From: Thermosynechococcus sp. CL-1
Lineage (GTDB): Bacteria > Cyanobacteriota > Cyanobacteriia > Thermosynechococcales > Thermosynechococcaceae
Assembly: GCF_008386235.1 (NCBI RefSeq)
Contig: NZ_CP040671.1
Span: forward strand, 1,118,001 to 1,182,000
Length of the DNA: 64,000 nt
Direction: 5' to 3'
Position 1 is the first letter of the stretch, and every line of letters begins with the position of its first letter. This document shows, one piece after another, positions 1-64,000 of the stretch. A program made the translations under genes and the position numbers. The notes under the pieces are model-generated. The model was not told where the DNA came from. It did not search any database and saw nothing but the letters and a program-made list of their open reading frames with translations.

Positions 1-159
1 GAAACTCGTGGCTTTGTGCGCAACTTGGTTTCCAAGGTGTATCGCGCTGACCACAGCATCACAACCATCTGTGAATGCGCCCGCCCCGTCAAGAGTGAGG
101 ATGGCCAACTCCTGTACTACGAAGGGTTTGTCTTTGAACTGCCCACCCGTAATCCATGA
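1..159 (+). CDS. PAS-domain protein, C-terminal end only
   Basis: The open frame enters from the left edge and ends at TGA 157-159, leaving 52 residues. The segment reads like the last strands of a PAS sensor fold: a basic stretch, then an ICECARPVKSEDGQLLYYEG-type strand-turn-strand, ending FVFELPTRNP. Many PAS modules of cyanobacterial kinases and diguanylate cyclases end this way, but no output domain follows, so the PAS lies at the very C-terminus. The stop overlaps the ATG of glcE (ATGA), which suggests translational coupling. The full domain content cannot be known from this window. Confidence 0.6.
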   Translation, partial: ETRGFVRNLVSKVYRADHSITTICECARPVKSEDGQLLYYEGFVFELPTRNP

Positions 160-1403
160 AACAAACCCTGAGCGCCCTGTTGGGGGATGCAGCGGTTCAC
201 TCCCTTGCTGAATTGGGCGATCGCGCTCCCCACCTGCGTCCCTACCTTCCTGAGTATGCCCTGCTGGTGACTCCCCCCACCCCAGAAGCGGGGGCAGAAG
301 TGATTGCCTATGCCCGGCGCCAAGGCTGGCGAGTGTTGCCCATTGGCGCAGGCACCAAACTCAATTGGCTCGGGAACACCCCCAAGGCAGATATTTTTCT
401 GCGGACAACGGCGTGGCAGAAGCTCATTGATCATGCGGCTGCCGATATGACCGTCACCACCCAAGTGGGTATTCCCTTTCAGCAGCTCCAGCACCACCTA
501 GCACCCGCAGGACAATGGATTGCCGCAGATCCCCTCTTTCGAGAAACGGCCACCCTTGGCGGCTGCTTGGCCACCCAAAGTAATGGCAGCCTACGGCAGC
601 GGTATGGGTCATGGCGCGATCAATTGTTGGGGGTCAAGTTCATTCGCAGTGATGGCCAAATCGTCAAAGCGGGAGGGCGGGTGGTCAAAAATGTTGCCGG
701 CTACGACCTGATGAAACTCCTGATCGGCAGCTATGGCACGCTGGGCATCCTAACGGAGGTGACGTTGCGGGTCTATCCCCTGCCGGATGCGGTACAAATC
801 TGGCAGTTGCGGGGGGAAGTCTCTGCTTTGGCCAAGGGACTTGAGGTGATTTTGACGAGTTCCCTTGCGCCCGCGCGGTGTGTGTTGCGCCTTGAACCAC
901 GGGGGACGCTGCTGTTGGAATTGGAATTCCATACCCTGCGGGAAGTGATTGCTGCGGGTACGTTGGGCGATCGCCTGAGTCAGATTGCCCAGACCCATAA
1001 TCTGCAACTGGAACCCCAAGCCCCCCTAGGCATTACCCTCAACCCCACCCCCGATCAAGTGATTCTCAAAATCGGTGTGCCTCTAAGCGAAATGTTGCCC
1101 GCCCTCACCCAGCTTCAGCAGTTGGCAAGGGAATTGGCCTGCGAGTGCCGAGGCGAAATGAGTGCAGGGGTCGGTTACGCCTATCTCCACGGACAGGAGG
1201 AGCATCTCCGTCAACTCATTCTCAGGCTGCGCCAAGGGCTACCACGGGGCTATGTCACCGTCTTAGCCGCCCCCCTGAACCTCAAGCAGCAACTCGATCC
1301 TTGGGACTATCGCGGCAACGCCCTTGAATTGATGCGGAAGCTTAAGCAACAATTGGATGCAACGGGTGTCTTTGGCACTGGCGTTTTTGTCGGCAATCTC
1401 TAG
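156..1403 (+). CDS. glcE: Glycolate dehydrogenase FAD-binding subunit GlcE
   Basis: The 415-residue protein fits the FAD_binding_4/PCMH fold. The flavin-binding loop PIGAGTKLNWLG lies at about residues 62-73. A second glycine-rich segment (ATLGGCLATQSNG) and the GRVVKNVAGYDLMKL stretch are typical of GlcD/GlcE. In the family, GlcE works with GlcD and the iron-sulfur subunit GlcF to oxidise glycolate to glyoxylate, feeding electrons to the quinone pool during photorespiration. The gene starts inside the stop of the upstream PAS gene and is followed 20 bases later by glcF. No glcD is in the window, so the catalytic flavoprotein must be encoded elsewhere if the complex is complete. Confidence 0.88.
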   Translation: MKQTLSALLGDAAVHSLAELGDRAPHLRPYLPEYALLVTPPTPEAGAEVIAYARRQGWRVLPIGAGTKLNWLGNTPKADIFLRTTAWQKLIDHAAADMTVTTQVGIPFQQLQHHLAPAGQWIAADPLFRETATLGGCLATQSNGSLRQRYGSWRDQLLGVKFIRSDGQIVKAGGRVVKNVAGYDLMKLLIGSYGTLGILTEVTLRVYPLPDAVQIWQLRGEVSALAKGLEVILTSSLAPARCVLRLEPRGTLLLELEFHTLREVIAAGTLGDRLSQIAQTHNLQLEPQAPLGITLNPTPDQVILKIGVPLSEMLPALTQLQQLARELACECRGEMSAGVGYAYLHGQEEHLRQLILRLRQGLPRGYVTVLAAPLNLKQQLDPWDYRGNALELMRKLKQQLDATGVFGTGVFVGNL

Positions 1404-1423
1404 ACAAGTTTCAATACTTACGA

Positions 1424-2749
1424 ATGACTGCAACTGATCCTGTGGCTGGCTTTGATGCCCAGTCACCCCCTGATCCACACCTGATTGATGCCTGTGTCCA
1501 CTGCGGGTTTTGCCTCTCCACCTGTCCTAGCTATCGGGTGTTGGGTACTGAAATGGACTCTCCCCGTGGTCGTATCTATCTCATGGATGCCATTCATGAG
1601 GAACAGGTGCAACTGGCGGATGTCGTACAGCACTTTGACTCCTGTTTGGGTTGCTTGGCCTGTGTCACCACCTGTCCATCGGGGGTTGAGTACGATAAGT
1701 TGATTGCGGCCACGCGGGTTCAAGTGCAGCGCCATTATCAGCGGCCTGTGGGCGATCGCTGGTTGCGGCAGTTGATTTTCCAAACGCTGCCCTATCCCCA
1801 ACGGCTGCGTGCCCTCCTGTGGCCGCTCTGGCTCTACCAAAAACTCGGCTTGGCACATCTCGAAAAGCGGCTGGGACTCCTGAAACGGCTCTTGCCCAAG
1901 TCCCTTGCGGCCATGTATCAAATGCTACCGCCCCTTTCAGCCAAAACATTTCGCGATCGCTGGCCTGAAGTCGTGCCTGCCCAAGGGAAACAGCGTGGCC
2001 GCGTGGGGGTGATTCTTGGCTGTGTCCAACGGCTCTTTTTGCCGGAAGTTAATGAAGCCACGATCTCCGTCTTAAGTGCCAATGGCTTTGAGGTGGTGCT
2101 ACCGCCACAACAGGGGTGCTGTGGTGCCCTGCCCCATCACCAAGGGGAGGAGGATCAGGCGCAAACCCTTGCACGCCAAATGATTGACTGTTTTGCAGCG
2201 GCCAAGGTGGATGCGGTTTTAATCAACGCCTCGGGTTGTGGCCACACCCTCAAGGAATATCATCGCCTTTTGGCTGCCGATCCAGAGTACCGCGATCGCG
2301 CCCGTGACTTTGTGCAAAAGGTGGAGGATGTGCAGGTCTTTTTGGTCAAACAGGGCTTGGTGACACCGCTCCACCCCTTGGGCGATCGCCCCTTGGCCTT
2401 GGTCTATCAAGATGCCTGCCACATGATCCACGGCCAAAAAATTCGCCTTGAACCGCGGCAACTGCTGCGACAAATTCCCCAAGTGCAACTGCGCGAACCC
2501 CTCGATGCAGCCCTGTGCTGTGGCAGTGCCGGGGTTTACAACATTCTTCAACCCGATGTGGCGGCGGAATTGGGACGCCAAAAGGTACGCAACCTGCTGA
2601 ATACTCGCCCTGATGTCATTGTCTCAGCCAATGTGGGCTGCAGCGTGCAATTGCGGCAGTATCTCCAAGAGCAGAGTAGCTCCGTGCCCATTTACCACCC
2701 GATGCAACTGCTAGACTTGGCGATTCGTGGTGAGCAGCTTCCGTCCTAG
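1424..2749 (+). CDS. glcF: Glycolate dehydrogenase iron-sulfur subunit GlcF
   Basis: The 441-residue protein has two 4Fe-4S ferredoxin motifs near its N-terminus: Cys24/27/30/34 (CVHCGFCLSTCP) and Cys74/77/80/84 (CLGCLACVTTCP). Two CCG modules follow (QQGCCGALPHH and ALCCGSAGVYN), as in the GlcF/heterodisulfide-reductase-like family. It passes electrons from the flavin subunits to the quinone pool. It follows glcE by 20 bases, so the two are almost certainly one operon. Its stop shares the tetranucleotide CTAG with the stop of the convergent gene on the other strand. Confidence 0.9.
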   Translation: MTATDPVAGFDAQSPPDPHLIDACVHCGFCLSTCPSYRVLGTEMDSPRGRIYLMDAIHEEQVQLADVVQHFDSCLGCLACVTTCPSGVEYDKLIAATRVQVQRHYQRPVGDRWLRQLIFQTLPYPQRLRALLWPLWLYQKLGLAHLEKRLGLLKRLLPKSLAAMYQMLPPLSAKTFRDRWPEVVPAQGKQRGRVGVILGCVQRLFLPEVNEATISVLSANGFEVVLPPQQGCCGALPHHQGEEDQAQTLARQMIDCFAAAKVDAVLINASGCGHTLKEYHRLLAADPEYRDRARDFVQKVEDVQVFLVKQGLVTPLHPLGDRPLALVYQDACHMIHGQKIRLEPRQLLRQIPQVQLREPLDAALCCGSAGVYNILQPDVAAELGRQKVRNLLNTRPDVIVSANVGCSVQLRQYLQEQSSSVPIYHPMQLLDLAIRGEQLPS

Positions 2750-3180
2750 GCTATATCCGGGGGGGCACTGAGGATTGCGCGCACTTGAGCTAGTAACCAT
2801 TCTCGCCCCACTTCCCAGCCTCGTTCGCCATCCGCCTCAAGGATCATCAGGCTATCCACTGGCTCTGCCGCCAACAGTTGAAACAAAAGGGGAATAATTG
2901 GCATGGGCACTGGGATCACTTGTTCATCACAGGCCTCTTGAGCCATGGCTTCACTACCATAGGCGTGGATGACGTTTTTTTGCTGGTGGGGGGGGTGCTG
3001 TTCCTCAAGGGTAATCACCTGCCACTGACCATCGGGAGTTTGCAGGACGTAGTAAACCGTTTGCCCGTAGCGCTGGGCTTCCTCGTAGAGAATGGGGGCG
3101 ATCGCCTGTACCGCCGCCACAGTCGCAGGGTCATCGGGGGCGTTGGCAATCAGTTCATCCACTTGGGTCAGTAAATCCAC
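2746..3180 (-). CDS. Conserved-looking hypothetical protein (144 aa)
   Basis: I do not recognise this family. The acidic, soluble 144-residue protein has no signal peptide or membrane segment. It contains alternating strand-like segments (TVYYVLQTPDGQWQVITLE) and an acidic C-terminal helix. It starts with GTG at 3178-3180, preceded by the strong ribosome site AAAGGAGG, which decides the start. It is the most downstream gene of a minus-strand group with the small membrane protein and the ABC1 kinase. Real coding is supported by the ribosome site, the clean frame and the shared-stop arrangement with glcF. Confidence 0.65.
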   Translation of the reverse strand: MDLLTQVDELIANAPDDPATVAAVQAIAPILYEEAQRYGQTVYYVLQTPDGQWQVITLEEQHPPHQQKNVIHAYGSEAMAQEACDEQVIPVPMPIIPLLFQLLAAEPVDSLMILEADGERGWEVGREWLLAQVRAILSAPPDIA

Positions 3181-3207
3181 AACGCCTCCTTTAGGAGTTA
3201 TAAAAAA

Positions 3208-3579
3208 CTATTCCTTGGCCTCAAGGGCATCGAGATCAAGGGCACGAGAGCCACCCGTACTTAAAATCGTCAGCACTTTCCCCAGTTGATACCACACCAA
3301 AAGGGCGGTGGCGATCGTCAGCACAAAGGCAATGACCATACTCAGCCCTGCACCAAAGCCATAGGTCCACAATCCCGCCATCAGGAAGAGCCAGATACCA
3401 ATGGAAATCCCCAAGTAGGGCAACTGAAGTTGGGGGCCGCGCAATTGACTCAGAACGCGGGTGGAGCGACTGCGGTTCCATTCTTGGACGCTCTGCTTGA
3501 GGGTGGCTTCAAAGGCTTTACCACTGGTCAACCCCATAAAAATACCCGCCAGTAGCAAGACAATGGGTGGATCAAACAC
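3208..3579 (-). CDS. Small membrane protein, unknown function
   Basis: The protein is about 123 residues from a GTG start (VFDPPIVLLLAGIFMG), chosen because an AGGATTAGG ribosome-site-like stretch lies just upstream. The open frame extends further only by using a TTG. Three hydrophobic segments are visible: one at the N-terminus (PPIVLLLAGIFMG) and a pair (LGISIGIWLFLMAGLWTYGF and AGLSMVIAFVLTIATALLVW). The C-terminal tail is acidic. It lies 54 bases downstream of the ABC1 kinase on the same strand, so co-transcription is likely. No family was recognised. Confidence 0.6.
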   Translation of the reverse strand: MFDPPIVLLLAGIFMGLTSGKAFEATLKQSVQEWNRSRSTRVLSQLRGPQLQLPYLGISIGIWLFLMAGLWTYGFGAGLSMVIAFVLTIATALLVWYQLGKVLTILSTGGSRALDLDALEAKE

Positions 3580-3633
3580 GGGATACCTAATCCTTCTTGG
3601 ACACTCAGGAACGTTGATAACCGCTGCCAACCC

Positions 3634-5343
3634 TTAGCTGGCCACCACCAAGGAATTGCTGTCTTCTTCTTTACCGAGCGTGTGGGAGACAGAGGCCTTG
3701 AGGGCTTCCCATGCCACATCAATCAAGAAGAGCGGACGCAGATCAGACTTGACCAAATTCCAAAGGCGTTGCACCTCTTCGGTGTGGAGACGGTCATCTT
3801 CGGTTAACGCTAGCACAATTTGCCGCCGCAGGTACTGCCCCTCCTCAGAAAAGAGATACTGCAAGCCCAAGGTGGCGGTTGGCGCGAGGTTAAAGTGCTG
3901 ATCCTGCCGGGCGATCGCAATTAGGTTTTCCAGGCGTTGCCACTGAAGACGACCATCCTTGAAGAGGACATCCAATAACCGTCGCCGCAGTTGGGGCGAT
4001 TCTCCTTGCAGCAGACGCCGTGCCACATAGGGATAGCTGACATCAACAATGCGGAAGTTAGGGTTGAGACACAGGGCAATGCCCTCTTGGGTGACTAGAG
4101 AGCGAATGATTAGGGCAAACTTAGCGGGAACCCGGAAGGGATAGGCATACATCAACTCGGAGAAGCGATCGGTGATCACTTTGAAGTTGAATTCCCGCAC
4201 ACTGGAGCCAATCACCTCCTCAAAGACCGACTCAAGGGCAGGGATAATCGGCGTAATATCCGTTTCCGGGGTCAAAAAGCCCAGTTTGACAAAGTCCGTC
4301 GCCAAGGCTTGATAGTCCTTGTTCACCAAATGAACGACGGCATCCACCAAGGATTCTTTAGTGCTCTCCTCCAGTTGATCCATCATGCCGAAGTCAATGT
4401 AGGCCATCCGGCCATCCGGCATGGCAAAGAGATTGCCGGGATGGGGGTCGGCATGGAAGAAGCCAAATTCCAAGAGTTGCCGCAGTCCTGAAATCACCCC
4501 CACCCGGATCAGCTCATCGGGATCAACGCCCGCCGCCACCATGCAATCGGTACGGGTGAGCTTAATGCCATGGATCCACTCCAAGGTCAGCACATGCTCA
4601 CTGGTGTACTGCCAGTAGATTTTCGGTACCTTGACCGTGGGATCATCGCGGAAGTTGGCAGCGAATTTCTCGGCATTGCGCCCTTCATTGAGGTAGTCAA
4701 TTTCCTCGTAGAGCTTGCGGCCAAATTCATCGACAATGTCCCGCAAATCATGGCAGAGGTTAATCGGTAGCCAAGGCTTGACCCACTGCACCAAAAGACG
4801 GATCAAGAAGAGATCGCGGGTAATCACGGGCAAGAGGTTGGGACGCTGCACCTTGACGGCCACTTCTTCACCACTGTGGAGTTTGGCTCGATAGACTTGG
4901 CCGAGACTGGCGGCGGCCACCGGTTGGGGTGAGAATTCGGCAAAAATATCCCCTAGGTTTAAGCGCAGATCCCGCTCAATAATGGCAATAGCAATCTCAT
5001 TGGCAAAGGGGGGCAACTTGTCCTGAAGGAGCGTCAGTTCTTCGAGGTAGTCGGGACAAATCAAATCGGGGCGAGTGGAGAGGGCTTGACCGACTTTAAT
5101 GAAGGTTGGGCCTAAACGGATCAGGAGTTTGCGCAGTTGCATTGCTCGCAGGGGACGCTGACTTTCCTGTTGCCCTAGCCACTTGTCCCACTGCAACAGC
5201 AGCCAAAATGTCAAGAAAGATACCGAAATGTTAACGAACCGCCAGATAACTCGCCAAGGATGTCGCCAGTAGTAGCGGGCGATCGCCTCAGGATCATACC
5301 GACGATGACCAGCACTAGGGACAGCAGAAATACGGGCAGTCAC
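3634..5343 (-). CDS. ABC1/UbiB-family atypical kinase (AarF-like)
   Basis: The 569-residue protein starts with GTG. The UbiB/ABC1 signature is clear. It has the KxGQ motif (KVGQALSTRPD, about residues 83-86), the alanine-rich nucleotide loop followed by GQVYRA, the VAVKVQRP lysine strand, and DPHPGNLFAMPDG with IDFGMMD at the catalytic end. A hydrophobic stretch near residues 38-52 suggests membrane association. Family members act as atypical ATPases in quinone/prenyl-lipid metabolism, and cyanobacteria and plastids carry several (ABC1K). Which of the cyanobacterial paralogues this is cannot be told from sequence alone. Confidence 0.88.
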   Translation of the reverse strand: MTARISAVPSAGHRRYDPEAIARYYWRHPWRVIWRFVNISVSFLTFWLLLQWDKWLGQQESQRPLRAMQLRKLLIRLGPTFIKVGQALSTRPDLICPDYLEELTLLQDKLPPFANEIAIAIIERDLRLNLGDIFAEFSPQPVAAASLGQVYRAKLHSGEEVAVKVQRPNLLPVITRDLFLIRLLVQWVKPWLPINLCHDLRDIVDEFGRKLYEEIDYLNEGRNAEKFAANFRDDPTVKVPKIYWQYTSEHVLTLEWIHGIKLTRTDCMVAAGVDPDELIRVGVISGLRQLLEFGFFHADPHPGNLFAMPDGRMAYIDFGMMDQLEESTKESLVDAVVHLVNKDYQALATDFVKLGFLTPETDITPIIPALESVFEEVIGSSVREFNFKVITDRFSELMYAYPFRVPAKFALIIRSLVTQEGIALCLNPNFRIVDVSYPYVARRLLQGESPQLRRRLLDVLFKDGRLQWQRLENLIAIARQDQHFNLAPTATLGLQYLFSEEGQYLRRQIVLALTEDDRLHTEEVQRLWNLVKSDLRPLFLIDVAWEALKASVSHTLGKEEDSNSLVVAS

Positions 5344-5700
5344 AGCTTTTTCACCTTATTCTCTGAAACCCAACTTACTACACCCCTCTTGCCTTGCCAT
5401 GGGTGTTTCCACGGAGCGCTTTTGGGAACACTGTAAGCAACCATTGCAATGATGAGGATTTTGTTGATCCCCGGTGCTAGAGGAGCTGATCTTTTTGGGT
5501 TTGCTTAAATATAGTATAGAAAACTACACATAAGCCCTGCCAATCAATAAAATTCTTAACAAAAGTTTAAGATTGGAGGTTCCAGCAATTCAGCCGTTGG
5601 TTGACTTAGGTACAGCCGCTCGAACTGAATTTCAGTAGGTTCGCTGGTGCGGATTTGCCGATAATGGTACCGTAGGGCATCTTCTTATTCACACCCTTCC
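5344..5700. other. Gene-free 357-bp divergent intergenic region
   Basis: The region separates the divergently transcribed ABC1 kinase and histidine kinase genes, so it should hold both promoters. An AT-rich patch around 5505-5575 contains the -10-like TATAGTATAG run and is the best promoter candidate, but no convincing -35 or operator pair was assigned. No coding frame or RNA gene was recognised. Confidence 0.5.
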
Positions 5701-7626
5701 ATGGCCAACAGGATCATTGCCACATCTGTTCTTGAGGAGTTGTTGGCGCGGTTGCCTCGCTTGCGATCGCAACTGTACTTCAAGACATCGCTGACGGCGC
5801 TTTCCCATGCAATGGAGGATCAGGTTTTGGCCAACGAGGATGCGCCGATTATTATTGCCTGCTTTCAGCGGGAACGCTTTTATCGTCAAGAAGCCCATCG
5901 CTACCGCCGTATTGCCACCAAGTCCCACCACGTTTACGTTTTGGCTGCCCCGGAAACCGAGTTTAAGAACTGCTCGGGAGACTATGAAACGGTTGCCTTT
6001 GATCCCGCCGATGCCCTCAGTCAAGAATGGCATTTGACCGTCTTGGGCAAAAATTACAGCACTTGCTTGGTCTGCCGCGAAGTCCAGCGATCGCCCGCCA
6101 ATCGCTTAGATGTGTTGCCGCCGATGGATGCGGCGCGTCGTTTTGAGGGCATTTGGACCTTTGATCGGCAGGTGGCAGCGACAACCGCTGAAATCCTCCT
6201 CAACCGTATTCGGGAGTACCGCCCTGAACTGAAGGAGAAACTCAAGGAAGGTCGGGCATGGGTTGAGACCTATCGCCAAGTGGCGGGGTGCAATAGTGAT
6301 CCTGCCCCTTTTGCCGATCGCCTAGTGACCTATCTCCAAGCCGGCCAGTACAAGCAAATCAAGGCCTACCGCCAAATTGCCATTCAAGAGCGCAAGGAAC
6401 GCCTCACCAATGCAATTACCACGGCGATTCGCAACTCCCTTAATCCCACAGAAATTCTCACTCGTGCGGTGGCAGAACTAGGGGAAGCCCTCAAAGGCGA
6501 TCGCTGTCTCATTTACCGTTGCCGCAGTACCGATACGCGGGTGCGCATTGAGCACGAGTACACCAGCGGTGCTCTACCGCCATTGCAGTACCAGTATTGG
6601 CCCGTGAGTGAGCACCCCTACACCCAGCAGGCACTGGCACATCAGCAGGTCATTCAGGTGGATGATGTGGCCGCTGATCCCCACTACGAGGCGACCCGTT
6701 TCAAACCCCTCGAGGCCGCCGGCGTCAAAGCCCTCCTACTGGCACCTGTTCTCTATCAAGGGCGACTGTTGGGCATTGTTGAACTGCACCGCGGCGAACC
6801 GCTGCCGTGGCACGATATGGACGCAGAATTAGTGGAGGCGATCGCCACCCAAGTGGGGGTTGCCCTGATTCAGGCGGAGGCCTACGCAGATCTGGAGGAA
6901 CTCAACGCGCAACTGGAGGCCTTAGATCGCACCCGCAGTAATCTCATTGCAATTACGGGTCACGAACTGCGCACGCCCCTTTCGACAATCCAAGTCTGCC
7001 TTGAAAGCCTAGCCAGTGAACCCGATATGGATCCAGAACTGCGGCAGGTGATGCTGAGTACCGCCTTGGCCGATGCTGAGCGCATGCGGAAACTGATTCA
7101 GGACTTCCTCACCCTCTCGCAGTTGGAAAGTGGCCGGGTGCAGTGGCGACCGGAACCCCTCCCCCTCCAAGAACTGGTGGACCTAGCCCTCAGTAGTCTG
7201 CGCACCCCCAAGGATCAACTACCGACCATTCGCACAGTCTTGCCCAAGGAATTGCCCTTGATCCGAGCAGATGGCGAATGGCTAGTGGAGGTGCTCTCGA
7301 AGCTACTCGATAATGCCTGCAAGTTTACGGAACAGTCGGGTCAGGTTTCCATTGCTGCCAAGCCTCGTCCCGATGGTCTATTGGAAGTGACGGTTGCCGA
7401 TACGGGGCGCGGTATTGAGCCGGATCGCTTGGAAACGATTTTTGATCGCTTTTATCAGGAGGAGGGAGCACTGCGGCGCTCTGCGGGTGGGACGGGCTTG
7501 GGTCTCGCGATCTGTCGCCAGATCATTACCAATTTGGGGGGACAAATTTGGGCGGAGTCGGCGGGGCGCGATCGCGGCAGTGAGTTTCACTTTACGATTC
7601 CCATTGCTGAGCCTTTTTCTGGATAG
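5701..7626 (+). CDS. DICT-GAF sensor histidine kinase
   Basis: The 641-residue protein is predicted to be soluble, with no membrane segments. Residues about 1-130 match the DICT sensory domain, common in cyanobacterial light- and redox-related kinases. A GAF domain spans about 235-395 (RAVAELGEALKGDRCLIYRC to VATQVGVALIQAEAY). The HisKA phospho-acceptor box is TGHELRTPLS, with the histidine near residue 421. The HATPase part has DNACKFTE (N box), DTGRGIEP (G1) and GTGLGLAI (G2). No response regulator is adjacent, so it is an orphan kinase. The signal sensed is unknown. It is followed 48 bases later by scpA. Confidence 0.9.
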   Translation: MANRIIATSVLEELLARLPRLRSQLYFKTSLTALSHAMEDQVLANEDAPIIIACFQRERFYRQEAHRYRRIATKSHHVYVLAAPETEFKNCSGDYETVAFDPADALSQEWHLTVLGKNYSTCLVCREVQRSPANRLDVLPPMDAARRFEGIWTFDRQVAATTAEILLNRIREYRPELKEKLKEGRAWVETYRQVAGCNSDPAPFADRLVTYLQAGQYKQIKAYRQIAIQERKERLTNAITTAIRNSLNPTEILTRAVAELGEALKGDRCLIYRCRSTDTRVRIEHEYTSGALPPLQYQYWPVSEHPYTQQALAHQQVIQVDDVAADPHYEATRFKPLEAAGVKALLLAPVLYQGRLLGIVELHRGEPLPWHDMDAELVEAIATQVGVALIQAEAYADLEELNAQLEALDRTRSNLIAITGHELRTPLSTIQVCLESLASEPDMDPELRQVMLSTALADAERMRKLIQDFLTLSQLESGRVQWRPEPLPLQELVDLALSSLRTPKDQLPTIRTVLPKELPLIRADGEWLVEVLSKLLDNACKFTEQSGQVSIAAKPRPDGLLEVTVADTGRGIEPDRLETIFDRFYQEEGALRRSAGGTGLGLAICRQIITNLGGQIWAESAGRDRGSEFHFTIPIAEPFSG

Positions 7627-7674
7627 GGGCTGCCAAGCCTCCTAAGATAGACAACAACGAGTGGGCAGCCAACC

Positions 7675-8400
7675 ATGAGCCAATCCTTTGCCGATACCGC
7701 CATTGACATTTTGATTGACTTGGCCGAGCGGGGGGAAATTGACCCTTGGGATATTCAAGTGATTGAGGTCTTCGATCGCTGTTTGGCGGAGTTGACACGG
7801 CGGGGGGAACCCAATCTCAGTGAATCAGGGCAGGCCTTTTTGTATGCAGCGATGCTGGTGCTCCTGAAGAGCGATCGCCTAGTTGCAGTTGCTGAACCGA
7901 TGCCCGAGGAAACAGAATTCGCAGAGCCGCCAGAGATCAGTGAAAACCAGTCCTTTGTGGTCTTGCCCCATGCCCTAGAGCAGCATTTGCATCGTCGCCC
8001 CGTGGCTCCCCCCCAACAACGGCGCCGCGTCACCCTTGAGGAATTGATTGCCCACCTGAAAACCATGGCCGTTCAGAACGACCGTGCAAAGGTGCTGCGG
8101 CCGCATCAACCGCGGCGGCGTCGCCCTCCCACAACCCTCAAGGCAATTACCCAACTGGCGCACCAAGAAAACCTCACGGAGATGGCTAACGAAGTAGAAA
8201 GTCTCCTCGGAGAAATGGCTCCCGAAGGGACATGGCTAGACTTCCAAGTGCTACTGCAGCGCAAACCCGATCCTGTGGGGGTCTTTTGGGCGCTGCTATT
8301 CCTCGCTGCCCAGTCTAAGGTGGATCTCCAACAAACGAATTTCTATCAACCCCTACAGGTACGGACGTGTTTAGCTGAAGCGATACGCCTAGAGGCCTAA
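7675..8400 (+). CDS. scpA: Segregation and condensation protein A
   Basis: The 241-residue protein fits the ScpA kleisin family. The N-terminal signature LIDLAERGEIDPWDIQVIEV contacts the SMC neck, followed by an ALRLKS-like helix (FLYAAMLVLLKSDRL). A low-complexity basic linker (residues about 110-155) and a C-terminal winged-helix part come next. ScpA bridges the SMC heads in the chromosome-condensing complex. scpB and smc are not in this window. Its TAA stop overlaps the stop of the convergent inositol-phosphatase-like gene by sharing the bases CTAA. Confidence 0.87.
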   Translation: MSQSFADTAIDILIDLAERGEIDPWDIQVIEVFDRCLAELTRRGEPNLSESGQAFLYAAMLVLLKSDRLVAVAEPMPEETEFAEPPEISENQSFVVLPHALEQHLHRRPVAPPQQRRRVTLEELIAHLKTMAVQNDRAKVLRPHQPRRRRPPTTLKAITQLAHQENLTEMANEVESLLGEMAPEGTWLDFQVLLQRKPDPVGVFWALLFLAAQSKVDLQQTNFYQPLQVRTCLAEAIRLEA

Positions 8401-9248
8401 CCTCCCTCTGGCAGAAACGAAAAGCCCAAGGGCTTTACCCGCAGGAGTGCCTCACTCAGGGCAGTGTGGAGATACCCATTCGTCGCTAAAATCCGCCCTG
8501 ATGTCAGTTGAAAAGGGGATTGATCGTAGGCAGTGACGACGCCCCCAGCTTCACGAACAAGGACTACACCAGCGGCCAAGTCCCAAGGGGAGAGACCCCG
8601 TTCCCAATAACCATCAAGGCGACCACAGGCAATGTAGGCCAAGTCAATGGCTGCCGCCCCACCCCGCCGTACCCCTTGGCTGAGATGGGTGAGGTAGCAA
8701 AATTCTGCATAGTTGTTGTCTTCGGTTTCACGGCGATCGTAGGCAAAACCCGTGACCAAAAGACTATGACTCAATTCTGCAGTGGTGGAAACCCGAATGG
8801 GCTGGCGATCGCGGGTGGCACCGAGGCCTGTAGCAGCCCGAAACAGTTCGCGATGAAAGGGATCATAGACGACACCAACGTGGGGTTCCCCCGCCACCAG
8901 AAGGGCAACAGACACCGCACTAAAGGGGTATTGATGGGCATAGTTGGTGGTGCCATCCAGAGGATCAATCGCCCACAGAAATGGATTATCCTTCAGTCCC
9001 GAAAGACCCGATTCCTCCGCGAGCACCGCATGGTCTGGACAATGGCGATGAATTACATCCAGTACCGCTGCTTCTGATTGGCGATCGGCCACCGTGACGA
9101 GGTCACCAGAGCGCCCCTTTTCCTCAATCTCACTCAGTTTGCCCCAATAGTGCTGAAGAACCGCGCCGCCAGCTAGGGCCGCCTCTGTGGCAATTTCCAG
9201 ATAGCGCTGCCGCTCATTCTCCGGCAGTGGGCACTCCACTCCTGTCAT
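8397..9248 (-). CDS. Inositol monophosphatase family protein
   Basis: The 283-residue protein has the metal-binding motifs of the family: a VLAEESG glutamate pair, DPLDGTTNYAHQ (the DPxDGT box, about residue 95) and WDLAAGVVLVREAGG. The Mg-dependent reaction removes phosphate from inositol-1-phosphate. In bacteria such proteins may instead act on 3'-phosphoadenosine phosphate, histidinol phosphate or fructose-1,6-bisphosphate. It sits just downstream of a ferredoxin gene on the same strand, with only 6 bases between them. A second, more distant family member is at 37163-38044. Confidence 0.87.
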   Translation of the reverse strand: MTGVECPLPENERQRYLEIATEAALAGGAVLQHYWGKLSEIEEKGRSGDLVTVADRQSEAAVLDVIHRHCPDHAVLAEESGLSGLKDNPFLWAIDPLDGTTNYAHQYPFSAVSVALLVAGEPHVGVVYDPFHRELFRAATGLGATRDRQPIRVSTTAELSHSLLVTGFAYDRRETEDNNYAEFCYLTHLSQGVRRGGAAAIDLAYIACGRLDGYWERGLSPWDLAAGVVLVREAGGVVTAYDQSPFQLTSGRILATNGYLHTALSEALLRVKPLGFSFLPEGG

Positions 9249-9254
9249 GGCTGA

Positions 9255-9647
9255 TTAATCCTCATCGAGGGGCAGACCCAACTGGACTCGCCCTTTACCA
9301 AAGTAGCGGCCAAACTGCAGCTCATAGACCTCATCCTCATCTTGGGTTTCCACCTCAAGGTCAGAGCGGGCATAGCTGACACACAATAGGGCATAGCCTT
9401 GGGCTTGCAGGGCGGGGGAGAGTCCCATGGCTTCGGGTTGATAAACATGGCCAGAGAGAATGCGCACGGCACAGGTGGTACAGGCACCGTTACGACAGGA
9501 AAAGGGCAACTCAAGGCCTTGGCTCTCAGCGTATTGCAGGATATAGCGATCGCTCGGAACAGTAATTGTGTACGTCCGCGTGGGTAGATCCCCCGGCTTG
9601 AGGGGACGCACGTGAATGGTCACTGTGTAGGTTTGTGGCGTGCTCAT
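9255..9647 (-). CDS. Plant-type [2Fe-2S] ferredoxin
   Basis: The 130-residue protein carries the cluster ligands Cys51, Cys56, Cys59 and Cys89 (CRNGACTTC with the last Cys 29 residues on), the spacing of plant-type ferredoxins. At 130 residues it is longer than PetF (about 97). It has an extended N-terminus (IHVRPLKPGDLPTRTYTIT) and an acidic C-terminal tail (VETQDEDEVYELQFGRYFG). It is therefore one of the alternative cyanobacterial ferredoxins, not the main photosynthetic one. It probably shares a transcript with the inositol-phosphatase-like gene. Its electron partners are unknown. Confidence 0.88.
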   Translation of the reverse strand: MSTPQTYTVTIHVRPLKPGDLPTRTYTITVPSDRYILQYAESQGLELPFSCRNGACTTCAVRILSGHVYQPEAMGLSPALQAQGYALLCVSYARSDLEVETQDEDEVYELQFGRYFGKGRVQLGLPLDED

Positions 9648-9788
9648 GGTCTCGCTATCTTACCGTGAAAAGGGCTGTCAAAGACCTTGCTTCGTCCCTT
9701 AGCTACAATACCGCAATCCCAACCTGCTAATGACAATGCTAGGGTAGGAGCGGTTCTATGACCCACATTCGTAGGGAGACCTAAAGTT

Positions 9789-10337
9789 ATGAGTACCTTA
9801 GTGGTCATTGCGTTTGATGATGAGTACAAGGCGAACGAAGTATTAATCCAGCTATTGAAACTCCAGCGTGAGCATCTCATTGACCTTGAGGACGCGGCTG
9901 TTGTCGTGCGCACCAAAGATGGCAAGGTTAAAATCAACCAGACTCAGGATTTGACCCTCCAGGGGGCCCTTGGCGGTGGCTTTTGGGGGCTGCTCATTGG
10001 TCTATTGTTCTTCAATCCCCTCTTGGGCTGGGCTGCGGGTCTTGTGGCGGGGGCGATTTCCGGCAAATTTACCGATATTGGCATTGACGATAATTTCATC
10101 AAGGAATTGGGACAAACCATTGCCCCCGGTAGCTCGGCCATCTTTACGTTGGTGCGTCAAGCCACACCCGACAAAGTCCTTGAGGAAATTGCTCCCTTTG
10201 GCGGTAAAGTCCTGCGCACCTCCCTATCAAAAGAGGATGAAGCCAAGTTGCAAGAAGCCCTTAACCGAGGCAATCCGGCGTCCCAATCGCCTGCCCCGAG
10301 CGAAGCGACAACCCCCAGTGAAACGGCGAACAGTTAG
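9789..10337 (+). CDS. DUF1269 membrane-associated protein
   Basis: The 182-residue protein fits DUF1269. It starts STLVVIAFDDEYKANEVL and has a glycine-rich hydrophobic hairpin (GALGGGFWGLLIGLLFFNPLLG to AAGLVAGAISGKFTDIG, residues about 57-95). A conserved IAPGSSAIFTLVRQATPDKV segment follows. The hydrophobic glycine-rich stretch resembles glycine-zipper membrane modules. The tail (SQSPAPSEATTPSE) is disordered. The molecular function of the family is not established. It stands alone between a divergent ferredoxin gene and the repeat protein downstream. Confidence 0.82.
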   Translation: MSTLVVIAFDDEYKANEVLIQLLKLQREHLIDLEDAAVVVRTKDGKVKINQTQDLTLQGALGGGFWGLLIGLLFFNPLLGWAAGLVAGAISGKFTDIGIDDNFIKELGQTIAPGSSAIFTLVRQATPDKVLEEIAPFGGKVLRTSLSKEDEAKLQEALNRGNPASQSPAPSEATTPSETANS

Positions 10338-10416
10338 TTTGTTGAGTTTGTCTTGGGTCTAGCTCTCGCTCTAAATTGATTAGGATAATTTTGAGAGGCT
10401 CGGCCATTCCCTAGGT

Positions 10417-10509
10417 ACAGCCCTTTTCCCAAGGATGGAACCCACGCAACACTGCGCAAGTGAGTGTCGGGCAACATTTCAGTTCCTTAACGCCTAAGAA
10501 AAGGGCTGT
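10417..10509. repeat. 12-bp inverted repeat, 69-bp spacer
   Basis: ACAGCCCTTTTC at 10417-10428 is matched in inverse orientation by GAAAAGGGCTGT at 10498-10509, in the intergenic region before the repeat protein. The same GAAAAGGGCTGT sequence occurs in other intergenic spots (near 9667 and near 51657). Its role is unknown. It could be a protein site or the ends of a small relict element. Confidence 0.5.
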
Positions 10510-10569
10510 CACTGGGCATTGTGCTCACAGTTAGGGAGGCCAATAGGGAGTGTTGGGGAGTGGGAGACG

Positions 10570-12342
10570 GTGCAGGATCAAACTAAATCAACCGCAGTGA
10601 TCGCGATCTTAAAACGCTTTGGTGGGCGATCGCGCCAACTTAACCATCTAATTCCCTTGGTTCAAAAGCAGTGGCGTGCCTGCCTACCTTGGTTGCAACA
10701 CTGGCAAGTGGTGGCCAGCCTCTCCCTCCTCACCTCCGTCGGGATTTCCGGGCTATCCCTGTGGCTGCTGCTGCGGCAACCGACGACTCCCGGCAATTGT
10801 GATTTTGTCCTTTGGCCTTTGGCATCGGCCTCCTTTCGCCTCTACTGCGCCCAACAAGCGGCGGAGCGACACACCCTTGAAGATTTGCTCCATGCCATTG
10901 ATCTCATTGATGACTTGCCCCGCGATCATCCCCTTGCCCCTGAGATGAATCGCCGCCTAGAAGCGTGGTCAGATCAGGTTTTGGCCTTGGCAGAGGTAGC
11001 CTTTCATGAGGGGCAATTAAATCGGGCGATTGCCTTTGCGCGGCGCATTTCCCGTGATGTCCAAGCCTATGCCAAGGTGGAAGAACGCATTCAGCGCTGG
11101 CAGGAAATTTGGCAAGAGGGAGAGGCCATCTACCGACGCGCCGAAGCCGCCTTAAAAAACCTCGAATGGCGAGAAGCTTTTCAAATCTCGCTCCAGTTGC
11201 AATTTGTTGCCTGTCGTTATTGGGCACAAGAGCAGTTTGGCGCCTTTAATGAGCGGATTATCCGTGCCCAACGGGAAGATCGGCAGTTGGATGAAGCCCG
11301 TGCCCTCATGGCACAGGGGGGAGCTGATAACTTGGCCGCTGCCATTGAAATTGTGCGGCGAATTCCCACCACCAGTGATATTTATCCCGGTGCGCGGCGA
11401 TTGCTCAATGAGTTGGGTGAACAGTTACTTGCATCAGCAGTGGCGGCTCTGAATCGCTATGACCCCCAAGAGGCAAGGCGCATTGCTGTTTTAATTCCCC
11501 GTGATGTCAGGAGTGCCCGCAGCGCTGAGGATGTGGTGACGTTGGCAACCGCAGAAGAATTTGCCCAAGCGGGGATGGGTCAGGATATTGATCGGGCGAT
11601 CGCCCAAGCACGAACGATTACGGCAGAACGCCCCCTCTACTTTGAAGCCCAGCAGGCCATTCGGCGCTGGCAAACAGATTTGCAGGTACTGCGAACCCTC
11701 GCAGAAGCGCAGGCCATTGCCCGTGGCGGCACGCTGGATCGCCTCTACCTTGCCCTCAACAGGCTCAACATTCCTTTGGCGGACGCGAGTCCCTATCGCC
11801 AAAACCAAATCCGCGATCAGCGACGGCTGTGGCAACGTCAAATCCAGATTACTGAGGATCAACCCCTGATCGATCAAGCCAATGCCCTTGCCCGCCAAGG
11901 CACCCCTGAAGCCCTGCTGCAAGCCCGCCAACTCCTTGAACAAATTCGTCCCCAGCGCGCCCTCTACGAAACGGCTCAAAATCGCCTCAAAGAACTCTTC
12001 CCCCCCGTTGCAACGGAAGCGGTGAGCTGGCAGCCTGACCCAGATATGACTCGCCTGAAGGAAGCCCAGCGCCGTGCTCGAGGGGGGCGCGATCGCGACT
12101 TTGCTGCTGCCATTGCCATTGCCCAAGAAATCTCCCCCAACTCCAGTGTCTATGCCACCGCCAACCAGTTGATTGTGCAGTGGGGCAATAATATCTTGGA
12201 GCAGGCGCGCTATTGGGTGGGGCGGGACAACCAGCAGGCGATCGCCACCGCCGAACTCATCCCCCCCACGCATCCCCTCTACCCAGAGGCGAGGGAATTG
12301 ATCCACATTTGGCAAGAGGCGGAACCCCAGTACCCCTTTTAA
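10570..12342 (+). CDS. Solenoid-repeat membrane-anchored protein
   Basis: The protein has about 590 residues from a GTG start with a GGAG just upstream. A longer frame exists only from a TTG at 10519. One membrane segment (VVASLSLLTSVGISGLSLWL) lies about 50-70 residues from the N-terminus. The remainder is a helical array: at least six units follow the pattern AI-x2-A-x2-I-x5-Y-x2-A-x3-I-x2-W, visible near genomic 11010, 11320, 11580, 11900, 12090 and 12225. This looks like a TPR-like scaffold, probably facing one side of a membrane. I do not recognise a named family. Its TAA shares TTAA with the stop of the convergent desaturase gene. Confidence 0.75.
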   Translation: MQDQTKSTAVIAILKRFGGRSRQLNHLIPLVQKQWRACLPWLQHWQVVASLSLLTSVGISGLSLWLLLRQPTTPGNCDFVLWPLASASFRLYCAQQAAERHTLEDLLHAIDLIDDLPRDHPLAPEMNRRLEAWSDQVLALAEVAFHEGQLNRAIAFARRISRDVQAYAKVEERIQRWQEIWQEGEAIYRRAEAALKNLEWREAFQISLQLQFVACRYWAQEQFGAFNERIIRAQREDRQLDEARALMAQGGADNLAAAIEIVRRIPTTSDIYPGARRLLNELGEQLLASAVAALNRYDPQEARRIAVLIPRDVRSARSAEDVVTLATAEEFAQAGMGQDIDRAIAQARTITAERPLYFEAQQAIRRWQTDLQVLRTLAEAQAIARGGTLDRLYLALNRLNIPLADASPYRQNQIRDQRRLWQRQIQITEDQPLIDQANALARQGTPEALLQARQLLEQIRPQRALYETAQNRLKELFPPVATEAVSWQPDPDMTRLKEAQRRARGGRDRDFAAAIAIAQEISPNSSVYATANQLIVQWGNNILEQARYWVGRDNQQAIATAELIPPTHPLYPEARELIHIWQEAEPQYPF

Positions 12343-13196
12343 GGGCTTTTATTGATTTGTGGGGCTTCCACGAGCCGCACCTTTTGGGCCAGACCAATCG
12401 CTTGCAGTGCCCGAATCGTGAGCCACGTAATATCAAATTCCCACCATTGCAGACCGTGACGTGCCGAATGGGGGTAGGTGTGGTGATTGTTGTGCCAGCC
12501 TTCGCCAAAGGTGAGCAGGGCAACCCACCAGCAATTCGTGGAGCGATCGCCCGATTCAAAGGTGCGGTAGCCAAATTTATGGGTGGCACTATTGACAAAC
12601 CACGTGAGGTGATACACCAGCACAAGGCGGACAAAGATGCCCCAGACCACAAAGGGCAGTCCCCCCCACAGATACAGTAAGACCCCTAAACCCACTTGAA
12701 TCGGCACAAAGTACTGATTCAAAAAGCGATAGACGGGGTCAGTGTTAATGTCCTTGGTGAGGCGTTCCACTTCTGCCTTGGCGGGCACTTCTTGGAGCAT
12801 CCAGCCCATGTGCGACCACCAAAACCCCTTTTGGGAATTGTGCTGATCCAGTTCTTGATCGGAGTGGAGGTGATGGTTGCGGTGGAGGCCAACCCATTCA
12901 ATAATTCCACCCTCACAGGCCAAGCTGCCGCAAAAGCCAAAAAAGTATTCCAGCCATTTCGGGCACTGCAAACTGCGATGGGTGATCAGGCGATGCCAGC
13001 CTAGGGTGATGCCAAGGCCTCCAGACACCCAATAGAGAACAACACACAACAGCACAGCCGGCCAGGAAAACAGCCCCGGTACCAATGCCAGCAACGCTCC
13101 CAAATGCACAATGCCCATAAAAAAAATCACCCCCCAATTGGGACGCAGGGGGCGCGCAGGCAACGAAGAAACAGATGTCATAAAACTCTCGAACAA
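12339..13196 (-). CDS. desC: Acyl-lipid desaturase, delta-9 type (DesC-like)
   Basis: The 285-residue protein has the three histidine boxes of membrane acyl desaturases: HRLITH, HRNHH and HNNHH, and four hydrophobic segments (for example VALLAL-like stretches near residues 25-65). The pattern (HRLITHRS, then GLHRNHHLHSD, then GEGWHNNHH) is that of delta-9 desaturases (DesC). These introduce the first double bond into stearoyl chains of membrane lipids, using ferredoxin as electron donor in cyanobacteria. It is transcribed away from the structured gene-free region at 13.2-13.85 kb. Its regulation cannot be read from the sequence. Confidence 0.88.
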   Translation of the reverse strand: MFESFMTSVSSLPARPLRPNWGVIFFMGIVHLGALLALVPGLFSWPAVLLCVVLYWVSGGLGITLGWHRLITHRSLQCPKWLEYFFGFCGSLACEGGIIEWVGLHRNHHLHSDQELDQHNSQKGFWWSHMGWMLQEVPAKAEVERLTKDINTDPVYRFLNQYFVPIQVGLGVLLYLWGGLPFVVWGIFVRLVLVYHLTWFVNSATHKFGYRTFESGDRSTNCWWVALLTFGEGWHNNHHTYPHSARHGLQWWEFDITWLTIRALQAIGLAQKVRLVEAPQINKSP

Positions 13197-13361
13197 ATTG
13201 ACAAACTCAAAGTGGAGTTGAGCCCTGTCGGCTGCTCCCCTAGAGCAAAGATGGTTACGACTGCTTTTTACCTAGATGCCTAGAGAAATGGCTTCCTAAA
13301 CAACCTACGTTTAACGAGCAAACAACCAGCCTTTACATTCATTATAGCGGAGATTGGAGAA

Positions 13362-13771
13362 GACTTGTCCTCCCCCCGGCCTGAAAGCCGTAGATTCCTA
13401 CAACACCACGCAGGGATGACTGCGCAGTCGCTTCGGCGAGTTCTAACCGCTGCTCGTATCTTTCCGGCATGCCCTGCCGTAGGCCACCTTGGGTTTCAGT
13501 GGCAATACCATGATTAGGATGCCTCCGCCATCCGCACTATCCTTCGCCGCCGGCATGAATGCCGAGGCTTGCCGCGCATCAGGTCAAGCAAAATCTGGGT
13601 CGGGTACTACTTCTTTCACGAAGACGCTCAACACTGCGACAACCCCTACTGTAGCGGATTGCATCCCCTAGATGTCCCCCTAGTTCAGGAAAGGGCTATA
13701 TCTGCCCTAGAAGGTTTCCAAACCTTAATGTTTTCTTTCTTGAGGAGTTAGGATACTTTGCTTATCCTCAA
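13362..13771 (-). mobile_element. Palindrome-rich remnant resembling an IS200/IS605 (TnpB) right end
   Basis: No intact gene lies between 13197 and 13853. Read on the minus strand, the block ends ATCTACGGCTTTCAGGCCGG, then a G run and AGGACAAGTC (at 13362). This form recalls the right ends of cyanobacterial IS605-type elements, where a TnpB guide RNA scaffold terminates. Perfect palindromes or hairpins inside it are GACTGCGCAGTC (13418-13429), CGGCAT-GA-ATGCCG (13551-13564), AAGGTTT-CC-AAACCTT (13711-13726) and TTGAGGA/TCCTCAA (13740-13771). Short broken frames are present but none could be identified. The assignment rests on resemblance and is tentative; an independent structured RNA is the main alternative. 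Confidence 0.35.
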
Positions 13772-13853
13772 ATCGCCAAGCTCTTTTTATAAGAGTTTCC
13801 GTTTGAGTTTGTAGGCATTTATAGAACTTTTGAGATAACAAGCGAGGTTAAAG

Positions 13854-16580
13854 ATGGTTTTTTCTGTCAATCCTGAACTGGAACGACTCAATCAAGTTCA
13901 TGGCCAAGCCAACCCTTGGAAATTTTGGGGACCTTACTTGAGCGAGCGGCAGTGGGGCACTGTACGGGAAGACTATTCCGCCGACGGCAATGCTTGGGAG
14001 TATTTTTCCCATGATCAAGCGCGATCGCGTGCCTACCGTTGGGGGGAAGATGGCCTCGGTGGCATTTGTGATGCGCAGCAGCGGCTTTGTTTTGCCTTGG
14101 CTCTTTGGAATGGCAACGATCCAATTCTCAAGGAACGGCTTTTTGGCTTAACCAACAATGAAGGCAATCATGGGGAGGACGTTAAAGAGTATTACTTTTA
14201 CCTCGACAGTACCCCCACCCATTCCTACATGAAATACCTCTACAAGTATCCCCAAGCTGCTTATCCCTACATTGATCTGGTGATGACCAACCGCCACCGC
14301 AGCCGCTTTGAAATGGAGTATGAACTCTTGGATACAGGGGTCTTTGAGGGCGATCGCTACTTCGATGTCTTCATTGAATATGCCAAAGCGGCTCCCAATG
14401 ACATTTTGATTCAAATCAGCATTCACAATCGCGGCAACGAAGCTGCCCATTTGCACGTTCTGCCCACCCTCTGGTACCGCAATACGTGGAGTTGGACACC
14501 GGACAAGGTTCTCGCCAAACCAGAACTGAAGCAAATGGATGCAACATTAGTGCGCGCACGCCATGAGGAGCTAGGAGAGTATGAATTTGTGAGCGATCGC
14601 GCAGTGCCCTTCCTCTTCACTGAGAACGAAACCAACTTTGAGCGGCTCTTTGGCCAGCCCAATGCCTCGCCCTACGTTAAGGATGCCTTTCACCGCTACC
14701 TGATCAATGGCGAGCAAAATGCCGTCAACCCCGGCAAAGTCGGCACCAAGGTGGCTGCCCACTATCAAGTCACAGTTCCCGCCCAAGGGGTTGAGATCAT
14801 TCAACTACGCCTAGCATCTGCCCAAAGTAGCCCCCTCAGCTTTGGCAATGCCTTTAGCGATCGCCTCAACCAAGCCCGCACCGAAGCGGATCTCTTCTTT
14901 GATCACCTCATCCCCAGTGACTGCACTGCTGATCAGCGCAATGTGGTTCGTCAAGCCTTTGCCAGCATGATGTGGACAAAGCAGTACTACTACTACCCTG
15001 TTAAGCAGTGGTTGGAAGATAAAGCGCTGCCCCCCGATGTGGAAGAGCGCATCGTTACCCGCAACAAATCGTGGTTCCACCTTGAAAGCGCCGACATTAT
15101 CTCCATGCCCGACAAGTGGGAATATCCTTGGTTTGCCGCTTGGGACTTAGCCTTCCACTGCTCGCCCTTAGCTCTGATGGATATCGACTTCGCCAAAGAG
15201 CAGCTTAAGCTGATGGTGAATGAACTGTATCTGCACCCCAACGGTCAAATTCCCGCCTACGAATGGAACTTTAGTGATGTGAATCCGCCTGTGCATGGAA
15301 TTGCCACGTGGCAAATCTATCTCTTGGACAAAGCCATGAAAAAAGGCGAAGGTGACTTGGCCTTCCTTGAGAGTGTCTTCCACAAGCTCATGCTCAACTT
15401 TACGTGGTGGGTCAACCGCAAGGACTCCCTCGGCAACAACGTCATGGAAGGTGGCTTCCTTGGTTTAGACAATATTGGCGTCTTTGATCGCAGTGCGCCC
15501 CTACCCACCGGTGGTGTTCTTGAGCAGGCGGATGGTACAGCTTGGGTGGCAATGTTTGCCCTCGATATGCTCTCTATGGCGCTGGAGCTAGCACAGCACA
15601 ATCCCGTTTATGAGGATATTGCCTGCAAATTCTATGAGCACTTCATTTACATTGCCGGGGCGATGGATCGCATTGGCGTCCAGAAAGATGAACTCTGGGA
15701 TGAAAAGGATGGCTTTTACTATGACCTGCTGCGGCTGCCCGATGGTCGTGCCCAGCGCCTGAAGGTACGCTCGATGGTGGGATTGCTGCCCCTGTGTGCC
15801 ACTGCCATTTTCTCGGAAGAGTTGCTGGACTCCCTACCCACCTTTAGGGAACGCATTGCTGCCTTTAATGCCCGCCACCCTGAGCTTTTAGCCAACATTA
15901 ACCCCATTGATCGCCCGGGTGTAAAAAAACGGCGGTTGCTCTCCCCCGTCAACGAGGCCAAACTACGGCGGATTCTCACCCGCATGTTGGATGAGAGTGA
16001 ATTCCTCAGTGACTATGGCATCCGTGCCCTCTCTCGTCACCACTACGATCACCCCTATATTTTCCAACTCGGCCGCGAGGCCTATCGCGTCAGCTATGAA
16101 CCCGGTGAATCCACCACCGGCCTCTTTGGCGGTAACTCCAACTGGCGTGGTCCCATTTGGATGCCCGTGAATGCCCTTTTGGTGCAAGCCCTCCGCAAAA
16201 TGTATGGCTATTACGGCAACGAGTTTACGGTGGAATGCCCCACTGGTTCAGGGCGCTGGCTCAACCTCTGGGAGGTCTCGGCAGAAATTGCCCGCCGCTT
16301 GGCCAGTATCTTCCTCAAGGATGAATCGGGGCGGCGACCACTCTATGGTGCCACCGCAAAATTCCAAAGTGATCCCCACTGGCGTGATCTAATTCTGTTT
16401 TATGAATACTTCCATGGGGATAATGGCGCAGGACTAGGTGCGAGTCACCAAACCGGCTGGACGGGTCTGATTGCACGGATCATCATGGGACTCAATGTTC
16501 TCGACGCCGATGAGGTACTGGAGAAAGGACACTTGGCTGTGGTCTCGAAACGCTTAGCGGAGTTGGTCAGCGCCAGCTAG
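13854..16580 (+). CDS. GH63-type glucosidase-like glycoside hydrolase
   Basis: The 908-residue cytoplasmic protein has no signal peptide. It resembles the bacterial members of the mannosyl-oligosaccharide glucosidase clan (GH63, (alpha/alpha)6 barrel). It shows SERQWGTVREDYSADGNAWEYF near the N-terminus, the WDLAFHC-type segment mid-protein, and a C-terminal DNGAGLGASHQTGWTGLIAR signature. Related bacterial enzymes act on alpha-glucosides such as glucosylglycerate or mannosylglycerate, but the substrate here is not evident. It is a single gene with its own intrinsic terminator immediately downstream. Confidence 0.8.
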   Translation: MVFSVNPELERLNQVHGQANPWKFWGPYLSERQWGTVREDYSADGNAWEYFSHDQARSRAYRWGEDGLGGICDAQQRLCFALALWNGNDPILKERLFGLTNNEGNHGEDVKEYYFYLDSTPTHSYMKYLYKYPQAAYPYIDLVMTNRHRSRFEMEYELLDTGVFEGDRYFDVFIEYAKAAPNDILIQISIHNRGNEAAHLHVLPTLWYRNTWSWTPDKVLAKPELKQMDATLVRARHEELGEYEFVSDRAVPFLFTENETNFERLFGQPNASPYVKDAFHRYLINGEQNAVNPGKVGTKVAAHYQVTVPAQGVEIIQLRLASAQSSPLSFGNAFSDRLNQARTEADLFFDHLIPSDCTADQRNVVRQAFASMMWTKQYYYYPVKQWLEDKALPPDVEERIVTRNKSWFHLESADIISMPDKWEYPWFAAWDLAFHCSPLALMDIDFAKEQLKLMVNELYLHPNGQIPAYEWNFSDVNPPVHGIATWQIYLLDKAMKKGEGDLAFLESVFHKLMLNFTWWVNRKDSLGNNVMEGGFLGLDNIGVFDRSAPLPTGGVLEQADGTAWVAMFALDMLSMALELAQHNPVYEDIACKFYEHFIYIAGAMDRIGVQKDELWDEKDGFYYDLLRLPDGRAQRLKVRSMVGLLPLCATAIFSEELLDSLPTFRERIAAFNARHPELLANINPIDRPGVKKRRLLSPVNEAKLRRILTRMLDESEFLSDYGIRALSRHHYDHPYIFQLGREAYRVSYEPGESTTGLFGGNSNWRGPIWMPVNALLVQALRKMYGYYGNEFTVECPTGSGRWLNLWEVSAEIARRLASIFLKDESGRRPLYGATAKFQSDPHWRDLILFYEYFHGDNGAGLGASHQTGWTGLIARIIMGLNVLDADEVLEKGHLAVVSKRLAELVSAS

Positions 16581-16610
16581 CACCTGATTAAGGCTGAAGC
16601 GTATTGTGAT

Positions 16611-16635
16611 AGGGGGGGCGATCGCCCCCTTTTTT
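16611..16635 (+). terminator. Intrinsic terminator whose stem is a HIP1 palindrome
   Basis: A perfect GC-rich palindrome GGGGGCGATCGCCCCC (16614-16629), extended by G-T/A-T pairs, is followed directly by six T at 16630-16635. It lies 31 bases after the glucosidase stop, in the right orientation. The HIP1 octamer GCGATCGC forms the centre of the stem. Confidence 0.8.
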
Positions 16636-16971
16636 AGGTCAAGACTTGGCCACCCCCACAAAAATCTAAAACTCGGTAATCCTAGCTGATTTTAGTTCTA
16701 TTGAATTTGCCAACGTACAAGTAAATTTCCGTGAAATTACTGGCCAAACAGCACCCCCCATTTTTTACACTGATAAACAGGAGGAATGAACTCAGATAAA
16801 CAGGAGGAATGAACTCACTTTTGCCTAAAGTTAGTTTCTACTGCTGCTGGAATCTGCTGCAGTAAGTGTAACGTTTACATTTTGCAATACAGCCAGAGAG
16901 ATGTTAAGCTAATTTACAAAAGTTTACATTCCGCCTGTGTTCCACATTGGCTTGATTTGAGGTTCAGATTT
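16636..16971. other. 336-bp gene-free promoter region
   Basis: Between the glucosidase terminator and the next gene I see no gene. It contains the 23-bp tandem duplication listed separately and an inverted repeat TGTAA-CGT-TTACA at 16867-16879. It is AT-rich and probably contains the promoter of the downstream gene. The frame of that downstream gene stays open up to 16882, but the ATG at 16972 is the more likely start. Confidence 0.5.
16772..16817. repeat. 23-bp perfect tandem duplication
   Basis: GATAAACAGGAGGAATGAAC plus TCA occurs twice in tandem at 16772-16794 and 16795-16817 without mismatch. Each copy contains a GGAGGAATG segment that looks like a ribosome site close to an ATG. The short frames that follow do not match the downstream gene. 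Confidence 0.9.
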
Positions 16972-17631
16972 ATGTCGCTCACACCCATGACCCGCTATTA
17001 CATTCGCCGTCTCCTTGCAAAGCGTGCTGAATCCCGTGGGTTGACCGTAAGTGGTGCCGAAAGTGACAGTCAAGCCTTTGCCGATCAATTGGCACGCCTA
17101 GAATCCTTGGCGGCAACTAAGTTGGCAGAAATTGATCTCATTGTGCGGATGCACCAAACCCTGAGCCGCAACGGCCAAACCTACAATAGCTACCTCGCCA
17201 ATCTGGAACAAAAACTCTTTGCCCTCATGGGTCTGGGGGGACAGCCTCGCGAAGAACTGACAGACATTACCCTGCCGCAGCTTGAAGAAACAAAAGGCGC
17301 CGCAGCAAAAGCCCTCACCTTGGCGGAAGTGCTAGAACACTTTAACAAAATTGGCGACATCGCCCAGAAATACCTTGGCAAGATGATTGTGGCCAACTAT
17401 TGGCGGGGGACTCGTCCCTACAGCAGTTGGTTCGCTGACTTTACAGTGACCAATGATGGTCGTGTGGTTTGTCAATCCTACCAGTCCACCCGCGATGTGT
17501 TTCTCAGTGAGGAGCAGCTAGAGCACTTGCAAGGTTGGCTAGAGGCCTTTATCCGCCAGTGCCAGCGAGTGCTGCCGCAATTTACGAAGCAACTGCAAAA
17601 AGCGGGGGTACCCGAAACGGTTTTAGCTTAG
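16972..17631 (+). CDS. Hypothetical protein, helical (219 aa)
   Basis: From the ATG at 16972 (MSLTPMTRYYIRRLLAKRAE) the protein has 219 residues. A longer frame to 16882 would add residues of poor character. The N-terminal half is a long helical, coiled-coil-like region (QLARLESLAATKLAEIDLIVRM). The C-terminal half carries a compact domain with NYWRGTRPYSSWFADFTVTND and YQSTRDVFLSEEQL. I do not recognise the family and assign no function. It precedes a membrane protein gene by 6 bases, so the two are probably an operon. Confidence 0.7.
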   Translation: MSLTPMTRYYIRRLLAKRAESRGLTVSGAESDSQAFADQLARLESLAATKLAEIDLIVRMHQTLSRNGQTYNSYLANLEQKLFALMGLGGQPREELTDITLPQLEETKGAAAKALTLAEVLEHFNKIGDIAQKYLGKMIVANYWRGTRPYSSWFADFTVTNDGRVVCQSYQSTRDVFLSEEQLEHLQGWLEAFIRQCQRVLPQFTKQLQKAGVPETVLA

Positions 17632-17637
17632 GGCGGT

Positions 17638-18282
17638 ATGCGGATTTTCTTTGCGGTTCTGTGGCTGGGATTGATTGTCTATAGCTTTGGTTTTGCACCC
17701 CCCGATCAACTGCAAACACTGACACTCATTCAACGGCTAGCAACGGGAGACTGGCAAGGCATTAACCCCCTCATTGTCAGTCTTTTTAATTTGATGGGCG
17801 TCTGGCCACTGATTTACACCGCATTACTGGTGGTGGATGGTCAAGAACAGCGATTTCCCGCGTGGCCATTTGCGGCTTTTAGTTTTGCCGTGGGTGCGTT
17901 TGCCCTGTTACCTTACTTCATCCTGCGCCAGCCAGCACCGATCTTTACAGGAGAACTCAATCGGGGGGTACGCCTTTGGGAATCACGGCTCACTGCCGTT
18001 GTCATTGATTTATTGGCTGTGGGCTTTCTTGGCTATGGCTTGGTCGGCGGCGATTGGCCAGACTTTTGGCAGCAGTGGCAAACCAGCCGCTTTATTCATG
18101 TGATGGGCCTAGACTTTTGCCTCCTGTCGTTGCTCTTGCCGGTGCTACTAGTGGATGACTGGCAACGGCGAGGGCTGGAAAAGTCACCGTGGCGCTGGTG
18201 GAGCCTTGTCCCCCTCTTGGGAGCATTAGGGTACTTGCTTTTGCGCCCACCCTTAATTCTCTCGAAAAAAAGTGTGGCATGA
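17638..18282 (+). CDS. Multi-pass membrane protein, unknown function
   Basis: The 214-residue protein has five to six hydrophobic segments, starting at the N-terminus (RIFFAVLWLGLIVYSFGFA) and ending with LVPLLGALGYLLLRPPLIL. A tryptophan- and proline-rich loop separates the central pair. It starts 6 bases after the preceding gene. Similar proteins seem to occur in cyanobacteria and plastid-bearing organisms, but I cannot name the family. It ends 174 bases before ntcA. Confidence 0.7.
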   Translation: MRIFFAVLWLGLIVYSFGFAPPDQLQTLTLIQRLATGDWQGINPLIVSLFNLMGVWPLIYTALLVVDGQEQRFPAWPFAAFSFAVGAFALLPYFILRQPAPIFTGELNRGVRLWESRLTAVVIDLLAVGFLGYGLVGGDWPDFWQQWQTSRFIHVMGLDFCLLSLLLPVLLVDDWQRRGLEKSPWRWWSLVPLLGALGYLLLRPPLILSKKSVA

Positions 18283-18456
18283 TACAAAAAAATGCCCCTG
18301 AATTGGTTTTACTAATCTGTCAATGCTGAACTCTTCACCCAGAGCAAGATTCGCTGGCGTTGAGAGAGTTGCATTGTTGGGGGGATATCAATGCCGACAG
18401 CACCCTATGCGATCGCCACACCACCCGTTAAACCACCTTGGATTGACACACGACTC

Positions 18457-19122
18457 ATGAACAAAGATCAACCCTTAGCACCCGTCTTTCGCCACATGGC
18501 CAGTGGCCTGTTTCCATCCACCACTGAAACTTACGAACGCGGCAAAACCATTTTCTTTCCGGGGGATCCAGCGGAAAAGGTCTATTTTCTCCTCAAGGGG
18601 GCAGTGAAGCTCTCACGGGTGTATGAAGCAGGCGAGGAAATTACGGTGGCACTGCTGCGGGAAAATACCGTATTTGGGGTGCTGTCCCTGATTACCGGCA
18701 CCCGCTCCGATCGCTTTTACCATGCGGTGGCGTTTACGAATGTGGAGCTATTGGCCGTTCCCATCGAACAGGTGGAAAAGGCGATGCACGAGGATCCCGA
18801 TTTGCCGATGTTTATGATTCAGGGGCTGTCATCGCGGATCCTGCAAACGGAGATGATGATCGAGACCCTTGCCCACCGCGATATGGGATCCCGCTTGGTG
18901 AGCTTTTTGCTGATTCTTTGCCGTGATTTTGGGATTCCCACGAGTGCGGGAGTCACTGTGGATTTGAAGCTTTCCCATCAGGCGATCGCCGAGGCCATTG
19001 GTTCGACACGGGTCACTGTGACTCGCCTATTGGGGGAACTCCGCGATCAAAAAATGATCTCAATTCACAAAAAGAAAATCACGGTGCATAATCCGCTGAT
19101 GCTGAGCCAGCAGTTTACCTAG
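18457..19122 (+). CDS. ntcA: Global nitrogen regulator NtcA
   Basis: The 221-residue CRP/FNR-family protein starts at the [12 protein letters not shown], giving the usual NtcA length. An upstream ATG at 18391 would add 22 residues not typical of the family. The effector domain has [25 protein letters not shown] and the long dimer helix [21 protein letters not shown]. The DNA-binding helix is [20 protein letters not shown], essentially the canonical NtcA recognition helix. NtcA senses 2-oxoglutarate and activates nitrogen-assimilation promoters with GTA-N8-TAC sites; one such site is seen before glnA in this window. No GTA-N8-TAC site was found directly upstream of this gene. Its stop shares CTAG with the convergent ABC transporter gene. 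Confidence 0.95.
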
Positions 19123-20735
19123 GTCACGAGTTGGCCATAGTCGAGTTTGATCAGGCGATCGGCCACGTCAAAGTAGCGATCGTCATGGCTAATCACAAAT
19201 ACCGTTTTGCCCTGAGCCTTTAGCTCAGGGAGGAGTTGGCGGTAGAAAATATCCCGAAAGAGGGGATCTTGATCCGCTGCCCATTCATCAAAGAGGTAGG
19301 CGGGGCGATCATCAAGGTAGGCCATCAACAACCCCAAACGCTTGCGCTCCCCTTGGGAAAGAGATGTCGTAGAGAAGCGGTTGCCTTCTAGGCGAACTTT
19401 GTGGCTGAGGCGCAATTTTTCAAGATATGCTGGGACGGCTGCTAGGCGTTCGGGGGACTCAATGCCCAACAATGACTCAAAAAGATAAAAGTCACTAAAA
19501 ACGGTGGCAAAGTGTTGGCGATACCATTCGTAGTCCTCAGGCTGCAAACAGTGATCATCCACCCAAATTTCCCCCTGATCGGGAATGTAGAGTCCTGTAA
19601 TAATTTTCGCTAGCGTTGACTTGCCGCTGCCGTTGCCACCGACAATAAAAAGGAGTTCCCCAGCCTCCACGGTCAAACTCAAAGGGCCGAGGGTAAAGGT
19701 CGCAGGTTCATCCCCATGGCCACTGCGGTACTGATGACGGATCTGCCGCAGAGAGAGGGTTTTCCAGCCAAGGGGAGGGAGTTCGCCTGTATCGTTGAGG
19801 TTTTGGCGCGGATCTCCAAGGCTCAGTTGTAGGGATTCCACCTTCTTGAGGGCAACGCTGGCACGACTAAATACCGGAATGGCATCAATCACCTGTTGCA
19901 TCGGCAGCATGAGGTAAATGATCGTCAGAACATACCCTGAGAGAACTGTGGGTGTGGCTCCCAGCAAATGGGGCAGCGTAAAGAGAAAGAAGCCAATGGT
20001 AACAAAGAGCAGCAACTGCCCCCAACTGGCAGCAATGGCAAAGACCATGTACCCTAGCTCGTTTTGCTGCCGTGTTTTCTGAGCAATGGGTTCCAATTCC
20101 CGATAAAAGAAGGCCAACCGCCGTTGCCGATTGAGCTTGAGTTCTTTGTTGCCCTCAGTGAGTGTCCGAAAGTGTTGAAAGAGGTGATCCTGTTGCTGCC
20201 GTGCCCGCTCTAGGAATTTGCGTGCTCTGCCCGCTAGAAACAAGTAGCTGCCAGTACCAATGACAATCAAGCCCACAAGGGCAAAAAAGAGGGGCGGCGA
20301 CAACCAACCCATGTAAATCAGGCAGCCAATAACAATGGCAATGGCATTAAAAAGATTGGGCAGGACAGAAAAGGAACGGGAGACGGCATCCACGTCCTCT
20401 GTCAGCGTTGCAAGGAGTTGCGGATTGCCAATGGCTTCTAACTGGCGTAGGGGTGAAGCGAGAATCTGGCGGCTGAGGAGGAGGCGCATTTCATAAACTG
20501 CCTGTTGGGCAGCCCGCACCAGGAGCACTTGGGCGCTAAAGTGGGTCAGCAGTAGGAGCGTGCCGAGGAGAATAAATCCCCAAGGTAAGAGGCGCTGGAG
20601 GGCAGGGGTTTTTTGGAGGGCAGCATTGATCAGGGCAATGAGCGCAGCCGTACTGCCACCGTTGAGAAGGCCAGCGATCGCTGCCGCAACAATCGTCGGC
20701 CAAGCCGCCCGTAAAAGAATCCGAAAAAGCTTCAC
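19119..20735 (-). CDS. Cyclic-peptide-export-type ABC transporter (SyrD/PvdE-like)
   Basis: The 538-residue half-transporter has an N-terminal six-helix membrane domain (about residues 1-310) fused to an ATPase. Walker A is GGNGSGKST, the signature is [10 protein letters not shown] (an SQGER variant of LSGGQ), and [12 protein letters not shown] is Walker B, in which the catalytic Glu is followed by [16 protein letters not shown] is characteristic of the SyrD/PvdE cyclic peptide or siderophore exporter group. It starts with GTG inside the stop of the upstream small gene (GTGA overlap). The exported substrate is unknown, and no peptide synthetase is nearby. Confidence 0.88.
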
Positions 20736-20959
20736 GAATCTGTTGTCTCATCAGGGGTGGGATTGGACTCAGACTCTTCGAGATTCAACTTGGGAATAAA
20801 ACTGGGGCGATCGGCATTTTCCCAACCGGGGGGACGCTTCGAGTTGTACCATGCAATGAGGCCAATACTCACGGCCGCCACAAGACCCAGCAACAACACC
20901 CCATAAAAGGGGACAAAGTTACCTGCACCAACGGTAAAGCTAATCCCCAATGACCCCAT
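20732..20959 (-). CDS. Small membrane protein, Psb35-like photosystem II assembly factor (tentative)
   Basis: The protein has 75 residues from the second ATG, chosen because GAGG lies 8 bases upstream of it; a first ATG 18 bases earlier lacks a site. One membrane segment (FYGVLLLGLVAAVSIGLIAW) is followed by YNSKRPPGWENADRPSFIPK and an acidic tail. From memory this tail resembles the cyanobacterial Psb35 family, a small protein that stabilises the CP47 module of photosystem II, but I could not check it. Its TGA overlaps the GTG of the ABC exporter gene. Confidence 0.6.
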   Translation of the reverse strand: MGSLGISFTVGAGNFVPFYGVLLLGLVAAVSIGLIAWYNSKRPPGWENADRPSFIPKLNLEESESNPTPDETTDS

Positions 20960-21121
20960 TATCGTCCTCGTTAACATTTTTTAGAAATATGTAGAACACC
21001 ACTATATCAACCCTATGGTTGCTTTGAGAATCCTGAGAGTTGGAAGCGGCTGTGCTGCCTAAGGTACAGTACAGGATAAAGAAGTTTTGCTGACTGTCCC
21101 CCCTCTTTTCAACAATCAACC

Positions 21122-22465
21122 ATGAGCGATCGCGCCCTTCGCCCGGCTGTTGTAGCTGCTGTGGAACCCGGCTCTATTGCCGCTGAGTTGGGATTTGAAC
21201 CCGGTGATGCGTTGGTGGCCATTAATGGCGATCGCCCCCGCGATTTGATTGATTATCGGTTTCTCTGTGCCGAGGAATACCTCACCCTCGAAATACTGGG
21301 CAAAGACGGCCAAACCTACGTTCTCGAAATTGAAAAAGACATTGATGAAGATTTAGGACTGGAGTTTACCACTGCCCTCTTTGATGGGTTGATGCAGTGC
21401 AACAATCGCTGCCCTTTTTGTTTTATTGATCAGCAGCCCCCCGGCAAACGGGAAAGCCTCTACGCCAAGGATGACGACTACCGCCTCAGCTTCCTCTACG
21501 GCAGCTACATTACCCTGACGAACCTGCTTCCCTCAGAATGGCAACGCATTGCTCGCTTGCGCCTTTCTCCCCTCTATGTCTCTGTCCATGCCACAGTAGC
21601 CAGTGTTCGCCAACGCCTACTGAAAAATCCACGGGCGGGGGAAATTCTGCAACAGATTCGCTGGTTTCAAGAGCAACGGCTGCAACTCCATGCCCAAGTG
21701 GTTGTCTGTCCGGGGATTAATGACGGCGAGTGCCTCGAGCAAACACTGCGGGATTTAGCCCAGTTCTATGATCCTGAAGAGCCAACCGTGCTCTCGGTGG
21801 CGGTGGTGCCCGTGGGACTGACCCGCTTTCGCCCTGCTGAGGATGAACTGATTCCCGTCACCCCTGATCATGCCCAAGCGGTGATTCAACGGGTACAGGC
21901 GCTCCAACAGCGGTTTGAACAGCAGTGGCAAACCCCCTTTGCTTGGCTAGCAGATGAATGGTTCTTGATTGCCGGATCGCCCTTACCCCCCGCCGCCCAC
22001 TATCAGGACTATCCGCAACTCAGTAATGGCGTGGGAACGATTCGCCTGTTTTTAGAAGAGTTTGAGCTTCACGCCCAACAGCTTCCCCAACGCTTACCGC
22101 AGCCGCGTCATCTGAGTTGGGTGGTGGGTAATACCGTGGAACAGGCCTTTGCACCCTTGGTGGCTCGCCTTAACCAAATTGAGAACCTGCGCCTTGATCT
22201 CTATGCCCTTGCTAGCGACTATTGGGGACAGCAGATGTCCGTGACAGGGCTATTAACCGGCCATGATTTGATCTATCACCTGAAGGGCAAACCCTTGGGC
22301 GATCGCCTGCTTCTGCCCAGTCTGATGCTCAAGCACGATGAACCCGTTTTTCTCGATGATGTGCCTTTAGCCACTGTGGAGGAAGCACTAGGGGTCCCCA
22401 TTCAAGTGGTCTCTGGTGGCGCGGCAGGGATTATTGCTGCTTGTACTCACCCCGAAAATGCCTGA
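21122..22465 (+). CDS. PDZ/DUF512 radical-SAM family protein
   Basis: The 447-residue protein has an N-terminal PDZ-like segment (VEPGSIAAELGFEPGDALVAINGDRP). A Cys cluster CNNRCPFCF follows, which has the CX3CX2C radical-SAM spacing, then DDYRLSFLYGSYITLTNL. The rest matches the cyanobacterial and Gram-positive DUF512 family. The function of this family is not established, though an iron-sulfur redox role is expected. It ends 64 bases before hemC on the same strand and may be cotranscribed with it. Confidence 0.85.
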   Translation: MSDRALRPAVVAAVEPGSIAAELGFEPGDALVAINGDRPRDLIDYRFLCAEEYLTLEILGKDGQTYVLEIEKDIDEDLGLEFTTALFDGLMQCNNRCPFCFIDQQPPGKRESLYAKDDDYRLSFLYGSYITLTNLLPSEWQRIARLRLSPLYVSVHATVASVRQRLLKNPRAGEILQQIRWFQEQRLQLHAQVVVCPGINDGECLEQTLRDLAQFYDPEEPTVLSVAVVPVGLTRFRPAEDELIPVTPDHAQAVIQRVQALQQRFEQQWQTPFAWLADEWFLIAGSPLPPAAHYQDYPQLSNGVGTIRLFLEEFELHAQQLPQRLPQPRHLSWVVGNTVEQAFAPLVARLNQIENLRLDLYALASDYWGQQMSVTGLLTGHDLIYHLKGKPLGDRLLLPSLMLKHDEPVFLDDVPLATVEEALGVPIQVVSGGAAGIIAACTHPENA

Positions 22466-22529
22466 TCTTGCCCCTTGGGATCCCCGCAACCTATAATGGC
22501 TGGATGCTGTCCGCTGCACACTCAACGCT

Positions 22530-23492
22530 ATGATTGCCACCTCATCCCGTCCGGTTCGCATTGGTTCCCGCAAAAGTCAACTGGCTCTCGTGCAAACAGA
22601 ATGGGTACAGGCGCAACTGCAAGCCCACTATCGCGATCGCGCCTTTGAGGTGGTGACCATGACCACCCAAGGAGACAATATCCTTGATGTCGCCCTTGCC
22701 AAAATTGGCGATAAAGGCCTCTTTACCAAAGAGCTAGAACTCTCAATGCTGCGGGGTGAGACCGATTTGGCCGTTCACTCCCTCAAGGACTTACCCACCA
22801 AGTTGCCCGATGGTTTAGTTTTAGGCGCGATTACTGAGCGGGAAGACCCAGCAGATGCCCTTATTTTAGGTGCAAAATGGACAGGACACACCATTGATAC
22901 CCTACCTGAAGGCACGGTCATTGGTACTTCGTCACTGCGTCGCTTGGCACAGTTGCGCCACCACTACCCCCATCTCACGTTTAAGGATGTGCGGGGCAAT
23001 CTAAATACTCGCTTGGCCAAATTAGATGCTGGGGAATACGATGCCTTGATTTTGGCGGTGGCTGGCCTGCGGCGTTTGGGCTTTGGCGATCGCATTAGCC
23101 AAGTCTTACCCGCAACAGTCTCCCTTTATGCCGTGGGTCAGGGCGCCTTGGGCATTGAATGCCGCGCCGACGATGCTGACATTTTAGCCTTGGTCAAGAC
23201 CCTTGAACATCCAGAAACAGCAGCCCGTTGCCTAGCAGAGCGAGCCTTCCTACGGCAATTGGAAGGGGGCTGTCAAGTGCCCATTGGGGTGCATACGGTG
23301 ATTGAGAATGGTCAACTCACCCTCACAGGATTGGTCGCCAGTCTCGATGGCCAACGCCTTGTCAAGGACAGTCTTACAGGAGATGCCGCCACAGCCGAAG
23401 AACTGGGGACGCGCCTTGCTTTGAAGCTGCGGGAACAGGGAGCCTCAGAGATTTTGGAAGAGATTTTTGCTACTGCCCGTCTCGAGCGTTAG
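22530..23492 (+). CDS. hemC: Hydroxymethylbilane synthase (porphobilinogen deaminase)
   Basis: The 320-residue protein has the family features: [16 protein letters not shown] at the N-terminus, [22 protein letters not shown], and the cofactor-loop [11 protein letters not shown] with the cysteine that carries dipyrromethane. It polymerises four porphobilinogens to hydroxymethylbilane, the precursor of haem and chlorophyll. It follows the DUF512 gene and ends 8 bases before the end of the convergent CHAT gene. gun4, another tetrapyrrole gene, is at 49.6 kb. Confidence 0.95.
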
Positions 23493-23499
23493 TTTATCC

Positions 23500-26400
23500 C
23501 TACCATGGAACCCCTACCATTGTAAAAGCAGCCCAGTAGTAGGGATGATCGAGGGAACGACGACCAGCCCCTTGGGTAACTTCTGGGGGTAACGGGATGC
23601 GGCCACGAATTGTTTGCAGTTCATTGTCCTGGATGCGAATATTGCCGCGCAGCATCGCTAGCTGCGCTTGCCGTAGCGCCTCGGCCTTAATGGGTACCGT
23701 ATTTAACAAATCGTAGAAAGTAGTCATCAGCGCCAACGTCCCCTCATCGCTGACATACCACAAACTGGCCAGCACCGACTTCGCCCCCGCCTGTACCGCC
23801 AGACCCGCAAACCCCAGTTCTGCATCCAAATCTCCAACCGCCGTGCGGCAGGCACTGAGGGTCAAAAATTCTGCTTGGGGACGGTTAAGCTGTAAGCCTT
23901 GGAACTGCAAAAGATTCAATCGCCCATCCCTAAAAGCAATGTAGGAATTTTCTGCAGCTCCTGGTTGAAACTCAGCGTGAGTGGCCAAATGGATTACAGG
24001 GTAGAGTCCTTGACGGCGCTGTTGTCTAAAATTGGCAATTGTAAAGGCCTCATTGAGAAAGGCTTGACCTCCTCCTAGGTTTTTAACAATCTGCGCCACC
24101 TCTAGGGGCGCCATCGGCAAGGGGGACTGATCCGGGAATTCCGATGCCCCCATTGCCAAGATGGGTTCCTGTTGAATACTGCGGTAGCGAATATCCATGA
24201 GCCTTATACTGGGAACCAGTGCCGTGCTAAATTGCTCTACAAGAAAGTTTTGACCATCATGGAGCGCTGCCAAGGGAATGCTACGCATACCACTGTCTAG
24301 AACAAAGACCAGTGTGTCAATGCCCTGGGCATTCAATTTAGCACGCAAAGGGTCAATCAACCATTGGTAAAGCTGTTGTGCCGCCGGTAGGTAAGTACGG
24401 GTATTGATCAGGCGTGGATCACGCACCCTGTTAATAAAAGTATCCACTGTTTTTAATAACTGTTGACGCCCCACTCCCTGCAGCGGTGTATAAAGCGGCC
24501 TCCCCTCTGGGGTAACCGAGATGAGATCAAATTGGTCAGGCCGGGCTAGGGTGTAAATGACCGCTGGCTTTTTACCTGTTTGCTTGGCAATTTCATTGAG
24601 GGCTGCCTGCAAATCCTCAAGGGAGAAATCCTGCCTATCACAGGTACGTTCTAGATAACTGCTAACTTCTAGACAGCCCCGTAGATCGAGTAACGCCAGT
24701 GCACCTTCAATGTTATTGCTAGCTAGGGCAGTCTCGATATCTCTAGTTAAGAGAATTTCAGGGGGAACGCTGGGTACTTTAAGGGGGTCTGGGATGACTG
24801 GTGTAGGGGGTTCTAATAGTGGATTGGCTTCTTCAGGAGAAATCAAGCTGCTATCGACAACATTTTGACCTGTATTTTCAAAACGAATATTTCCGACCTC
24901 CACAAGACCTGAAAGCGTTGTGGGTACAGGAATAATCGATCCCTCGGCTTGAATTGCCCCTGCAGTTCCATTCCTTTCGGAATTGCCCACTAAAAATGGA
25001 GTAGCATTGTTGATAAAGATATTCACTGAGTCACCCCATACCGTGGTAGGCACACCATTGAAAACAAACGTACCCAAGCCACGCAGTGAATTTTGCGCAT
25101 AAATATCAACACTGCCCGCCCCAGCCTTAATCCAGTTGAAAACTAGATTGCCTCCCCTTAGGTTGACATCCCCACCACCAGTCGTCAAATGACCCAGCGT
25201 TAAGTTGCCGCTGGGTATTGTCTGGAGATTAGTGAATAGATCAGGCAGTGTTAAATCATCATCCGGAATTGGATCAATCGTACCTCTAGAGGTTGGAATA
25301 GGGAAATCACCAGTCCAAGCTAAGAAGTTACCACCGTTGGTGAAGATATCACCCGTCGTAATCGTAGGCGCAAACAGTGTAACATTGCCACCACTGCCAG
25401 CTGTATTGATATTACCTGTTGTTAAAGCACCCCTGTAGGCAACAGCAGCCAAATCACCCCCGCGAGTCGTGATATTACCAGTTGTTATGTCAGTTATGGA
25501 ATCAAGATAAACAAAACCACCGTTGCTGTTGATATTGCCAGTTGAAATACCCCCGCTTCCTGAAAAGACTGCGATCGCTCCGCCTGCACTGATTAGGTTG
25601 CCGAGAGTGATGTCATTAAAAGCAACTACGCCGATAGTACCACTACTTTGAGTTACTTGCAAATTACCAGCAGTAATCTTAAGTACAGAGTCTAGACTAA
25701 TATCTGAACTAGTGGTGACATTGTTCAACTGAATATTACCAAGAGCATTGATGCTTAGACTTGCAGTGTTGACTGTTCCTGAAACTGCGGTTTGACCTGT
25801 TGAGTCAATATTCAAAGAATGATTGCCATTGATATTGCCATTGAATGTAATATTTTTCCCTGAAAAGCTCGTTGAGTTTAGTAGAGTTGTGTTACCACTG
25901 AATTGGATACTGCCTGCAGATGCATTAACTAAACCTCCAAGGGAAATCGTACCCCCACTACTCTGTAGATTAATACTTCCACCTGATGTACTGAGAACAT
26001 TGCCACTAGAAGGAAGGAAGATATTGCCACTAGCTTGGAGGGTGATATTGGCGCCATTAGTTTGTATGGGAGCATTGGCACTAATGTTTGCTGCACTGAT
26101 ATTAATTGGATTATTGAAGGATGATTGATTTTGAATCACTCCCTGTGCTTGTAATACCAAGCTCCCCTGAAGCGAGATGGGGTAGCCGATGATGATATCA
26201 TTATCAGCCTGTAGCGTGAGTGAGTTTGTCGAGCTGCTGGAAATTGAGGTTTCTACATAGATATTCCCAGTAGAATTTGCAGTACTGTCTGTTGTTATCA
26301 CAACGTTTGTGGACTTGAGTGCTGATAACAGCGTTCCTATAGTTAACACAGAAACTGAAGGAAAGTTTGATAATGCTTTAAAGGGCGAAGAGGAAGTAAT

Positions 26401-27762
26401 GTTCAAATCATACATGCTATTACTGATATATATGTCTGTTGGATCAAGTAATAATGTTCCTGTGTTGCCATTTAGGGCAGTGGTATCGACTCTGCCTTGA
26501 AAATCCAGAAACTGTTTGCTGGAAACTTCGACAAAGCCGCCATCTCCCCCAAGGGCACCGCCACGGCTACTGATCTGGCCATAAAAACGCGTGTTGTGCT
26601 CTGCCCAATTGATAATTGTGCCCCCGTTACCCTGATGGGTGGCATCAGCATTCAAAAGAGTACCGGCATTAACAAAAAGGTTTTGTGCATTGAAGCTACT
26701 GCCCAGCCGGCCGGTTCCTGTTGTTCCCCCTAGGTAGTCACCACCAATGAGAATTGTGCCGCCCCCTGTATTACCCGCAGCATTCAGTTGAGCATTAATC
26801 AGAGCAATATTACTGCCTTGGCCAGCAATGGTGATTTTACCCCCGGCGCCAGTGGTATGACTCACATCTATCGTGCCGCCAATGACTGCTGTATTTGTGG
26901 TTAGGGGAATCTTGGTACTGTCGTGAACTAAATGAATCGTGCCATCTGGATTTTGAATCACGCTATTGACGGCAGGATAGCCATTACCCCCTGTGAGTAA
27001 CGTCGGGAGATCAATTGGCTGAATAATGCCTGCGGCGGGCAATCGCTCTTTGGGAATCTCTAGACTGAGGAGCATGCCCTCTTGGGAAATGCGCACCAGA
27101 CCTGATTCAGGTACCGCCACAACATTGACCGTGCCCCCCGTTGCGCCAAGGGTACCTGTATTGATCACCTGATGCGCCATCAGGGTCAGGGATTGACCGT
27201 CATTAACCCTAAGATTGCCTTCATTAATTAGGATGCCTCTATTGGCAAATTCAAAGCCAATCGGGGAGCCATTGAGTTGGCTGTAGGTGTTTGAACCATT
27301 GAGATCAAAGAGGCCATTGCCAAAGTGAACGCGCTGGGCTGTCGAGGCATGGAATGCCGCTGGTAGATTCAACTGCGCATTCGGACCAAAAACAATACCT
27401 GCAGGATTCAGGAGGTAGAGATGACTGTTTCCGCCTGTAACTTGCAGCACGCCGTTGATATAACTAGCACTGCCACCATTGACGCCAGCAAGAATGTTGC
27501 GAATTTGCGGGGTAGAAAGAAAGTTGGCGATTTGCCCCTGCTGGACATTGAAATCACGAAACAGGTGAAAAAGGTTTTGGCCATCGGCAGAACGTTGTCC
27601 GCCACCAATGTTGAACTGATGGTTGACGGTTTCTACGGTGGTGCCAGTGGCATTGGGAGCGGGGGTAATTTCAGCAAGGGCGGGTGTGCCAAGAAAAGAG
27701 GTCAAGCTAGTCAGGATCACCCAGCTGTAGGGCAACACTTTTGTTAAGCATTGAGAATTCAT
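23500..27762 (-). CDS. Secreted haemagglutinin-like exoprotein with C-terminal CHAT (caspase-like) domain
   Basis: The 1420-residue protein starts with a signal peptide (MNSQCLTKVLPYSWVILTSL, cleavage near ALAEI). A two-partner-secretion (filamentous haemagglutinin) N-terminal domain of about 230 residues follows, with NPAGIVFGPNAQLNLPAAFH. A long Gly/Ser/Asn-rich beta-helix-like repeat region then runs to about residue 1010. The C-terminal ~330 residues are a CHAT domain with the caspase-type pair His1262 (HLATHAEF) and Cys1305 (LSACRTAVG). CHAT proteins are caspase-related peptidases. No TpsB outer-membrane partner is in the window. HIP1 sites are sparse across the gene, unlike its neighbours, hinting at transfer or at a repeat-rich, fast-evolving gene. 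It lies 111 bases downstream of the PP2C gene. Confidence 0.9.
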   Translation of the reverse strand: MNSQCLTKVLPYSWVILTSLTSFLGTPALAEITPAPNATGTTVETVNHQFNIGGGQRSADGQNLFHLFRDFNVQQGQIANFLSTPQIRNILAGVNGGSASYINGVLQVTGGNSHLYLLNPAGIVFGPNAQLNLPAAFHASTAQRVHFGNGLFDLNGSNTYSQLNGSPIGFEFANRGILINEGNLRVNDGQSLTLMAHQVINTGTLGATGGTVNVVAVPESGLVRISQEGMLLSLEIPKERLPAAGIIQPIDLPTLLTGGNGYPAVNSVIQNPDGTIHLVHDSTKIPLTTNTAVIGGTIDVSHTTGAGGKITIAGQGSNIALINAQLNAAGNTGGGTILIGGDYLGGTTGTGRLGSSFNAQNLFVNAGTLLNADATHQGNGGTIINWAEHNTRFYGQISSRGGALGGDGGFVEVSSKQFLDFQGRVDTTALNGNTGTLLLDPTDIYISNSMYDLNITSSSPFKALSNFPSVSVLTIGTLLSALKSTNVVITTDSTANSTGNIYVETSISSSSTNSLTLQADNDIIIGYPISLQGSLVLQAQGVIQNQSSFNNPINISAANISANAPIQTNGANITLQASGNIFLPSSGNVLSTSGGSINLQSSGGTISLGGLVNASAGSIQFSGNTTLLNSTSFSGKNITFNGNINGNHSLNIDSTGQTAVSGTVNTASLSINALGNIQLNNVTTSSDISLDSVLKITAGNLQVTQSSGTIGVVAFNDITLGNLISAGGAIAVFSGSGGISTGNINSNGGFVYLDSITDITTGNITTRGGDLAAVAYRGALTTGNINTAGSGGNVTLFAPTITTGDIFTNGGNFLAWTGDFPIPTSRGTIDPIPDDDLTLPDLFTNLQTIPSGNLTLGHLTTGGGDVNLRGGNLVFNWIKAGAGSVDIYAQNSLRGLGTFVFNGVPTTVWGDSVNIFINNATPFLVGNSERNGTAGAIQAEGSIIPVPTTLSGLVEVGNIRFENTGQNVVDSSLISPEEANPLLEPPTPVIPDPLKVPSVPPEILLTRDIETALASNNIEGALALLDLRGCLEVSSYLERTCDRQDFSLEDLQAALNEIAKQTGKKPAVIYTLARPDQFDLISVTPEGRPLYTPLQGVGRQQLLKTVDTFINRVRDPRLINTRTYLPAAQQLYQWLIDPLRAKLNAQGIDTLVFVLDSGMRSIPLAALHDGQNFLVEQFSTALVPSIRLMDIRYRSIQQEPILAMGASEFPDQSPLPMAPLEVAQIVKNLGGGQAFLNEAFTIANFRQQRRQGLYPVIHLATHAEFQPGAAENSYIAFRDGRLNLLQFQGLQLNRPQAEFLTLSACRTAVGDLDAELGFAGLAVQAGAKSVLASLWYVSDEGTLALMTTFYDLLNTVPIKAEALRQAQLAMLRGNIRIQDNELQTIRGRIPLPPEVTQGAGRRSLDHPYYWAAFTMVGVPW

Positions 27763-27873
27763 ATGACGTTATGTAAAAAAACTTGCTAATGAGGATAGTT
27801 TTATCCTCAGGGACTATTTTAAGTGCGATCAAGGCAATGTACCACTTGGTAAAGTGTCTGGTGCGGGTACTGT

Positions 27874-29733
27874 CTAAAATAGGGCGTTAAGAACAGAGCG
27901 CAATTTGAAGCGGAGGGCGATCGCCGTCAAGTTATCGTGGCCATTGACTTGATTCCCCATATCAATCAATTTATGGAGCGACTGATTGAGGGGGATACTA
28001 AAGTCGAGCATCGGAACTAAGTGGCTAATGATATGGGTTTCAAGGCAGCGATTATCGGACAGACCATCGGAGCAAAGTAAAACCAAGGTATCTTCTTCGA
28101 TGTCTAGGTCGATGACTTCTGGGTAGATGGCCTCATTGTTGCGAGGGCCGAGGGCTTGGGTGAGTTGGTAGGCATCGGGGCGGCCATAGGCAATTTCCGG
28201 CTCGACCCCCTGTTGGATAAGACGTTGACCGACTTCGTGATCAATGGTGAGTTGTTGCAGTCCTTGACGTTTGGTAAAGCGGTAAATGCGACTATCACCG
28301 ACATGGCCAAGGCGTAGGTGGTAGTTATGCACTAGAGCCATGACCAGCGTTGTCCCCATGCGGCCACTGCCGGTTTTCCCTTTTTGATCATTAGTGGCAA
28401 AAATGACTTCATTGGCACGGTAAATGGCCTTGCGAACCTCTTCAGCGCTAGGGAGTTCTCCCTGCCACGGCCATGTCTGTTCAAAGTATTCGTGAATAGT
28501 TTTAGTGGCAAGGGAACTGGCAATTTCACCTTCTGCATGCCCCCCCATGCCGTCACAGAGCACGTAAAGTCCCTGAACATCCAACTGCTGCCCTTGGGGG
28601 GTGAGACGCACTTGCTGCCGATGATCAATCAGGTAAAAATCCTCGTTGTGGTGGCGATCGCGCCCGGTGTCTGTCTGGGCAGCAACATCCACTTGAACCA
28701 GTTGCCGCGGTAAGAGGACAGTGGGTGCATCCTCAATAGCGGTATGATCCTCTTCTGGTGATTCTGATGAGAGGGTGATGTCTGGCAGTTCATTAATCAA
28801 GTCACCCGTACTTTCACCTGTCTCCTCCTCAAAGTCTGGCAGAGGTTCATTGCGCAGGGTGGAGGCGAGAGAGTCGAGCAACATCTGAATTTCTGAGATT
28901 TTCTCCAGAGGAGCCGTGCTCAAGGAGACCAAGAGCGGCATAAAAACGGCTTGACGACGACTAGAGGCATGGCGAAATAACTCTTCCCAAACAGTAACGA
29001 GGCTGGGGGGTGGCGTGGGTCGCTCAAAGGTTTTCACTAAGGGCAAGGTGAAGTCCAGTTGATGCAGCCGCAATTGATCGTCAGGGTTGACGGCTAAATT
29101 CCTAACTGTGAGCAAGGAATAATGGCAGTGCCACGGTTCTAGAGTCTTCCACAGCTCAATCATGTCCTCTAGGTACTGAAAAATTTGCCCATCGGAAATG
29201 TTGTCGTCTTGCCAGACATCTTGCAGAGGGCGCGCTGTGTGATTGTAGTCGAGAATAATGCCGTGGCAGTAGTTGGCCGGTAAGTTGCTTGTGGAAACGG
29301 TATCTAGCCACGCATCGTGAATGGCTGGAATGGTTTCGGGATAGACAAGGTGCAAGGCAAGGTAGGCGATCGCCACCGCACTGAGGTCAGGGTATTGAGC
29401 TTGCAAATGGGGAATGACCACACTGGGGTCGAGAATGTTTAACCCCTGTGCCCAATCCTGAGCCGTTTCGCGGAGGGCTTCTAAGAGCGTCGGTTTCTCA
29501 GGCTGTAGATCCTGCACCAGTTGGGGCAAATCACAGGCGTAACGGTGATCCCAGCGTTGGTAGCGGTGCTGGGGGTCAAAAAAGACAGCGGCATTGGGAG
29601 GATTGGTGTCCTGCTCAAACACAGTTCCCTCAGAGTTACGGTTGGGGACAGCCAAAATGGGGTGATCGGTATAGGCAGGATAGAGAACGCCCCACCAAAG
29701 TTTGAGGTTTTGATCAGTTTGAGCGGTAGGCAT
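27874..29733 (-). CDS. PP2C-type Ser/Thr phosphatase with kinase-like N-terminal region
   Basis: The 619-residue protein has a PPM/PP2C phosphatase in its C-terminal half, beginning near residue 350. Metal-site motifs are visible: DRHHNEDFYLI, LCDGMGGHAEG, LGHVGDSRIYRF, LCSDGLSD and GHDNLTAIAL. The N-terminal ~280 residues look like a degenerate protein-kinase lobe (HGIILDYNHTARPLQDVW, YLEDMIELWKTLEPWHCHYS, LAVNPDDQLRLHQLDFTL) lacking clear catalytic HRD and DFG residues. An acidic linker (about residues 300-350) separates them. The substrate is unknown. The gene directly precedes the CHAT gene on the same strand. Confidence 0.85.
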   Translation of the reverse strand: MPTAQTDQNLKLWWGVLYPAYTDHPILAVPNRNSEGTVFEQDTNPPNAAVFFDPQHRYQRWDHRYACDLPQLVQDLQPEKPTLLEALRETAQDWAQGLNILDPSVVIPHLQAQYPDLSAVAIAYLALHLVYPETIPAIHDAWLDTVSTSNLPANYCHGIILDYNHTARPLQDVWQDDNISDGQIFQYLEDMIELWKTLEPWHCHYSLLTVRNLAVNPDDQLRLHQLDFTLPLVKTFERPTPPPSLVTVWEELFRHASSRRQAVFMPLLVSLSTAPLEKISEIQMLLDSLASTLRNEPLPDFEEETGESTGDLINELPDITLSSESPEEDHTAIEDAPTVLLPRQLVQVDVAAQTDTGRDRHHNEDFYLIDHRQQVRLTPQGQQLDVQGLYVLCDGMGGHAEGEIASSLATKTIHEYFEQTWPWQGELPSAEEVRKAIYRANEVIFATNDQKGKTGSGRMGTTLVMALVHNYHLRLGHVGDSRIYRFTKRQGLQQLTIDHEVGQRLIQQGVEPEIAYGRPDAYQLTQALGPRNNEAIYPEVIDLDIEEDTLVLLCSDGLSDNRCLETHIISHLVPMLDFSIPLNQSLHKLIDMGNQVNGHDNLTAIALRFKLRSVLNALF

Positions 29734-29852
29734 TAGAGCAGGTGAGCCAGCAAAGACAGCACAGTGACGACCACCCCTTGCGGTGTGGGAGCGGTATCCC
29801 CTATTGTATAGCGATCGCCCTAGGACAACCCTTGATCTGGGGGTTGCTGCTG

Positions 29853-30776
29853 TTATTCCTCAGCCATTGCCATCACAGGAAATGATTTGGGCAGCAGGGT
29901 CGAGGAAACATGACGCGTCACCGGTTGATGTAAACGAATTAACTGTGCCAAAGTTGACTTCAGGTGAGTCCGCGGCACAATCACATCCACAAAGCCGCAT
30001 TTCTGGACAAATTCGGCGGTTTGGAAGTCATCGGGAAGTTTTTCCCGCAGCGTTTGCTCAATAACCCGCCGCCCCGCAAAGGCGATCGTTGCTTTTGGCT
30101 CAGCAATGATAATATCCCCTAACATGGCAAAGCTAGCCGTCACGCCCCCAGCAGTGGGATGGGTCAAGACGGGGATATAAAGCAGACCTGCACTGCGATG
30201 CCGTTCGAGGGCAGCAGCCGTTTTCGCCATTTGCACCAAGCTGAGCATCCCTTCTTGCATGCGGGCACCGCCAGAGGCACAGACAATCACAAGGGGAATC
30301 TGCTCCCAAGTGGCCCGTTCAATCAGGCGGGTGATTTTCTCGCCGACCACGCTGCCCATGCTACCGCCCATGAAGGCAAAGTCCATCACCCCTAAGGCAA
30401 CCGGCAGCCCCTCCAGTTGGCCGAGGCCGGTTTGTACGGCATCCTTGAGACCGGTTTTCTCTTGATACTCCCGCAGGCGATCGCTATAGGGCTTGCGATC
30501 CTTAAATTGCAAGGGGTCACAACTGACCAAATTTTCATCGAGGGGGCGCCATGTGTGGGGGTCAATCAGTTGTTGGATACGCTCACTACTGCTGACGCGA
30601 TGGTGATGGCCGCACTCTGGGCACACCAGTTGATGGCTATGCAGATCTTTGCTGTAGATCATGATGCCACAGGCTTCGCACTTTGTCCAAAGACCATCAG
30701 CGATCTCCCGCTCTGGCTGCATGGGGGTCAAGGCGGTTTCTTTACGGCGATTTGCAAACCAATCAAATAAAGACAT
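29853..30776 (-). CDS. accD: Acetyl-CoA carboxylase carboxyltransferase subunit beta
   Basis: The 307-residue protein has the N-terminal zinc finger CEACGIMIY ... CPECGHHH. The carboxyltransferase core follows, with [32 protein letters not shown] and [16 protein letters not shown]. It joins AccA to carry out the transfer of CO2 from biotin to acetyl-CoA, the first committed step of fatty-acid synthesis. It ends with a short mixed tail. It is transcribed toward the PP2C gene and away from rseP. The 119-bp gap after it contains an AACCC/GGGGTT hairpin. Confidence 0.95.
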
Positions 30777-31011
30777 TGTAGAAAATTCCCTTTAACGTTG
30801 AGGTCTCAAATAGCACGTTTGTATGGGTCTCTCTCAGGAGCGTCCACTAAGAATAATTACTTATCATGCCACTTTGTTGCATTTTTGCAATATATCGCAC
30901 AAGTTTGAGAAATTATGCAAGGGGCTGTGGCGAAATCACCGATCCAAGGGGAAGTTCGGTGTCACAATAAAAGGGAGTTAACAATTCGCAGCGTAGCACT
31001 GGGTTGAATCT

Positions 31012-32117
31012 ATGTCCATGGTTGCAGTCGTGGTGGCGATCGCCATCTTGGGAATCTTGATTTTTGTCCATGAGTGGGGGCACTTTATCGCTGCCCGCAG
31101 CCAAGGCATTCATGTCAACCGCTTTTCTATTGGGTTTGGCCCGATCCTCTGGAAGTTTCAAGGCAAGGATACCGAGTATGCCCTGCGCCTGATTCCCCTA
31201 GGGGGCTATGTGGGGTTCCCAGACGATGACCCCAATAGCAGCGTTCCCGCCAACGATCCCAATCTCCTGAGCAACCGGCCGATTTTGGATCGCGCCATTG
31301 TCATCAGCGCGGGGGTGATTGCCAACTTGGTCTTTGCCTATTTGCTATTGCTGGTGCAAGTGGGCGTCATGGGCATTAGTCAGGCCACCTACTATGAGGG
31401 TGTCCTCATTCCCGCCCTTGTCCCGGAAAGTAGCCTTGTGGCCACCAGAGCGGGCATTCAGCCGGGGGACTTGGTTTTAGCCGTGGATGGCCAACCCTTG
31501 GGTGCCGATGCCAATAGCTTGCCAAATCTGATGCGAGCCATTCAGCAGCATCCGCAGCAACCCCTGACACTGACGATTCAACGTCAAGGGCACATCCAAG
31601 ACATTACCGTCACGCCAGAAGTGAGTGAGGATGGTCAAGCCCGGATTGGCGTTCAATTAGCCCCCATGCCGACATTTACCGCGAACACACCTTAAACCCG
31701 ATTAAATTAGTCACGGCGGCCGCGGCGGAGTTTCAGCGGGTGATTGTGCTGACCCTAGAGGGGTTTCGCGAACTTTTCCAGCATTTTGATCAAGCGGCTC
31801 AACAGGTCTCAGGACCGGTGGCGATCGTAGCGATGGGCGCGGATATTGCCCGCTCCAATGCTGAACAGCTCTTTACCTTTACCGCCTTGATCAGTATTAA
31901 CCTTGCAATTATCAATATTCTGCCCTTTCCAGCCCTTGACGGCGGTCAACTGCTCTTTTTACTGGTGGAAGCGCTGCGGGGTCGCCCCTTACCCAATCGC
32001 ATTCAAGAGGGCGTCATGCAAACGGGGCTGGTGTTGCTCCTTGGACTGGGGATGTTCCTCATCGTGCGGGACACCGTGAACCTCACGGGCTTGGGCTGGG
32101 TGCAGCAACTCTTTTAA
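31012..32117 (+). pseudogene. rseP: Site-2 protease RseP (M50 metalloprotease), split by one frameshift
   Basis: The first frame (31012-31695) has the HEWGH zinc motif near residue 21 in the first membrane helix, then a PDZ domain (IQPGDLVLAVDGQPL). The second frame (open to 32117) has the NILPFPALDGGQLLF motif and the last helices. The join is precise: GCCCCCATGCCG at 31660-31671 lacks one A. Restoring CCCCCAATG reads VQLAPNADIYREHTLNPIKL straight into the second frame, giving about 368 residues, the normal length. The protease cleaves membrane proteins such as anti-sigma factors and is usually important. The indel follows a run of five C, so a sequencing error or slippage is as likely as real loss. 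Confidence 0.85.
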
Positions 32118-32125
32118 GGGCTTCT

Positions 32126-32794
32126 ATGGCGATTACCCGTCGTCTTGCGGCCAAGCAACAACGGGCCTTGGAAATTCTCACCCGCCTCAAGCGCCTCTAT
32201 CCGGATGCCACCTGTAGCCTCAACTTTGCCAATCCGCTGCAACTGCTGGTAGCCACGATTCTCTCTGCCCAATGCACGGATGAGCGGGTGAATCAAGTCA
32301 CCCCGGCACTGTTTGCTCGCTATCGTGATGCCGAGGACTTTGCCATGGCTGATTTGGCTGAGCTAGAACAGTACATCAAGTCCACTGGCTTTTATCGCAA
32401 CAAAGCCCGCCATATTCAAGGCGCCTGCCGCCGCATTGTCGAAGTCTATGGGGGTCAAGTGCCCAAGGTGATGGAAGATTTGCTTTCACTGCCGGGGGTG
32501 GCGCGGAAAACTGCCAATGTGGTTCTTGCCCATGGCTACGGCATTTTGGGGGGAGTGACGGTGGATACCCATGTCAAGCGGCTGAGTCGGCGGTTGGGGC
32601 TGACCCAAGAAACGGATCCCGTGAAAATTGAGCGGGACTTAATGCGCCTGATCCCCCAGCCCGATTGGGAAAACTGGTCAATTCGCTTGATTTACCATGG
32701 CCGCGCCGTTTGCCAAGCGCGCCAACCCCAGTGCGAAGGCTGTGAACTCATTGACTTGTGTGCCACAGGTAGGAAGCTGATACCAAAGTCATAG
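32126..32794 (+). CDS. nth: Endonuclease III
   Basis: The 222-residue DNA glycosylase/AP-lyase has the helix-hairpin-helix LLSLPGVARKTANVV, with the catalytic Lys in RKTANV and the catalytic Asp in VDTHVKRLS. The C-terminal 4Fe-4S ligands are CX6CX2CX5C (CQARQPQCEGCELIDLC). It removes oxidised pyrimidines. It starts 9 bases after the rseP stop and is probably cotranscribed. Confidence 0.95.
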   Translation: MAITRRLAAKQQRALEILTRLKRLYPDATCSLNFANPLQLLVATILSAQCTDERVNQVTPALFARYRDAEDFAMADLAELEQYIKSTGFYRNKARHIQGACRRIVEVYGGQVPKVMEDLLSLPGVARKTANVVLAHGYGILGGVTVDTHVKRLSRRLGLTQETDPVKIERDLMRLIPQPDWENWSIRLIYHGRAVCQARQPQCEGCELIDLCATGRKLIPKS

Positions 32795-32804
32795 GGGATT
32801 TGCC

Positions 32805-33434
32805 ATGAAAACCCTAACCACAACTACGGGCGAACAGCGTGTCACGCTCCACGGCCTCACTTGGCAGCAGTACCAACAGATTCTCAATGCTCTGCCGCAA
32901 ACCCGTGCTGCCCACTTGATATTTGATTGTGGAACCCTTGAAATTACGATGCCCCTCGAAGAGCATGAGTTTGCCAGTGAGCTGATCGGTCTATTTTTGC
33001 GCATTCTGGTGGTGGAAACAGGACTGCGGCTGCGATCGCTGCGCTCAACAACCCTGTGGCGACCGGATCTGAAGCGAGGAGCAGAACCAGATAATGCCTA
33101 TTACATCTACCATCAACCACAGGTGGCTGGCCGCAGCATTGATCTGAGCATTGATCCACCGCCTGATTTAGTGATTGAGGTGGACATGACCCATACCGAT
33201 ATCGATAAAAACCAGCTGTATGCGGCCTTGGGGGTACCGGAGCTATGGCGGTACAATGGTCGGGAATGGCAAATTTTCCAGTTGTGGGACGGATGCTATC
33301 AAGGGTGCGATCGCTCCCCTTTATTTCCATGGGTGCCCAAGGAATGCCTTTATCGCTTCTTGGCAGAGGCCAAAATGGATGAGGTAGAGGCAGAGAAAAA
33401 TTGGCGACGCTGGGTACAGGAACAACGGCCATGA
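32805..33434 (+). CDS. Uma2-family putative restriction-endonuclease-fold protein
   Basis: The 209-residue protein fits the Uma2 family (PD-(D/E)XK nuclease fold), which is expanded in cyanobacteria. It contains a [10 protein letters not shown] segment, then [37 protein letters not shown], whose D...E.D residues form the putative nuclease centre. The family's biological role is not settled. It lies 10 bases after nth and overlaps gloB by 4 bases (ATGA), so the three genes look like one transcript. Confidence 0.8.
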
Positions 33435-34189
33435 TGATTTATCGCCTCAATGCCCTTACAGATAACTACATTTTTTTGCTCCATGATCCGCAAACGGGGA
33501 CAGCGGCAGTGGTGGATCCGGCAGAGCCAGAACCTGTTCTTGCCAAATTAGCGGAATTGGGAGCAACACTGACGGCGATCTTCAATACCCACCACCACTG
33601 GGATCATGTGGGTGCCAATCGTGCCCTGCGATCGCGCTTCCCCAATATCGAAGTCTATGGCAGCCGCGAAGATCAAGGCCGCATTCCAGAGCAAACGGTT
33701 TTTCTTAGTGCCGGCGATCGCGTGCCCTTTGGCGAACATGCTTTTGAGGTGCTGTTTGTTCCCGGCCATACCCGCGGTCACATTGCCTACTATGAGCCAG
33801 CAACGGGCGATCTGTTTTGCGGTGATACCCTCTTTGGCGGTGGCTGTGGTCGTCTTTTTGAGGGGACACCGGCACAGATGTTGGAGTCTTTGAATCAACT
33901 GCGGCAATTGCCGGAGCAAACGCGGGTCTGGTGCGCCCACGAATATACCCAAAAGAACCTCAGCTTTGCCCTGACAGTGGATGCCAATAATCCTGCCCTG
34001 CAAGAGCGCTATGCTCAAGTCTGTCGCGATCGCGCCCAAGGAAAAAGCACGATTCCCAGTACGATTGGCGTTGAAAAGGCAACGAATCCTTTTTTACGCT
34101 GTGAAGTCAGCACCATTCAAGCAGCAGTGGGGGCAACCACCCCCCTCCAAACCTTTACACGGTTGCGGGGTAAACGGGATCAATACTAG
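33431..34189 (+). CDS. gloB: Hydroxyacylglutathione hydrolase (glyoxalase II)
   Basis: The 252-residue metallo-beta-lactamase-fold protein has the THHHWDH zinc motif (about residue 55), [11 protein letters not shown] and [16 protein letters not shown]. It hydrolyses S-lactoylglutathione, completing methylglyoxal detoxification. The start is the ATG overlapping the Uma2 stop; [17 protein letters not shown] is the usual N-terminus of the family. Confidence 0.92.
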
Positions 34190-34251
34190 GTGCCTATTGA
34201 GCACATCAGAACGGTAATCTAGTTTTATATTCCTCTACCCCCAAAGCTGCG

Positions 34252-35544
34252 ATGGCAGTTTCCTATCAGAGTCGCTTCTTGAGCTTTTGGCAACAGCAAT
34301 GGCACCGTTGGCGGCAACACTGGCAACGCCAACTATGGCAAATTGAAAGCAGCCTCAGTGGCACGCTGCAGGTGATTGGCGCCATTCTGGCACAGGTTTG
34401 GCAGCGGGGACTCCCCCAACTCATGGGCAGCGTCTCTCGAATGCGTCAACGCCTCCTAGCGCAACCCACAGCGGCACCCCCTGCCGATGAAGCGTTGTTA
34501 AGTGTGATGTCTGCCCTCTCCCTGACGAAAGGGGAGGATGACTCTTGGGTGGTGGCGATCGCCCCCATTGCCCGCCCACTGACTTGGTGGCAGCGCTGGT
34601 TTCAACCCCAGTCCAAGACGTTACCACCACAGGATGCACCTTTGGCACAGCGGCAACCCTTTTACCTTGCCTGCGATCGCGCCGCAAAATCCCTATTGCT
34701 TGTGGATGAGGCTGCCCGTCCCTTGAAAATCTTCACCGCCACAGAACAGCAGCAAATTGAGCAACACATTGCCTATGCCTTGGCAGCGTACTATCAGCAC
34801 GTTCGGCAGTGGTATCGGCGACGGCATCACTGGCTCTGGGGTTGGCAGCAGCGATCGCTCAAAGCAGGCTCTAACCCACCGTCCTGTTTGGTGGGCAATT
34901 TTCTAGGGCAACTTCAGTTAACAGGTGCTAGTGAAGGGGATTTAGTCCTACCCACGGTGTCTCCCCTAACCGCTGCCCTCCGCTGGTTGCGATCGCGCCT
35001 TCCCTTCGGCCGCAAAAATACGCTGTCCCAAGGGCGGGTACAGGGGATTGCCACCCTTCTAGAAACCCAGCAGATGGTGCTCATCGGCACCGATAACGAG
35101 ATTCTTTATACCCTCACCCCTGCCCAACAGGCGCAAGTTCTGGCTTGGATTGAACGCCATCTCAATCCCTTTAAGCTGCCCTTCCCAGACTGGCTGAGTC
35201 AACTCTCCTATTGGCTAGGGGGATTCCAACCCCCAGTGGTGGCAGCCGTAAATTCACCGCTATTGGCGGCTACGGATCCTTTGCCCGTCTTTTCTCCCGT
35301 GGAGACCCTTCTTAGCCTAGGCAGTCGCTCTGATTCCCTAGCCCATTCGCCACCCTCAGAAACTGCGGCTCCCAGTGTCCCTCCAAATCCAGAGCAGTTA
35401 ATTCTTGATGTGGATGCTGCCCTGATTGGCTATGAACTCCACTGGTTTGAACGGCTCCTGCTGTGGTGCGATCGCCTGTTTCTCTGGATTGAAGAACACC
35501 TGATTCGTTTGGGTCGTTGGCTCTTGCAGCAGTGGCAACGCTAG
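34252..35544 (+). CDS. Tryptophan-rich hypothetical protein (430 aa)
   Basis: I do not recognise a family. The N-terminus is very rich in Trp, Gln and Arg (FWQQQWHRWRQHWQRQLWQ), as in amphipathic membrane-binding helices. A compact domain lies around residues 95-230, and the C-terminus ends with another Trp-rich amphipathic stretch (LWCDRLFLWIEEHLIRLGRW). This pattern suggests peripheral membrane attachment at both ends. It shares its CTAG stop with the convergent protease gene. No function is assigned. Confidence 0.6.
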   Translation: MAVSYQSRFLSFWQQQWHRWRQHWQRQLWQIESSLSGTLQVIGAILAQVWQRGLPQLMGSVSRMRQRLLAQPTAAPPADEALLSVMSALSLTKGEDDSWVVAIAPIARPLTWWQRWFQPQSKTLPPQDAPLAQRQPFYLACDRAAKSLLLVDEAARPLKIFTATEQQQIEQHIAYALAAYYQHVRQWYRRRHHWLWGWQQRSLKAGSNPPSCLVGNFLGQLQLTGASEGDLVLPTVSPLTAALRWLRSRLPFGRKNTLSQGRVQGIATLLETQQMVLIGTDNEILYTLTPAQQAQVLAWIERHLNPFKLPFPDWLSQLSYWLGGFQPPVVAAVNSPLLAATDPLPVFSPVETLLSLGSRSDSLAHSPPSETAAPSVPPNPEQLILDVDAALIGYELHWFERLLLWCDRLFLWIEEHLIRLGRWLLQQWQR

Positions 35545-37109
35545 CGGTTCTCAATCTGACGAATTGCGTCCATCATTTCGTTGTAGGACTGCATATTCCC
35601 CTGTTGGCGATAGAGTTCAGCGGCTTGGCGCAGATCCGGTAGGCTCGCTTTGGAGTTCTGTTCAAGGAGATACGTTACACCCCGCACCGCAAAGGGGATG
35701 GGATCTTTGGGGGTGAGTTGCGTCAAGGCCGTCCAACTGGGGCGACTGAGGGCATAATCTCCCATGAGAAAAGCCGCAATTCCCCGCAGCAAATGATAGT
35801 CGGTGCTCTTGGGATTGGCGGCAATGAGACGATCAAACACGGGGATACTGCGGCGAAAATCGCCACTGAGAAACAGCGCCAAGGATTGAATCATCTGTAG
35901 ATCGCTGTTGTTGGGACTGAGGGCAAGGGCGCGATCGCTATCCGCAACGGCAGTACCAAAGTTGCCGAGGAGCAAATTCAAAAAGCTACGGATGCCATAG
36001 GCTTCGGTGTACTGGGGATTGAGGGCGATCGCCTTGGCAATGTCCTGCTGAATCGTGCCGGGGCGTTCAGCCATATTGCGGACAAACGTATCCAGCATCG
36101 GGGTGGGCGGGTTGGGGGGAAAGGCATCCTTGAGAATAGGGTTACCTTGGGTCAGACGACTCAGGTACTTGGTTCCCAGTTCTTCACCGAGCTGATTAAA
36201 GTCTTGGTGAGGCACAAGGGCAAACATTTGCGCTACGGCCCGTCCCAGATAGGCTTCACTGTAGTTGGGATTGAGGGCGATCGCCTGGGTATAGTTGTCA
36301 ATGGCGGCGGCAAAATTCTTGCGTTGGAAGTGCTCCTCAGCGGCGAGGAAATAGTCCGCTGCTTTCAGGGGGGTCGGGGCAGGCAGAACCGTGGTTTCCC
36401 GCGACGGTGTGGCCAAACTCAAGTAGGTATTGATGGGAATGCCGAGATTAAAGCCGCGTTTCACAAAGACAGTACTGGAGCCACTGCCCTCCTGCACAAG
36501 GGTAGAAGCAATATCGGCACTGCCATGAACCCCAATTAAACGGCCATTTTCATCGAGGACAGGGCCGCCACTCATCCCCGGCAAGGTGGGATTGCTATAG
36601 ACCAAGGCATAGCCATCTTGAATCGGACGCGAGGCATTGGCCGTCAACCGCCCCTCGGTAAATTGATAAATGCCCCCCAGAACCGAGGCCTCCTGAGCAG
36701 GAAAACCAGCCACAAAAACGGGCATGCCCTCCACTGCCTCTACGGAGTTTCCCAGTGTGGCAAGGGTGTAATCGCGGTTGCTTTCAATTTCCAGCGTGGC
36801 CAGATCAACGCCGGGCAAGCGACGAATGGAATTGGGTCGCATGGCATAGCGCTGACCATCAACCGTTTTCACCGTGTACTGGCCGGCCTTTTCAACCACA
36901 TGGTAGGCGGTGAGGATAACGTAGGTACTGCCCTTGCGCTGCAGTAGGATACCTGAGCCGTGGCTGTTGGCACCTTCAATGAGCACGGTGATATTTTTGG
37001 CAATGCGGGCAACTTCTGTAACGCTCACCCCTTGAGCCGGAAAAGGCTGAGCAATATGGACGGTGGCGATCGCCATTCCTACCAATGACCAACTGTGCCA
37101 GCGCCCCAT
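35541..37109 (-). CDS. Secreted trypsin-like serine protease with TPR repeats
   Basis: The 522-residue protein has an N-terminal signal-peptide-like segment (SWSLVGMAIATVHIAQPFPA). The protease triad is visible as YHVV (His, about residue 68), GVDLATL (Asp, about 104) and GMSGGPV (Ser, about 179), in the order of DegP-like proteases. From about residue 245 TPR units follow (AIDNYTQAIALNPNYSEAYL, IAKAIALNPQYTEAYGI, VADSDRALALSPNNSDL). It would be exported to the periplasm or thylakoid lumen, where the TPR part could bind a partner. It stands alone on this strand. Confidence 0.85.
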   Translation of the reverse strand: MGRWHSWSLVGMAIATVHIAQPFPAQGVSVTEVARIAKNITVLIEGANSHGSGILLQRKGSTYVILTAYHVVEKAGQYTVKTVDGQRYAMRPNSIRRLPGVDLATLEIESNRDYTLATLGNSVEAVEGMPVFVAGFPAQEASVLGGIYQFTEGRLTANASRPIQDGYALVYSNPTLPGMSGGPVLDENGRLIGVHGSADIASTLVQEGSGSSTVFVKRGFNLGIPINTYLSLATPSRETTVLPAPTPLKAADYFLAAEEHFQRKNFAAAIDNYTQAIALNPNYSEAYLGRAVAQMFALVPHQDFNQLGEELGTKYLSRLTQGNPILKDAFPPNPPTPMLDTFVRNMAERPGTIQQDIAKAIALNPQYTEAYGIRSFLNLLLGNFGTAVADSDRALALSPNNSDLQMIQSLALFLSGDFRRSIPVFDRLIAANPKSTDYHLLRGIAAFLMGDYALSRPSWTALTQLTPKDPIPFAVRGVTYLLEQNSKASLPDLRQAAELYRQQGNMQSYNEMMDAIRQIENR

Positions 37110-37162
37110 CGGGATGCCTCCAAGCAGACTCTAGCCCCACGATAGCCTATTTCTCAGGGATT

Positions 37163-38044
37163 CTAGGTAGAGCCAAGGGACAGTTGAACGGCGGTAATCG
37201 CGTCCACCAAGGGCGATCGCAAGGCAGCGATATACTCTGGCCAGCCAATGAGAATTGGTTGCTGATGGGCAAGGGTCTGTCCCTGTAACCCCGTAGCATC
37301 AAAGCGCAAGGGATTTCCCTGCAAGTCGGTGCACACCAAACCTGCTGCCGTTGCTAAAGCCAAGGGGGCGGTGGTGTCCCAGAGCTTCACCCGCTGATTT
37401 AAGTAAAGGTAGAGTCCCGCCCGTCCCAAAATCACTTCAATCACCTTGAGGCCAAAACTGCCCAGAAAGCGAAATTCCACTTGGGGCAACACCTGATGAA
37501 TTGCATCGCCGTAGGTGCGGTAGTCGCGATAGCCAATCATGATCGGGCAATGGTCTTCATTAGGAGAGGGCGGGCAAACGGGTAAGAGGGGGACAGGGGG
37601 GCCACCACTGCTCATCTGAAAGAGTCCCCAATCTTTACCGCCATAGTAGAGGTGATCCAGATTGGGAGCATAGATCCAACCCGCCACTGGACTGTAGTGC
37701 GCCAGCAGGCCCACCATGAGGGCGTAACCTTGGCGATGGTGAATCAGATCATCCGTGCCATCGAGGGGATCAATCAGCCAGTAGCGATTTTTCGGTTCTT
37801 GAAAGATCGCTTGGGAGTCAGCATTTTCTTCGCTGATGATGCCATCCTCAGGAAACCAAGCGCGAAATTTCTGACTTAGCAGCCGATCCAAGAAGCGATC
37901 AATACTGGTGGCAAAGTCTTGGCGTCCCTTTTCAATGACCTCAAAGGGTTGCTGTGCCAGTTGCCGTGCCCGCTGCCCCGCTTGGCGCAGAAGTTGATTG
38001 ATTTGCCAGATTTGGCTAGAGGTCAGGGGGGGAGAAGTCATCAT
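37163..38044 (-). CDS. Inositol monophosphatase/CysQ-like phosphatase
   Basis: The 293-residue protein has the metal-binding motifs EENAD, DPLDGTDDLIHH and WDTTAPLALATAAG. Its sequence is more like the 3'(2'),5'-bisphosphate nucleotidase (CysQ) branch than the inositol phosphatase at 8397-9248, but the assignment is only a guess. It begins inside the stop of the upstream GIY-YIG gene (ATGA overlap), so the two are translationally coupled. Confidence 0.82.
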   Translation of the reverse strand: MMTSPPLTSSQIWQINQLLRQAGQRARQLAQQPFEVIEKGRQDFATSIDRFLDRLLSQKFRAWFPEDGIISEENADSQAIFQEPKNRYWLIDPLDGTDDLIHHRQGYALMVGLLAHYSPVAGWIYAPNLDHLYYGGKDWGLFQMSSGGPPVPLLPVCPPSPNEDHCPIMIGYRDYRTYGDAIHQVLPQVEFRFLGSFGLKVIEVILGRAGLYLYLNQRVKLWDTTAPLALATAAGLVCTDLQGNPLRFDATGLQGQTLAHQQPILIGWPEYIAALRSPLVDAITAVQLSLGST

Positions 38045-38574
38045 TTGAGGTCCAGCCGTCCACTTTCCTTCAGTTTGGCGTTAAAGACCAGCGGCTCCTG
38101 TAGCGATCGCTGCTTTAGCTGTTCTAGAATTGCTGCTTCAACCCGCCGCGCCACCTGTTTTAGCAGTTTCGGTTGCGTCAATGGATCGGCACTTGCCCAT
38201 GCAGTGCGTTCGGCCTCGGTCATTTGCTCCCTGACATCAATGGCATTTTCCCACTGGGGGCGATCGCGATCGTTGCCGAGGGGGACGGTTCCCAATTCCG
38301 CTAGCCACTGTTGTTTTACAGCTTCTAGCCACGGGCGATCGGGACGTTCGATGGCGATCGCCTTATAGCCACGACACTGCTGGGGACAACGCACAAGGTG
38401 TTGCAGCAAACTCAGTCGCATATCCCGCGAATAGCCAATATACTGTACGCTGCCAGTGGCATCAAAAATGGCATAGAGACCGATCGCCCCCTTAAGATCC
38501 GGTGCTACCCGGCCTGAATCATCAATGTAGGGATGGAAGGGCAATTCAGCCAAAGTCGGCGCAGGAAAGCTCAT
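38041..38574 (-). CDS. GIY-YIG nuclease domain protein
   Basis: The 177-residue protein has a GIY-YIG fold in its N-terminal half: GLYAIFDATGSVQYIGYSRDMRLSL, in which the GLYAIF and YIGYS segments replace the GIY and YIG. A C-terminal basic helical tail follows. Standalone GIY-YIG proteins of this type occur in cyanobacteria without known function. It forms an overlapping operon with the downstream CysQ-like gene and the upstream HAMP protein, each by 4 bases. Confidence 0.75.
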   Translation of the reverse strand: MSFPAPTLAELPFHPYIDDSGRVAPDLKGAIGLYAIFDATGSVQYIGYSRDMRLSLLQHLVRCPQQCRGYKAIAIERPDRPWLEAVKQQWLAELGTVPLGNDRDRPQWENAIDVREQMTEAERTAWASADPLTQPKLLKQVARRVEAAILEQLKQRSLQEPLVFNAKLKESGRLDLK

Positions 38575-39140
38575 GTTGGCAGGGGTGGCTCATCTTTGCG
38601 TGCTTCACCCTCAGTATGCCCTATCTGTGGATGTGTGGCAGGAGTGGGAGATTTGGTATGGGCCCGTTGGCGCAATTGTTGTGCCCGTTGGTGCAGTTTT
38701 TGAAAGTAGTCGGTGCTGGTAATTTCGGCAACGGATTTCTTTCGCTTTTCTTGGTCAATTTCGATTTTTAGTTCACTCAGTTCCTCCTCCAGTTGATCTT
38801 GGCGCTGCTCTACCGCCTGTGCCATGTCCAAAAAGACTTGGGCAAGTTCTGCCATGTCATCACTCCCTTGAGCATAGTGCCTGAGAACTCTGGGATCAAG
38901 CTGGTTAAACTGATCATGCTTGAGGGCGTGGGCAGCACTGACAAGGGTACGAATCGGCTTAGTAATCGAAGGAGCCACAATCAGGGAAATGAGAATGACC
39001 CCAACACAGACATTGCTTTCAGTTTGGTTGTAGAGCACCACCATCCCCATCGGTAATAGGGAAATCAGCAGCATCACCAGCAGCAGCCGCCCCGAAATTG
39101 ACCACAAAAGCCTTGACCAACCCTGTTGCCACCGAAGCAT
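38571..39140 (-). CDS. Membrane protein with HAMP-like linker and coiled coil
   Basis: The 189-residue protein has two hydrophobic segments (ISGRLLLVMLLISLLPMGMV and CVGVILISLIVAPSI) separated by only a few residues. They are followed by a HAMP-like region (SITKPIRTLVSAAHALKHDQFNQL) and a coiled coil (DQLEEELSELKIEIDQEKR). No kinase or methyl-accepting domain follows, so the output is missing or resides in a partner. It is the first gene of a three-gene overlapping operon. Confidence 0.7.
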   Translation of the reverse strand: MLRWQQGWSRLLWSISGRLLLVMLLISLLPMGMVVLYNQTESNVCVGVILISLIVAPSITKPIRTLVSAAHALKHDQFNQLDPRVLRHYAQGSDDMAELAQVFLDMAQAVEQRQDQLEEELSELKIEIDQEKRKKSVAEITSTDYFQKLHQRAQQLRQRAHTKSPTPATHPQIGHTEGEARKDEPPLPT

Positions 39141-39218
39141 AGATCCACTCAGGGTAGAATGGGAATCTTGATCAAACCACCACTGTTCCAGCCTAGTGCG
39201 AACGAAGGATATTGGGCG

Positions 39219-40493
39219 ATGTTTTGGACAACTCGGCTATGGCAACGCCGCTGGTCTGCTTGGCTCCACCCTTGGCGGGGGATGGATTGGCTCCTTTTAA
39301 TTGCCGTATGGCTGATTACGCTGTTGGGGGCAGTGGCGATTCACAGTGCCGAGCTGCACATTGGCGAAAAGGATGGCTTCCAACATCTGGCGATCGCGGG
39401 CGTGGGGACGATTTTGCTTTTCCTACTGGCACGGGTGCCGACATCGGTCTTTATCTCAGTCCATTGGTGGGTCTATGGTATCAGTTGTGCCCTTCTACTG
39501 GCTGTGAGCTTATTTGGTGTGGAAGCTAACGGTGCCCAAAGTTGGCTGCCCATTGCGGGCTTTAACCTCCAGCCTTCAGAATTTGCCAAAATCTCGATCA
39601 TCCTCACCCAAGCTGCCCTTCTCCAGCGGGTGCCTGCCAATGGCCTCAGGGGTATTCTACGGGTGTTTGCGGCAACGGTCTTGCCCCTAGGGTTGATCTT
39701 ATCGGAACCTGATCTGGGGACCTCCCTTGTCTTTGGCGCCATCACCTTGGGCATGCTCTATTGGGCCAATGCCCGTTTGGGCTGGATTGTGCTGATGCTC
39801 TCTCCTTTGGTGGCGGCCATTCTCTTTGCCCTACCCCTGCCCTATGAACTGAATTTGGTGCTGTGGTTTTTGTGGACATTAGGGATGGGGGTTGTGGCAT
39901 GGCAAAACCTGCCCTTGGGGTGGATTGGGGCGATCGGCGGCATTGTTCTGAACCTTTCAGGGGCAGGACTGGGTCAATTGCTGTGGAGTGTTCTCAAGGA
40001 CTACCAAAAAGACCGCCTCTTAATGTTTTTAGATCCCGATAAGGATCCCTTGGGGGCGGGCTATCACCTGATCCAATCCCGCATTGCCATTGGTGCGGGT
40101 GGACTGTGGGGGCGAGGGCTGTTTCACGGCACGCAGACACAATTGGGGTTTATCCCTGAGCAGCACACGGACTTTATTTTCTCCGCCATCGGTGAGGAAT
40201 TAGGCTTTTTGGGGGGGCTGCTGGTTTTAGGACTGTTTTGGTTGATTGGCCTGCGGCTATTGCAAATTGCCAATAGCGCCCGCAATGATTTTGGCTCGCT
40301 CCTAGCCATTGGTCTCTTTGCAATGCTGATGTTCCAAGCGGTGGTCAATATCGGCATGACCATGAACCTATTTCCTGTGACGGGTATTCCCTTGCCCTTC
40401 CTCAGCTATGGCCGTTCTGCCCTTTTGGCAACCTATATTGGTTTGGGGCTAGTGCAATCGGTGGCCAATCATTGCCCGCGATCGCGCTACTGA
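39219..40493 (+). CDS. rodA: RodA/FtsW/SpoVE family peptidoglycan polymerase
   Basis: The protein has 424 residues from ATG 39219. An upstream frame to 39126 would overlap the start of the divergent HAMP gene, so the shorter start is preferred. There are about ten hydrophobic segments, with the SEDS features QPSEFAKI, PDLGTSLVF, YQKDRLLMFLDP and PFLSYGRSAL. RodA is the peptidoglycan glycosyltransferase of the elongation machinery. The QPSEFAKI...SEPDLGTS order matches RodA better than FtsW. No PBP2 gene is adjacent. Confidence 0.9.
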   Translation: MFWTTRLWQRRWSAWLHPWRGMDWLLLIAVWLITLLGAVAIHSAELHIGEKDGFQHLAIAGVGTILLFLLARVPTSVFISVHWWVYGISCALLLAVSLFGVEANGAQSWLPIAGFNLQPSEFAKISIILTQAALLQRVPANGLRGILRVFAATVLPLGLILSEPDLGTSLVFGAITLGMLYWANARLGWIVLMLSPLVAAILFALPLPYELNLVLWFLWTLGMGVVAWQNLPLGWIGAIGGIVLNLSGAGLGQLLWSVLKDYQKDRLLMFLDPDKDPLGAGYHLIQSRIAIGAGGLWGRGLFHGTQTQLGFIPEQHTDFIFSAIGEELGFLGGLLVLGLFWLIGLRLLQIANSARNDFGSLLAIGLFAMLMFQAVVNIGMTMNLFPVTGIPLPFLSYGRSALLATYIGLGLVQSVANHCPRSRY

Positions 40494-40547
40494 AGTCAAG
40501 CACCCTTTGTTAAAATTCACGAAGATTGTCCATAGCAGTGAAATCCC

Positions 40548-40715
40548 ATGAGCGAGTCCCCAGAACCCACGCCCTCCCCTGTCGAGCAGCCCAGTTATGT
40601 CAAATTGGCTATGCGGAACATGGTACGCAAGGGGGGCAAATCTCTGACCCATTTTGCCCTCACCAGTATCGGTCTGTTGGCGTTGTTGGTGGGCTTGTCC
40701 TACCTCACCCGCTAG
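40548..40715 (+). CDS. DUF3285-like small membrane protein (55 aa)
   Basis: The 55-residue protein has an N-terminal proline-rich stretch, then [17 protein letters not shown], a single membrane segment ([19 protein letters not shown]) and TR. This matches the DUF3285 family of cyanobacteria, which has no known function. It lies between rodA and ybeY on the same strand (54 bases after rodA, 20 bases before ybeY). It falls below common length cut-offs, and a minus-strand frame over it (40449-40724) is a shadow. Confidence 0.8.
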
Positions 40716-40735
40716 TGAGAACACAGCAAAAACAA

Positions 40736-41224
40736 ATGACGGTTACCGTCTATCTAGAACTTCACGATCCTTCCCTGAGCAATGAGGTGGCAGAACTTCC
40801 TTGGCAAGTGTGGTTTCGCACGTGGATTGCCATGGTTGAACCAAACCCAGATAAAGCCTACGAAGTGACACTGCGTTTGACGACAGATGCTGAAATTCAG
40901 GTGCTTAATCATCAGTATCGCGATCGCGACACCCCTACGGATGTACTCGCCTTTGCCACCCGTGACTACGGGCTTCCTCTGCCCCCTGCAGAACCAGAGT
41001 ACCTAGGGGACATTATTATTTCTGGCGACACCGCCCGAAAGCAAGCCAGAGAAGGGGGGTATTCTCTATCCATAGAAGTGACTTGGCTGGCTTGCCATGG
41101 CCTCCTCCATCTTTTGGGCTGGGATCATCCCGATGAGACGCAATTGGCGCGCATGCTTGCCCAGCAGGCTGAGTGTCTTAGGGCAGTGGGTCTTGCCCCT
41201 CCCTATTCTCCCGATGATCCATAG
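40736..41224 (+). CDS. ybeY: rRNA maturation endoribonuclease YbeY
   Basis: The protein has 162 residues from ATG 40736 ([16 protein letters not shown]). The zinc motif [11 protein letters not shown] (HX3HX5H) and the preceding [10 protein letters not shown] and [16 protein letters not shown] segments identify YbeY. It processes the 3' end of 16S rRNA and takes part in ribosome quality control. An in-frame extension to 40526 exists but covers the DUF3285 gene and is rejected. Confidence 0.92.
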
Positions 41225-41340
41225 GAACGAAATCCCAAAGGATGTGCTTAAATGGAAGGCGTTAACAGCCAAATTTTTTGAAAAACTTTTTAAGGTGTAT
41301 GGAATCCAGCGTCAACACTTAAAGACCAATGTTTGGTGTG

Positions 41341-41805
41341 ATGGGTAACGTTATGACACAAAAAGTTCTTGCCACCTACGCTGAGAAAACATCAGGGATA
41401 ACCATACTGCGACAGCGCTCCTACCGTGTGGCGCCCTCTTTACTGAATAGTTTCCGTTATGCATGGGCGGGAGTGGTCTATGCCTTTCAAACTCAGCGCA
41501 ATTTTCGGATTCACACCGCAGTTGGTCTTAGCGCGATCGCCCTCAGTGGTCTGTTAAAACTTCCCCCCGTTGAGGTGGCAGTGATTTTGCTCACGATTGG
41601 TGTTGTCATGGGGCTAGAGCTGCTGAATACGGCTCTTGAAGCGGTGGTGGATCTCACCGTTGGCAAGGAATATCACGAGCTTGCCCGCATTGCCAAGGAT
41701 TGTGCCGCTGGTGCGGTTCTGCTCAGCGCGATCGCAGCGGTGGGGGTGGCGATGGCCTTAATTGTGCCGCCCTTGGTTTATCCGATTGTGGGAACGTTGC
41801 TATAA
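41341..41805 (+). CDS. dgkA: Diacylglycerol/undecaprenol kinase family protein
   Basis: The protein has about 154 residues; the start could be ATG 41341 or 41353, neither with a strong ribosome site. It has the DgkA family features: an N-terminal amphipathic helix (NSFRYAWAGVVYAFQTQRNFRIH), three membrane helices and the ELLNTALEAVVDL motif with its catalytic Glu. In Gram-positive-like members the substrate is undecaprenol, which recycles the cell-wall lipid carrier. It follows ybeY by about 116 bases, and ybeY-dgkA neighbours are common. Confidence 0.88.
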   Translation: MGNVMTQKVLATYAEKTSGITILRQRSYRVAPSLLNSFRYAWAGVVYAFQTQRNFRIHTAVGLSAIALSGLLKLPPVEVAVILLTIGVVMGLELLNTALEAVVDLTVGKEYHELARIAKDCAAGAVLLSAIAAVGVAMALIVPPLVYPIVGTLL

Positions 41806-41828
41806 ACTTGTCATCCAATCAGGAGGGG

Positions 41829-42920
41829 CTAAACATTAAAGCGGAAGAGCATCACATCCCCCTCCTGCACAACATAATCTTTACCTTCACTGCGGACTAG
41901 GCCTTTTTCCTTAGCCACCGTCATGGACTGACAGGCCACTAGGTCTGCGTAGCTCACCGTCTCAGCGCGAATAAAACCCCGCTCAAAGTCACTGTGAATA
42001 ACGCCTGCGGCTTGGGGGGCTTTGGCACCCGCTGGAATCGTCCATGCTCGGGTTTCCTTGGGGCCGGTAGTAAAGAAAGTTCGCAGACCCAGTAGTTTAT
42101 AGGTAGAACGAATCAGCGATCGCAAGCCCCCTTCAGTGACCCCCAAGCTAGCAAGATATTCAGCGCGATCGCCCTCGGGCAAATCCACAAGTTCAGCCTC
42201 CACCTGAGCAGAGACAATCACCACCTCCGCCCCCTCCTGCTGGGCAATCTCCTGAACCGCCGCTGTCCATTCATTGCCAGTGGCCAAATCCTGCTCAGCC
42301 ACATTAGCGGCATAGATCACGGGCTTACGGGTGAGCAATCCCAGAAAGCGAATGGCGGCTTCTTCGTCCTCCGTCAGTTGACACAGACGAGCAGGCTGTC
42401 CCTCATTGAGCACGCCAAGGAGCTTTTCAAGAGCCGTGAGTTCAATCTGTGCCTCTTTTTGCGATCGCGCTGCCTTACGGGTACGTTCAATCCGTTTTTC
42501 AATTTGCGCTAAATCCGCAAGGGCAAGTTCTAAGTTAATGACCGCAATATCCTCGACAGGATTGACGCGACCTGCCACGTGGACAATATCCTCATCTTCA
42601 AAGCAGCGCACCACGTGCACAATGGCATCCACCTCGCGAATATTGGCCAAGAACTGGTTGCCCAATCCTTCCCCTTTGCTGGCTCCCTTCACCAAACCCG
42701 CAATATCCACAAACTCTACCCGTGTCGGCACGATCTGCGCTGATTGGGAAATTTTTGCCAATACCTCCAGCCGTTCATCGGGGACGGCCACCACACCGAC
42801 ATTGGGTTCAATCGTACAAAACGGAAAATTGGCCGCCTCGGCCTTGGCATTGGCCACAAGGGCATTAAACAGCGTTGATTTGCCCACATTCGGTAGGCCG
42901 ACAATTCCCGCGCGTAACAT
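41829..42920 (-). CDS. ychF: Ribosome-binding ATPase YchF
   Basis: The 363-residue OBG-family protein has G1 GLPNVGKST, the VDIAGLVKGAS switch and the ATPase-specific base motif NVAEQD in place of NKxD. A C-terminal TGS domain starts near LLGLRTFFTTGPKETRAW. YchF binds ATP, associates with ribosomes and is redox-sensitive. It is convergent with dgkA and starts at 42920. The 235-bp region to glnA carries the glnA terminator. Confidence 0.95.
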   Translation of the reverse strand: MLRAGIVGLPNVGKSTLFNALVANAKAEAANFPFCTIEPNVGVVAVPDERLEVLAKISQSAQIVPTRVEFVDIAGLVKGASKGEGLGNQFLANIREVDAIVHVVRCFEDEDIVHVAGRVNPVEDIAVINLELALADLAQIEKRIERTRKAARSQKEAQIELTALEKLLGVLNEGQPARLCQLTEDEEAAIRFLGLLTRKPVIYAANVAEQDLATGNEWTAAVQEIAQQEGAEVVIVSAQVEAELVDLPEGDRAEYLASLGVTEGGLRSLIRSTYKLLGLRTFFTTGPKETRAWTIPAGAKAPQAAGVIHSDFERGFIRAETVSYADLVACQSMTVAKEKGLVRSEGKDYVVQEGDVMLFRFNV

Positions 42921-43075
42921 CAGACCCTACAACCTCATTCTCAAGGGAAGACATTTCCCAGCCATTGCACCCAAAAATGGGAAGGTTAATTTTCAATAAC
43001 ACTCCAACTTATCAGAAATTCCAGCCCTAGGCAACTACGGGCACACTCAAAACCGCTGTCAGAGAAGAATCGGCA

Positions 43076-43111
43076 ACAAAAATAAAAGAGGCAACCCTTG
43101 ATGAGTGCCTC
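43076..43111 (-). terminator. Intrinsic terminator of glnA
   Basis: On the minus strand, 45 bases past the glnA stop, GAGGCA (43111-43106) pairs with TGCCTC (43093-43088) around a 12-base loop and is followed by TTTTATTTTT. The stem is short but perfect and correctly placed. Confidence 0.7.
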
Positions 43112-43155
43112 TAAGTGCTCTGTGCCTAAATGGGAGGCTCTAGGGATTCACTGCC

Positions 43156-44571
43156 CTAGGCATCAAAGTAGAGGGTGAATTCATAGGGGTGAGGACGCAG
43201 GGACATGGGAATCACTTCTGTGTCCAGCTTGTACTGAATCCAGTTGAGGATAAAGTCTTCGCTAAAGACACCGCCCGCTGTGAGGAAGCTATGATCCTTT
43301 TGCAGGTTTTCCAGAGCCGCCATGAGTGAACCGGGGGTGGAGGGAATTTTGGCCAGTTCTTCGGGGCTGAGGTCATAGATATCAACATCCAAGGGGCTAC
43401 CCGGATCAATTTGATTCTTGATGCCATCAATCCCTGCACACAGCATCGCCGCAAAGGCAAGGTAGGGGTTACTGGTGGCATCGGGGCAACGAAACTCTAG
43501 GCGCTTCGCTTTGGGATTGGGACCAGTGAGAGGAATCCGCACAGAGGCAGAGCGGTTGCCTTGGGAATAGGCAAGGTTCACGGGGGCTTCAAAGCCGGGA
43601 ACCAGTCGTTTGTAGGAGTTCGTTGTCGGGTTGGTAAAGGCCAACAGCGCTGGGGCGTGTTTGAGAAGACCCCCAATATACCAAAGTGCAATTTGGCTCA
43701 AATTGGCGTAGCCCTCACCCCAAAACAGCGGTTGACCATCTTTCCAAATCGACTGGTGAGTGTGCATCCCCGAACCGTTGTCGTTGAAGACGGGCTTGGG
43801 CATAAAGGTTGCCACTTTACCGTGCTTGCGGGCAACGTTCTTGACGCAGTACTTATAGGTCATCAGCCAGTCGGCAGCTTGAATGAGAGTGCCAAAGCGG
43901 AAACCCAACTCGCACTGACCTCCTGTGGCCACTTCGTGGTGATGTTTTTCAATGGGCACACCGCACTTGGCCATCGTTAAGAGCATTTCTGTCCGCAGGT
44001 CTTGCAGTGTATCCGTCGGCGCAACAGGGAAGTAGCCCTCTTTGCCACGGATTTTGTAGCCAAGGTTGCCCCCTTCTTCTTCGCGGCCAGTGTTCCAAAC
44101 ACCTTCAATACTATCAACGTAGTAGTAGCCAGACTTTTGGTTTTGGTCGTAGCGAACGTCATCGAAAACAAAGAACTCGGCTTCGGGGCCAAAGTAGGCC
44201 GTATCACCAATGCCGGTGGCTTTTAGGTACTCAATGGCACGGGTGGCAATGGAGCGCGGGCAGCGATCGTAGAGTTCTCCGGTGCGTGGATCTTTGATGG
44301 TGCAAATCATGCTCAGGGTGGGTTCTTTCATGAAGGGGTCTTCCCACGCCGTATCCGGATCCGGCACCATCATCATGTCGGATTCGTTGATCGCTTTCCA
44401 ACCGCGAATACTGGAGCCGTCGAAGGGCACACCCTCGGTAAATGAACTTTCGTCAATTTGGCTCTTGTGAACCGTCAGGTGTTGCCACGTGCCGGGCATG
44501 TCAATAAATTTCAAGTCGATTAGCTCGTACTTGCTGTTGATCAAATTCAAGATTTCTTGGGGCGTTGCCAT
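43156..44571 (-). CDS. glnA: Glutamine synthetase type I
   Basis: The protein has 471 residues from [20 protein letters not shown]. The start at 44571 is chosen because AGGAG lies upstream and it matches the usual GSI N-terminus; the frame runs on to 44613. Typical GSI motifs are FDGSSIRGW, the metal-site [33 protein letters not shown]-like and NGSGMHTH. It makes glutamine from glutamate, ammonium and ATP, the entry point of nitrogen. It is preceded by a consensus NtcA site and followed by an intrinsic terminator. No inactivating-factor gene (gifA/gifB) is in the window. Confidence 0.96.
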
Positions 44572-44616
44572 GTATAGGTTACTCCTTCTGTATTGGGCGC
44601 ACCGCAGCGACAATCT

Positions 44617-44659
44617 ATGGTAGAAAGTTGCCCCAGTTAATTTTTGTATCGGAGGCTAC
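44617..44659 (-). promoter_or_regulatory. NtcA-activated promoter of glnA (GTA-N8-TAC, then TAN3T)
   Basis: On the minus strand, GTAGCCTCCGATAC (44659-44646) is a perfect GTA-N8-TAC NtcA box. Twenty-three bases later the -10 box TACCAT (44622-44617) fits TAN3T. This is the class-II NtcA architecture of cyanobacterial nitrogen promoters. Transcription would begin about 40 bases before the glnA ATG. ntcA itself is at 18457-19122. Confidence 0.88.
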
Positions 44660-44680
44660 CAAAATTTCGGTGTTTGCTCC

Positions 44681-45178
44681 CTAGCGGGAGGTAGCAAGGC
44701 GCTGTTTGGGATATAACAGGGGCATGATCAGTAATCCCAAGCCCAGTCCCGCGATCGCCCCAAAGGGAAAGACAATCCAATTGGAATAGCCCCAGACGCC
44801 ATAGTGTTGCAGTGCCCACTCAAGGGGATAAAACAGCATTAACAACACCGCCACTAAAAAGCCCCCCAGACCATACTGCGGCAGCCAGTACCACTCGCGA
44901 GCAGTGGTGGAACGCTCAATCCACCAACGGGTCAAAAGAACCCCCAGAAGGGTGCCATAGCAGCGCATACACACCGCCATTTTCCAAGGGGGAGCGAGCA
45001 TCAAGCCCATTTCTGGCTGCGGACATACATGATTGCCCATCGTGTAGATAATGTGGGCAATTTTAGGCAAGAAAAGAAAATGACTAGCGGCCAAGAAAGG
45101 CGCAAACAAAGGACCTAGAATCAGTGCCGCCAGAATGACATCAGGCCATAGGGGAAAAAGCGATCGCCACCGCACCAT
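44681..45178 (-). CDS. DUF2085 membrane protein
   Basis: The 165-residue protein has about four hydrophobic segments. The DUF2085 signature is the cysteine cluster NHVCPQPEM ... VCMRCYGTLLG between the first and second membrane helices. These cysteines may bind metal or act in redox, but the function is unknown. It precedes glnA on the same strand; glnA's own promoter lies in the 109-bp gap. Confidence 0.8.
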   Translation of the reverse strand: MVRWRSLFPLWPDVILAALILGPLFAPFLAASHFLFLPKIAHIIYTMGNHVCPQPEMGLMLAPPWKMAVCMRCYGTLLGVLLTRWWIERSTTAREWYWLPQYGLGGFLVAVLLMLFYPLEWALQHYGVWGYSNWIVFPFGAIAGLGLGLLIMPLLYPKQRLATSR

Positions 45179-45346
45179 TGGATGTTAGAAATGATACAAA
45201 ATGATAAACAACCCCCTAGAATTTAACAAATTGTTCACAGCAAGGGCAATCAGTGATTGGGCAGAGCGGCGAGATAGAGATGATCCCTCCACACAGGAAT
45301 GCTGCTTAATCTTGTCCTCAACCACTCTGCTACGTCATTAAGAAGT

Positions 45347-46705
45347 TTAGGAGGCTAAGGCCGCCTTGGTCACAGTTGTCAGTGAGGCTGTGTTCTTAAC
45401 CGTCTCTAAGCGCGGTGAATTCCCCATGAGGGAGGCAGCAAAGAGTTGCCGGTACAGTTGCCCCATCTGGAGGGCGATCGCTTCCCAGTTGAAGAGGGCT
45501 TGCACCCGCTCACGGCCATTTTCCCCAAGGGTACGCGCCCAAGCTGGATTAGCCAAGATACGCTGAATGGCCTTGGCCAAGGCGGTGGCATCCTGAGGCG
45601 GCACCAGTAGCCCTGTTTCCTCGGGAATCACCGTGAATTGCAGGCCCCCAACCGCAGAGGCAATCACCGGCGTGCCACAGGCCATCGCTTCAATGGCCAC
45701 CAAGCCAAAGGGTTCATAGTAGCTGGGCACAACGCAGACATTGGCAGCACTGTAGTAAACCGCCAAGCGCTCATGGTCAATTTGCCCGACAAAGGTCACG
45801 CGATCGCCCAAGTTGTACTCCTGCACTAATCCTTCAATGCGCCGCCGTTCGGCACCATCACTGCGCTGCGGATCACTCCCCCCCACAAGCAGTAACCGCC
45901 CTTGGGGCACTTGAGCCATCGCTGCCACCAGCGTTTCAATCCCTTTGCGGCGATCAAAGCGACCCACATAGAGCACAATCGGCTCATCGGCAGGCAAATT
46001 CAGTTGGGCACGGGCATCGGCCACGGGGTAAAAGAGATGCAAATTCGTGCCACAGGGAATCAGACGTGTTTGCCCTGCCTTGGAGACCCAACGCCGTAGG
46101 TAGGCTTCCTCTTGGGGGCTAGTCACAATCACACAGTCGGCATTTTCAAGGATGGCTTTTTCCACCATGAGGCGGGTTTCATCCCGTTGGGCTTGCTCGG
46201 AAGCCACTTGATATTTGACAACCCCCAAGGAATGGTAGGTGTGCAGCCATTGGAAATTCAACTCCTGACGCAACTGCCAACCCACCCAGCCAGAGAGCCA
46301 GTAATTGGTGTGGATCAGGGGATAGCCATATTTGGCATGGTAAGCCTTGAAGGCTTCGACAAACTTCGGCAAGGTCTCAAAGAGTTTCTCACGCGGAATA
46401 TAGGTCAGAGGGCCTGCCTCGAGGCGAATGGTGCGACAGTGGGGGCTATGTTCAATGACATCGGGGTCATCAGGATGGATTTTGCGGGTAAACATATCCA
46501 CGTGCCACCCGGCTGCCGCGAGGGCTTCCCCCAATTGCCGTACATAGATATTTTGGCCGCCAGCGGATTCATGGCCGACATCAGCGGCGGGATCCCCATG
46601 CACAGAAATCAAGGCAATGGGTTGACGGGCAGGCACCTGCGGTTGGGGCATGGCAAACGCCCGAGGAAGTGTATTTTTTGCTGTACGGGTTGATAATGCT
46701 TGCAT
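45347..46705 (-). CDS. GT4 family glycosyltransferase (sucrose-phosphate-synthase/MshA-like)
   Basis: The protein has 452 residues from the ATG at 46705, preceded by AAAGGTG; the frame extends to 46747. GT-B fold features are HGDPAADVGHESAGGQNIYV (the donor/acceptor loop seen in sucrose synthases, SPS and MshA), LIHTNYWLSG, PLVLYVGRFDRRKG-like and the E-x7-E segment EPFGLVAIEAMACGTPV. The Gly-Gly-Gln-Asn motif favours a sugar-nucleotide transfer to a sugar or inositol phosphate, but the exact acceptor cannot be told. It is adjacent to a second GT4 gene. Confidence 0.85.
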   Translation of the reverse strand: MQALSTRTAKNTLPRAFAMPQPQVPARQPIALISVHGDPAADVGHESAGGQNIYVRQLGEALAAAGWHVDMFTRKIHPDDPDVIEHSPHCRTIRLEAGPLTYIPREKLFETLPKFVEAFKAYHAKYGYPLIHTNYWLSGWVGWQLRQELNFQWLHTYHSLGVVKYQVASEQAQRDETRLMVEKAILENADCVIVTSPQEEAYLRRWVSKAGQTRLIPCGTNLHLFYPVADARAQLNLPADEPIVLYVGRFDRRKGIETLVAAMAQVPQGRLLLVGGSDPQRSDGAERRRIEGLVQEYNLGDRVTFVGQIDHERLAVYYSAANVCVVPSYYEPFGLVAIEAMACGTPVIASAVGGLQFTVIPEETGLLVPPQDATALAKAIQRILANPAWARTLGENGRERVQALFNWEAIALQMGQLYRQLFAASLMGNSPRLETVKNTASLTTVTKAALAS

Positions 46706-46764
46706 AAATACACCTTTTGAATAACGGTCAAAGAAACACTTTTGCACAGGGTTCAGGGATACAC

Positions 46765-47841
46765 CTAACTGGCCAGCAGTTCAATCGTCCCCCTACGATG
46801 TCCATTATGGACAAAGGTGTCGGCGAGAACGGTATCATAGACTGCTTCATACTCGCTCACCATCCGTTCAACACTGAACCGCTGCCAAACATAGTCTCGA
46901 CAGGCCATGCGATCCAGTTGCGGCACTTGGGCAACAGCCGCCACACATTCGTCAACGGAGTGACACAGAAAACCGGTTTTGCCGTGCTCAATCACTTCAG
47001 GCGCTGCCCCCTTGGCGATCGCTACCACTGGCGTACCGGCTGCCATGGACTCAATCATCACTAGGCCAAAGGGTTCCTGCCACGTAATCGGAAAGAGCAT
47101 GGCGATCGCTCCACCTAGGAGAGCATTCTTGGTTGGATGATCTGCTTCGCCGATAAATTGGATCAATTCACCATCAATGTGGGGTTCAATCAATTCCTTG
47201 AAGTAGTCGCGATCCACCCGATCCACTTTGCCGGCCATCCGCAGGGGGATGCCCACTCGCTTAGCAATTTCAATGGCATGGTGAGGGCCTTTTTCCGGGG
47301 AGAGCCGTCCCAAGAAGGCCAAATAGGGTGGATCGCTGGGCTGGGAATAGAAGTGATGGGTTTCCACGGCAATGGCGTTATAGACCGTGGCAATGTAGTT
47401 CAAATCCCGTAGTTGCCGCTGGGAATGGGAAATACTGACATAGTTTTGGTTGCGATATTGGCTGAAAATGCGCTCATTATCCGTCGTAAAGCGACCATGG
47501 AGCGTGTGAACAACGGGTGTTTTCACCAGACTGGCGTAGGGTAAAGCCGTATAGCCCACATGGGAATGGATGACATCAAATTCATTGGCACGACTAAAGA
47601 CTTCTCCCAGTTGCAGAGCTTCATAGACGGCATATTCCTGCACATTGGGATCGAGGCGAATGGCGTGGGGATAGGTAGAAACCAATTTGGCTTGGGTAAT
47701 GGAATCGCCACTGGCAAACAGCGTGACCTCGTGCCCTCGCTTGACTAACTCTTCTGTGAGCAGACTCACCACCAACTCCACACCCCCGTAGGCTGGCGGC
47801 GGTACCCGTTCCCACAGGGGAGCGATTTGAGCAATGCGCAT
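46765..47841 (-). CDS. GT4 family glycosyltransferase
   Basis: The protein has 358 residues from MRIAQIAPLWERVPPPAYGG; this start has GAGGAGG 5 bases upstream. It shows the GT4 pattern: YGGVELVVSLLTEELVKRGH, VIHSHVGYTALPYA, YLAFLGRLSPEKG and QEPFGLVMIESMAAGTPV. The acceptor is unknown, though polysaccharide or glycolipid synthesis is likely. It lies 59 bases upstream of the other GT4 gene on the same strand and could share its transcript. Confidence 0.85.
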   Translation of the reverse strand: MRIAQIAPLWERVPPPAYGGVELVVSLLTEELVKRGHEVTLFASGDSITQAKLVSTYPHAIRLDPNVQEYAVYEALQLGEVFSRANEFDVIHSHVGYTALPYASLVKTPVVHTLHGRFTTDNERIFSQYRNQNYVSISHSQRQLRDLNYIATVYNAIAVETHHFYSQPSDPPYLAFLGRLSPEKGPHHAIEIAKRVGIPLRMAGKVDRVDRDYFKELIEPHIDGELIQFIGEADHPTKNALLGGAIAMLFPITWQEPFGLVMIESMAAGTPVVAIAKGAAPEVIEHGKTGFLCHSVDECVAAVAQVPQLDRMACRDYVWQRFSVERMVSEYEAVYDTVLADTFVHNGHRRGTIELLAS

Positions 47842-48184
47842 ACAAGCCTCCTCGAACAATACGGTTGGTCACCGCTGCCTTGATGCTAATCGCGCGATTG
47901 ACTCAGCAGCATGGCTGCCTCAACGGTACGCAATCTCACTGAAAAAGACCAAGGGGGTAAATCCCTACCTGAAACTTCGGGAATCCGTACTATTATTTGT
48001 TATTGTCGCTACATTTTGGCAGTATAAATCAAGATATAATCTTGGGTTTGGCTTGAAGCTTTCGAGATAGAACTCACTTTTTCCAGTGCGAGAAAATGCT
48101 CTCGTCTAAACCCCCCACTGATCGCTATTCTATGAGCAGGTGCTGCCCCTTTCACGTTTTCTCAAATTTTAGTCGCAATCGTTC
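47842..48184. other. 343-bp divergent intergenic region
   Basis: It separates the minus-strand GT4 genes from the plus-strand permease. It contains an inverted repeat CAAGAT-ATA-ATCTTG at 48030-48044 that includes TATAAT, a -10-like element, and AT-rich sequence around 47990-48045. No GTA-N8-TAC NtcA site and no coding frame was found. Confidence 0.5.
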
Positions 48185-49037
48185 ATGGATATTCAACTGA
48201 TTCAACTCTTTGTTAACGGATTGGCGGTGGGCAGTATTATTGCCCTCGCAGCAGTGGGTTTGACGCTCACATTTGGGATTTTGCGCCTGCCCAATTTTGC
48301 CCACGGCGACTTTATGACGGCGGGAGCCTACCTAACGCTGGTGGCTAATGCAACAGGACTGGATATTTGGCTCTCAATGGCGATCGGTGGCTTGGGAACG
48401 GCAGGGTTGATGCTCCTGAGTGAGAAGCTCCTGTGGCAGCCGATGCGCGATCGCCGGGCAACTTCCACCACACTGATTATTATTTCCATTGGTCTGTCGT
48501 TTCTGCTGCGCAATGCTGTGATTCTCATCTGGGGCAGTGAAAACCAAACCTATCGGCTGCCAGTGATGCCTGCCCTTGATTTTTGGGGCGTGAAAATTAT
48601 TTACTCGAAGGTGATTGTCATGATTTTGGCGGTGGTGGCGATCGCCACTGTGCATTTGATCCTGCAACGCACCAAGGTGGGCAAAGCCATGCGAGCCGTA
48701 GCCGATGATCTCGACTTGGCGCGGGTTTCGGGGATTGATGTCGAGTGGGTGGTGCTGTGTACTTGGCTCTTGGCGGGGGTGCTCACGGGAGTGGCCGGGG
48801 GTCTCTATGGCCTGATTACCGCTGTGCGGCCAACGATGGGCTGGTTTTTGATCTTGCCCCTGTTTGCTAGTGTAATTCTCGGTGGCATTGGCAATCCCTA
48901 TGGGGCGATCGCTGGCGCCCTGATTATTGGCGTGGCTCAGGAGATGAGTACCCTGATGATTCCTTCTGAATACAAGCTGGCCGTTGCCCTAGTGATCATG
49001 ATGGCGGTGCTTTTAGTACGTCCCCAAGGGCTATTTC

Positions 49038-49054
<17 letters not shown>
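48185..49054 (+). CDS. livH: Branched-chain amino acid ABC permease, LivH type
   Basis: The 289-residue protein has about eight membrane segments. LivH features are GLTLTFGILRLPNFAHGDFM, the QR-rich linker and the conserved EAA-like loop AMRAVADDLDLARVSGIDVE. In cyanobacteria this permease class (such as NatD) belongs to a neutral amino acid uptake system. No ATPase, LivM-type permease or binding protein is in the window, so partners are encoded elsewhere. Its end overlaps the start of rfaE2. Confidence 0.85.
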
Positions 49055-50266
<1,212 letters not shown>

Positions 50267-50311
50267 AATGGGGGTAGCAACAAGCGTAGCAGCAGTGGTG
50301 AGGTGGCAGCG

Positions 50312-50707
50312 ATGAAAAAGAATATTCAGCGATTCATGGTGGCGATCGCCTTGATTATTGGCATCAGTGGCACAGTCATTCCACCCCAAGTCGTGGCTCA
50401 AACCAGTGGCGGCCTATTGACTGCTGAGCAAATGAAAAAACTCAATCTCAGTGTTGAGCAAAAACAGGCCGTACTGCGGCTAACCCTGCGCACCAACGAT
50501 CGCATCCTCAAGATCCTTGATCGCGACCAGCAGCGCATCTTTCGCAATGCCATCAAACAGGGGAAATCTACCGGTGAAGCCATGGACGCCGTTTCGTTGC
50601 GCCCTGATCAAAAGACACAACTCTCGAAGGTGATGCAGGATACCCGCGTCGAAATGCTGACAATTCTCACCCCTGAGCAAGTGAAGCAACTGCAAGGATC
50701 TCGCTAG
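50312..50707 (+). CDS. Secreted Spy/CpxP-like small protein
   Basis: The protein has 131 residues from ATG 50312 (MKKNIQRFMVAIALIIG, with GAGGTGG upstream). A signal peptide (cleavage near VVAQ) is followed by a helical, Gln/Lys-rich domain with LTAEQMKKLNLSVEQKQAV, SLRPDQKTQLSKVMQDTRVE and LTPEQVKQL. Repeated L-x-x-x-Q patterns resemble the LTxxQ motifs of the periplasmic chaperone family Spy/CpxP. The call is tentative. Confidence 0.6.
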   Translation: MKKNIQRFMVAIALIIGISGTVIPPQVVAQTSGGLLTAEQMKKLNLSVEQKQAVLRLTLRTNDRILKILDRDQQRIFRNAIKQGKSTGEAMDAVSLRPDQKTQLSKVMQDTRVEMLTILTPEQVKQLQGSR

Positions 50708-50711
50708 CGTT

Positions 50712-51330
50712 ATGAACGTTTTTGTCCTCTGTACCGGTCGCTGCGGTTCGGTCACGTTTGCCAAAGCTTGCACCTTCATCACCAATTTCAGCAGTGCCCA
50801 TGAGTCGCGGACATTCCTGCTCGGTGAGGCACGTTTGGCCTACCCCGATCGCCACATTGAATTTGGATAATCCCCTTTCTTAGTTTTTGGGACGACTCGA
50901 TCAAACCTATGGCGATCGCGCCTACTACGTTCACCTGCGGCGGGATGACCTCAGTGTTGCCCGCAGCTACCGCCAGCGCTATGGCCTCTGGATGATGAAA
51001 GCATACCGCGAGGGCATCTTGCTCCACTTGCCAGCCAATGCTGACCCCTTAGAGGTGTGTTTGGACGATTGCCATACGGTGAATAGCAACATTGAACTCT
51101 TTCTGCGGGACAAAACCCACAAAATGACGATTGATTTAGCGGACATTCAAACCGCTTTTCCTCAGTTTTGGGAATGGATTGGTGCTGAAGGGGATCTAGA
51201 GGCTGCCCCAGGTTGTTTTCAAACAAAGCATAATGCGGCTCACTTTATTCCAGCTACCGCCATTGATAGCCTAGTACGGTCAGTGCGACGGCTCCTACCT
51301 CAGCCGCCCATTCAAAACACCTTAAAGTAG
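50712..51330 (+). pseudogene. Sulfotransferase-like protein, broken by frameshift and nonsense
   Basis: The first frame starts at ATG 50712 (MNVFVLCTGRCGSVTFAKAC, the P-loop-like TGRCGS of sulfotransferase-fold proteins) and reaches TAA at 50868. The second frame, open from 50887 to 51330, continues with GRLDQTYGDRAYYVHLRRDD and RQRYGLWMMKAYREGIL. Two lesions separate them. One base too many lies around 50862-50866 (a single deletion lets HIE continue as DNPLS). An in-frame TAG at 50881-50883 sits where a Trp codon TGG would give DNPLSWFLGRLDQ. With both repaired, the gene would encode about 205 residues. The likely function was sulfuryl transfer or an unknown P-loop activity. Confidence 0.85.
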
Positions 51331-51624
51331 AAAATCCTCGGCTGGCTGCTGCGGGACTACAATCGGTAAAACCTGTTCGAGATTGCCATCGGGACGGGCA
51401 ATAATCTGATGGGAAATGACCTCGTGGCCACTGAGCGATCGCGCTGCTCGAACTGCTGCATTCACGTCCGCCACCTCTCCCCGAATCACCACTGTCCAAT
51501 AGCCCGCACCAATCCCCTCACAACTGACAAGGGTAACCTGAGCCGCTTTGACCAAGGTATCGGACACAGCAAGGGCTGCCGGGTACCCCAAGACCTGCAC
51601 CATGCCCACCGCTTCTGCTGCCAT
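51322..51624 (-). CDS. Single BMC-domain carboxysome shell protein (CcmK-like)
   Basis: The protein has 100 residues from the ATG MAAEAVGMVQVLGYP, with GGGGG 8 bases upstream; two further upstream ATGs exist at 51630 and 51651. The BMC fold is clear: AVGMVQVLGYPAALAVSDTL, VTLVSCEGIGAGYWTVVIRG and ISHQIIARPDGNLEQVLPI. BMC hexamers form the icosahedral shell of the carboxysome. The pore segment is CEGIGAGYW, where CcmK1/2 usually have YEKIGSGRV, so the central-pore residues differ. It is a lone gene, not part of a ccm operon. Confidence 0.85.
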   Translation of the reverse strand: MAAEAVGMVQVLGYPAALAVSDTLVKAAQVTLVSCEGIGAGYWTVVIRGEVADVNAAVRAARSLSGHEVISHQIIARPDGNLEQVLPIVVPQQPAEDFLL

Positions 51625-51720
51625 TGCCATTCCCCCTTCCACGTCTCCCATATTTTAGAAAAGGGCTGTGCTTAAGCTAAAGAAAGAGTGACCTAGTTTC
51701 CTAAAGGTGGAGTAGATTCG

Positions 51721-52899
51721 ATGCAGACCATAGGGGCGATCGTTGAGCTAGAGGCGGCTCTTGCCAACAATGGCATTTCTGCCCAACAAGCCCTCACCCT
51801 TTTGACAGCCGCTCTTCCCTTAGCCGCAAGCAGTGATCCTCAAGAACCATTGCCCCCCCTCCTCAGGGCACTACAAACCGCGAGCGATCGCCTGCGCCAA
51901 CAACAGGTAGGCGACACCGTCACCTATGTGATTAACCGCAACATCAACTTCACGAATATCTGCGAGCAACACTGTGCTTTCTGTGCCTTTCGTCGCGATG
52001 CCACCGCTGCCGATGCCTACTGGCTCGACATTGACACGATCCTGAGCAAAGTGGCTGATGCAGTTGCCCAAGGGGCGACGGAAATCTGTATGCAGGGCGG
52101 ACTCAATCCAGCCGCTAAAGAATGCGGCTCTAGTTTGCGCTATTACCAATGCCTCGTGCGGGACATTAAAACGGCCTTTCCTGAAATCCATCTCCACGCC
52201 TTTTCGCCCCAAGAAATTCAATTCATTGCCCGTGAGGATGGCCTCTCCTATGCCCAAGTGATTGATGTTCTGCATCAGAGTGGGGTGGACTCCATGCCGG
52301 GTACTGCCGCTGAGGTGTTAGTAGATCGAGTGCGCTCAAAAATCTGTCCTGAGAAAATGAACACCGCGACATGGCTAGAGATTGTGGAAACCGCCCATCG
52401 TTTGGGGGTATGGACGACCAGCACCATGCTCTGCGGCCACATTGAAACCCCAGCCGATCAGGTGGCTCACCTACAACACCTACAGCAACTTCAGCAAAAG
52501 GCCTTAGAACACGACTATCCCGCGCAAATTACCGAGTTTATTCTGCTGCCCTACGTGGGGGAACTTGCCCCCAAGGCAATGCGACAATGGGTAGGACACC
52601 CGCAACCGCAGTTATTACCCACACTTGTCCTCACGGCAGTGGCGCGGTTGTTTTTAGGGCGATGGATTCCGAACCACCAGCCTAGTTGGGTCAAACTGGG
52701 TCTTGAGGGGGCAACCATGGCTCTGAATTGGGGCTGTAATGATTTGGGGGGAACGCTGATGGAAGAACACATTACCTCAGTGGCTGGAGCGCAGGGGGGC
52801 ACGGGCGTTAGTCCAGCAGATCTGGTGGCCGCAATTTGCTCCTTAGGGCGAACCCCATGTCAGCGCACCACACTTTACCATCCCGTTGGAGAGTTGTGA
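51721..52899 (+). CDS. cofH: FO synthase subunit 2 (CofH)
   Basis: The 392-residue radical-SAM protein has the CX3CX2C motif in [17 protein letters not shown] and [12 protein letters not shown]. CofH, with CofG, makes the deazaflavin FO (8-HDF), the antenna of cyanobacterial DNA photolyases. It starts with GGTGGAG 9 bases upstream. No cofG is in this window. Its stop overlaps the start of the next gene (TGATG), so the two are coupled. Confidence 0.92.
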
Positions 52900-54500
52900 T
52901 GACCACGGAATCTCAGCCTTCAGTTCAGTCTCCCCGTCGGTTCCGCCCTTGGCTAGTGGGTGGTGTTGCCGTGGTTATTGTCGGGGCAGCCGCCGCTGCG
53001 GGGGTCTTCCTGTGGCAACGGTTTAGTCAACGTCCGATCGCGCCCGGAATGGCGATCGCCCCCAATAGTGCCCTATTGACCCTCACCTTACCCACGGATC
53101 CCAAGCCTTGGGAAGCCCTTGCCAAAAGTGGCCTGTTACAAGCCCAACCCTGGTTGAACCCCAGCTATGATCCGCTCTCGCCAGAGGGGATGAATCTAGC
53201 GCAACTGGATTACCTCAAGGATGTGCGCCCCTTTATTGGTGACCAAGCCACAGTGGTCTTGTTGCCCATTACCCCAGAGTCCGTCAGAGAATCGCCGGTG
53301 CCGCCCCACGTTTGGATTGTGCCGACCCTAAATGTACCGATGGGGGAGCAACTGCTGCAAAGCGTCATTGGCGAGCCGATCACAGAAATCAACGGCGTGA
53401 AAATCTTCAAGGCCAAGGGGATTCTCCCTGACCCCGATAGCGGTGCGATCGCCCTTGTTGCGCATGAGAATCAGGCCTACATCATTTGGAGTCAGCACCA
53501 GAGCGCCCTGCAACAAGTCATTGCCACCGCCCAAGCCAACAACGGCATTGGCAGCCAGCCCACCTATCAACAGGCAGTGAAAGGGTTATCGGATCATCGC
53601 CCTTTGGTGGAACTCTATTTGAACCTACCCGCCTTTTTAGCCAGTCAGATGGCCGCCCCTGAAGGAAGTCTGCCTGAACCCCCGCGGGAACTGCAAGGGA
53701 TGGTGCTCACCGCAGACATGACCCCTGAGCAAATCGAATTGGAGGCGGTGACTTGGCGCCCTGAGCAGAATCAAGCCTTGGTCAGTGAAGGTCAAAGCCG
53801 TGAACTTAGTCGTCTTGTGCCTGAAACGACCCTTGCTTTTTACGGTACAGGCTCCTTTAAGAATTTATGGCAGAATACCCCCGCCTCAGTGAAAGAGACG
53901 ATCGCCAGCACGGTTAAAGATCTCACTGGCCTCGATTGGCAACAGGCCTTTGTGCCTTGGATGGATGGCGAATTTGCTGCTGCCTTTGTGCCCGTTCCCG
54001 CCCTAGGCAATGCCCCTAGTTTGCTCTTTCTCAGTCAGACCAGTGATCGCCCCCAAGCCAGTCAAACCCTGAGCCAGCTCGATAGCCAAATTCGCGATCG
54101 CCTGCGGTGGCAAGTACAACAAACGGCAACAGAACCGCAACCGATCACCACTTGGCGTATTCCCCCAGGTTTGCCGGTGGGGCAGCATGGTTGGCTGAAT
54201 GACCAGACCCTCTTTTTGGGACTCGGCCCTTTGACGGATATGAGTACCCGCCCTGAGCGCTCCCTTGCCGACTCTCCCCTCTATCGTGCGGTGCTGCCCC
54301 AGCCCAAGGACACGCAGTTCTACCTGAATTTGAGTCACCTTGGGTCACTGCAAAATAACTTGCTCTTGCCTGAACTAGCACCTGAAGTGGCGCGATCGCT
54401 CCAACCCTTTGCTGCTCTAGGCATCACCAGTCAGGTGCGGGATAATCGGTTTACCCACTACATCGCTCGAATCCGCCTAAAACCCCTCTCACCACCGTAG
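52899..54500 (+). CDS. DUF3352 membrane-anchored protein
   Basis: The protein has 533 residues from the ATG at 52899, which overlaps the cofH stop; the open frame to 52836 is rejected because it lies within cofH. A single membrane segment (PWLVGGVAVVIVGAAAAAGVFLW) near residue 25 anchors it. The remaining extracytoplasmic part belongs to DUF3352 (SALLTLTLPTDPKPWEALAK, LSDHRPLVELYLNLPAF). Its function is unknown. Confidence 0.82.
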   Translation: MTTESQPSVQSPRRFRPWLVGGVAVVIVGAAAAAGVFLWQRFSQRPIAPGMAIAPNSALLTLTLPTDPKPWEALAKSGLLQAQPWLNPSYDPLSPEGMNLAQLDYLKDVRPFIGDQATVVLLPITPESVRESPVPPHVWIVPTLNVPMGEQLLQSVIGEPITEINGVKIFKAKGILPDPDSGAIALVAHENQAYIIWSQHQSALQQVIATAQANNGIGSQPTYQQAVKGLSDHRPLVELYLNLPAFLASQMAAPEGSLPEPPRELQGMVLTADMTPEQIELEAVTWRPEQNQALVSEGQSRELSRLVPETTLAFYGTGSFKNLWQNTPASVKETIASTVKDLTGLDWQQAFVPWMDGEFAAAFVPVPALGNAPSLLFLSQTSDRPQASQTLSQLDSQIRDRLRWQVQQTATEPQPITTWRIPPGLPVGQHGWLNDQTLFLGLGPLTDMSTRPERSLADSPLYRAVLPQPKDTQFYLNLSHLGSLQNNLLLPELAPEVARSLQPFAALGITSQVRDNRFTHYIARIRLKPLSPP

Positions 54501-54570
54501 GTTCAGCCAAAACTGGGGGAACCCTAAAACTAGACGCAGATTTGCTACTGAAGGACGTGACTGAATTACT

Positions 54571-55500
54571 GTGGAACCAGATGCTCTACTGAAACAATAT
54601 AGCGTGGGCGATCGCGACTTTGCGGGGGTACGGTTGCGCCGCGCTAACCTGAGTCGGTATATTTTGACGGGCATTGACCTTTCCCGTGCCGATCTCACCG
54701 ATGCTGCCCTACAAAGTACCAACCTGCAAGGGGCTGATTTGCGGGGAGCCATTCTTACGGGCGTCAATCTCAGTCAGGCGGATTTGCGGGGGGCGGATCT
54801 GCGGGGTGTGATTTTAATTAGCGCCGATCTGCGCTGGGTGTCGTTGCGCAAGGCCAACCTAACGGGGGCGGATCTCAGCCGTGCCAACCTTGCCAATGCC
54901 GACCTCAGTGAAGCCAACCTCACCGGTGCCCAACTGAGTGAAGCCATTTTGCGGGATGCCAACCTGACGCTCACGGATCTCACCCTTGCTGAGCTAGAAC
55001 GTGCCAACCTCACCCGTGCCAACTTAACGGAAGCCTACCTGCGGGGCGCTGATTTGGCAGATGCCGTCTTGCGAGAAAGTCAACTGGTGCAGGCCAATTT
55101 ACGCGGTGCCAATCTCAGTGCCACCAATTTGTACCAAGCCAATTTAGAGCGAGCCGTCCTGATTGGAGCCAATCTGCGCCGTGCTCACCTTGAGGAAGCT
55201 TATCTGCGGGAAGTGGCCTTCAAAGAAGCCAACTTGCGCCATGCCTGTTTGGACAAAGCCAACCTTGTGGGTGCCGATTTACGGGGAGTGAGCCTTGCCC
55301 AAGCACTGTTGCGGGGCGCCAATCTCAGCTCTGCCATTCTCATTGGGGCGAATTTAATGGGAGCCAATCTCAGTGGTGCCGATCTGCGGGGAGCCAATCT
55401 CATTGAAGCGATTCTTACCGGTGCCAGCCTCAATGGCGTTGATCTCAGTGCTGTGGATATGAGCGAGGCGATTTTGCCGGATGGCTATCTCTCGGAATAG
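54571..55500 (+). CDS. Pentapeptide repeat protein
   Basis: The protein has 309 residues from a GTG (VEPDALLKQYSVGDRDFAGV). Almost the entire length is A(D/N)LXX pentapeptides (for example RADLTDAALQSTNLQGADLR), forming a right-handed quadrilateral beta-helix. The function of such proteins is usually unknown; some bind DNA gyrase. A second example is at 62248-63240. It is followed by leuB with a 57-bp gap. Confidence 0.9.
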   Translation: MEPDALLKQYSVGDRDFAGVRLRRANLSRYILTGIDLSRADLTDAALQSTNLQGADLRGAILTGVNLSQADLRGADLRGVILISADLRWVSLRKANLTGADLSRANLANADLSEANLTGAQLSEAILRDANLTLTDLTLAELERANLTRANLTEAYLRGADLADAVLRESQLVQANLRGANLSATNLYQANLERAVLIGANLRRAHLEEAYLREVAFKEANLRHACLDKANLVGADLRGVSLAQALLRGANLSSAILIGANLMGANLSGADLRGANLIEAILTGASLNGVDLSAVDMSEAILPDGYLSE

Positions 55501-55557
55501 CCTCAAGGGAAGACCGCTGCTGGTGTAGATTAGAAGATCGGTGATTTTGAGACAGGC

Positions 55558-56643
55558 ATGGCAACCACGTATCGCATTGCTGTTTTGGCCGGGGATGGTA
55601 TTGGTCCAGAAATTACGGCTGTTGCCCTCGATGTGTTACAGGCGATCGCCCCTCGCTTTGAATTGGCCTTTGACTTTATTCCTGCCCTTGTGGGCGGCTC
55701 TGCCATTGATGCTGTGGGGGAACCCTTGCCAGCAGCAACGCTGGAAACCTGTCGGCAAAGTGATGCCGTGCTTTTAGCCGCCATTGGCGGAACGCAGTGG
55801 GATAGCTTACCCCGTCATCTGCGCCCGGAGACGGGATTACTTGCCCTTCGCGCTGGTCTGGGTTTATTTGCTAACTTACGCCCCGCCAAGATTTTTCCGC
55901 AACTGCTCCATGCCTCGTCCCTCAAGCCGGAAGTGATTGCCGGCGTGGATCTCATGGTGGTGCGCGAACTGACTGGCGGCATTTACTTTGGTCAACCGCG
56001 CGGTATTTTCACCACGGAAACGGGTGAGCAGCGGGGGGTGAATACGATGGCCTACACCGCCACGGAAATTGACCGCATTGGCCGCGTGGCCTTTGAAACG
56101 GCTCGCAAACGGCAGGGCAAACTCTGCTCCGTGGATAAAGCTAATGTCCTTGAAGTCTCCCAACTGTGGCGCGATCGCCTGACTGCGCTTAGCGCTGAAT
56201 ATCCCGATGTGGAACTCACCCACCTCTATGTGGACAATGCCGCAATGCAACTGGTGCGCGCCCCGAAACAGTTTGACACGATTGTCACCAGTAACCTATT
56301 TGGCGATATTCTCTCCGATATTGCTGCCATGCTCACCGGCAGTATTGGTATGCTCCCCTCCGCTAGCCTAGGGGAATCCGGGCCGGGTCTGTTTGAACCG
56401 GTTCATGGCTCGGCGCCCGACATTGCCGGCCAAGACAAAGCGAATCCCTTGGCAATGGTGCTCAGTGCGGCCATGATGCTGCGTTATCGCCTCAACCAAC
56501 CAGCAGCAGCGCAAGCGATCGAAGAAGCGATTACTGCTGTTTTAGATCAAGGCTACCGCACTGGCGATTTAATGGCTGAGGGCTGTACGCTGGTGGGCTG
56601 TCGCGAAATGGGCAACCTCTTGATTAAAGAATTATCCCAATAG
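55558..56643 (+). CDS. leuB: 3-isopropylmalate dehydrogenase
   Basis: The 361-residue protein has [16 protein letters not shown], the substrate region ([14 protein letters not shown]), the metal-site [17 protein letters not shown] and NLFGDILSD, then [14 protein letters not shown]. It oxidatively decarboxylates 3-isopropylmalate in leucine synthesis. It appears as a single gene in this window. Confidence 0.96.
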
Positions 56644-56757
56644 GCTCCTACTCCTCTGCTAGTAATCTTCAACTACTAACCCCTAGCTATTGCTCCCCTC
56701 ACATTTCCCACCTTCTTTGATTGGCGAGTGCCTCTGCTAGCATGTTAGGAGCTTTTG

Positions 56758-57300
56758 GTGATCTTGGTAATGCGAAGATTATCCCAACTGGAGAGGCTTG
56801 TTGAGCCTTTTCTCTGGTATTTCCGTCTTTTTGTCATTATTCCCGTCATTTTTAGCCTACTCAGTACCTTTGCTCTATTTATTCTCGGCAGTCATGAAAT
56901 TCTTCTGGGGCTGGGCATCCAATTTCGCAATTATGGGGATTCGACAATTTATATCAAAACCCTTGGCTACATCATCACGGGTATTGATTTGTATTTAATT
57001 GGCATTATTTTGTTGCTGTTTGCCCTCGGTATCTATGAACTGTTTATTTCTAAAATTGATGCGGGTCTGGCTCGCGATCGCGCCACTGATGTTTCCCTGA
57101 TGCAGGCTCAAAGTTTAGATCAGCTTAAGGATAAACTGCTAAAAACAATCGTCATGGCTCTGGTGGTGACTTTCTTTAAGCAACTGATTGCCTTCAATGT
57201 CAAAACGCCCCTTGACTTACTATATCTGGCCACCGCAATTCTGATTATTGCCATCAGCACCTACTTGATGTACCGCGTCAGTTCAGAAGCCCATCACTAG
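56758..57300 (+). CDS. YqhA/UPF0114 family membrane protein
   Basis: The protein has about 180 residues. The start is GTG 56758, with AGGAG 6 bases before it; an ATG at 56770 is a possible alternative. It has four hydrophobic segments (WYFRLFVIIPVIFSLLSTFAL, YIITGIDLYLIGIILLLFALG, VMALVVTFFKQLIAF and YLATAILIIAISTYLMYR) and the ISKIDAGLARD loop of the UPF0114/YqhA family. Its role is unknown. Confidence 0.82.
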   Translation: MILVMRRLSQLERLVEPFLWYFRLFVIIPVIFSLLSTFALFILGSHEILLGLGIQFRNYGDSTIYIKTLGYIITGIDLYLIGIILLLFALGIYELFISKIDAGLARDRATDVSLMQAQSLDQLKDKLLKTIVMALVVTFFKQLIAFNVKTPLDLLYLATAILIIAISTYLMYRVSSEAHH

Positions 57301-57329
57301 ATGCTTAGGGTCTCCAAGAAATGGTGTTT

Positions 57330-59468
57330 CTAAGTAGCATGAATCTGCGCCAACAGGGCATCCACCTGCTCAATACTCAGGGGTTGCGAGAAATAATAGC
57401 CCTGGGCATAGTCACAGCCCAGTTCCCGCAGTCGCGTCACTTGATAGGGATGCTCCACCCCTTCAGCAATCACTTCGAGTTCTAATCCCTTGGCAAGGCT
57501 GACAATGGCATCAATCACAAGGGGTTTTTGCGCGGTTTCAGTGATCAGCTTCACAAAGCTGCGATCTATTTTGAGGATGTCGATGGGAAGATTGGTCAAG
57601 TAGCACAGGGAAGAATAACCCGTGCCAAAGTCATCGAGGCTGAGCTTGATGTCTTGAGCCTTGAGTTTAAGTAAGATGTCGCGCACCTGATCGGGCTGAT
57701 CAATGCCTACACTTTCGGTCATTTCGAGGTGCAGGCAATGGGGGGGAATCTGGGTCTGTTCTAGGGCCGCCAACACCTGTTCGGCTAGGGCAGGGTGCAT
57801 CAGTTGCCGATTCGATAAATTCACATTCACAGACAACTGACACTGGGGAAATTGCTCGTGCCAGTGCTGAAGATCGCGGCAAGCCCGCCAGATCACCCAA
57901 TCGCCAATGGGCAAAATGAGTCCCGTTTCCTCAGCAAGGGGAATGAAGCGATCGGGCAGTAATAAACCTTGGGTGGGATGTTGCCAGCGAATCAGGGCTT
58001 CAAAACCGTAGAGACGATTATCACTAAGACGATAGATGGGCTGATAAAAGAGGGTAAATTCATCCCGCTCAATAGCTTGGCGCAAGCCGACTTCAAGAGA
58101 AAGGCGATCGCGCGCCATCAAATGCATTTCTTCACTAAAGACTTGATAGCGATTGCCCCCCGCCAACTTGGCACGATACATGGCAATATCGGCATTGCGC
58201 AAGTAGTTTTCTGCTTTTTCAATGTGGGGCGATCGCGTGGCCACGCCGATACTCACCCGCAGCGTAATTGGTTGATCTTTGACCATAAAGGGTTTATCGA
58301 GTTCACAGCGAATGCGATCGCACACCCCCAAAGCATCGTTGTTGTCACGAATATCATCCAGCAAAATCACAAACTCATCGCTGCCAATGCGAGCAACCGT
58401 GTCATCGGGGCGGACAATGCGGCTGAGGCGATTGGCCAACTCAATCAAAATCAAGTCACCACAAGTGTGGCCAAGGCTGTCGTTAATGACCTTGAACCGA
58501 TCAATGTCAATGAACAAAATGGCAAATTTATAGTCGGGACGACGCCGACCATGGCGAGCCGCCTGTTCAATGCGATCAAAAAGCAGCGTGCGATTGGCTA
58601 ACCCCGTCAGCGAGTCATGGAGGGCATCATGGAGCAACTGTGCCTCGGCAAGGCGATGTTCCGTCAAATCGGTCAGAGAACCCGCAACCCGCGTGGCATT
58701 CCCGTAGGCATCCCGCAACACCAGCCCCCGTGCCAACGCCCAGCGATAAGAGCCATTGCAATGTTGAATGCGAAACTCTTGGTGGAAATGGGGGGTTTGG
58801 CCGCGCACATGGAGCATTAAATTCAATTTGACCCGCTCGACATCTTGGGGGTGTATCCGCTTGAGCCAATCGTCAATGTGGTTGCCAATTTCGTGATCCT
58901 GATAGCCGAGAATACTTTTCCAGCGCGAGGAATAAAATGTCTCATTGGTCGTCAGATTCCAGTCCCAGATGCCATCATTGATGCCACGGGTGAGCAGTGC
59001 ATAGCGATCGCTGGTTTCCAGCAACGCTGCTTGGGTCAACTTTATATCGGTGATGTTGTAGCCGCAGATCAACCCTGCCCCATTGGGAAAGCGCACAAAG
59101 GCCCAGATCATCTCTAGGACTTGGCCATCCGCCCCATGGATAGGCACTTCTTGCCAACCGCTAGGAGTATGAACCATCCAATAACGAACTTGCCGCTGGG
59201 TCTCTGGATCGGGAAAACACTGGCTCAAAAAATCCCGCGAGAGCAAGTCCCCCGTATCCCAGCCCAACTGGGTCGTCACCTCTTGGTTAATGGAGTAAAT
59301 CTGCCCTTCATTGTCATAGAACAGGATCAGCAGAGGTAAACGGGCACAAACACTCCGCAGCAGCTCATAGGGATCCGCGCTTGCTGGAAAATCAAAACCA
59401 TAGCCCGCCTGCCCACCCATGATTGGATGACCAAATTGAGGAAATAAAAAGGAGGAATTGTGCTCCAT
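57330..59468 (-). CDS. PAS-PAS-GGDEF-EAL cyclic-di-GMP enzyme
   Basis: The 712-residue protein has two PAS domains (about residues 30-150 and 160-280), then GGDEF and EAL domains. The GGDEF signature is IGSDEF (Gly to Ser at the second position), so cyclase activity is uncertain. The EAL part keeps EALIRWQ, EMTESVGID, DDFGTGYSS, KIDRSF and EGVEH, and so is probably active. It is predicted to be soluble, so the PAS domains sense an intracellular cue. The frame is intact from the ATG at 59468. No c-di-GMP effector is adjacent. Confidence 0.92.
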   Translation of the reverse strand: MEHNSSFLFPQFGHPIMGGQAGYGFDFPASADPYELLRSVCARLPLLILFYDNEGQIYSINQEVTTQLGWDTGDLLSRDFLSQCFPDPETQRQVRYWMVHTPSGWQEVPIHGADGQVLEMIWAFVRFPNGAGLICGYNITDIKLTQAALLETSDRYALLTRGINDGIWDWNLTTNETFYSSRWKSILGYQDHEIGNHIDDWLKRIHPQDVERVKLNLMLHVRGQTPHFHQEFRIQHCNGSYRWALARGLVLRDAYGNATRVAGSLTDLTEHRLAEAQLLHDALHDSLTGLANRTLLFDRIEQAARHGRRRPDYKFAILFIDIDRFKVINDSLGHTCGDLILIELANRLSRIVRPDDTVARIGSDEFVILLDDIRDNNDALGVCDRIRCELDKPFMVKDQPITLRVSIGVATRSPHIEKAENYLRNADIAMYRAKLAGGNRYQVFSEEMHLMARDRLSLEVGLRQAIERDEFTLFYQPIYRLSDNRLYGFEALIRWQHPTQGLLLPDRFIPLAEETGLILPIGDWVIWRACRDLQHWHEQFPQCQLSVNVNLSNRQLMHPALAEQVLAALEQTQIPPHCLHLEMTESVGIDQPDQVRDILLKLKAQDIKLSLDDFGTGYSSLCYLTNLPIDILKIDRSFVKLITETAQKPLVIDAIVSLAKGLELEVIAEGVEHPYQVTRLRELGCDYAQGYYFSQPLSIEQVDALLAQIHAT

Positions 59469-59607
59469 GATCCTATCCTAGCTTTGGCGTTTGGGAAATA
59501 ACAGCTGGAACCAGCCAATGGCACTAGAAAGACCCCTTCCCTTTGGAGCCTCTTGCGACATTTTCCTTGCCAACCCCGCAGATTTTTGTATTTTCTAACC
59601 TAAGGGC

Positions 59608-59931
59608 CTAAGCAGTAACTGATTGTTGCCCCACCTCTGGTGAGAGGTATTTTAGTCCCAAAATCCAGAAAATTTGCCCCACAATTGCCTCACATTGCTC
59701 AGCAGACAGCAGCTCTTTTTTCTGGTGCAGAAGAATCAGCCGACTCAACTGTTCGGTGGCGGTTGCCAACTCCTCAGCCTCGGGATAAAGACTCTCCAGT
59801 ACAGCGCCCAGATCCACTTCTGCCGTAGCCACCTGTGCTGCCCCTTCAGCAATCACAGGCTTGAGCATTGGTTCATATTGGCGCAGTAGACGCCGTAGGT
59901 AATAAACTTGGGAAATGGATAGGTCTACCAT
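59608..59931 (-). CDS. Hypothetical helical protein (107 aa)
   Basis: The soluble all-helical protein of 107 residues (VDLSISQVYYLRRLLRQYEP ... LLSAEQCEAIVGQIFWILGL) has no recognised family. Its start codon lies inside a 30-bp tandem duplication, described separately. No ribosome site is seen upstream. It stands alone between a GGDEF-EAL gene and a small membrane protein gene. Confidence 0.6.
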   Translation of the reverse strand: MVDLSISQVYYLRRLLRQYEPMLKPVIAEGAAQVATAEVDLGAVLESLYPEAEELATATEQLSRLILLHQKKELLSAEQCEAIVGQIFWILGLKYLSPEVGQQSVTA

Positions 59932-59978
59932 AATTACTTAGCGCTTGCATAGGTCTACCATAATTACTTAGCGCTTGC
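59919..59978. repeat. 30-bp perfect tandem duplication spanning a start codon
   Basis: The 30-bp unit beginning ATAGGTCTACCATAATTACT and ending AGCGCTTGC is repeated exactly at 59919-59948 and 59949-59978. On the minus strand the unit contains the ATG and first codons of the downstream protein. The second copy therefore creates an extra ATG (59961) that opens a 7-codon frame (MVDLCKR, then TAA) just before the gene's own start. Confidence 0.9.
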
Positions 59979-60270
59979 TTTGCCAAGGGAACAATAAGAA
60001 AAATTTTGGCTTCATTCAAAACCTACCACGCGCTTCGGGGAAAAGGGGTTACTTAGGCTACACTATCCTAGGGAATGTTCTAAATTTTTCTTTAATTTCT
60101 TGCTGCTTTTTTATTGATTAGACTCGTCCTTTGCTCTTATCTTTACAATTCATTAACATTTTTGTTCTAGTCAATCCCTAGGGTCTCCAAGGCTCTTTGC
60201 GGCCATTGAGGGGTCGTTGCAACGAAACTCTTTTCAGAACGATAACGGCAAGGCGGTTGGTTTTTTCAGC
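59979..60270. other. Gene-free intergenic region, 292 bp beyond the duplication
   Basis: It is AT-rich around 60080-60170, consistent with a promoter, and contains the palindrome TCGTTGCAACGA at 60214-60225. No protein or structural RNA was recognised in it. Confidence 0.5.
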
Positions 60271-60402
60271 CTAGTGCCCAAAAAAGCCCACAATCACCAG
60301 CGGAATAAAGAGGCTCAGGGCAACAATGAGGAGTAAATTTTCTGGCTCGACGTTAATGATCGTGGGTTGATTACGTTTCTTTTGGGGGTTTGGATCGGTC
60401 AT
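60271..60402 (-). CDS. Small single-helix membrane protein (43 aa)
   Basis: From ATG 60402 to TAG at 60271-60273, the 43 residues have a polar, basic N-terminus (MTDPNPQKKRNQP), then TIINVEPENLLLIVALSLFI and PLVIVGFFGH, a single hydrophobic helix with a GFFGH end. It resembles the short subunits of photosynthetic or NDH complexes in shape, but I cannot match it to a known one. It is divergent from nrdR, 119 bases away. Confidence 0.65.
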   Translation of the reverse strand: MTDPNPQKKRNQPTIINVEPENLLLIVALSLFIPLVIVGFFGH

Positions 60403-60521
60403 GGCAGGATACCCGATGGATACCCCTAGCCTAACAAACGCTGTCGCAGCTCTTGCGAATGTTAATCGCTCGAAAGAATCGGCTATGATACTCTCAGGTG
60501 CCTAAATAAGCGGGGATCCCT

Positions 60522-61010
60522 ATGCAGTGTCCCTATTGCCACCATACGGATAGTCGGGTTCTAGAGTCTCGATCGGCAGAGGGGGGGCAAAGTATTCGGC
60601 GGCGTCGAGAGTGCCTCCAATGTAGCCGTCGCTTCACCACCTATGAGCGGATTGAGTACGTTCCCATTACGGTCATTAAACGCAATGGCGATCGCGAGTC
60701 CTTTGATCGCTCCAAATTGCTACGGGGGATCATGACCGCCTGTGGCAAAACCAACATTCCCCAACAAAAAATTGAAGCCCTCGTAGATGATATTGAGGCG
60801 GATTTGCAGTTGCGATCGCGCCGCGAAGTCACTAGCGCCGAATTGGGGGAAGCGGCACTCCAGCGGCTGCGTCATCTTAGCGAAGTGGCCTATGTCCGTT
60901 TTGCCTCGGTCTATCGTCAGTTCCAAGGGATTAGTGATTTTGTTGCGGAATTAGCCCATCTCCAAGAGACCCCTGCCTCTCCAGAGTTGGTGACGCTCTC
61001 CCAGTCCTAG
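60522..61010 (+). CDS. nrdR: Transcriptional repressor NrdR
   Basis: The 162-residue protein has the zinc ribbon [15 protein letters not shown] ... [15 protein letters not shown], followed by an ATP-cone ([19 protein letters not shown]). NrdR senses dATP/ATP and represses ribonucleotide reductase genes, which are not in this window. It starts with GGGGA upstream. It shares its CTAG stop with the convergent DUF482 gene. Confidence 0.94.
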
Positions 61011-62203
61011 AGGGATTTCATGGGTAGATCGGCATTCATCGTGTCAATGAGCCGTTGCTCCTCATCATTGATCTGGGCAATGTAGTGGTCAAAAATTTGC
61101 GCTAAACGGGGTTCATAGAAGCGGTGCAGGCTGTAGTTGGGAGTGGCCGGAAAGCCTCGCCGTTTTTTATGGCGTCCGCCAGCACCGGGATCAAAGCGCT
61201 GAATGCCGTTGGCGATCGCCCATTCAATGGGTTCGTAGTAACAGGCATTGAAGTGCAGGCAATCAATCTCCTGGGCACTGCCCCAATAGCGACCGTAGAG
61301 ATTGGCTCCCTTGGTAATACAAAAGGACATGGCAATGGGACGCTGCGCGCCACTCCTAGGATAGGCAGCAAAAAGAACGACTCGATGGCGATAGCGATCG
61401 CTGAGGGCTTCAAAAAACTGCCGTGTTAGATACTTGCTGCCCCACCAGCCAAATTTGTCGCAGGTATCGGCATAGAAATCGTACATTTGGCGCAATAGGC
61501 TGCGGCTGACCTCATCCCCCCGATGAACCCGAAACGTGAGATCCGCTTGAGCCACGGCCTTGCGTTCGCGCTTGATGTTGCGGCGTTGATTGGCATTGAA
61601 GTCCGCGAGATAGTCGTCGAAGGTCTGATAGTTGCGATTTTGCCAGATGTAACTGTGGTGGAGCCACGCACGATAACCGTAGGCTTCGACAGCGGGCTGC
61701 CATTGGGGATCGACGTAGAGAAAGTGACAACTGGAAAAGCGGTGGCGCTGGCAGAGGCGATCAATTTCATGGAGCATCACTTTGGTCATTCTGACCTCAT
61801 CCACCCCCTCGGCCATGAGAAAGCGATAGCCCACCGCCGGCGTAAAGGGCGCCATCCCCAGCAGCTTCGGATAATAGCGAATGCCCAACCGCGCCGCCAG
61901 CTCTGCCCATTGGTGATCAAAGACAAATTCCCCTTGACTGTGGCCTTTGACATAGAGGGGAGCGGCAGCGACCAGTTCCCGCTGACCTTGGCGATCGCGC
62001 CAAACCAAGAGATGATGGGGGAGCCAACCGGTTTGCAGCGTTGCACTGCCAGAGGCTTCAATTTGGTGCAGCCATTCCCATTCAAAAAAAGGGGTCTCTA
62101 GGGGCAGAGCAAGGGCATCCCACTGGTCTTGGGGAACGCTGGCGATCGCATTCACCCACTGAATCGTTAGCTCCGGTGCCAGTGCCGCTGCAAACTCTGC
62201 CAT
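61007..62203 (-). CDS. GNAT-fold DUF482 (peptidoglycan-biosynthesis-like) protein
   Basis: The 398-residue protein belongs to the PF04339 group (GNAT fold, FemAB-related). It has [37 protein letters not shown], the central [27 protein letters not shown]-like segment and [18 protein letters not shown]. Members probably transfer amino-acyl or acyl groups; the acceptor here is not known. The reading is clean. Confidence 0.85.
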
Positions 62204-62247
62204 ACCCCTCAGGGAAACTGCGTCTCTGTTGTACTATAGCAAGTGCT

Positions 62248-63240
62248 TTAGATAAAGACACTGCCATCGGGCATTAATGCCTGCTCCAAGCAAGCCTCCA
62301 GCAACAGGGCACTACTGAGATCAGCACGCATTAGGTTGGCTTGACGTAAATTGGCACCCTTGAGATTCGTGCGGGCTAGGTAGGCATCAATGAGGCGAGC
62401 TTCTTGCAAATCCGCCCCGGTGAGATCCGTACGCCGCAAATCCGCCTTATTCAAAACCGCTTCCCGCAAGTTCACCCCTTGAGCTTGGGCATCATCAAGC
62501 CGCGCCTCGGAGAGAATCGCTTGACTTAAATCCGCTTGCGTGAGAATCGCTCCCCGCAGGTCTGCTTGAGCCAGCCGCGACTGCCGTAAGTTGCTTCCCA
62601 CCAGATTCGCCTCATAGAGAATGGCACGGGTGAGAATTGCCCCCTGAAGATTGGTATTTTCTAAATTCGCTTGGGTCAGGTTGGCGCCATTGAGGTTGGC
62701 CTCTTTAAGATGCGCCCCCTTGAGGTTCACCCGCGATAGATCTGCCCCTGCCAAATTCGTTCCTTGGAGATCTACCTGATGCAGATCTGCACCCACCAGA
62801 CTTGCCCCCTCCTGATAGTTCTCTTTGCGAAAGTTAGCACTGCGCAGACAGGAGCCAGCCAAAACCGTATGGCTTAAATTCACCTGTCGCAAGTCACTAC
62901 TCAGGAAGTTGCAGTCGCGAAAAACGGCCAATGTGAGATCTGCTCCCTGCAAATTGGCGCGATCAAAAACGCAACCATGACATTGGGCATCACGAAAATG
63001 GCTATCGTTAAAAACTGCTTGGGTAAAGTTGCATCCCTCCAAGCGGGCGCCCGTCAAGAGGGCATAGCTAAAGTCAGCACGACCAAAATGACAAAACTGG
63101 AAATGCACCCCCTGTAAACTGGTACCGCGCAGATCGATGCCAATCAAATCGGCACCCACGAGACTTACGCCCGCCAAATTCACACTTTGAAAATTGGTTT
63201 CGCCCTTGGCATAGCGAGCGAGCAACTCTTCAGCGTCCAT
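62248..63240 (-). CDS. Pentapeptide repeat protein
   Basis: The 330-residue protein starts MDAEELLARYAKGETNF, almost parallel to the other pentapeptide gene (VEPDALLKQYSVGDRDF at 54571). From about residue 20 to 320 it is made of A(D/N)LXX pentapeptides with some insertions (HFQFCHFGRADF, CHGCVFDRANLQGADL). It is predicted to form a beta-helix of unknown function. The shared N-terminal xLLxxYxxGxxxF head suggests the two genes are paralogues. Confidence 0.9.
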   Translation of the reverse strand: MDAEELLARYAKGETNFQSVNLAGVSLVGADLIGIDLRGTSLQGVHFQFCHFGRADFSYALLTGARLEGCNFTQAVFNDSHFRDAQCHGCVFDRANLQGADLTLAVFRDCNFLSSDLRQVNLSHTVLAGSCLRSANFRKENYQEGASLVGADLHQVDLQGTNLAGADLSRVNLKGAHLKEANLNGANLTQANLENTNLQGAILTRAILYEANLVGSNLRQSRLAQADLRGAILTQADLSQAILSEARLDDAQAQGVNLREAVLNKADLRRTDLTGADLQEARLIDAYLARTNLKGANLRQANLMRADLSSALLLEACLEQALMPDGSVFI

Positions 63241-63282
63241 GGCAATCTAACGTAGGGAGCAGTGCGCTAGGGATGTCTGTCC

Positions 63283-63534
63283 TTAACATTGCCAGCCACC
63301 GTGCTGAAGGCCGTAGTGTTCCAGAATCTCCTCACATCGTGCTTGGGCATCTCGGTCAAGCGTGGGGGGCACAGCCACGGCAATGCCTTCAATTTGACTG
63401 AGTTCGTAGTCAAAGCGGGAACAGGTTTGGGGCAACAGCCGCACAGAAACCCCATCGAGTAACTGCAAGTGGGCAGCCAGCTCACGATAGACCGCCAGTG
63501 GCATCCGCGGATTGTAGTACACCCGTTCACTCAT
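63283..63534 (-). CDS. Hypothetical small protein (83 aa)
   Basis: From the ATG MSERVYYNPRMPLAVYRELAA it has 83 residues, and a frame to 63579 gives an N-terminal extension inside pedR. It includes LLPQTCSRFDYELSQIEGIAV and DAQARCEEILEHYGL. I recognise no family. It overlaps the 3' end of the PedR-like gene by 8 bases and is probably cotranscribed with it. Confidence 0.6.
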   Translation of the reverse strand: MSERVYYNPRMPLAVYRELAAHLQLLDGVSVRLLPQTCSRFDYELSQIEGIAVAVPPTLDRDAQARCEEILEHYGLQHGGWQC

Positions 63535-63808
63535 GGGGCTGGGTTGGGGGAGTGGGTAAGGCACAACAATTGACATCATTCAAGCAAACTTTACCCCAGG
63601 CTAAAGCCCAGCGCACAAGTGCCACACGATTTTCTGATTTTGTTTTCATCAGAATATTACTGATATGGTTATCTACCGTACGCTTGCTGATGTCTAGTTT
63701 GGCGGCAATGTCTTGGTTGGTTAGCCCCGCCGCCACAAGCTCCAACACCTGTAGCTCACGCTCCGACAGCAGTGAATACTCCAACCGATCGTCTTGCGGT
63801 ATAGACAT
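63527..63808 (-). CDS. PedR-like LuxR-family regulator
   Basis: The protein has 93 residues from the ATG MSIPQDDRLEYSLLSEREL; the frame extends to 63910 but would overlap the divergent gene. It is an almost bare LuxR helix-turn-helix: LSERELQVLELVAAGLTNQ, DIAAKLDISKRTVDNHISN and LMKTKSENRVALVRWALAWG. It carries no receiver domain. Cys75, Cys81 and Cys82 (VCLNDVNCC) follow. PedR in Synechocystis is a similarly small LuxR regulator that is controlled by thioredoxin through a cysteine. The match to PedR is remembered, not searched. Confidence 0.75.
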   Translation of the reverse strand: MSIPQDDRLEYSLLSERELQVLELVAAGLTNQDIAAKLDISKRTVDNHISNILMKTKSENRVALVRWALAWGKVCLNDVNCCALPTPPTQPHE

Positions 63809-63851
63809 CCCTAAATCCGTATAATTACTTAGACCCTTATATTCATTGTAG

Positions 63852-64000
63852 TTGACGATTTCTCTCCTTGCTGCTCTTTTAGCCCAAAACCACACGATTC
63901 CCTTACACACGCCCGGCCATCAACGGGGTCGAGGCATGGAGCCGCTGTTGCGTGCCCTTTGGGGAATGGCCTTAGCCCAAGATTTAAGTGAGTTGCCCGG
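63852..64000 (+). CDS. Orn/Lys/Arg decarboxylase-type protein, N-terminal fragment
   Basis: The frame runs off the right edge. Starting at TTG 63852 it reads LTISLLAALLAQNHTIPLHT, then PGHQRGRG, MEPLLRALWGMALAQDLSEL and P. The HTPGHQRGRG segment followed by DLSELPG is the N-terminal hallmark of PLP-dependent Orn/Lys/Arg decarboxylases (group III). The start is uncertain; a later ATG at 63936 would remove the HTPGH motif. It is divergent from the PedR-like gene with only 43 bases between the two starts. Confidence 0.72.
   Translation, partial: MTISLLAALLAQNHTIPLHTPGHQRGRGMEPLLRALWGMALAQDLSELP

Follow-up and report, generated by a model that had tools for sequence, protein, structure and literature searches.

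What would a caspase-like CHAT domain do at the end of a protein built for two-partner secretion (TPS)? This question is raised by a minus-strand gene in the 64,000-nucleotide stretch of DNA analysed here (the window), from the hot-spring cyanobacterium Thermosynechococcus. The original prediction described a 1420-residue product joining a TPS domain and a long repeat region to a CHAT domain, and we found that both the coordinates and the Pfam matches agreed with this description. The features are as follows.

23500..27762, minus strand: whole coding sequence of the TPS-CHAT protein, 1420 aa, ATG start, open reading frame confirmed
27673..27762, minus strand: Sec signal-peptide-like leader, residues 1-30, ending ALA and followed by EITP, read by eye
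27073..27672, minus strand: TPS secretion domain, residues 31-230, from Pfam (E 8e-32), a predicted model and Foldseek
24808..27072, minus strand: beta-repeat region, residues 231-985, no cysteine, many strands in a model of low to moderate confidence
24733..24807, minus strand: proline-rich linker, residues 986-1010, 32-52% identity to four orthologs
23503..24756, minus strand: predicted two-lobed CHAT peptidase region (pseudo-caspase and active lobe), residues 1003-1420, from AlphaFold2 and fold match
24640..24675, minus strand: C1030 and C1041, candidate disulfide pair, from co-occurrence in 115 sequences
23977..23979, minus strand: H1262, candidate catalytic histidine, invariant in the CHAT alignment
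23848..23850, minus strand: C1305, candidate catalytic cysteine, invariant in the CHAT alignment, spaced as in Csx29

Across the whole protein, Pfam matched only TPS and CHAT (residues 1126-1417, E 5.5e-72) at E up to 1, while NCBIfam adhes_NPXG matched residues 65-143. A metacaspase identity was rejected, since Peptidase_C14 was not matched at this threshold. The cyanobacterial metacaspases of the p20 type share the caspase fold but belong to Peptidase C14, whereas the focal protein does not match that family; extracellular action and CHASE2 fusions are reported or suggested for some of them in the available portions of PMC3501461 and PMC2853523. The TPS domain was modelled with pLDDT 80-95 across most of its length, and Foldseek matched it to the secretion domains of EtpA, HMW1, HxuA, hemolysin A and FHA. 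The 972-residue stalk model (mean pLDDT 62.0) was strand-rich at low to moderate confidence, with detail that is not interpretable. Its TPS secretion domain and predicted strand-rich, putatively beta-helical stalk liken the protein to TpsA exoproteins such as EtpA, HMW1, HxuA and FHA, but we met no description of a TpsA carrying CHAT. A protease among the TpsA proteins is LepA, according to the consulted sections of a TPS review (PMC5422565), in which the word CHAT does not occur.

We obtained an AlphaFold2 model of residues 1003-1420 with pLDDT 93.2 and pTM 0.93. It matched Csx29, the TPR-CHAT protease of Craspase (Z 29.8), separase (5fby, Z 24.4) and gingipain (4ief, Z 18.7); a sequence search of solved structures with query A2 returned a single chance-like match (E 0.03). 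The likeness to Csx29 covers the whole two-lobed region (335 residues, rmsd 3.0) and extends to the His-Cys spacing of 43, as between H615 and C658 of Csx29, but the structural alignments carry only 11-14% sequence identity. Moreover, Csx29 works within a CRISPR complex, as a protease that is carried on TPR repeats and activated by RNA, whereas the focal CHAT domain sits on a TPS exoprotein. Separase, the intracellular cohesin protease of eukaryotes, shares the arrangement of a pseudo-caspase and an active caspase, but is only 10-15% identical. The gingipains RgpB and Kgp offer a caspase-like fold in a bacterial protease, with no implication of gingipain specificity; they are exported, but their family and secretion route differ from those of the TPS-CHAT protein. 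Csx29 has itself been likened to separases, according to the part of PMC10028731 at hand. The candidate catalytic residues lay exactly where they had been predicted, and the structure prediction proposed as a check placed them in two core strands (segment residues 260 and 303, in strands 254-263 and 297-305), their pairing being putative. With the profile match and the His-Cys dyad, the domain belongs to the CHAT peptidase family (PF12770), its catalysis being putative.

Full-length orthologs occupy the corresponding position, flanked by a PP2C gene and hemC, in three congeners (L056, L060 and L062), and in a fourth (L064) the ortholog lies beside the PP2C gene. Where dS was finite, dN/dS was 0.09-0.17 across the TPS, repeat and CHAT regions, several comparisons being saturated. 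The gene is more than a chance open reading frame because of these same-slot orthologs and the low dN/dS. The repeats are less conserved than the TPS region, and in two of the four orthologs they fall at least 5 points below the active CHAT lobe. In three further congeners (G002, G004 and G006), the protein encoded in the syntenic slot is short and has kept CHAT without TPS and repeats, a loss which requires at least two separate events on the tree.

The case for export was built on sequence and evolutionary evidence. In a home-made rule-based signal-peptide test, whose background pass rate is high (25-31%), the focal leader failed because its hydrophobic core is too weak, but all four full-length orthologs passed. 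The TPS domain thus stands N-terminal behind a Sec leader that was read by eye in the focal copy and passed by rule in the orthologs. The N-termini of the short CHAT proteins in G002, G004 and G006 also passed. We then applied the test to cyanobacterial CHAT open reading frames, taking as benchmark the TPS-CHATs, which should be exported. It was passed by 40 of 57 TPS-CHATs, by 73 of 100 frames that had a closed 5' end and CHAT but no TPS, and by 155 of 493 background frames. The implied contrast with cytoplasmic cyanobacterial CHATs therefore gained no support, while the other half of that proposal, a dyad-keeping caspase-like domain on a protein with the parts for two-partner secretion, was supported. 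In the suggested CHAT phylogeny, all 30 TPS-CHATs used and 33 of 39 short CHATs shared one side of a supported branch (72 rows, SH-aLRT 99), separated from most CHATs of the TPR type.

The absence of a nearby TpsB transporter held for the window, where a local ShlB model found none. However, a genome-wide Pfam ShlB search of the single contig (2,647,823 bp) identified one at C1:733088-734056, roughly 0.4 Mb from the TPS-CHAT gene; its product has both a POTRA_2 and a ShlB domain. Since this TpsB is unlinked, its putative pairing with the TPS-CHAT protein is made by exclusion. Among 39 genomes including this one, TpsB was found in 33 of 33 with TPS versus 2 of 6 without (Fisher p 2e-4). Fewer TpsB than TPS matches were common among the genomes searched, with ratios of 2:1 here, where both TPS matches lie within TPS-CHAT proteins, and 14:1 in G012. 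Of the 80 named loci, only 2 had a TpsB inside the examined stretch; the TPS-CHAT gene adjoins TpsB in L075, L110 and L154.

We favour, at a probability of about 0.58, the reading that the TPS-CHAT protein is an exoprotein secreted by the two-partner route, with a cysteine peptidase as its extracytoplasmic cargo. The domains, the dyad, the co-occurring parts, the selection and the leader-like N-termini are read directly from the sequences. From the TPS fold, the cysteines of the mature chain, the one TpsB and the leader-like TPS-less variants in the same slot, we infer that the protein is exported, which suggests that its protease part works outside the cytoplasm. As a TpsA-type exoprotein, it would enter the periplasm through its Sec leader, and its TPS domain would engage the only TpsB found, which presumably serves the second TPS-CHAT protein as well. 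The stalk of beta-repeats would then fold outside the cell, and the C-terminal cargo, a separase/Csx29-type CHAT cysteine peptidase with the candidate dyad H1262/C1305, would act extracytoplasmically, with the cell surface as the likeliest site. The peptidase would probably make a single-site cut in a specific envelope or extracellular partner, not degrade proteins at large. The partner is the least certain step; the CHASE2 sensors and DUF928 proteins that recur as neighbours in other cyanobacteria suggest proteolytic control of membrane signalling.

Judged by domain matches, the TPS-CHAT architecture is common in cyanobacteria: TPS was present on 51 of 85 CHAT open reading frames at the 80 best-matching loci, and TPS-CHAT frames ranged from 887 to 3381 aa with stalks of varying length. 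Among the matches listed, proximity of TPS genes to CHASE2 sensor genes was 5-6 times as frequent as under random placement. CHASE2, CHAT, TPS and a TpsB-type gene are clustered on two Gloeothece plasmids, and in Nostoc MS1 TPS and CHAT are adjoining genes with an 8-base overlap; the parts fused here are therefore ones that occur side by side elsewhere. In the focal genome, the three CHASE2 genes are all far from both TPS genes. It is conceivable, though doubtful, that these parts form a pan-phylum extracytoplasmic module of the caspase/separase type, comprising TpsB, a TPS exoprotein, an exported CHAT, fused or adjacent, that would set the activity of a membrane sensor upon surface events, a CHASE2 receptor and a DUF928 protein. 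The Thermosynechococcus TPS-CHAT protein would then be a stripped-down, dispersed version.

A counterpoint to surface exposure is that the C-terminal domain, once folded, might stick in the TpsB pore and remain in the periplasm. The stalk alone would then cross TpsB, and the CHAT domain, acting in the periplasm, would tether the filament as an anchor and might free it by cleaving either its own linker or a different TPS protein. No compartment other than the periplasm would be common to leader-only CHATs and TPS-CHATs, the linker ahead of CHAT is proline-rich and fast evolving, and the consulted text of PMC5422565 provides a parallel in CdrA, which is released when LapG cuts its C-terminal tail in the periplasm. 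The 1390-aa mature chain has three cysteines, the candidate catalytic one and C1030/C1041, and this pair could lock the fold before the pore. However, among 115 sequences, both were present in 8, all from the genus, both were absent in 107, and neither occurred singly, so a general role as a disulfide anchor was rejected. Leader-only CHATs also occur without a fused stalk, and we regard periplasmic retention as somewhat unlikely.

Another alternative is that the CHAT domain has lost its enzymatic function and caps the adhesin structurally. We met no activity report for the TPS/short-type clade, and in the nearest solved relative, Csx29, the catalytic residues are misplaced until target RNA binds (PMC10028731, in the part available). 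However, H1262 and C1305 are invariant in all 115 aligned TPS/short-type CHATs, as in all 65 of the TPR type (180 of 180). Between TPS-less and full-length forms, CHAT dN/dS was 0.06-0.16 where dS was finite, even though the remaining protein had been lost, with 0.30 for the close pair G002-G004. A structural cap is thus improbable.

In CdiA-type systems, a protein of TPS architecture ends in an enzyme domain, and polymorphic toxins carry a variable C-terminus on a conserved stalk. A contact-dependent or polymorphic toxin against neighbouring cells, for which the available part of PMC5422565 gives a general account, would therefore match the architecture. The stop codon, however, lies 7 bases from that of the convergent hemC, so nothing is encoded downstream and there is no adjoining immunity gene. 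The locus has no TpsB operon, and the conserved CHAT and variable stalk length are the reverse of the toxin pattern; we rejected this identity as very improbable. That the protein is not exported and its TPS region is a relic fits the weak focal leader but is hardly credible given that the TPS region is 77-90% identical to those of the four orthologs, with dN/dS of 0.09-0.12, that the genome retains a TpsB and that the TPS-less derivatives have leader-like starts.

To our knowledge, the known CHAT-fold proteases (Csx29, HetF and separase kin) have been studied within intracellular or membrane-linked machinery. HetF is likewise a cyanobacterial CHAT protein, but it is described, in the sections of PMC8406250 consulted, as a divisome component that has its CHAT region at the N-terminus (aa 1-555) together with TPRs and a single predicted TM segment; no TPS is shown there. 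Literature searches, with most subscription journals outside their coverage, found nothing on CHAT with two-partner secretion in cyanobacteria or with filamentous hemagglutinin. TPS-CHAT proteins did not appear among the matches listed for hemagglutination, caspase, CHASE2, signal peptide and cyanobacterial two-partner secretion, nor did the word DdvA among the matches listed; the accessible text of PMC12691664 and of PMC5108060 each mentions a CHAT protein once in passing. If cyanobacterial CHATs mostly act outside the cytoplasm, ideas on cyanobacterial 'caspases' and cell death will need revision. Thermosynechococcus is a thermophile open to transformation. Its genome offers a simple system of one TpsB, two TPS-CHATs and one leader-only CHAT, with natural TPS-less same-locus variants in sister species, in which the question of what an exported CHAT cuts becomes testable.

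A scan for promoters and terminators gave no clear excess (7 versus 6.8 and 3 versus 4.6 in shuffles). HIP1 is sparse in the gene, as originally noticed: it has 1 site, whereas 4263 bp of the window hold 6.75 on average, and a count equally low occurs in 6 of 598 sliding windows. Recent horizontal gain was rejected as its cause, since congeners have the gene in synteny and under selection. The repeat region is also GC-poor (0.448, against 0.532 for the window).

The ORF at 23500-27762 (4263 bp, minus strand) encodes a protein of 1420 aa with the following features:

Residues 31-230: two-partner secretion (TPS) domain, Pfam
Residues 1126-1417: CHAT (caspase/separase-like peptidase) domain, Pfam
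Same protein: adhes_NPXG match, NCBIfam
H1262 in the motif HLATHAEF and C1305 in the motif LSACRT: candidate catalytic dyad

Thus, the ORF, the TPS plus CHAT architecture and the H1262/C1305 pair of the original prediction were confirmed by ORF reading, Pfam and motif positions. The dyad was kept in 115/115 aligned relatives and in 65/65 TPR-type CHAT rows, counts that exclude rows shorter than 380 aa, rows with an open 3′ end and rows sharing the same final 200 aa, with the two groups assigned by our own labels. The mature chain carries three cysteines, C1305, C1030 and C1041. The latter two, a candidate disulfide pair, occurred together in 8 of the 115 relatives, were jointly missing in 107 and were never found singly; all 8 carriers were genus members at this locus or the apparent remnant in G003, a congener.

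We modelled residues 1003-1420 with 53 relatives in AlphaFold2 (pLDDT 93.2, pTM 0.93). In VIA-align, the CHAT model matched Csx29/TPR-CHAT best (Z 29.8, the alignment covering the entire model including the pseudo-caspase lobe), followed by separase (24.4), DdvA (20.5), gingipain RgpB (18.7) and caspases (~13). The catalytic pair of Csx29, given as H615 and C658 in excerpts of PMC10028731, has a spacing of 43, equal to that of H1262/C1305. A sequence search of solved structures returned no convincing relative. The model of residues 31-1002 had a mean pLDDT of 62.0 and was good mainly across the TPS part, which resembled the secretion domains of EtpA, HMW1, HxuA, hemolysin A and FHA. DdvA (PDB 8rw5/8rot, ranks 28 and 30; Z ~20) is a transmembrane anti-sigma factor, so a domain matching the CHAT model also occurs on this membrane signalling protein as a further CHAT-like fold.

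The original prediction regarded other cyanobacterial CHAT proteins as cytoplasmic. A rule-based leader test was applied to CHAT ORFs with closed 5′ ends (5′-open ORFs, of which 1/25 passed, were excluded). It was passed by 40/57 TPS-CHATs, 44/61 long TPS-less CHATs and 29/39 short CHATs, against a background of 125/493 ORFs with 60 codons searched, 155/493 with 120 codons, and 104/790 shuffled N-termini. The pooled TPS-less CHATs (73/100) differed from the 155/493 background (p 2e-14), and the long ones showed no difference from TPS-CHATs (p 0.84). These 73/100 comprised 55/70 regions that we selected from the listed CHAT matches, 11/20 named loci, 4/7 from congeners and G013, and 3/3 from the own genome (two TPR-CHATs and a 406-aa CHAT), in a sample that favours strong CHAT matches and in which a part of the failures stems from TPS-CHATs that are broken or carry the wrong label (e.g. 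loci L058, L071, L075 and L118). An 811-aa CHAT of the own genome, which the local model missed because of its divergence and which is outside the 100, showed no leader by eye. The rule rejects the protein under study but accepts the four full-length orthologs at its locus. Because 73/100 TPS-less CHATs passed, the premise of cytoplasmic cyanobacterial CHATs was not borne out in our sample. Overall, the earlier observation is confirmed and its interpretation supported in part. HetF, in the excerpted text of PMC8406250, is a membrane protein whose layout differs from that of our protein.

A CHAT phylogeny, which the original prediction had proposed, was built from 104 domains (30/62 TPS-CHATs, 39 short and 35/60 long CHATs; 19 rows of unknown 5′ end excluded) as a quick tree without bootstrap, with two long branches flagged. 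One branch (SH-aLRT 99) had the 30 TPS-CHATs without exception on one side, together with 33 short and 9 long rows, and on the other 26 long and 6 short rows of the TPR type, placing TPS-CHATs with most short CHATs and apart from most TPR-type ones. If the root lies on the TPR side, short CHATs diverge earliest and TPS-CHATs are nested among them (50 rows, 95).

In the congeners G001, G005 and G007, the full-length protein occupies the slot between the PP2C gene and hemC; in G010 it adjoins PP2C on a fetched stretch without hemC. In G002, G004 and G006, the slot holds a CHAT-only frame of 493-539 codons. The N-termini of these short forms pass the leader test, the hydrophobic stretch following MAFRVLVRVW (G002, G004) or MLTRRFQ (G006). 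Since G002/G004 and G006 fell separately among the TPS-CHATs in the quick tree, the TPS part was probably lost at least twice. When the CHAT part was compared with full-length forms, dN/dS at finite dS was 0.11-0.16 for G002, 0.11-0.15 for G004 and 0.06-0.10 for G006; between the closely related G002 and G004 it was 0.30 at dS 0.06. Given the leader-like N-termini and low dN/dS, selection seems, judging from sequence, to have retained a leader-bearing CHAT after loss of its carrier. Signs of TPS-CHAT decay inside the genus were also seen at L058 in G003, where a CHAT frame without ATG near its 5′ end, located outside the syntenic slot on a stretch without PP2C or hemC, looks like a remnant, and at L071 in G002, where a second TPS-CHAT gene is broken across two frames.

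The own genome (one contig, 2,647,823 bp) gave 6 CHAT, 2 TPS and 1 TpsB matches, both TPS proteins being TPS-CHATs. The sole TpsB (POTRA_2 and ShlB domains) found in this genome-wide search is unlinked to our gene, in agreement with the predicted lack of a nearby transporter. Among 39 genomes, own included, TPS was found in 33 and TpsB in 35, with TpsB in 33/33 TPS genomes and in 2/6 TPS-less ones: G006, whose slot carries the version without TPS, and G008, in which contig ends truncate both CHAT frames of this type. TpsB matches were fewer than TPS matches (e.g. 1 against 14 in G012), indicating that in these genomes several exoproteins commonly share a single transporter. In the best 80 of at least 557 confirmed relatives (genome contigs), local models found 85 CHAT ORFs: 46 TPS-CHATs with closed 5′ ends and 5 open at the stretch end, and 21 closed and 13 open CHAT-only ORFs. 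By these counts the fusion is widespread in cyanobacteria, not unique; Pfam and NCBI profiles already label parts of it, and literature searches found no published description among the papers listed, so that within their reach it is uncharacterised.

We propose that the protein would be exported by Sec and then TpsB, with its stalk outside the cell and the CHAT domain acting extracytoplasmically on a specific partner, at the surface or in the periplasm. The periplasmic alternative gains more support than we had expected from the fact that the periplasm is the only compartment that leader-only CHATs would share with TPS-CHATs; CdrA/LapG, as described in excerpts of PMC5422565, may by analogy offer a model for a tail held, and then cut, there. 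The protein is unlikely to be a toxin, since there is no adjoining immunity gene and the C-terminus is conserved.

More widely, most CHAT proteases of cyanobacteria seem to be exported and to be linked with TPS and CHASE2 genes, an aspect that merits follow-up; the published hints of extracellular caspase homologs and CHASE2 fusions in excerpts of PMC3501461 and PMC2853523 concern p20 metacaspases, not CHAT. Among 143 typed TPS matches (those listed, outside the genus; clustered genes are non-independent and some lack CHAT), 22 had a listed CHASE2 gene at a distance of up to 10 kb, where random placement would give ~3.9, and 24 had TpsB at such a distance (~1.5 expected). At 80 named loci, CHASE2-type matches occurred in 10 and TpsB in 2, and Pfam confirmed CHASE2 in 8/8 scanned of those 10. 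CHASE2 was joined to a histidine kinase (L149, the frame beginning ~60 bases past the TPS-CHAT), a cyclase (L142), CHAT (L102, L130, L155) or nothing (L124, L140, L143). A family recurring in 7/86 clustered loci was DUF928, judged from three scanned members. Neighbourhoods of these CHASE2, DUF928 and TpsB types were found in other cyanobacteria, none adjoining our gene. On each of the Gloeothece citriformis plasmids pP742402 (L235) and pP742401 (L236), one typed as conjugative, CHASE2, CHAT and TPS genes cluster with a gene for a BamA/TamA-type outer-membrane protein, which on pP742402 is ShlB/POTRA_2 by Pfam. In Nostoc MS1, the TPS and CHAT genes overlap by 8 bases and the CHAT is apparently interrupted by a transposase. 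All three CHATs have leader-like N-termini by eye.

In the own genome, a glycosyltransferase-2 gene that weakly matches cellulose synthase precedes, on the same strand, the 406-aa CHAT with its leader (L014:4480-8153; C1:601479-605152), an arrangement in which a link between exported CHAT and exopolysaccharide is possible. The 811-aa CHAT stands in series with a sigma-70-like and a DUF1822 gene (L015:4329-9377; C1:656328-661376). This trio recurs with a CHASE2-CHAT fusion at L130 and L155, adjoining short exported CHATs. At L119:10505-12625 and L130:11343-13460, the gene after a short, putatively exported CHAT encodes a conserved protein of 706-707 aa that lacks Pfam matches.
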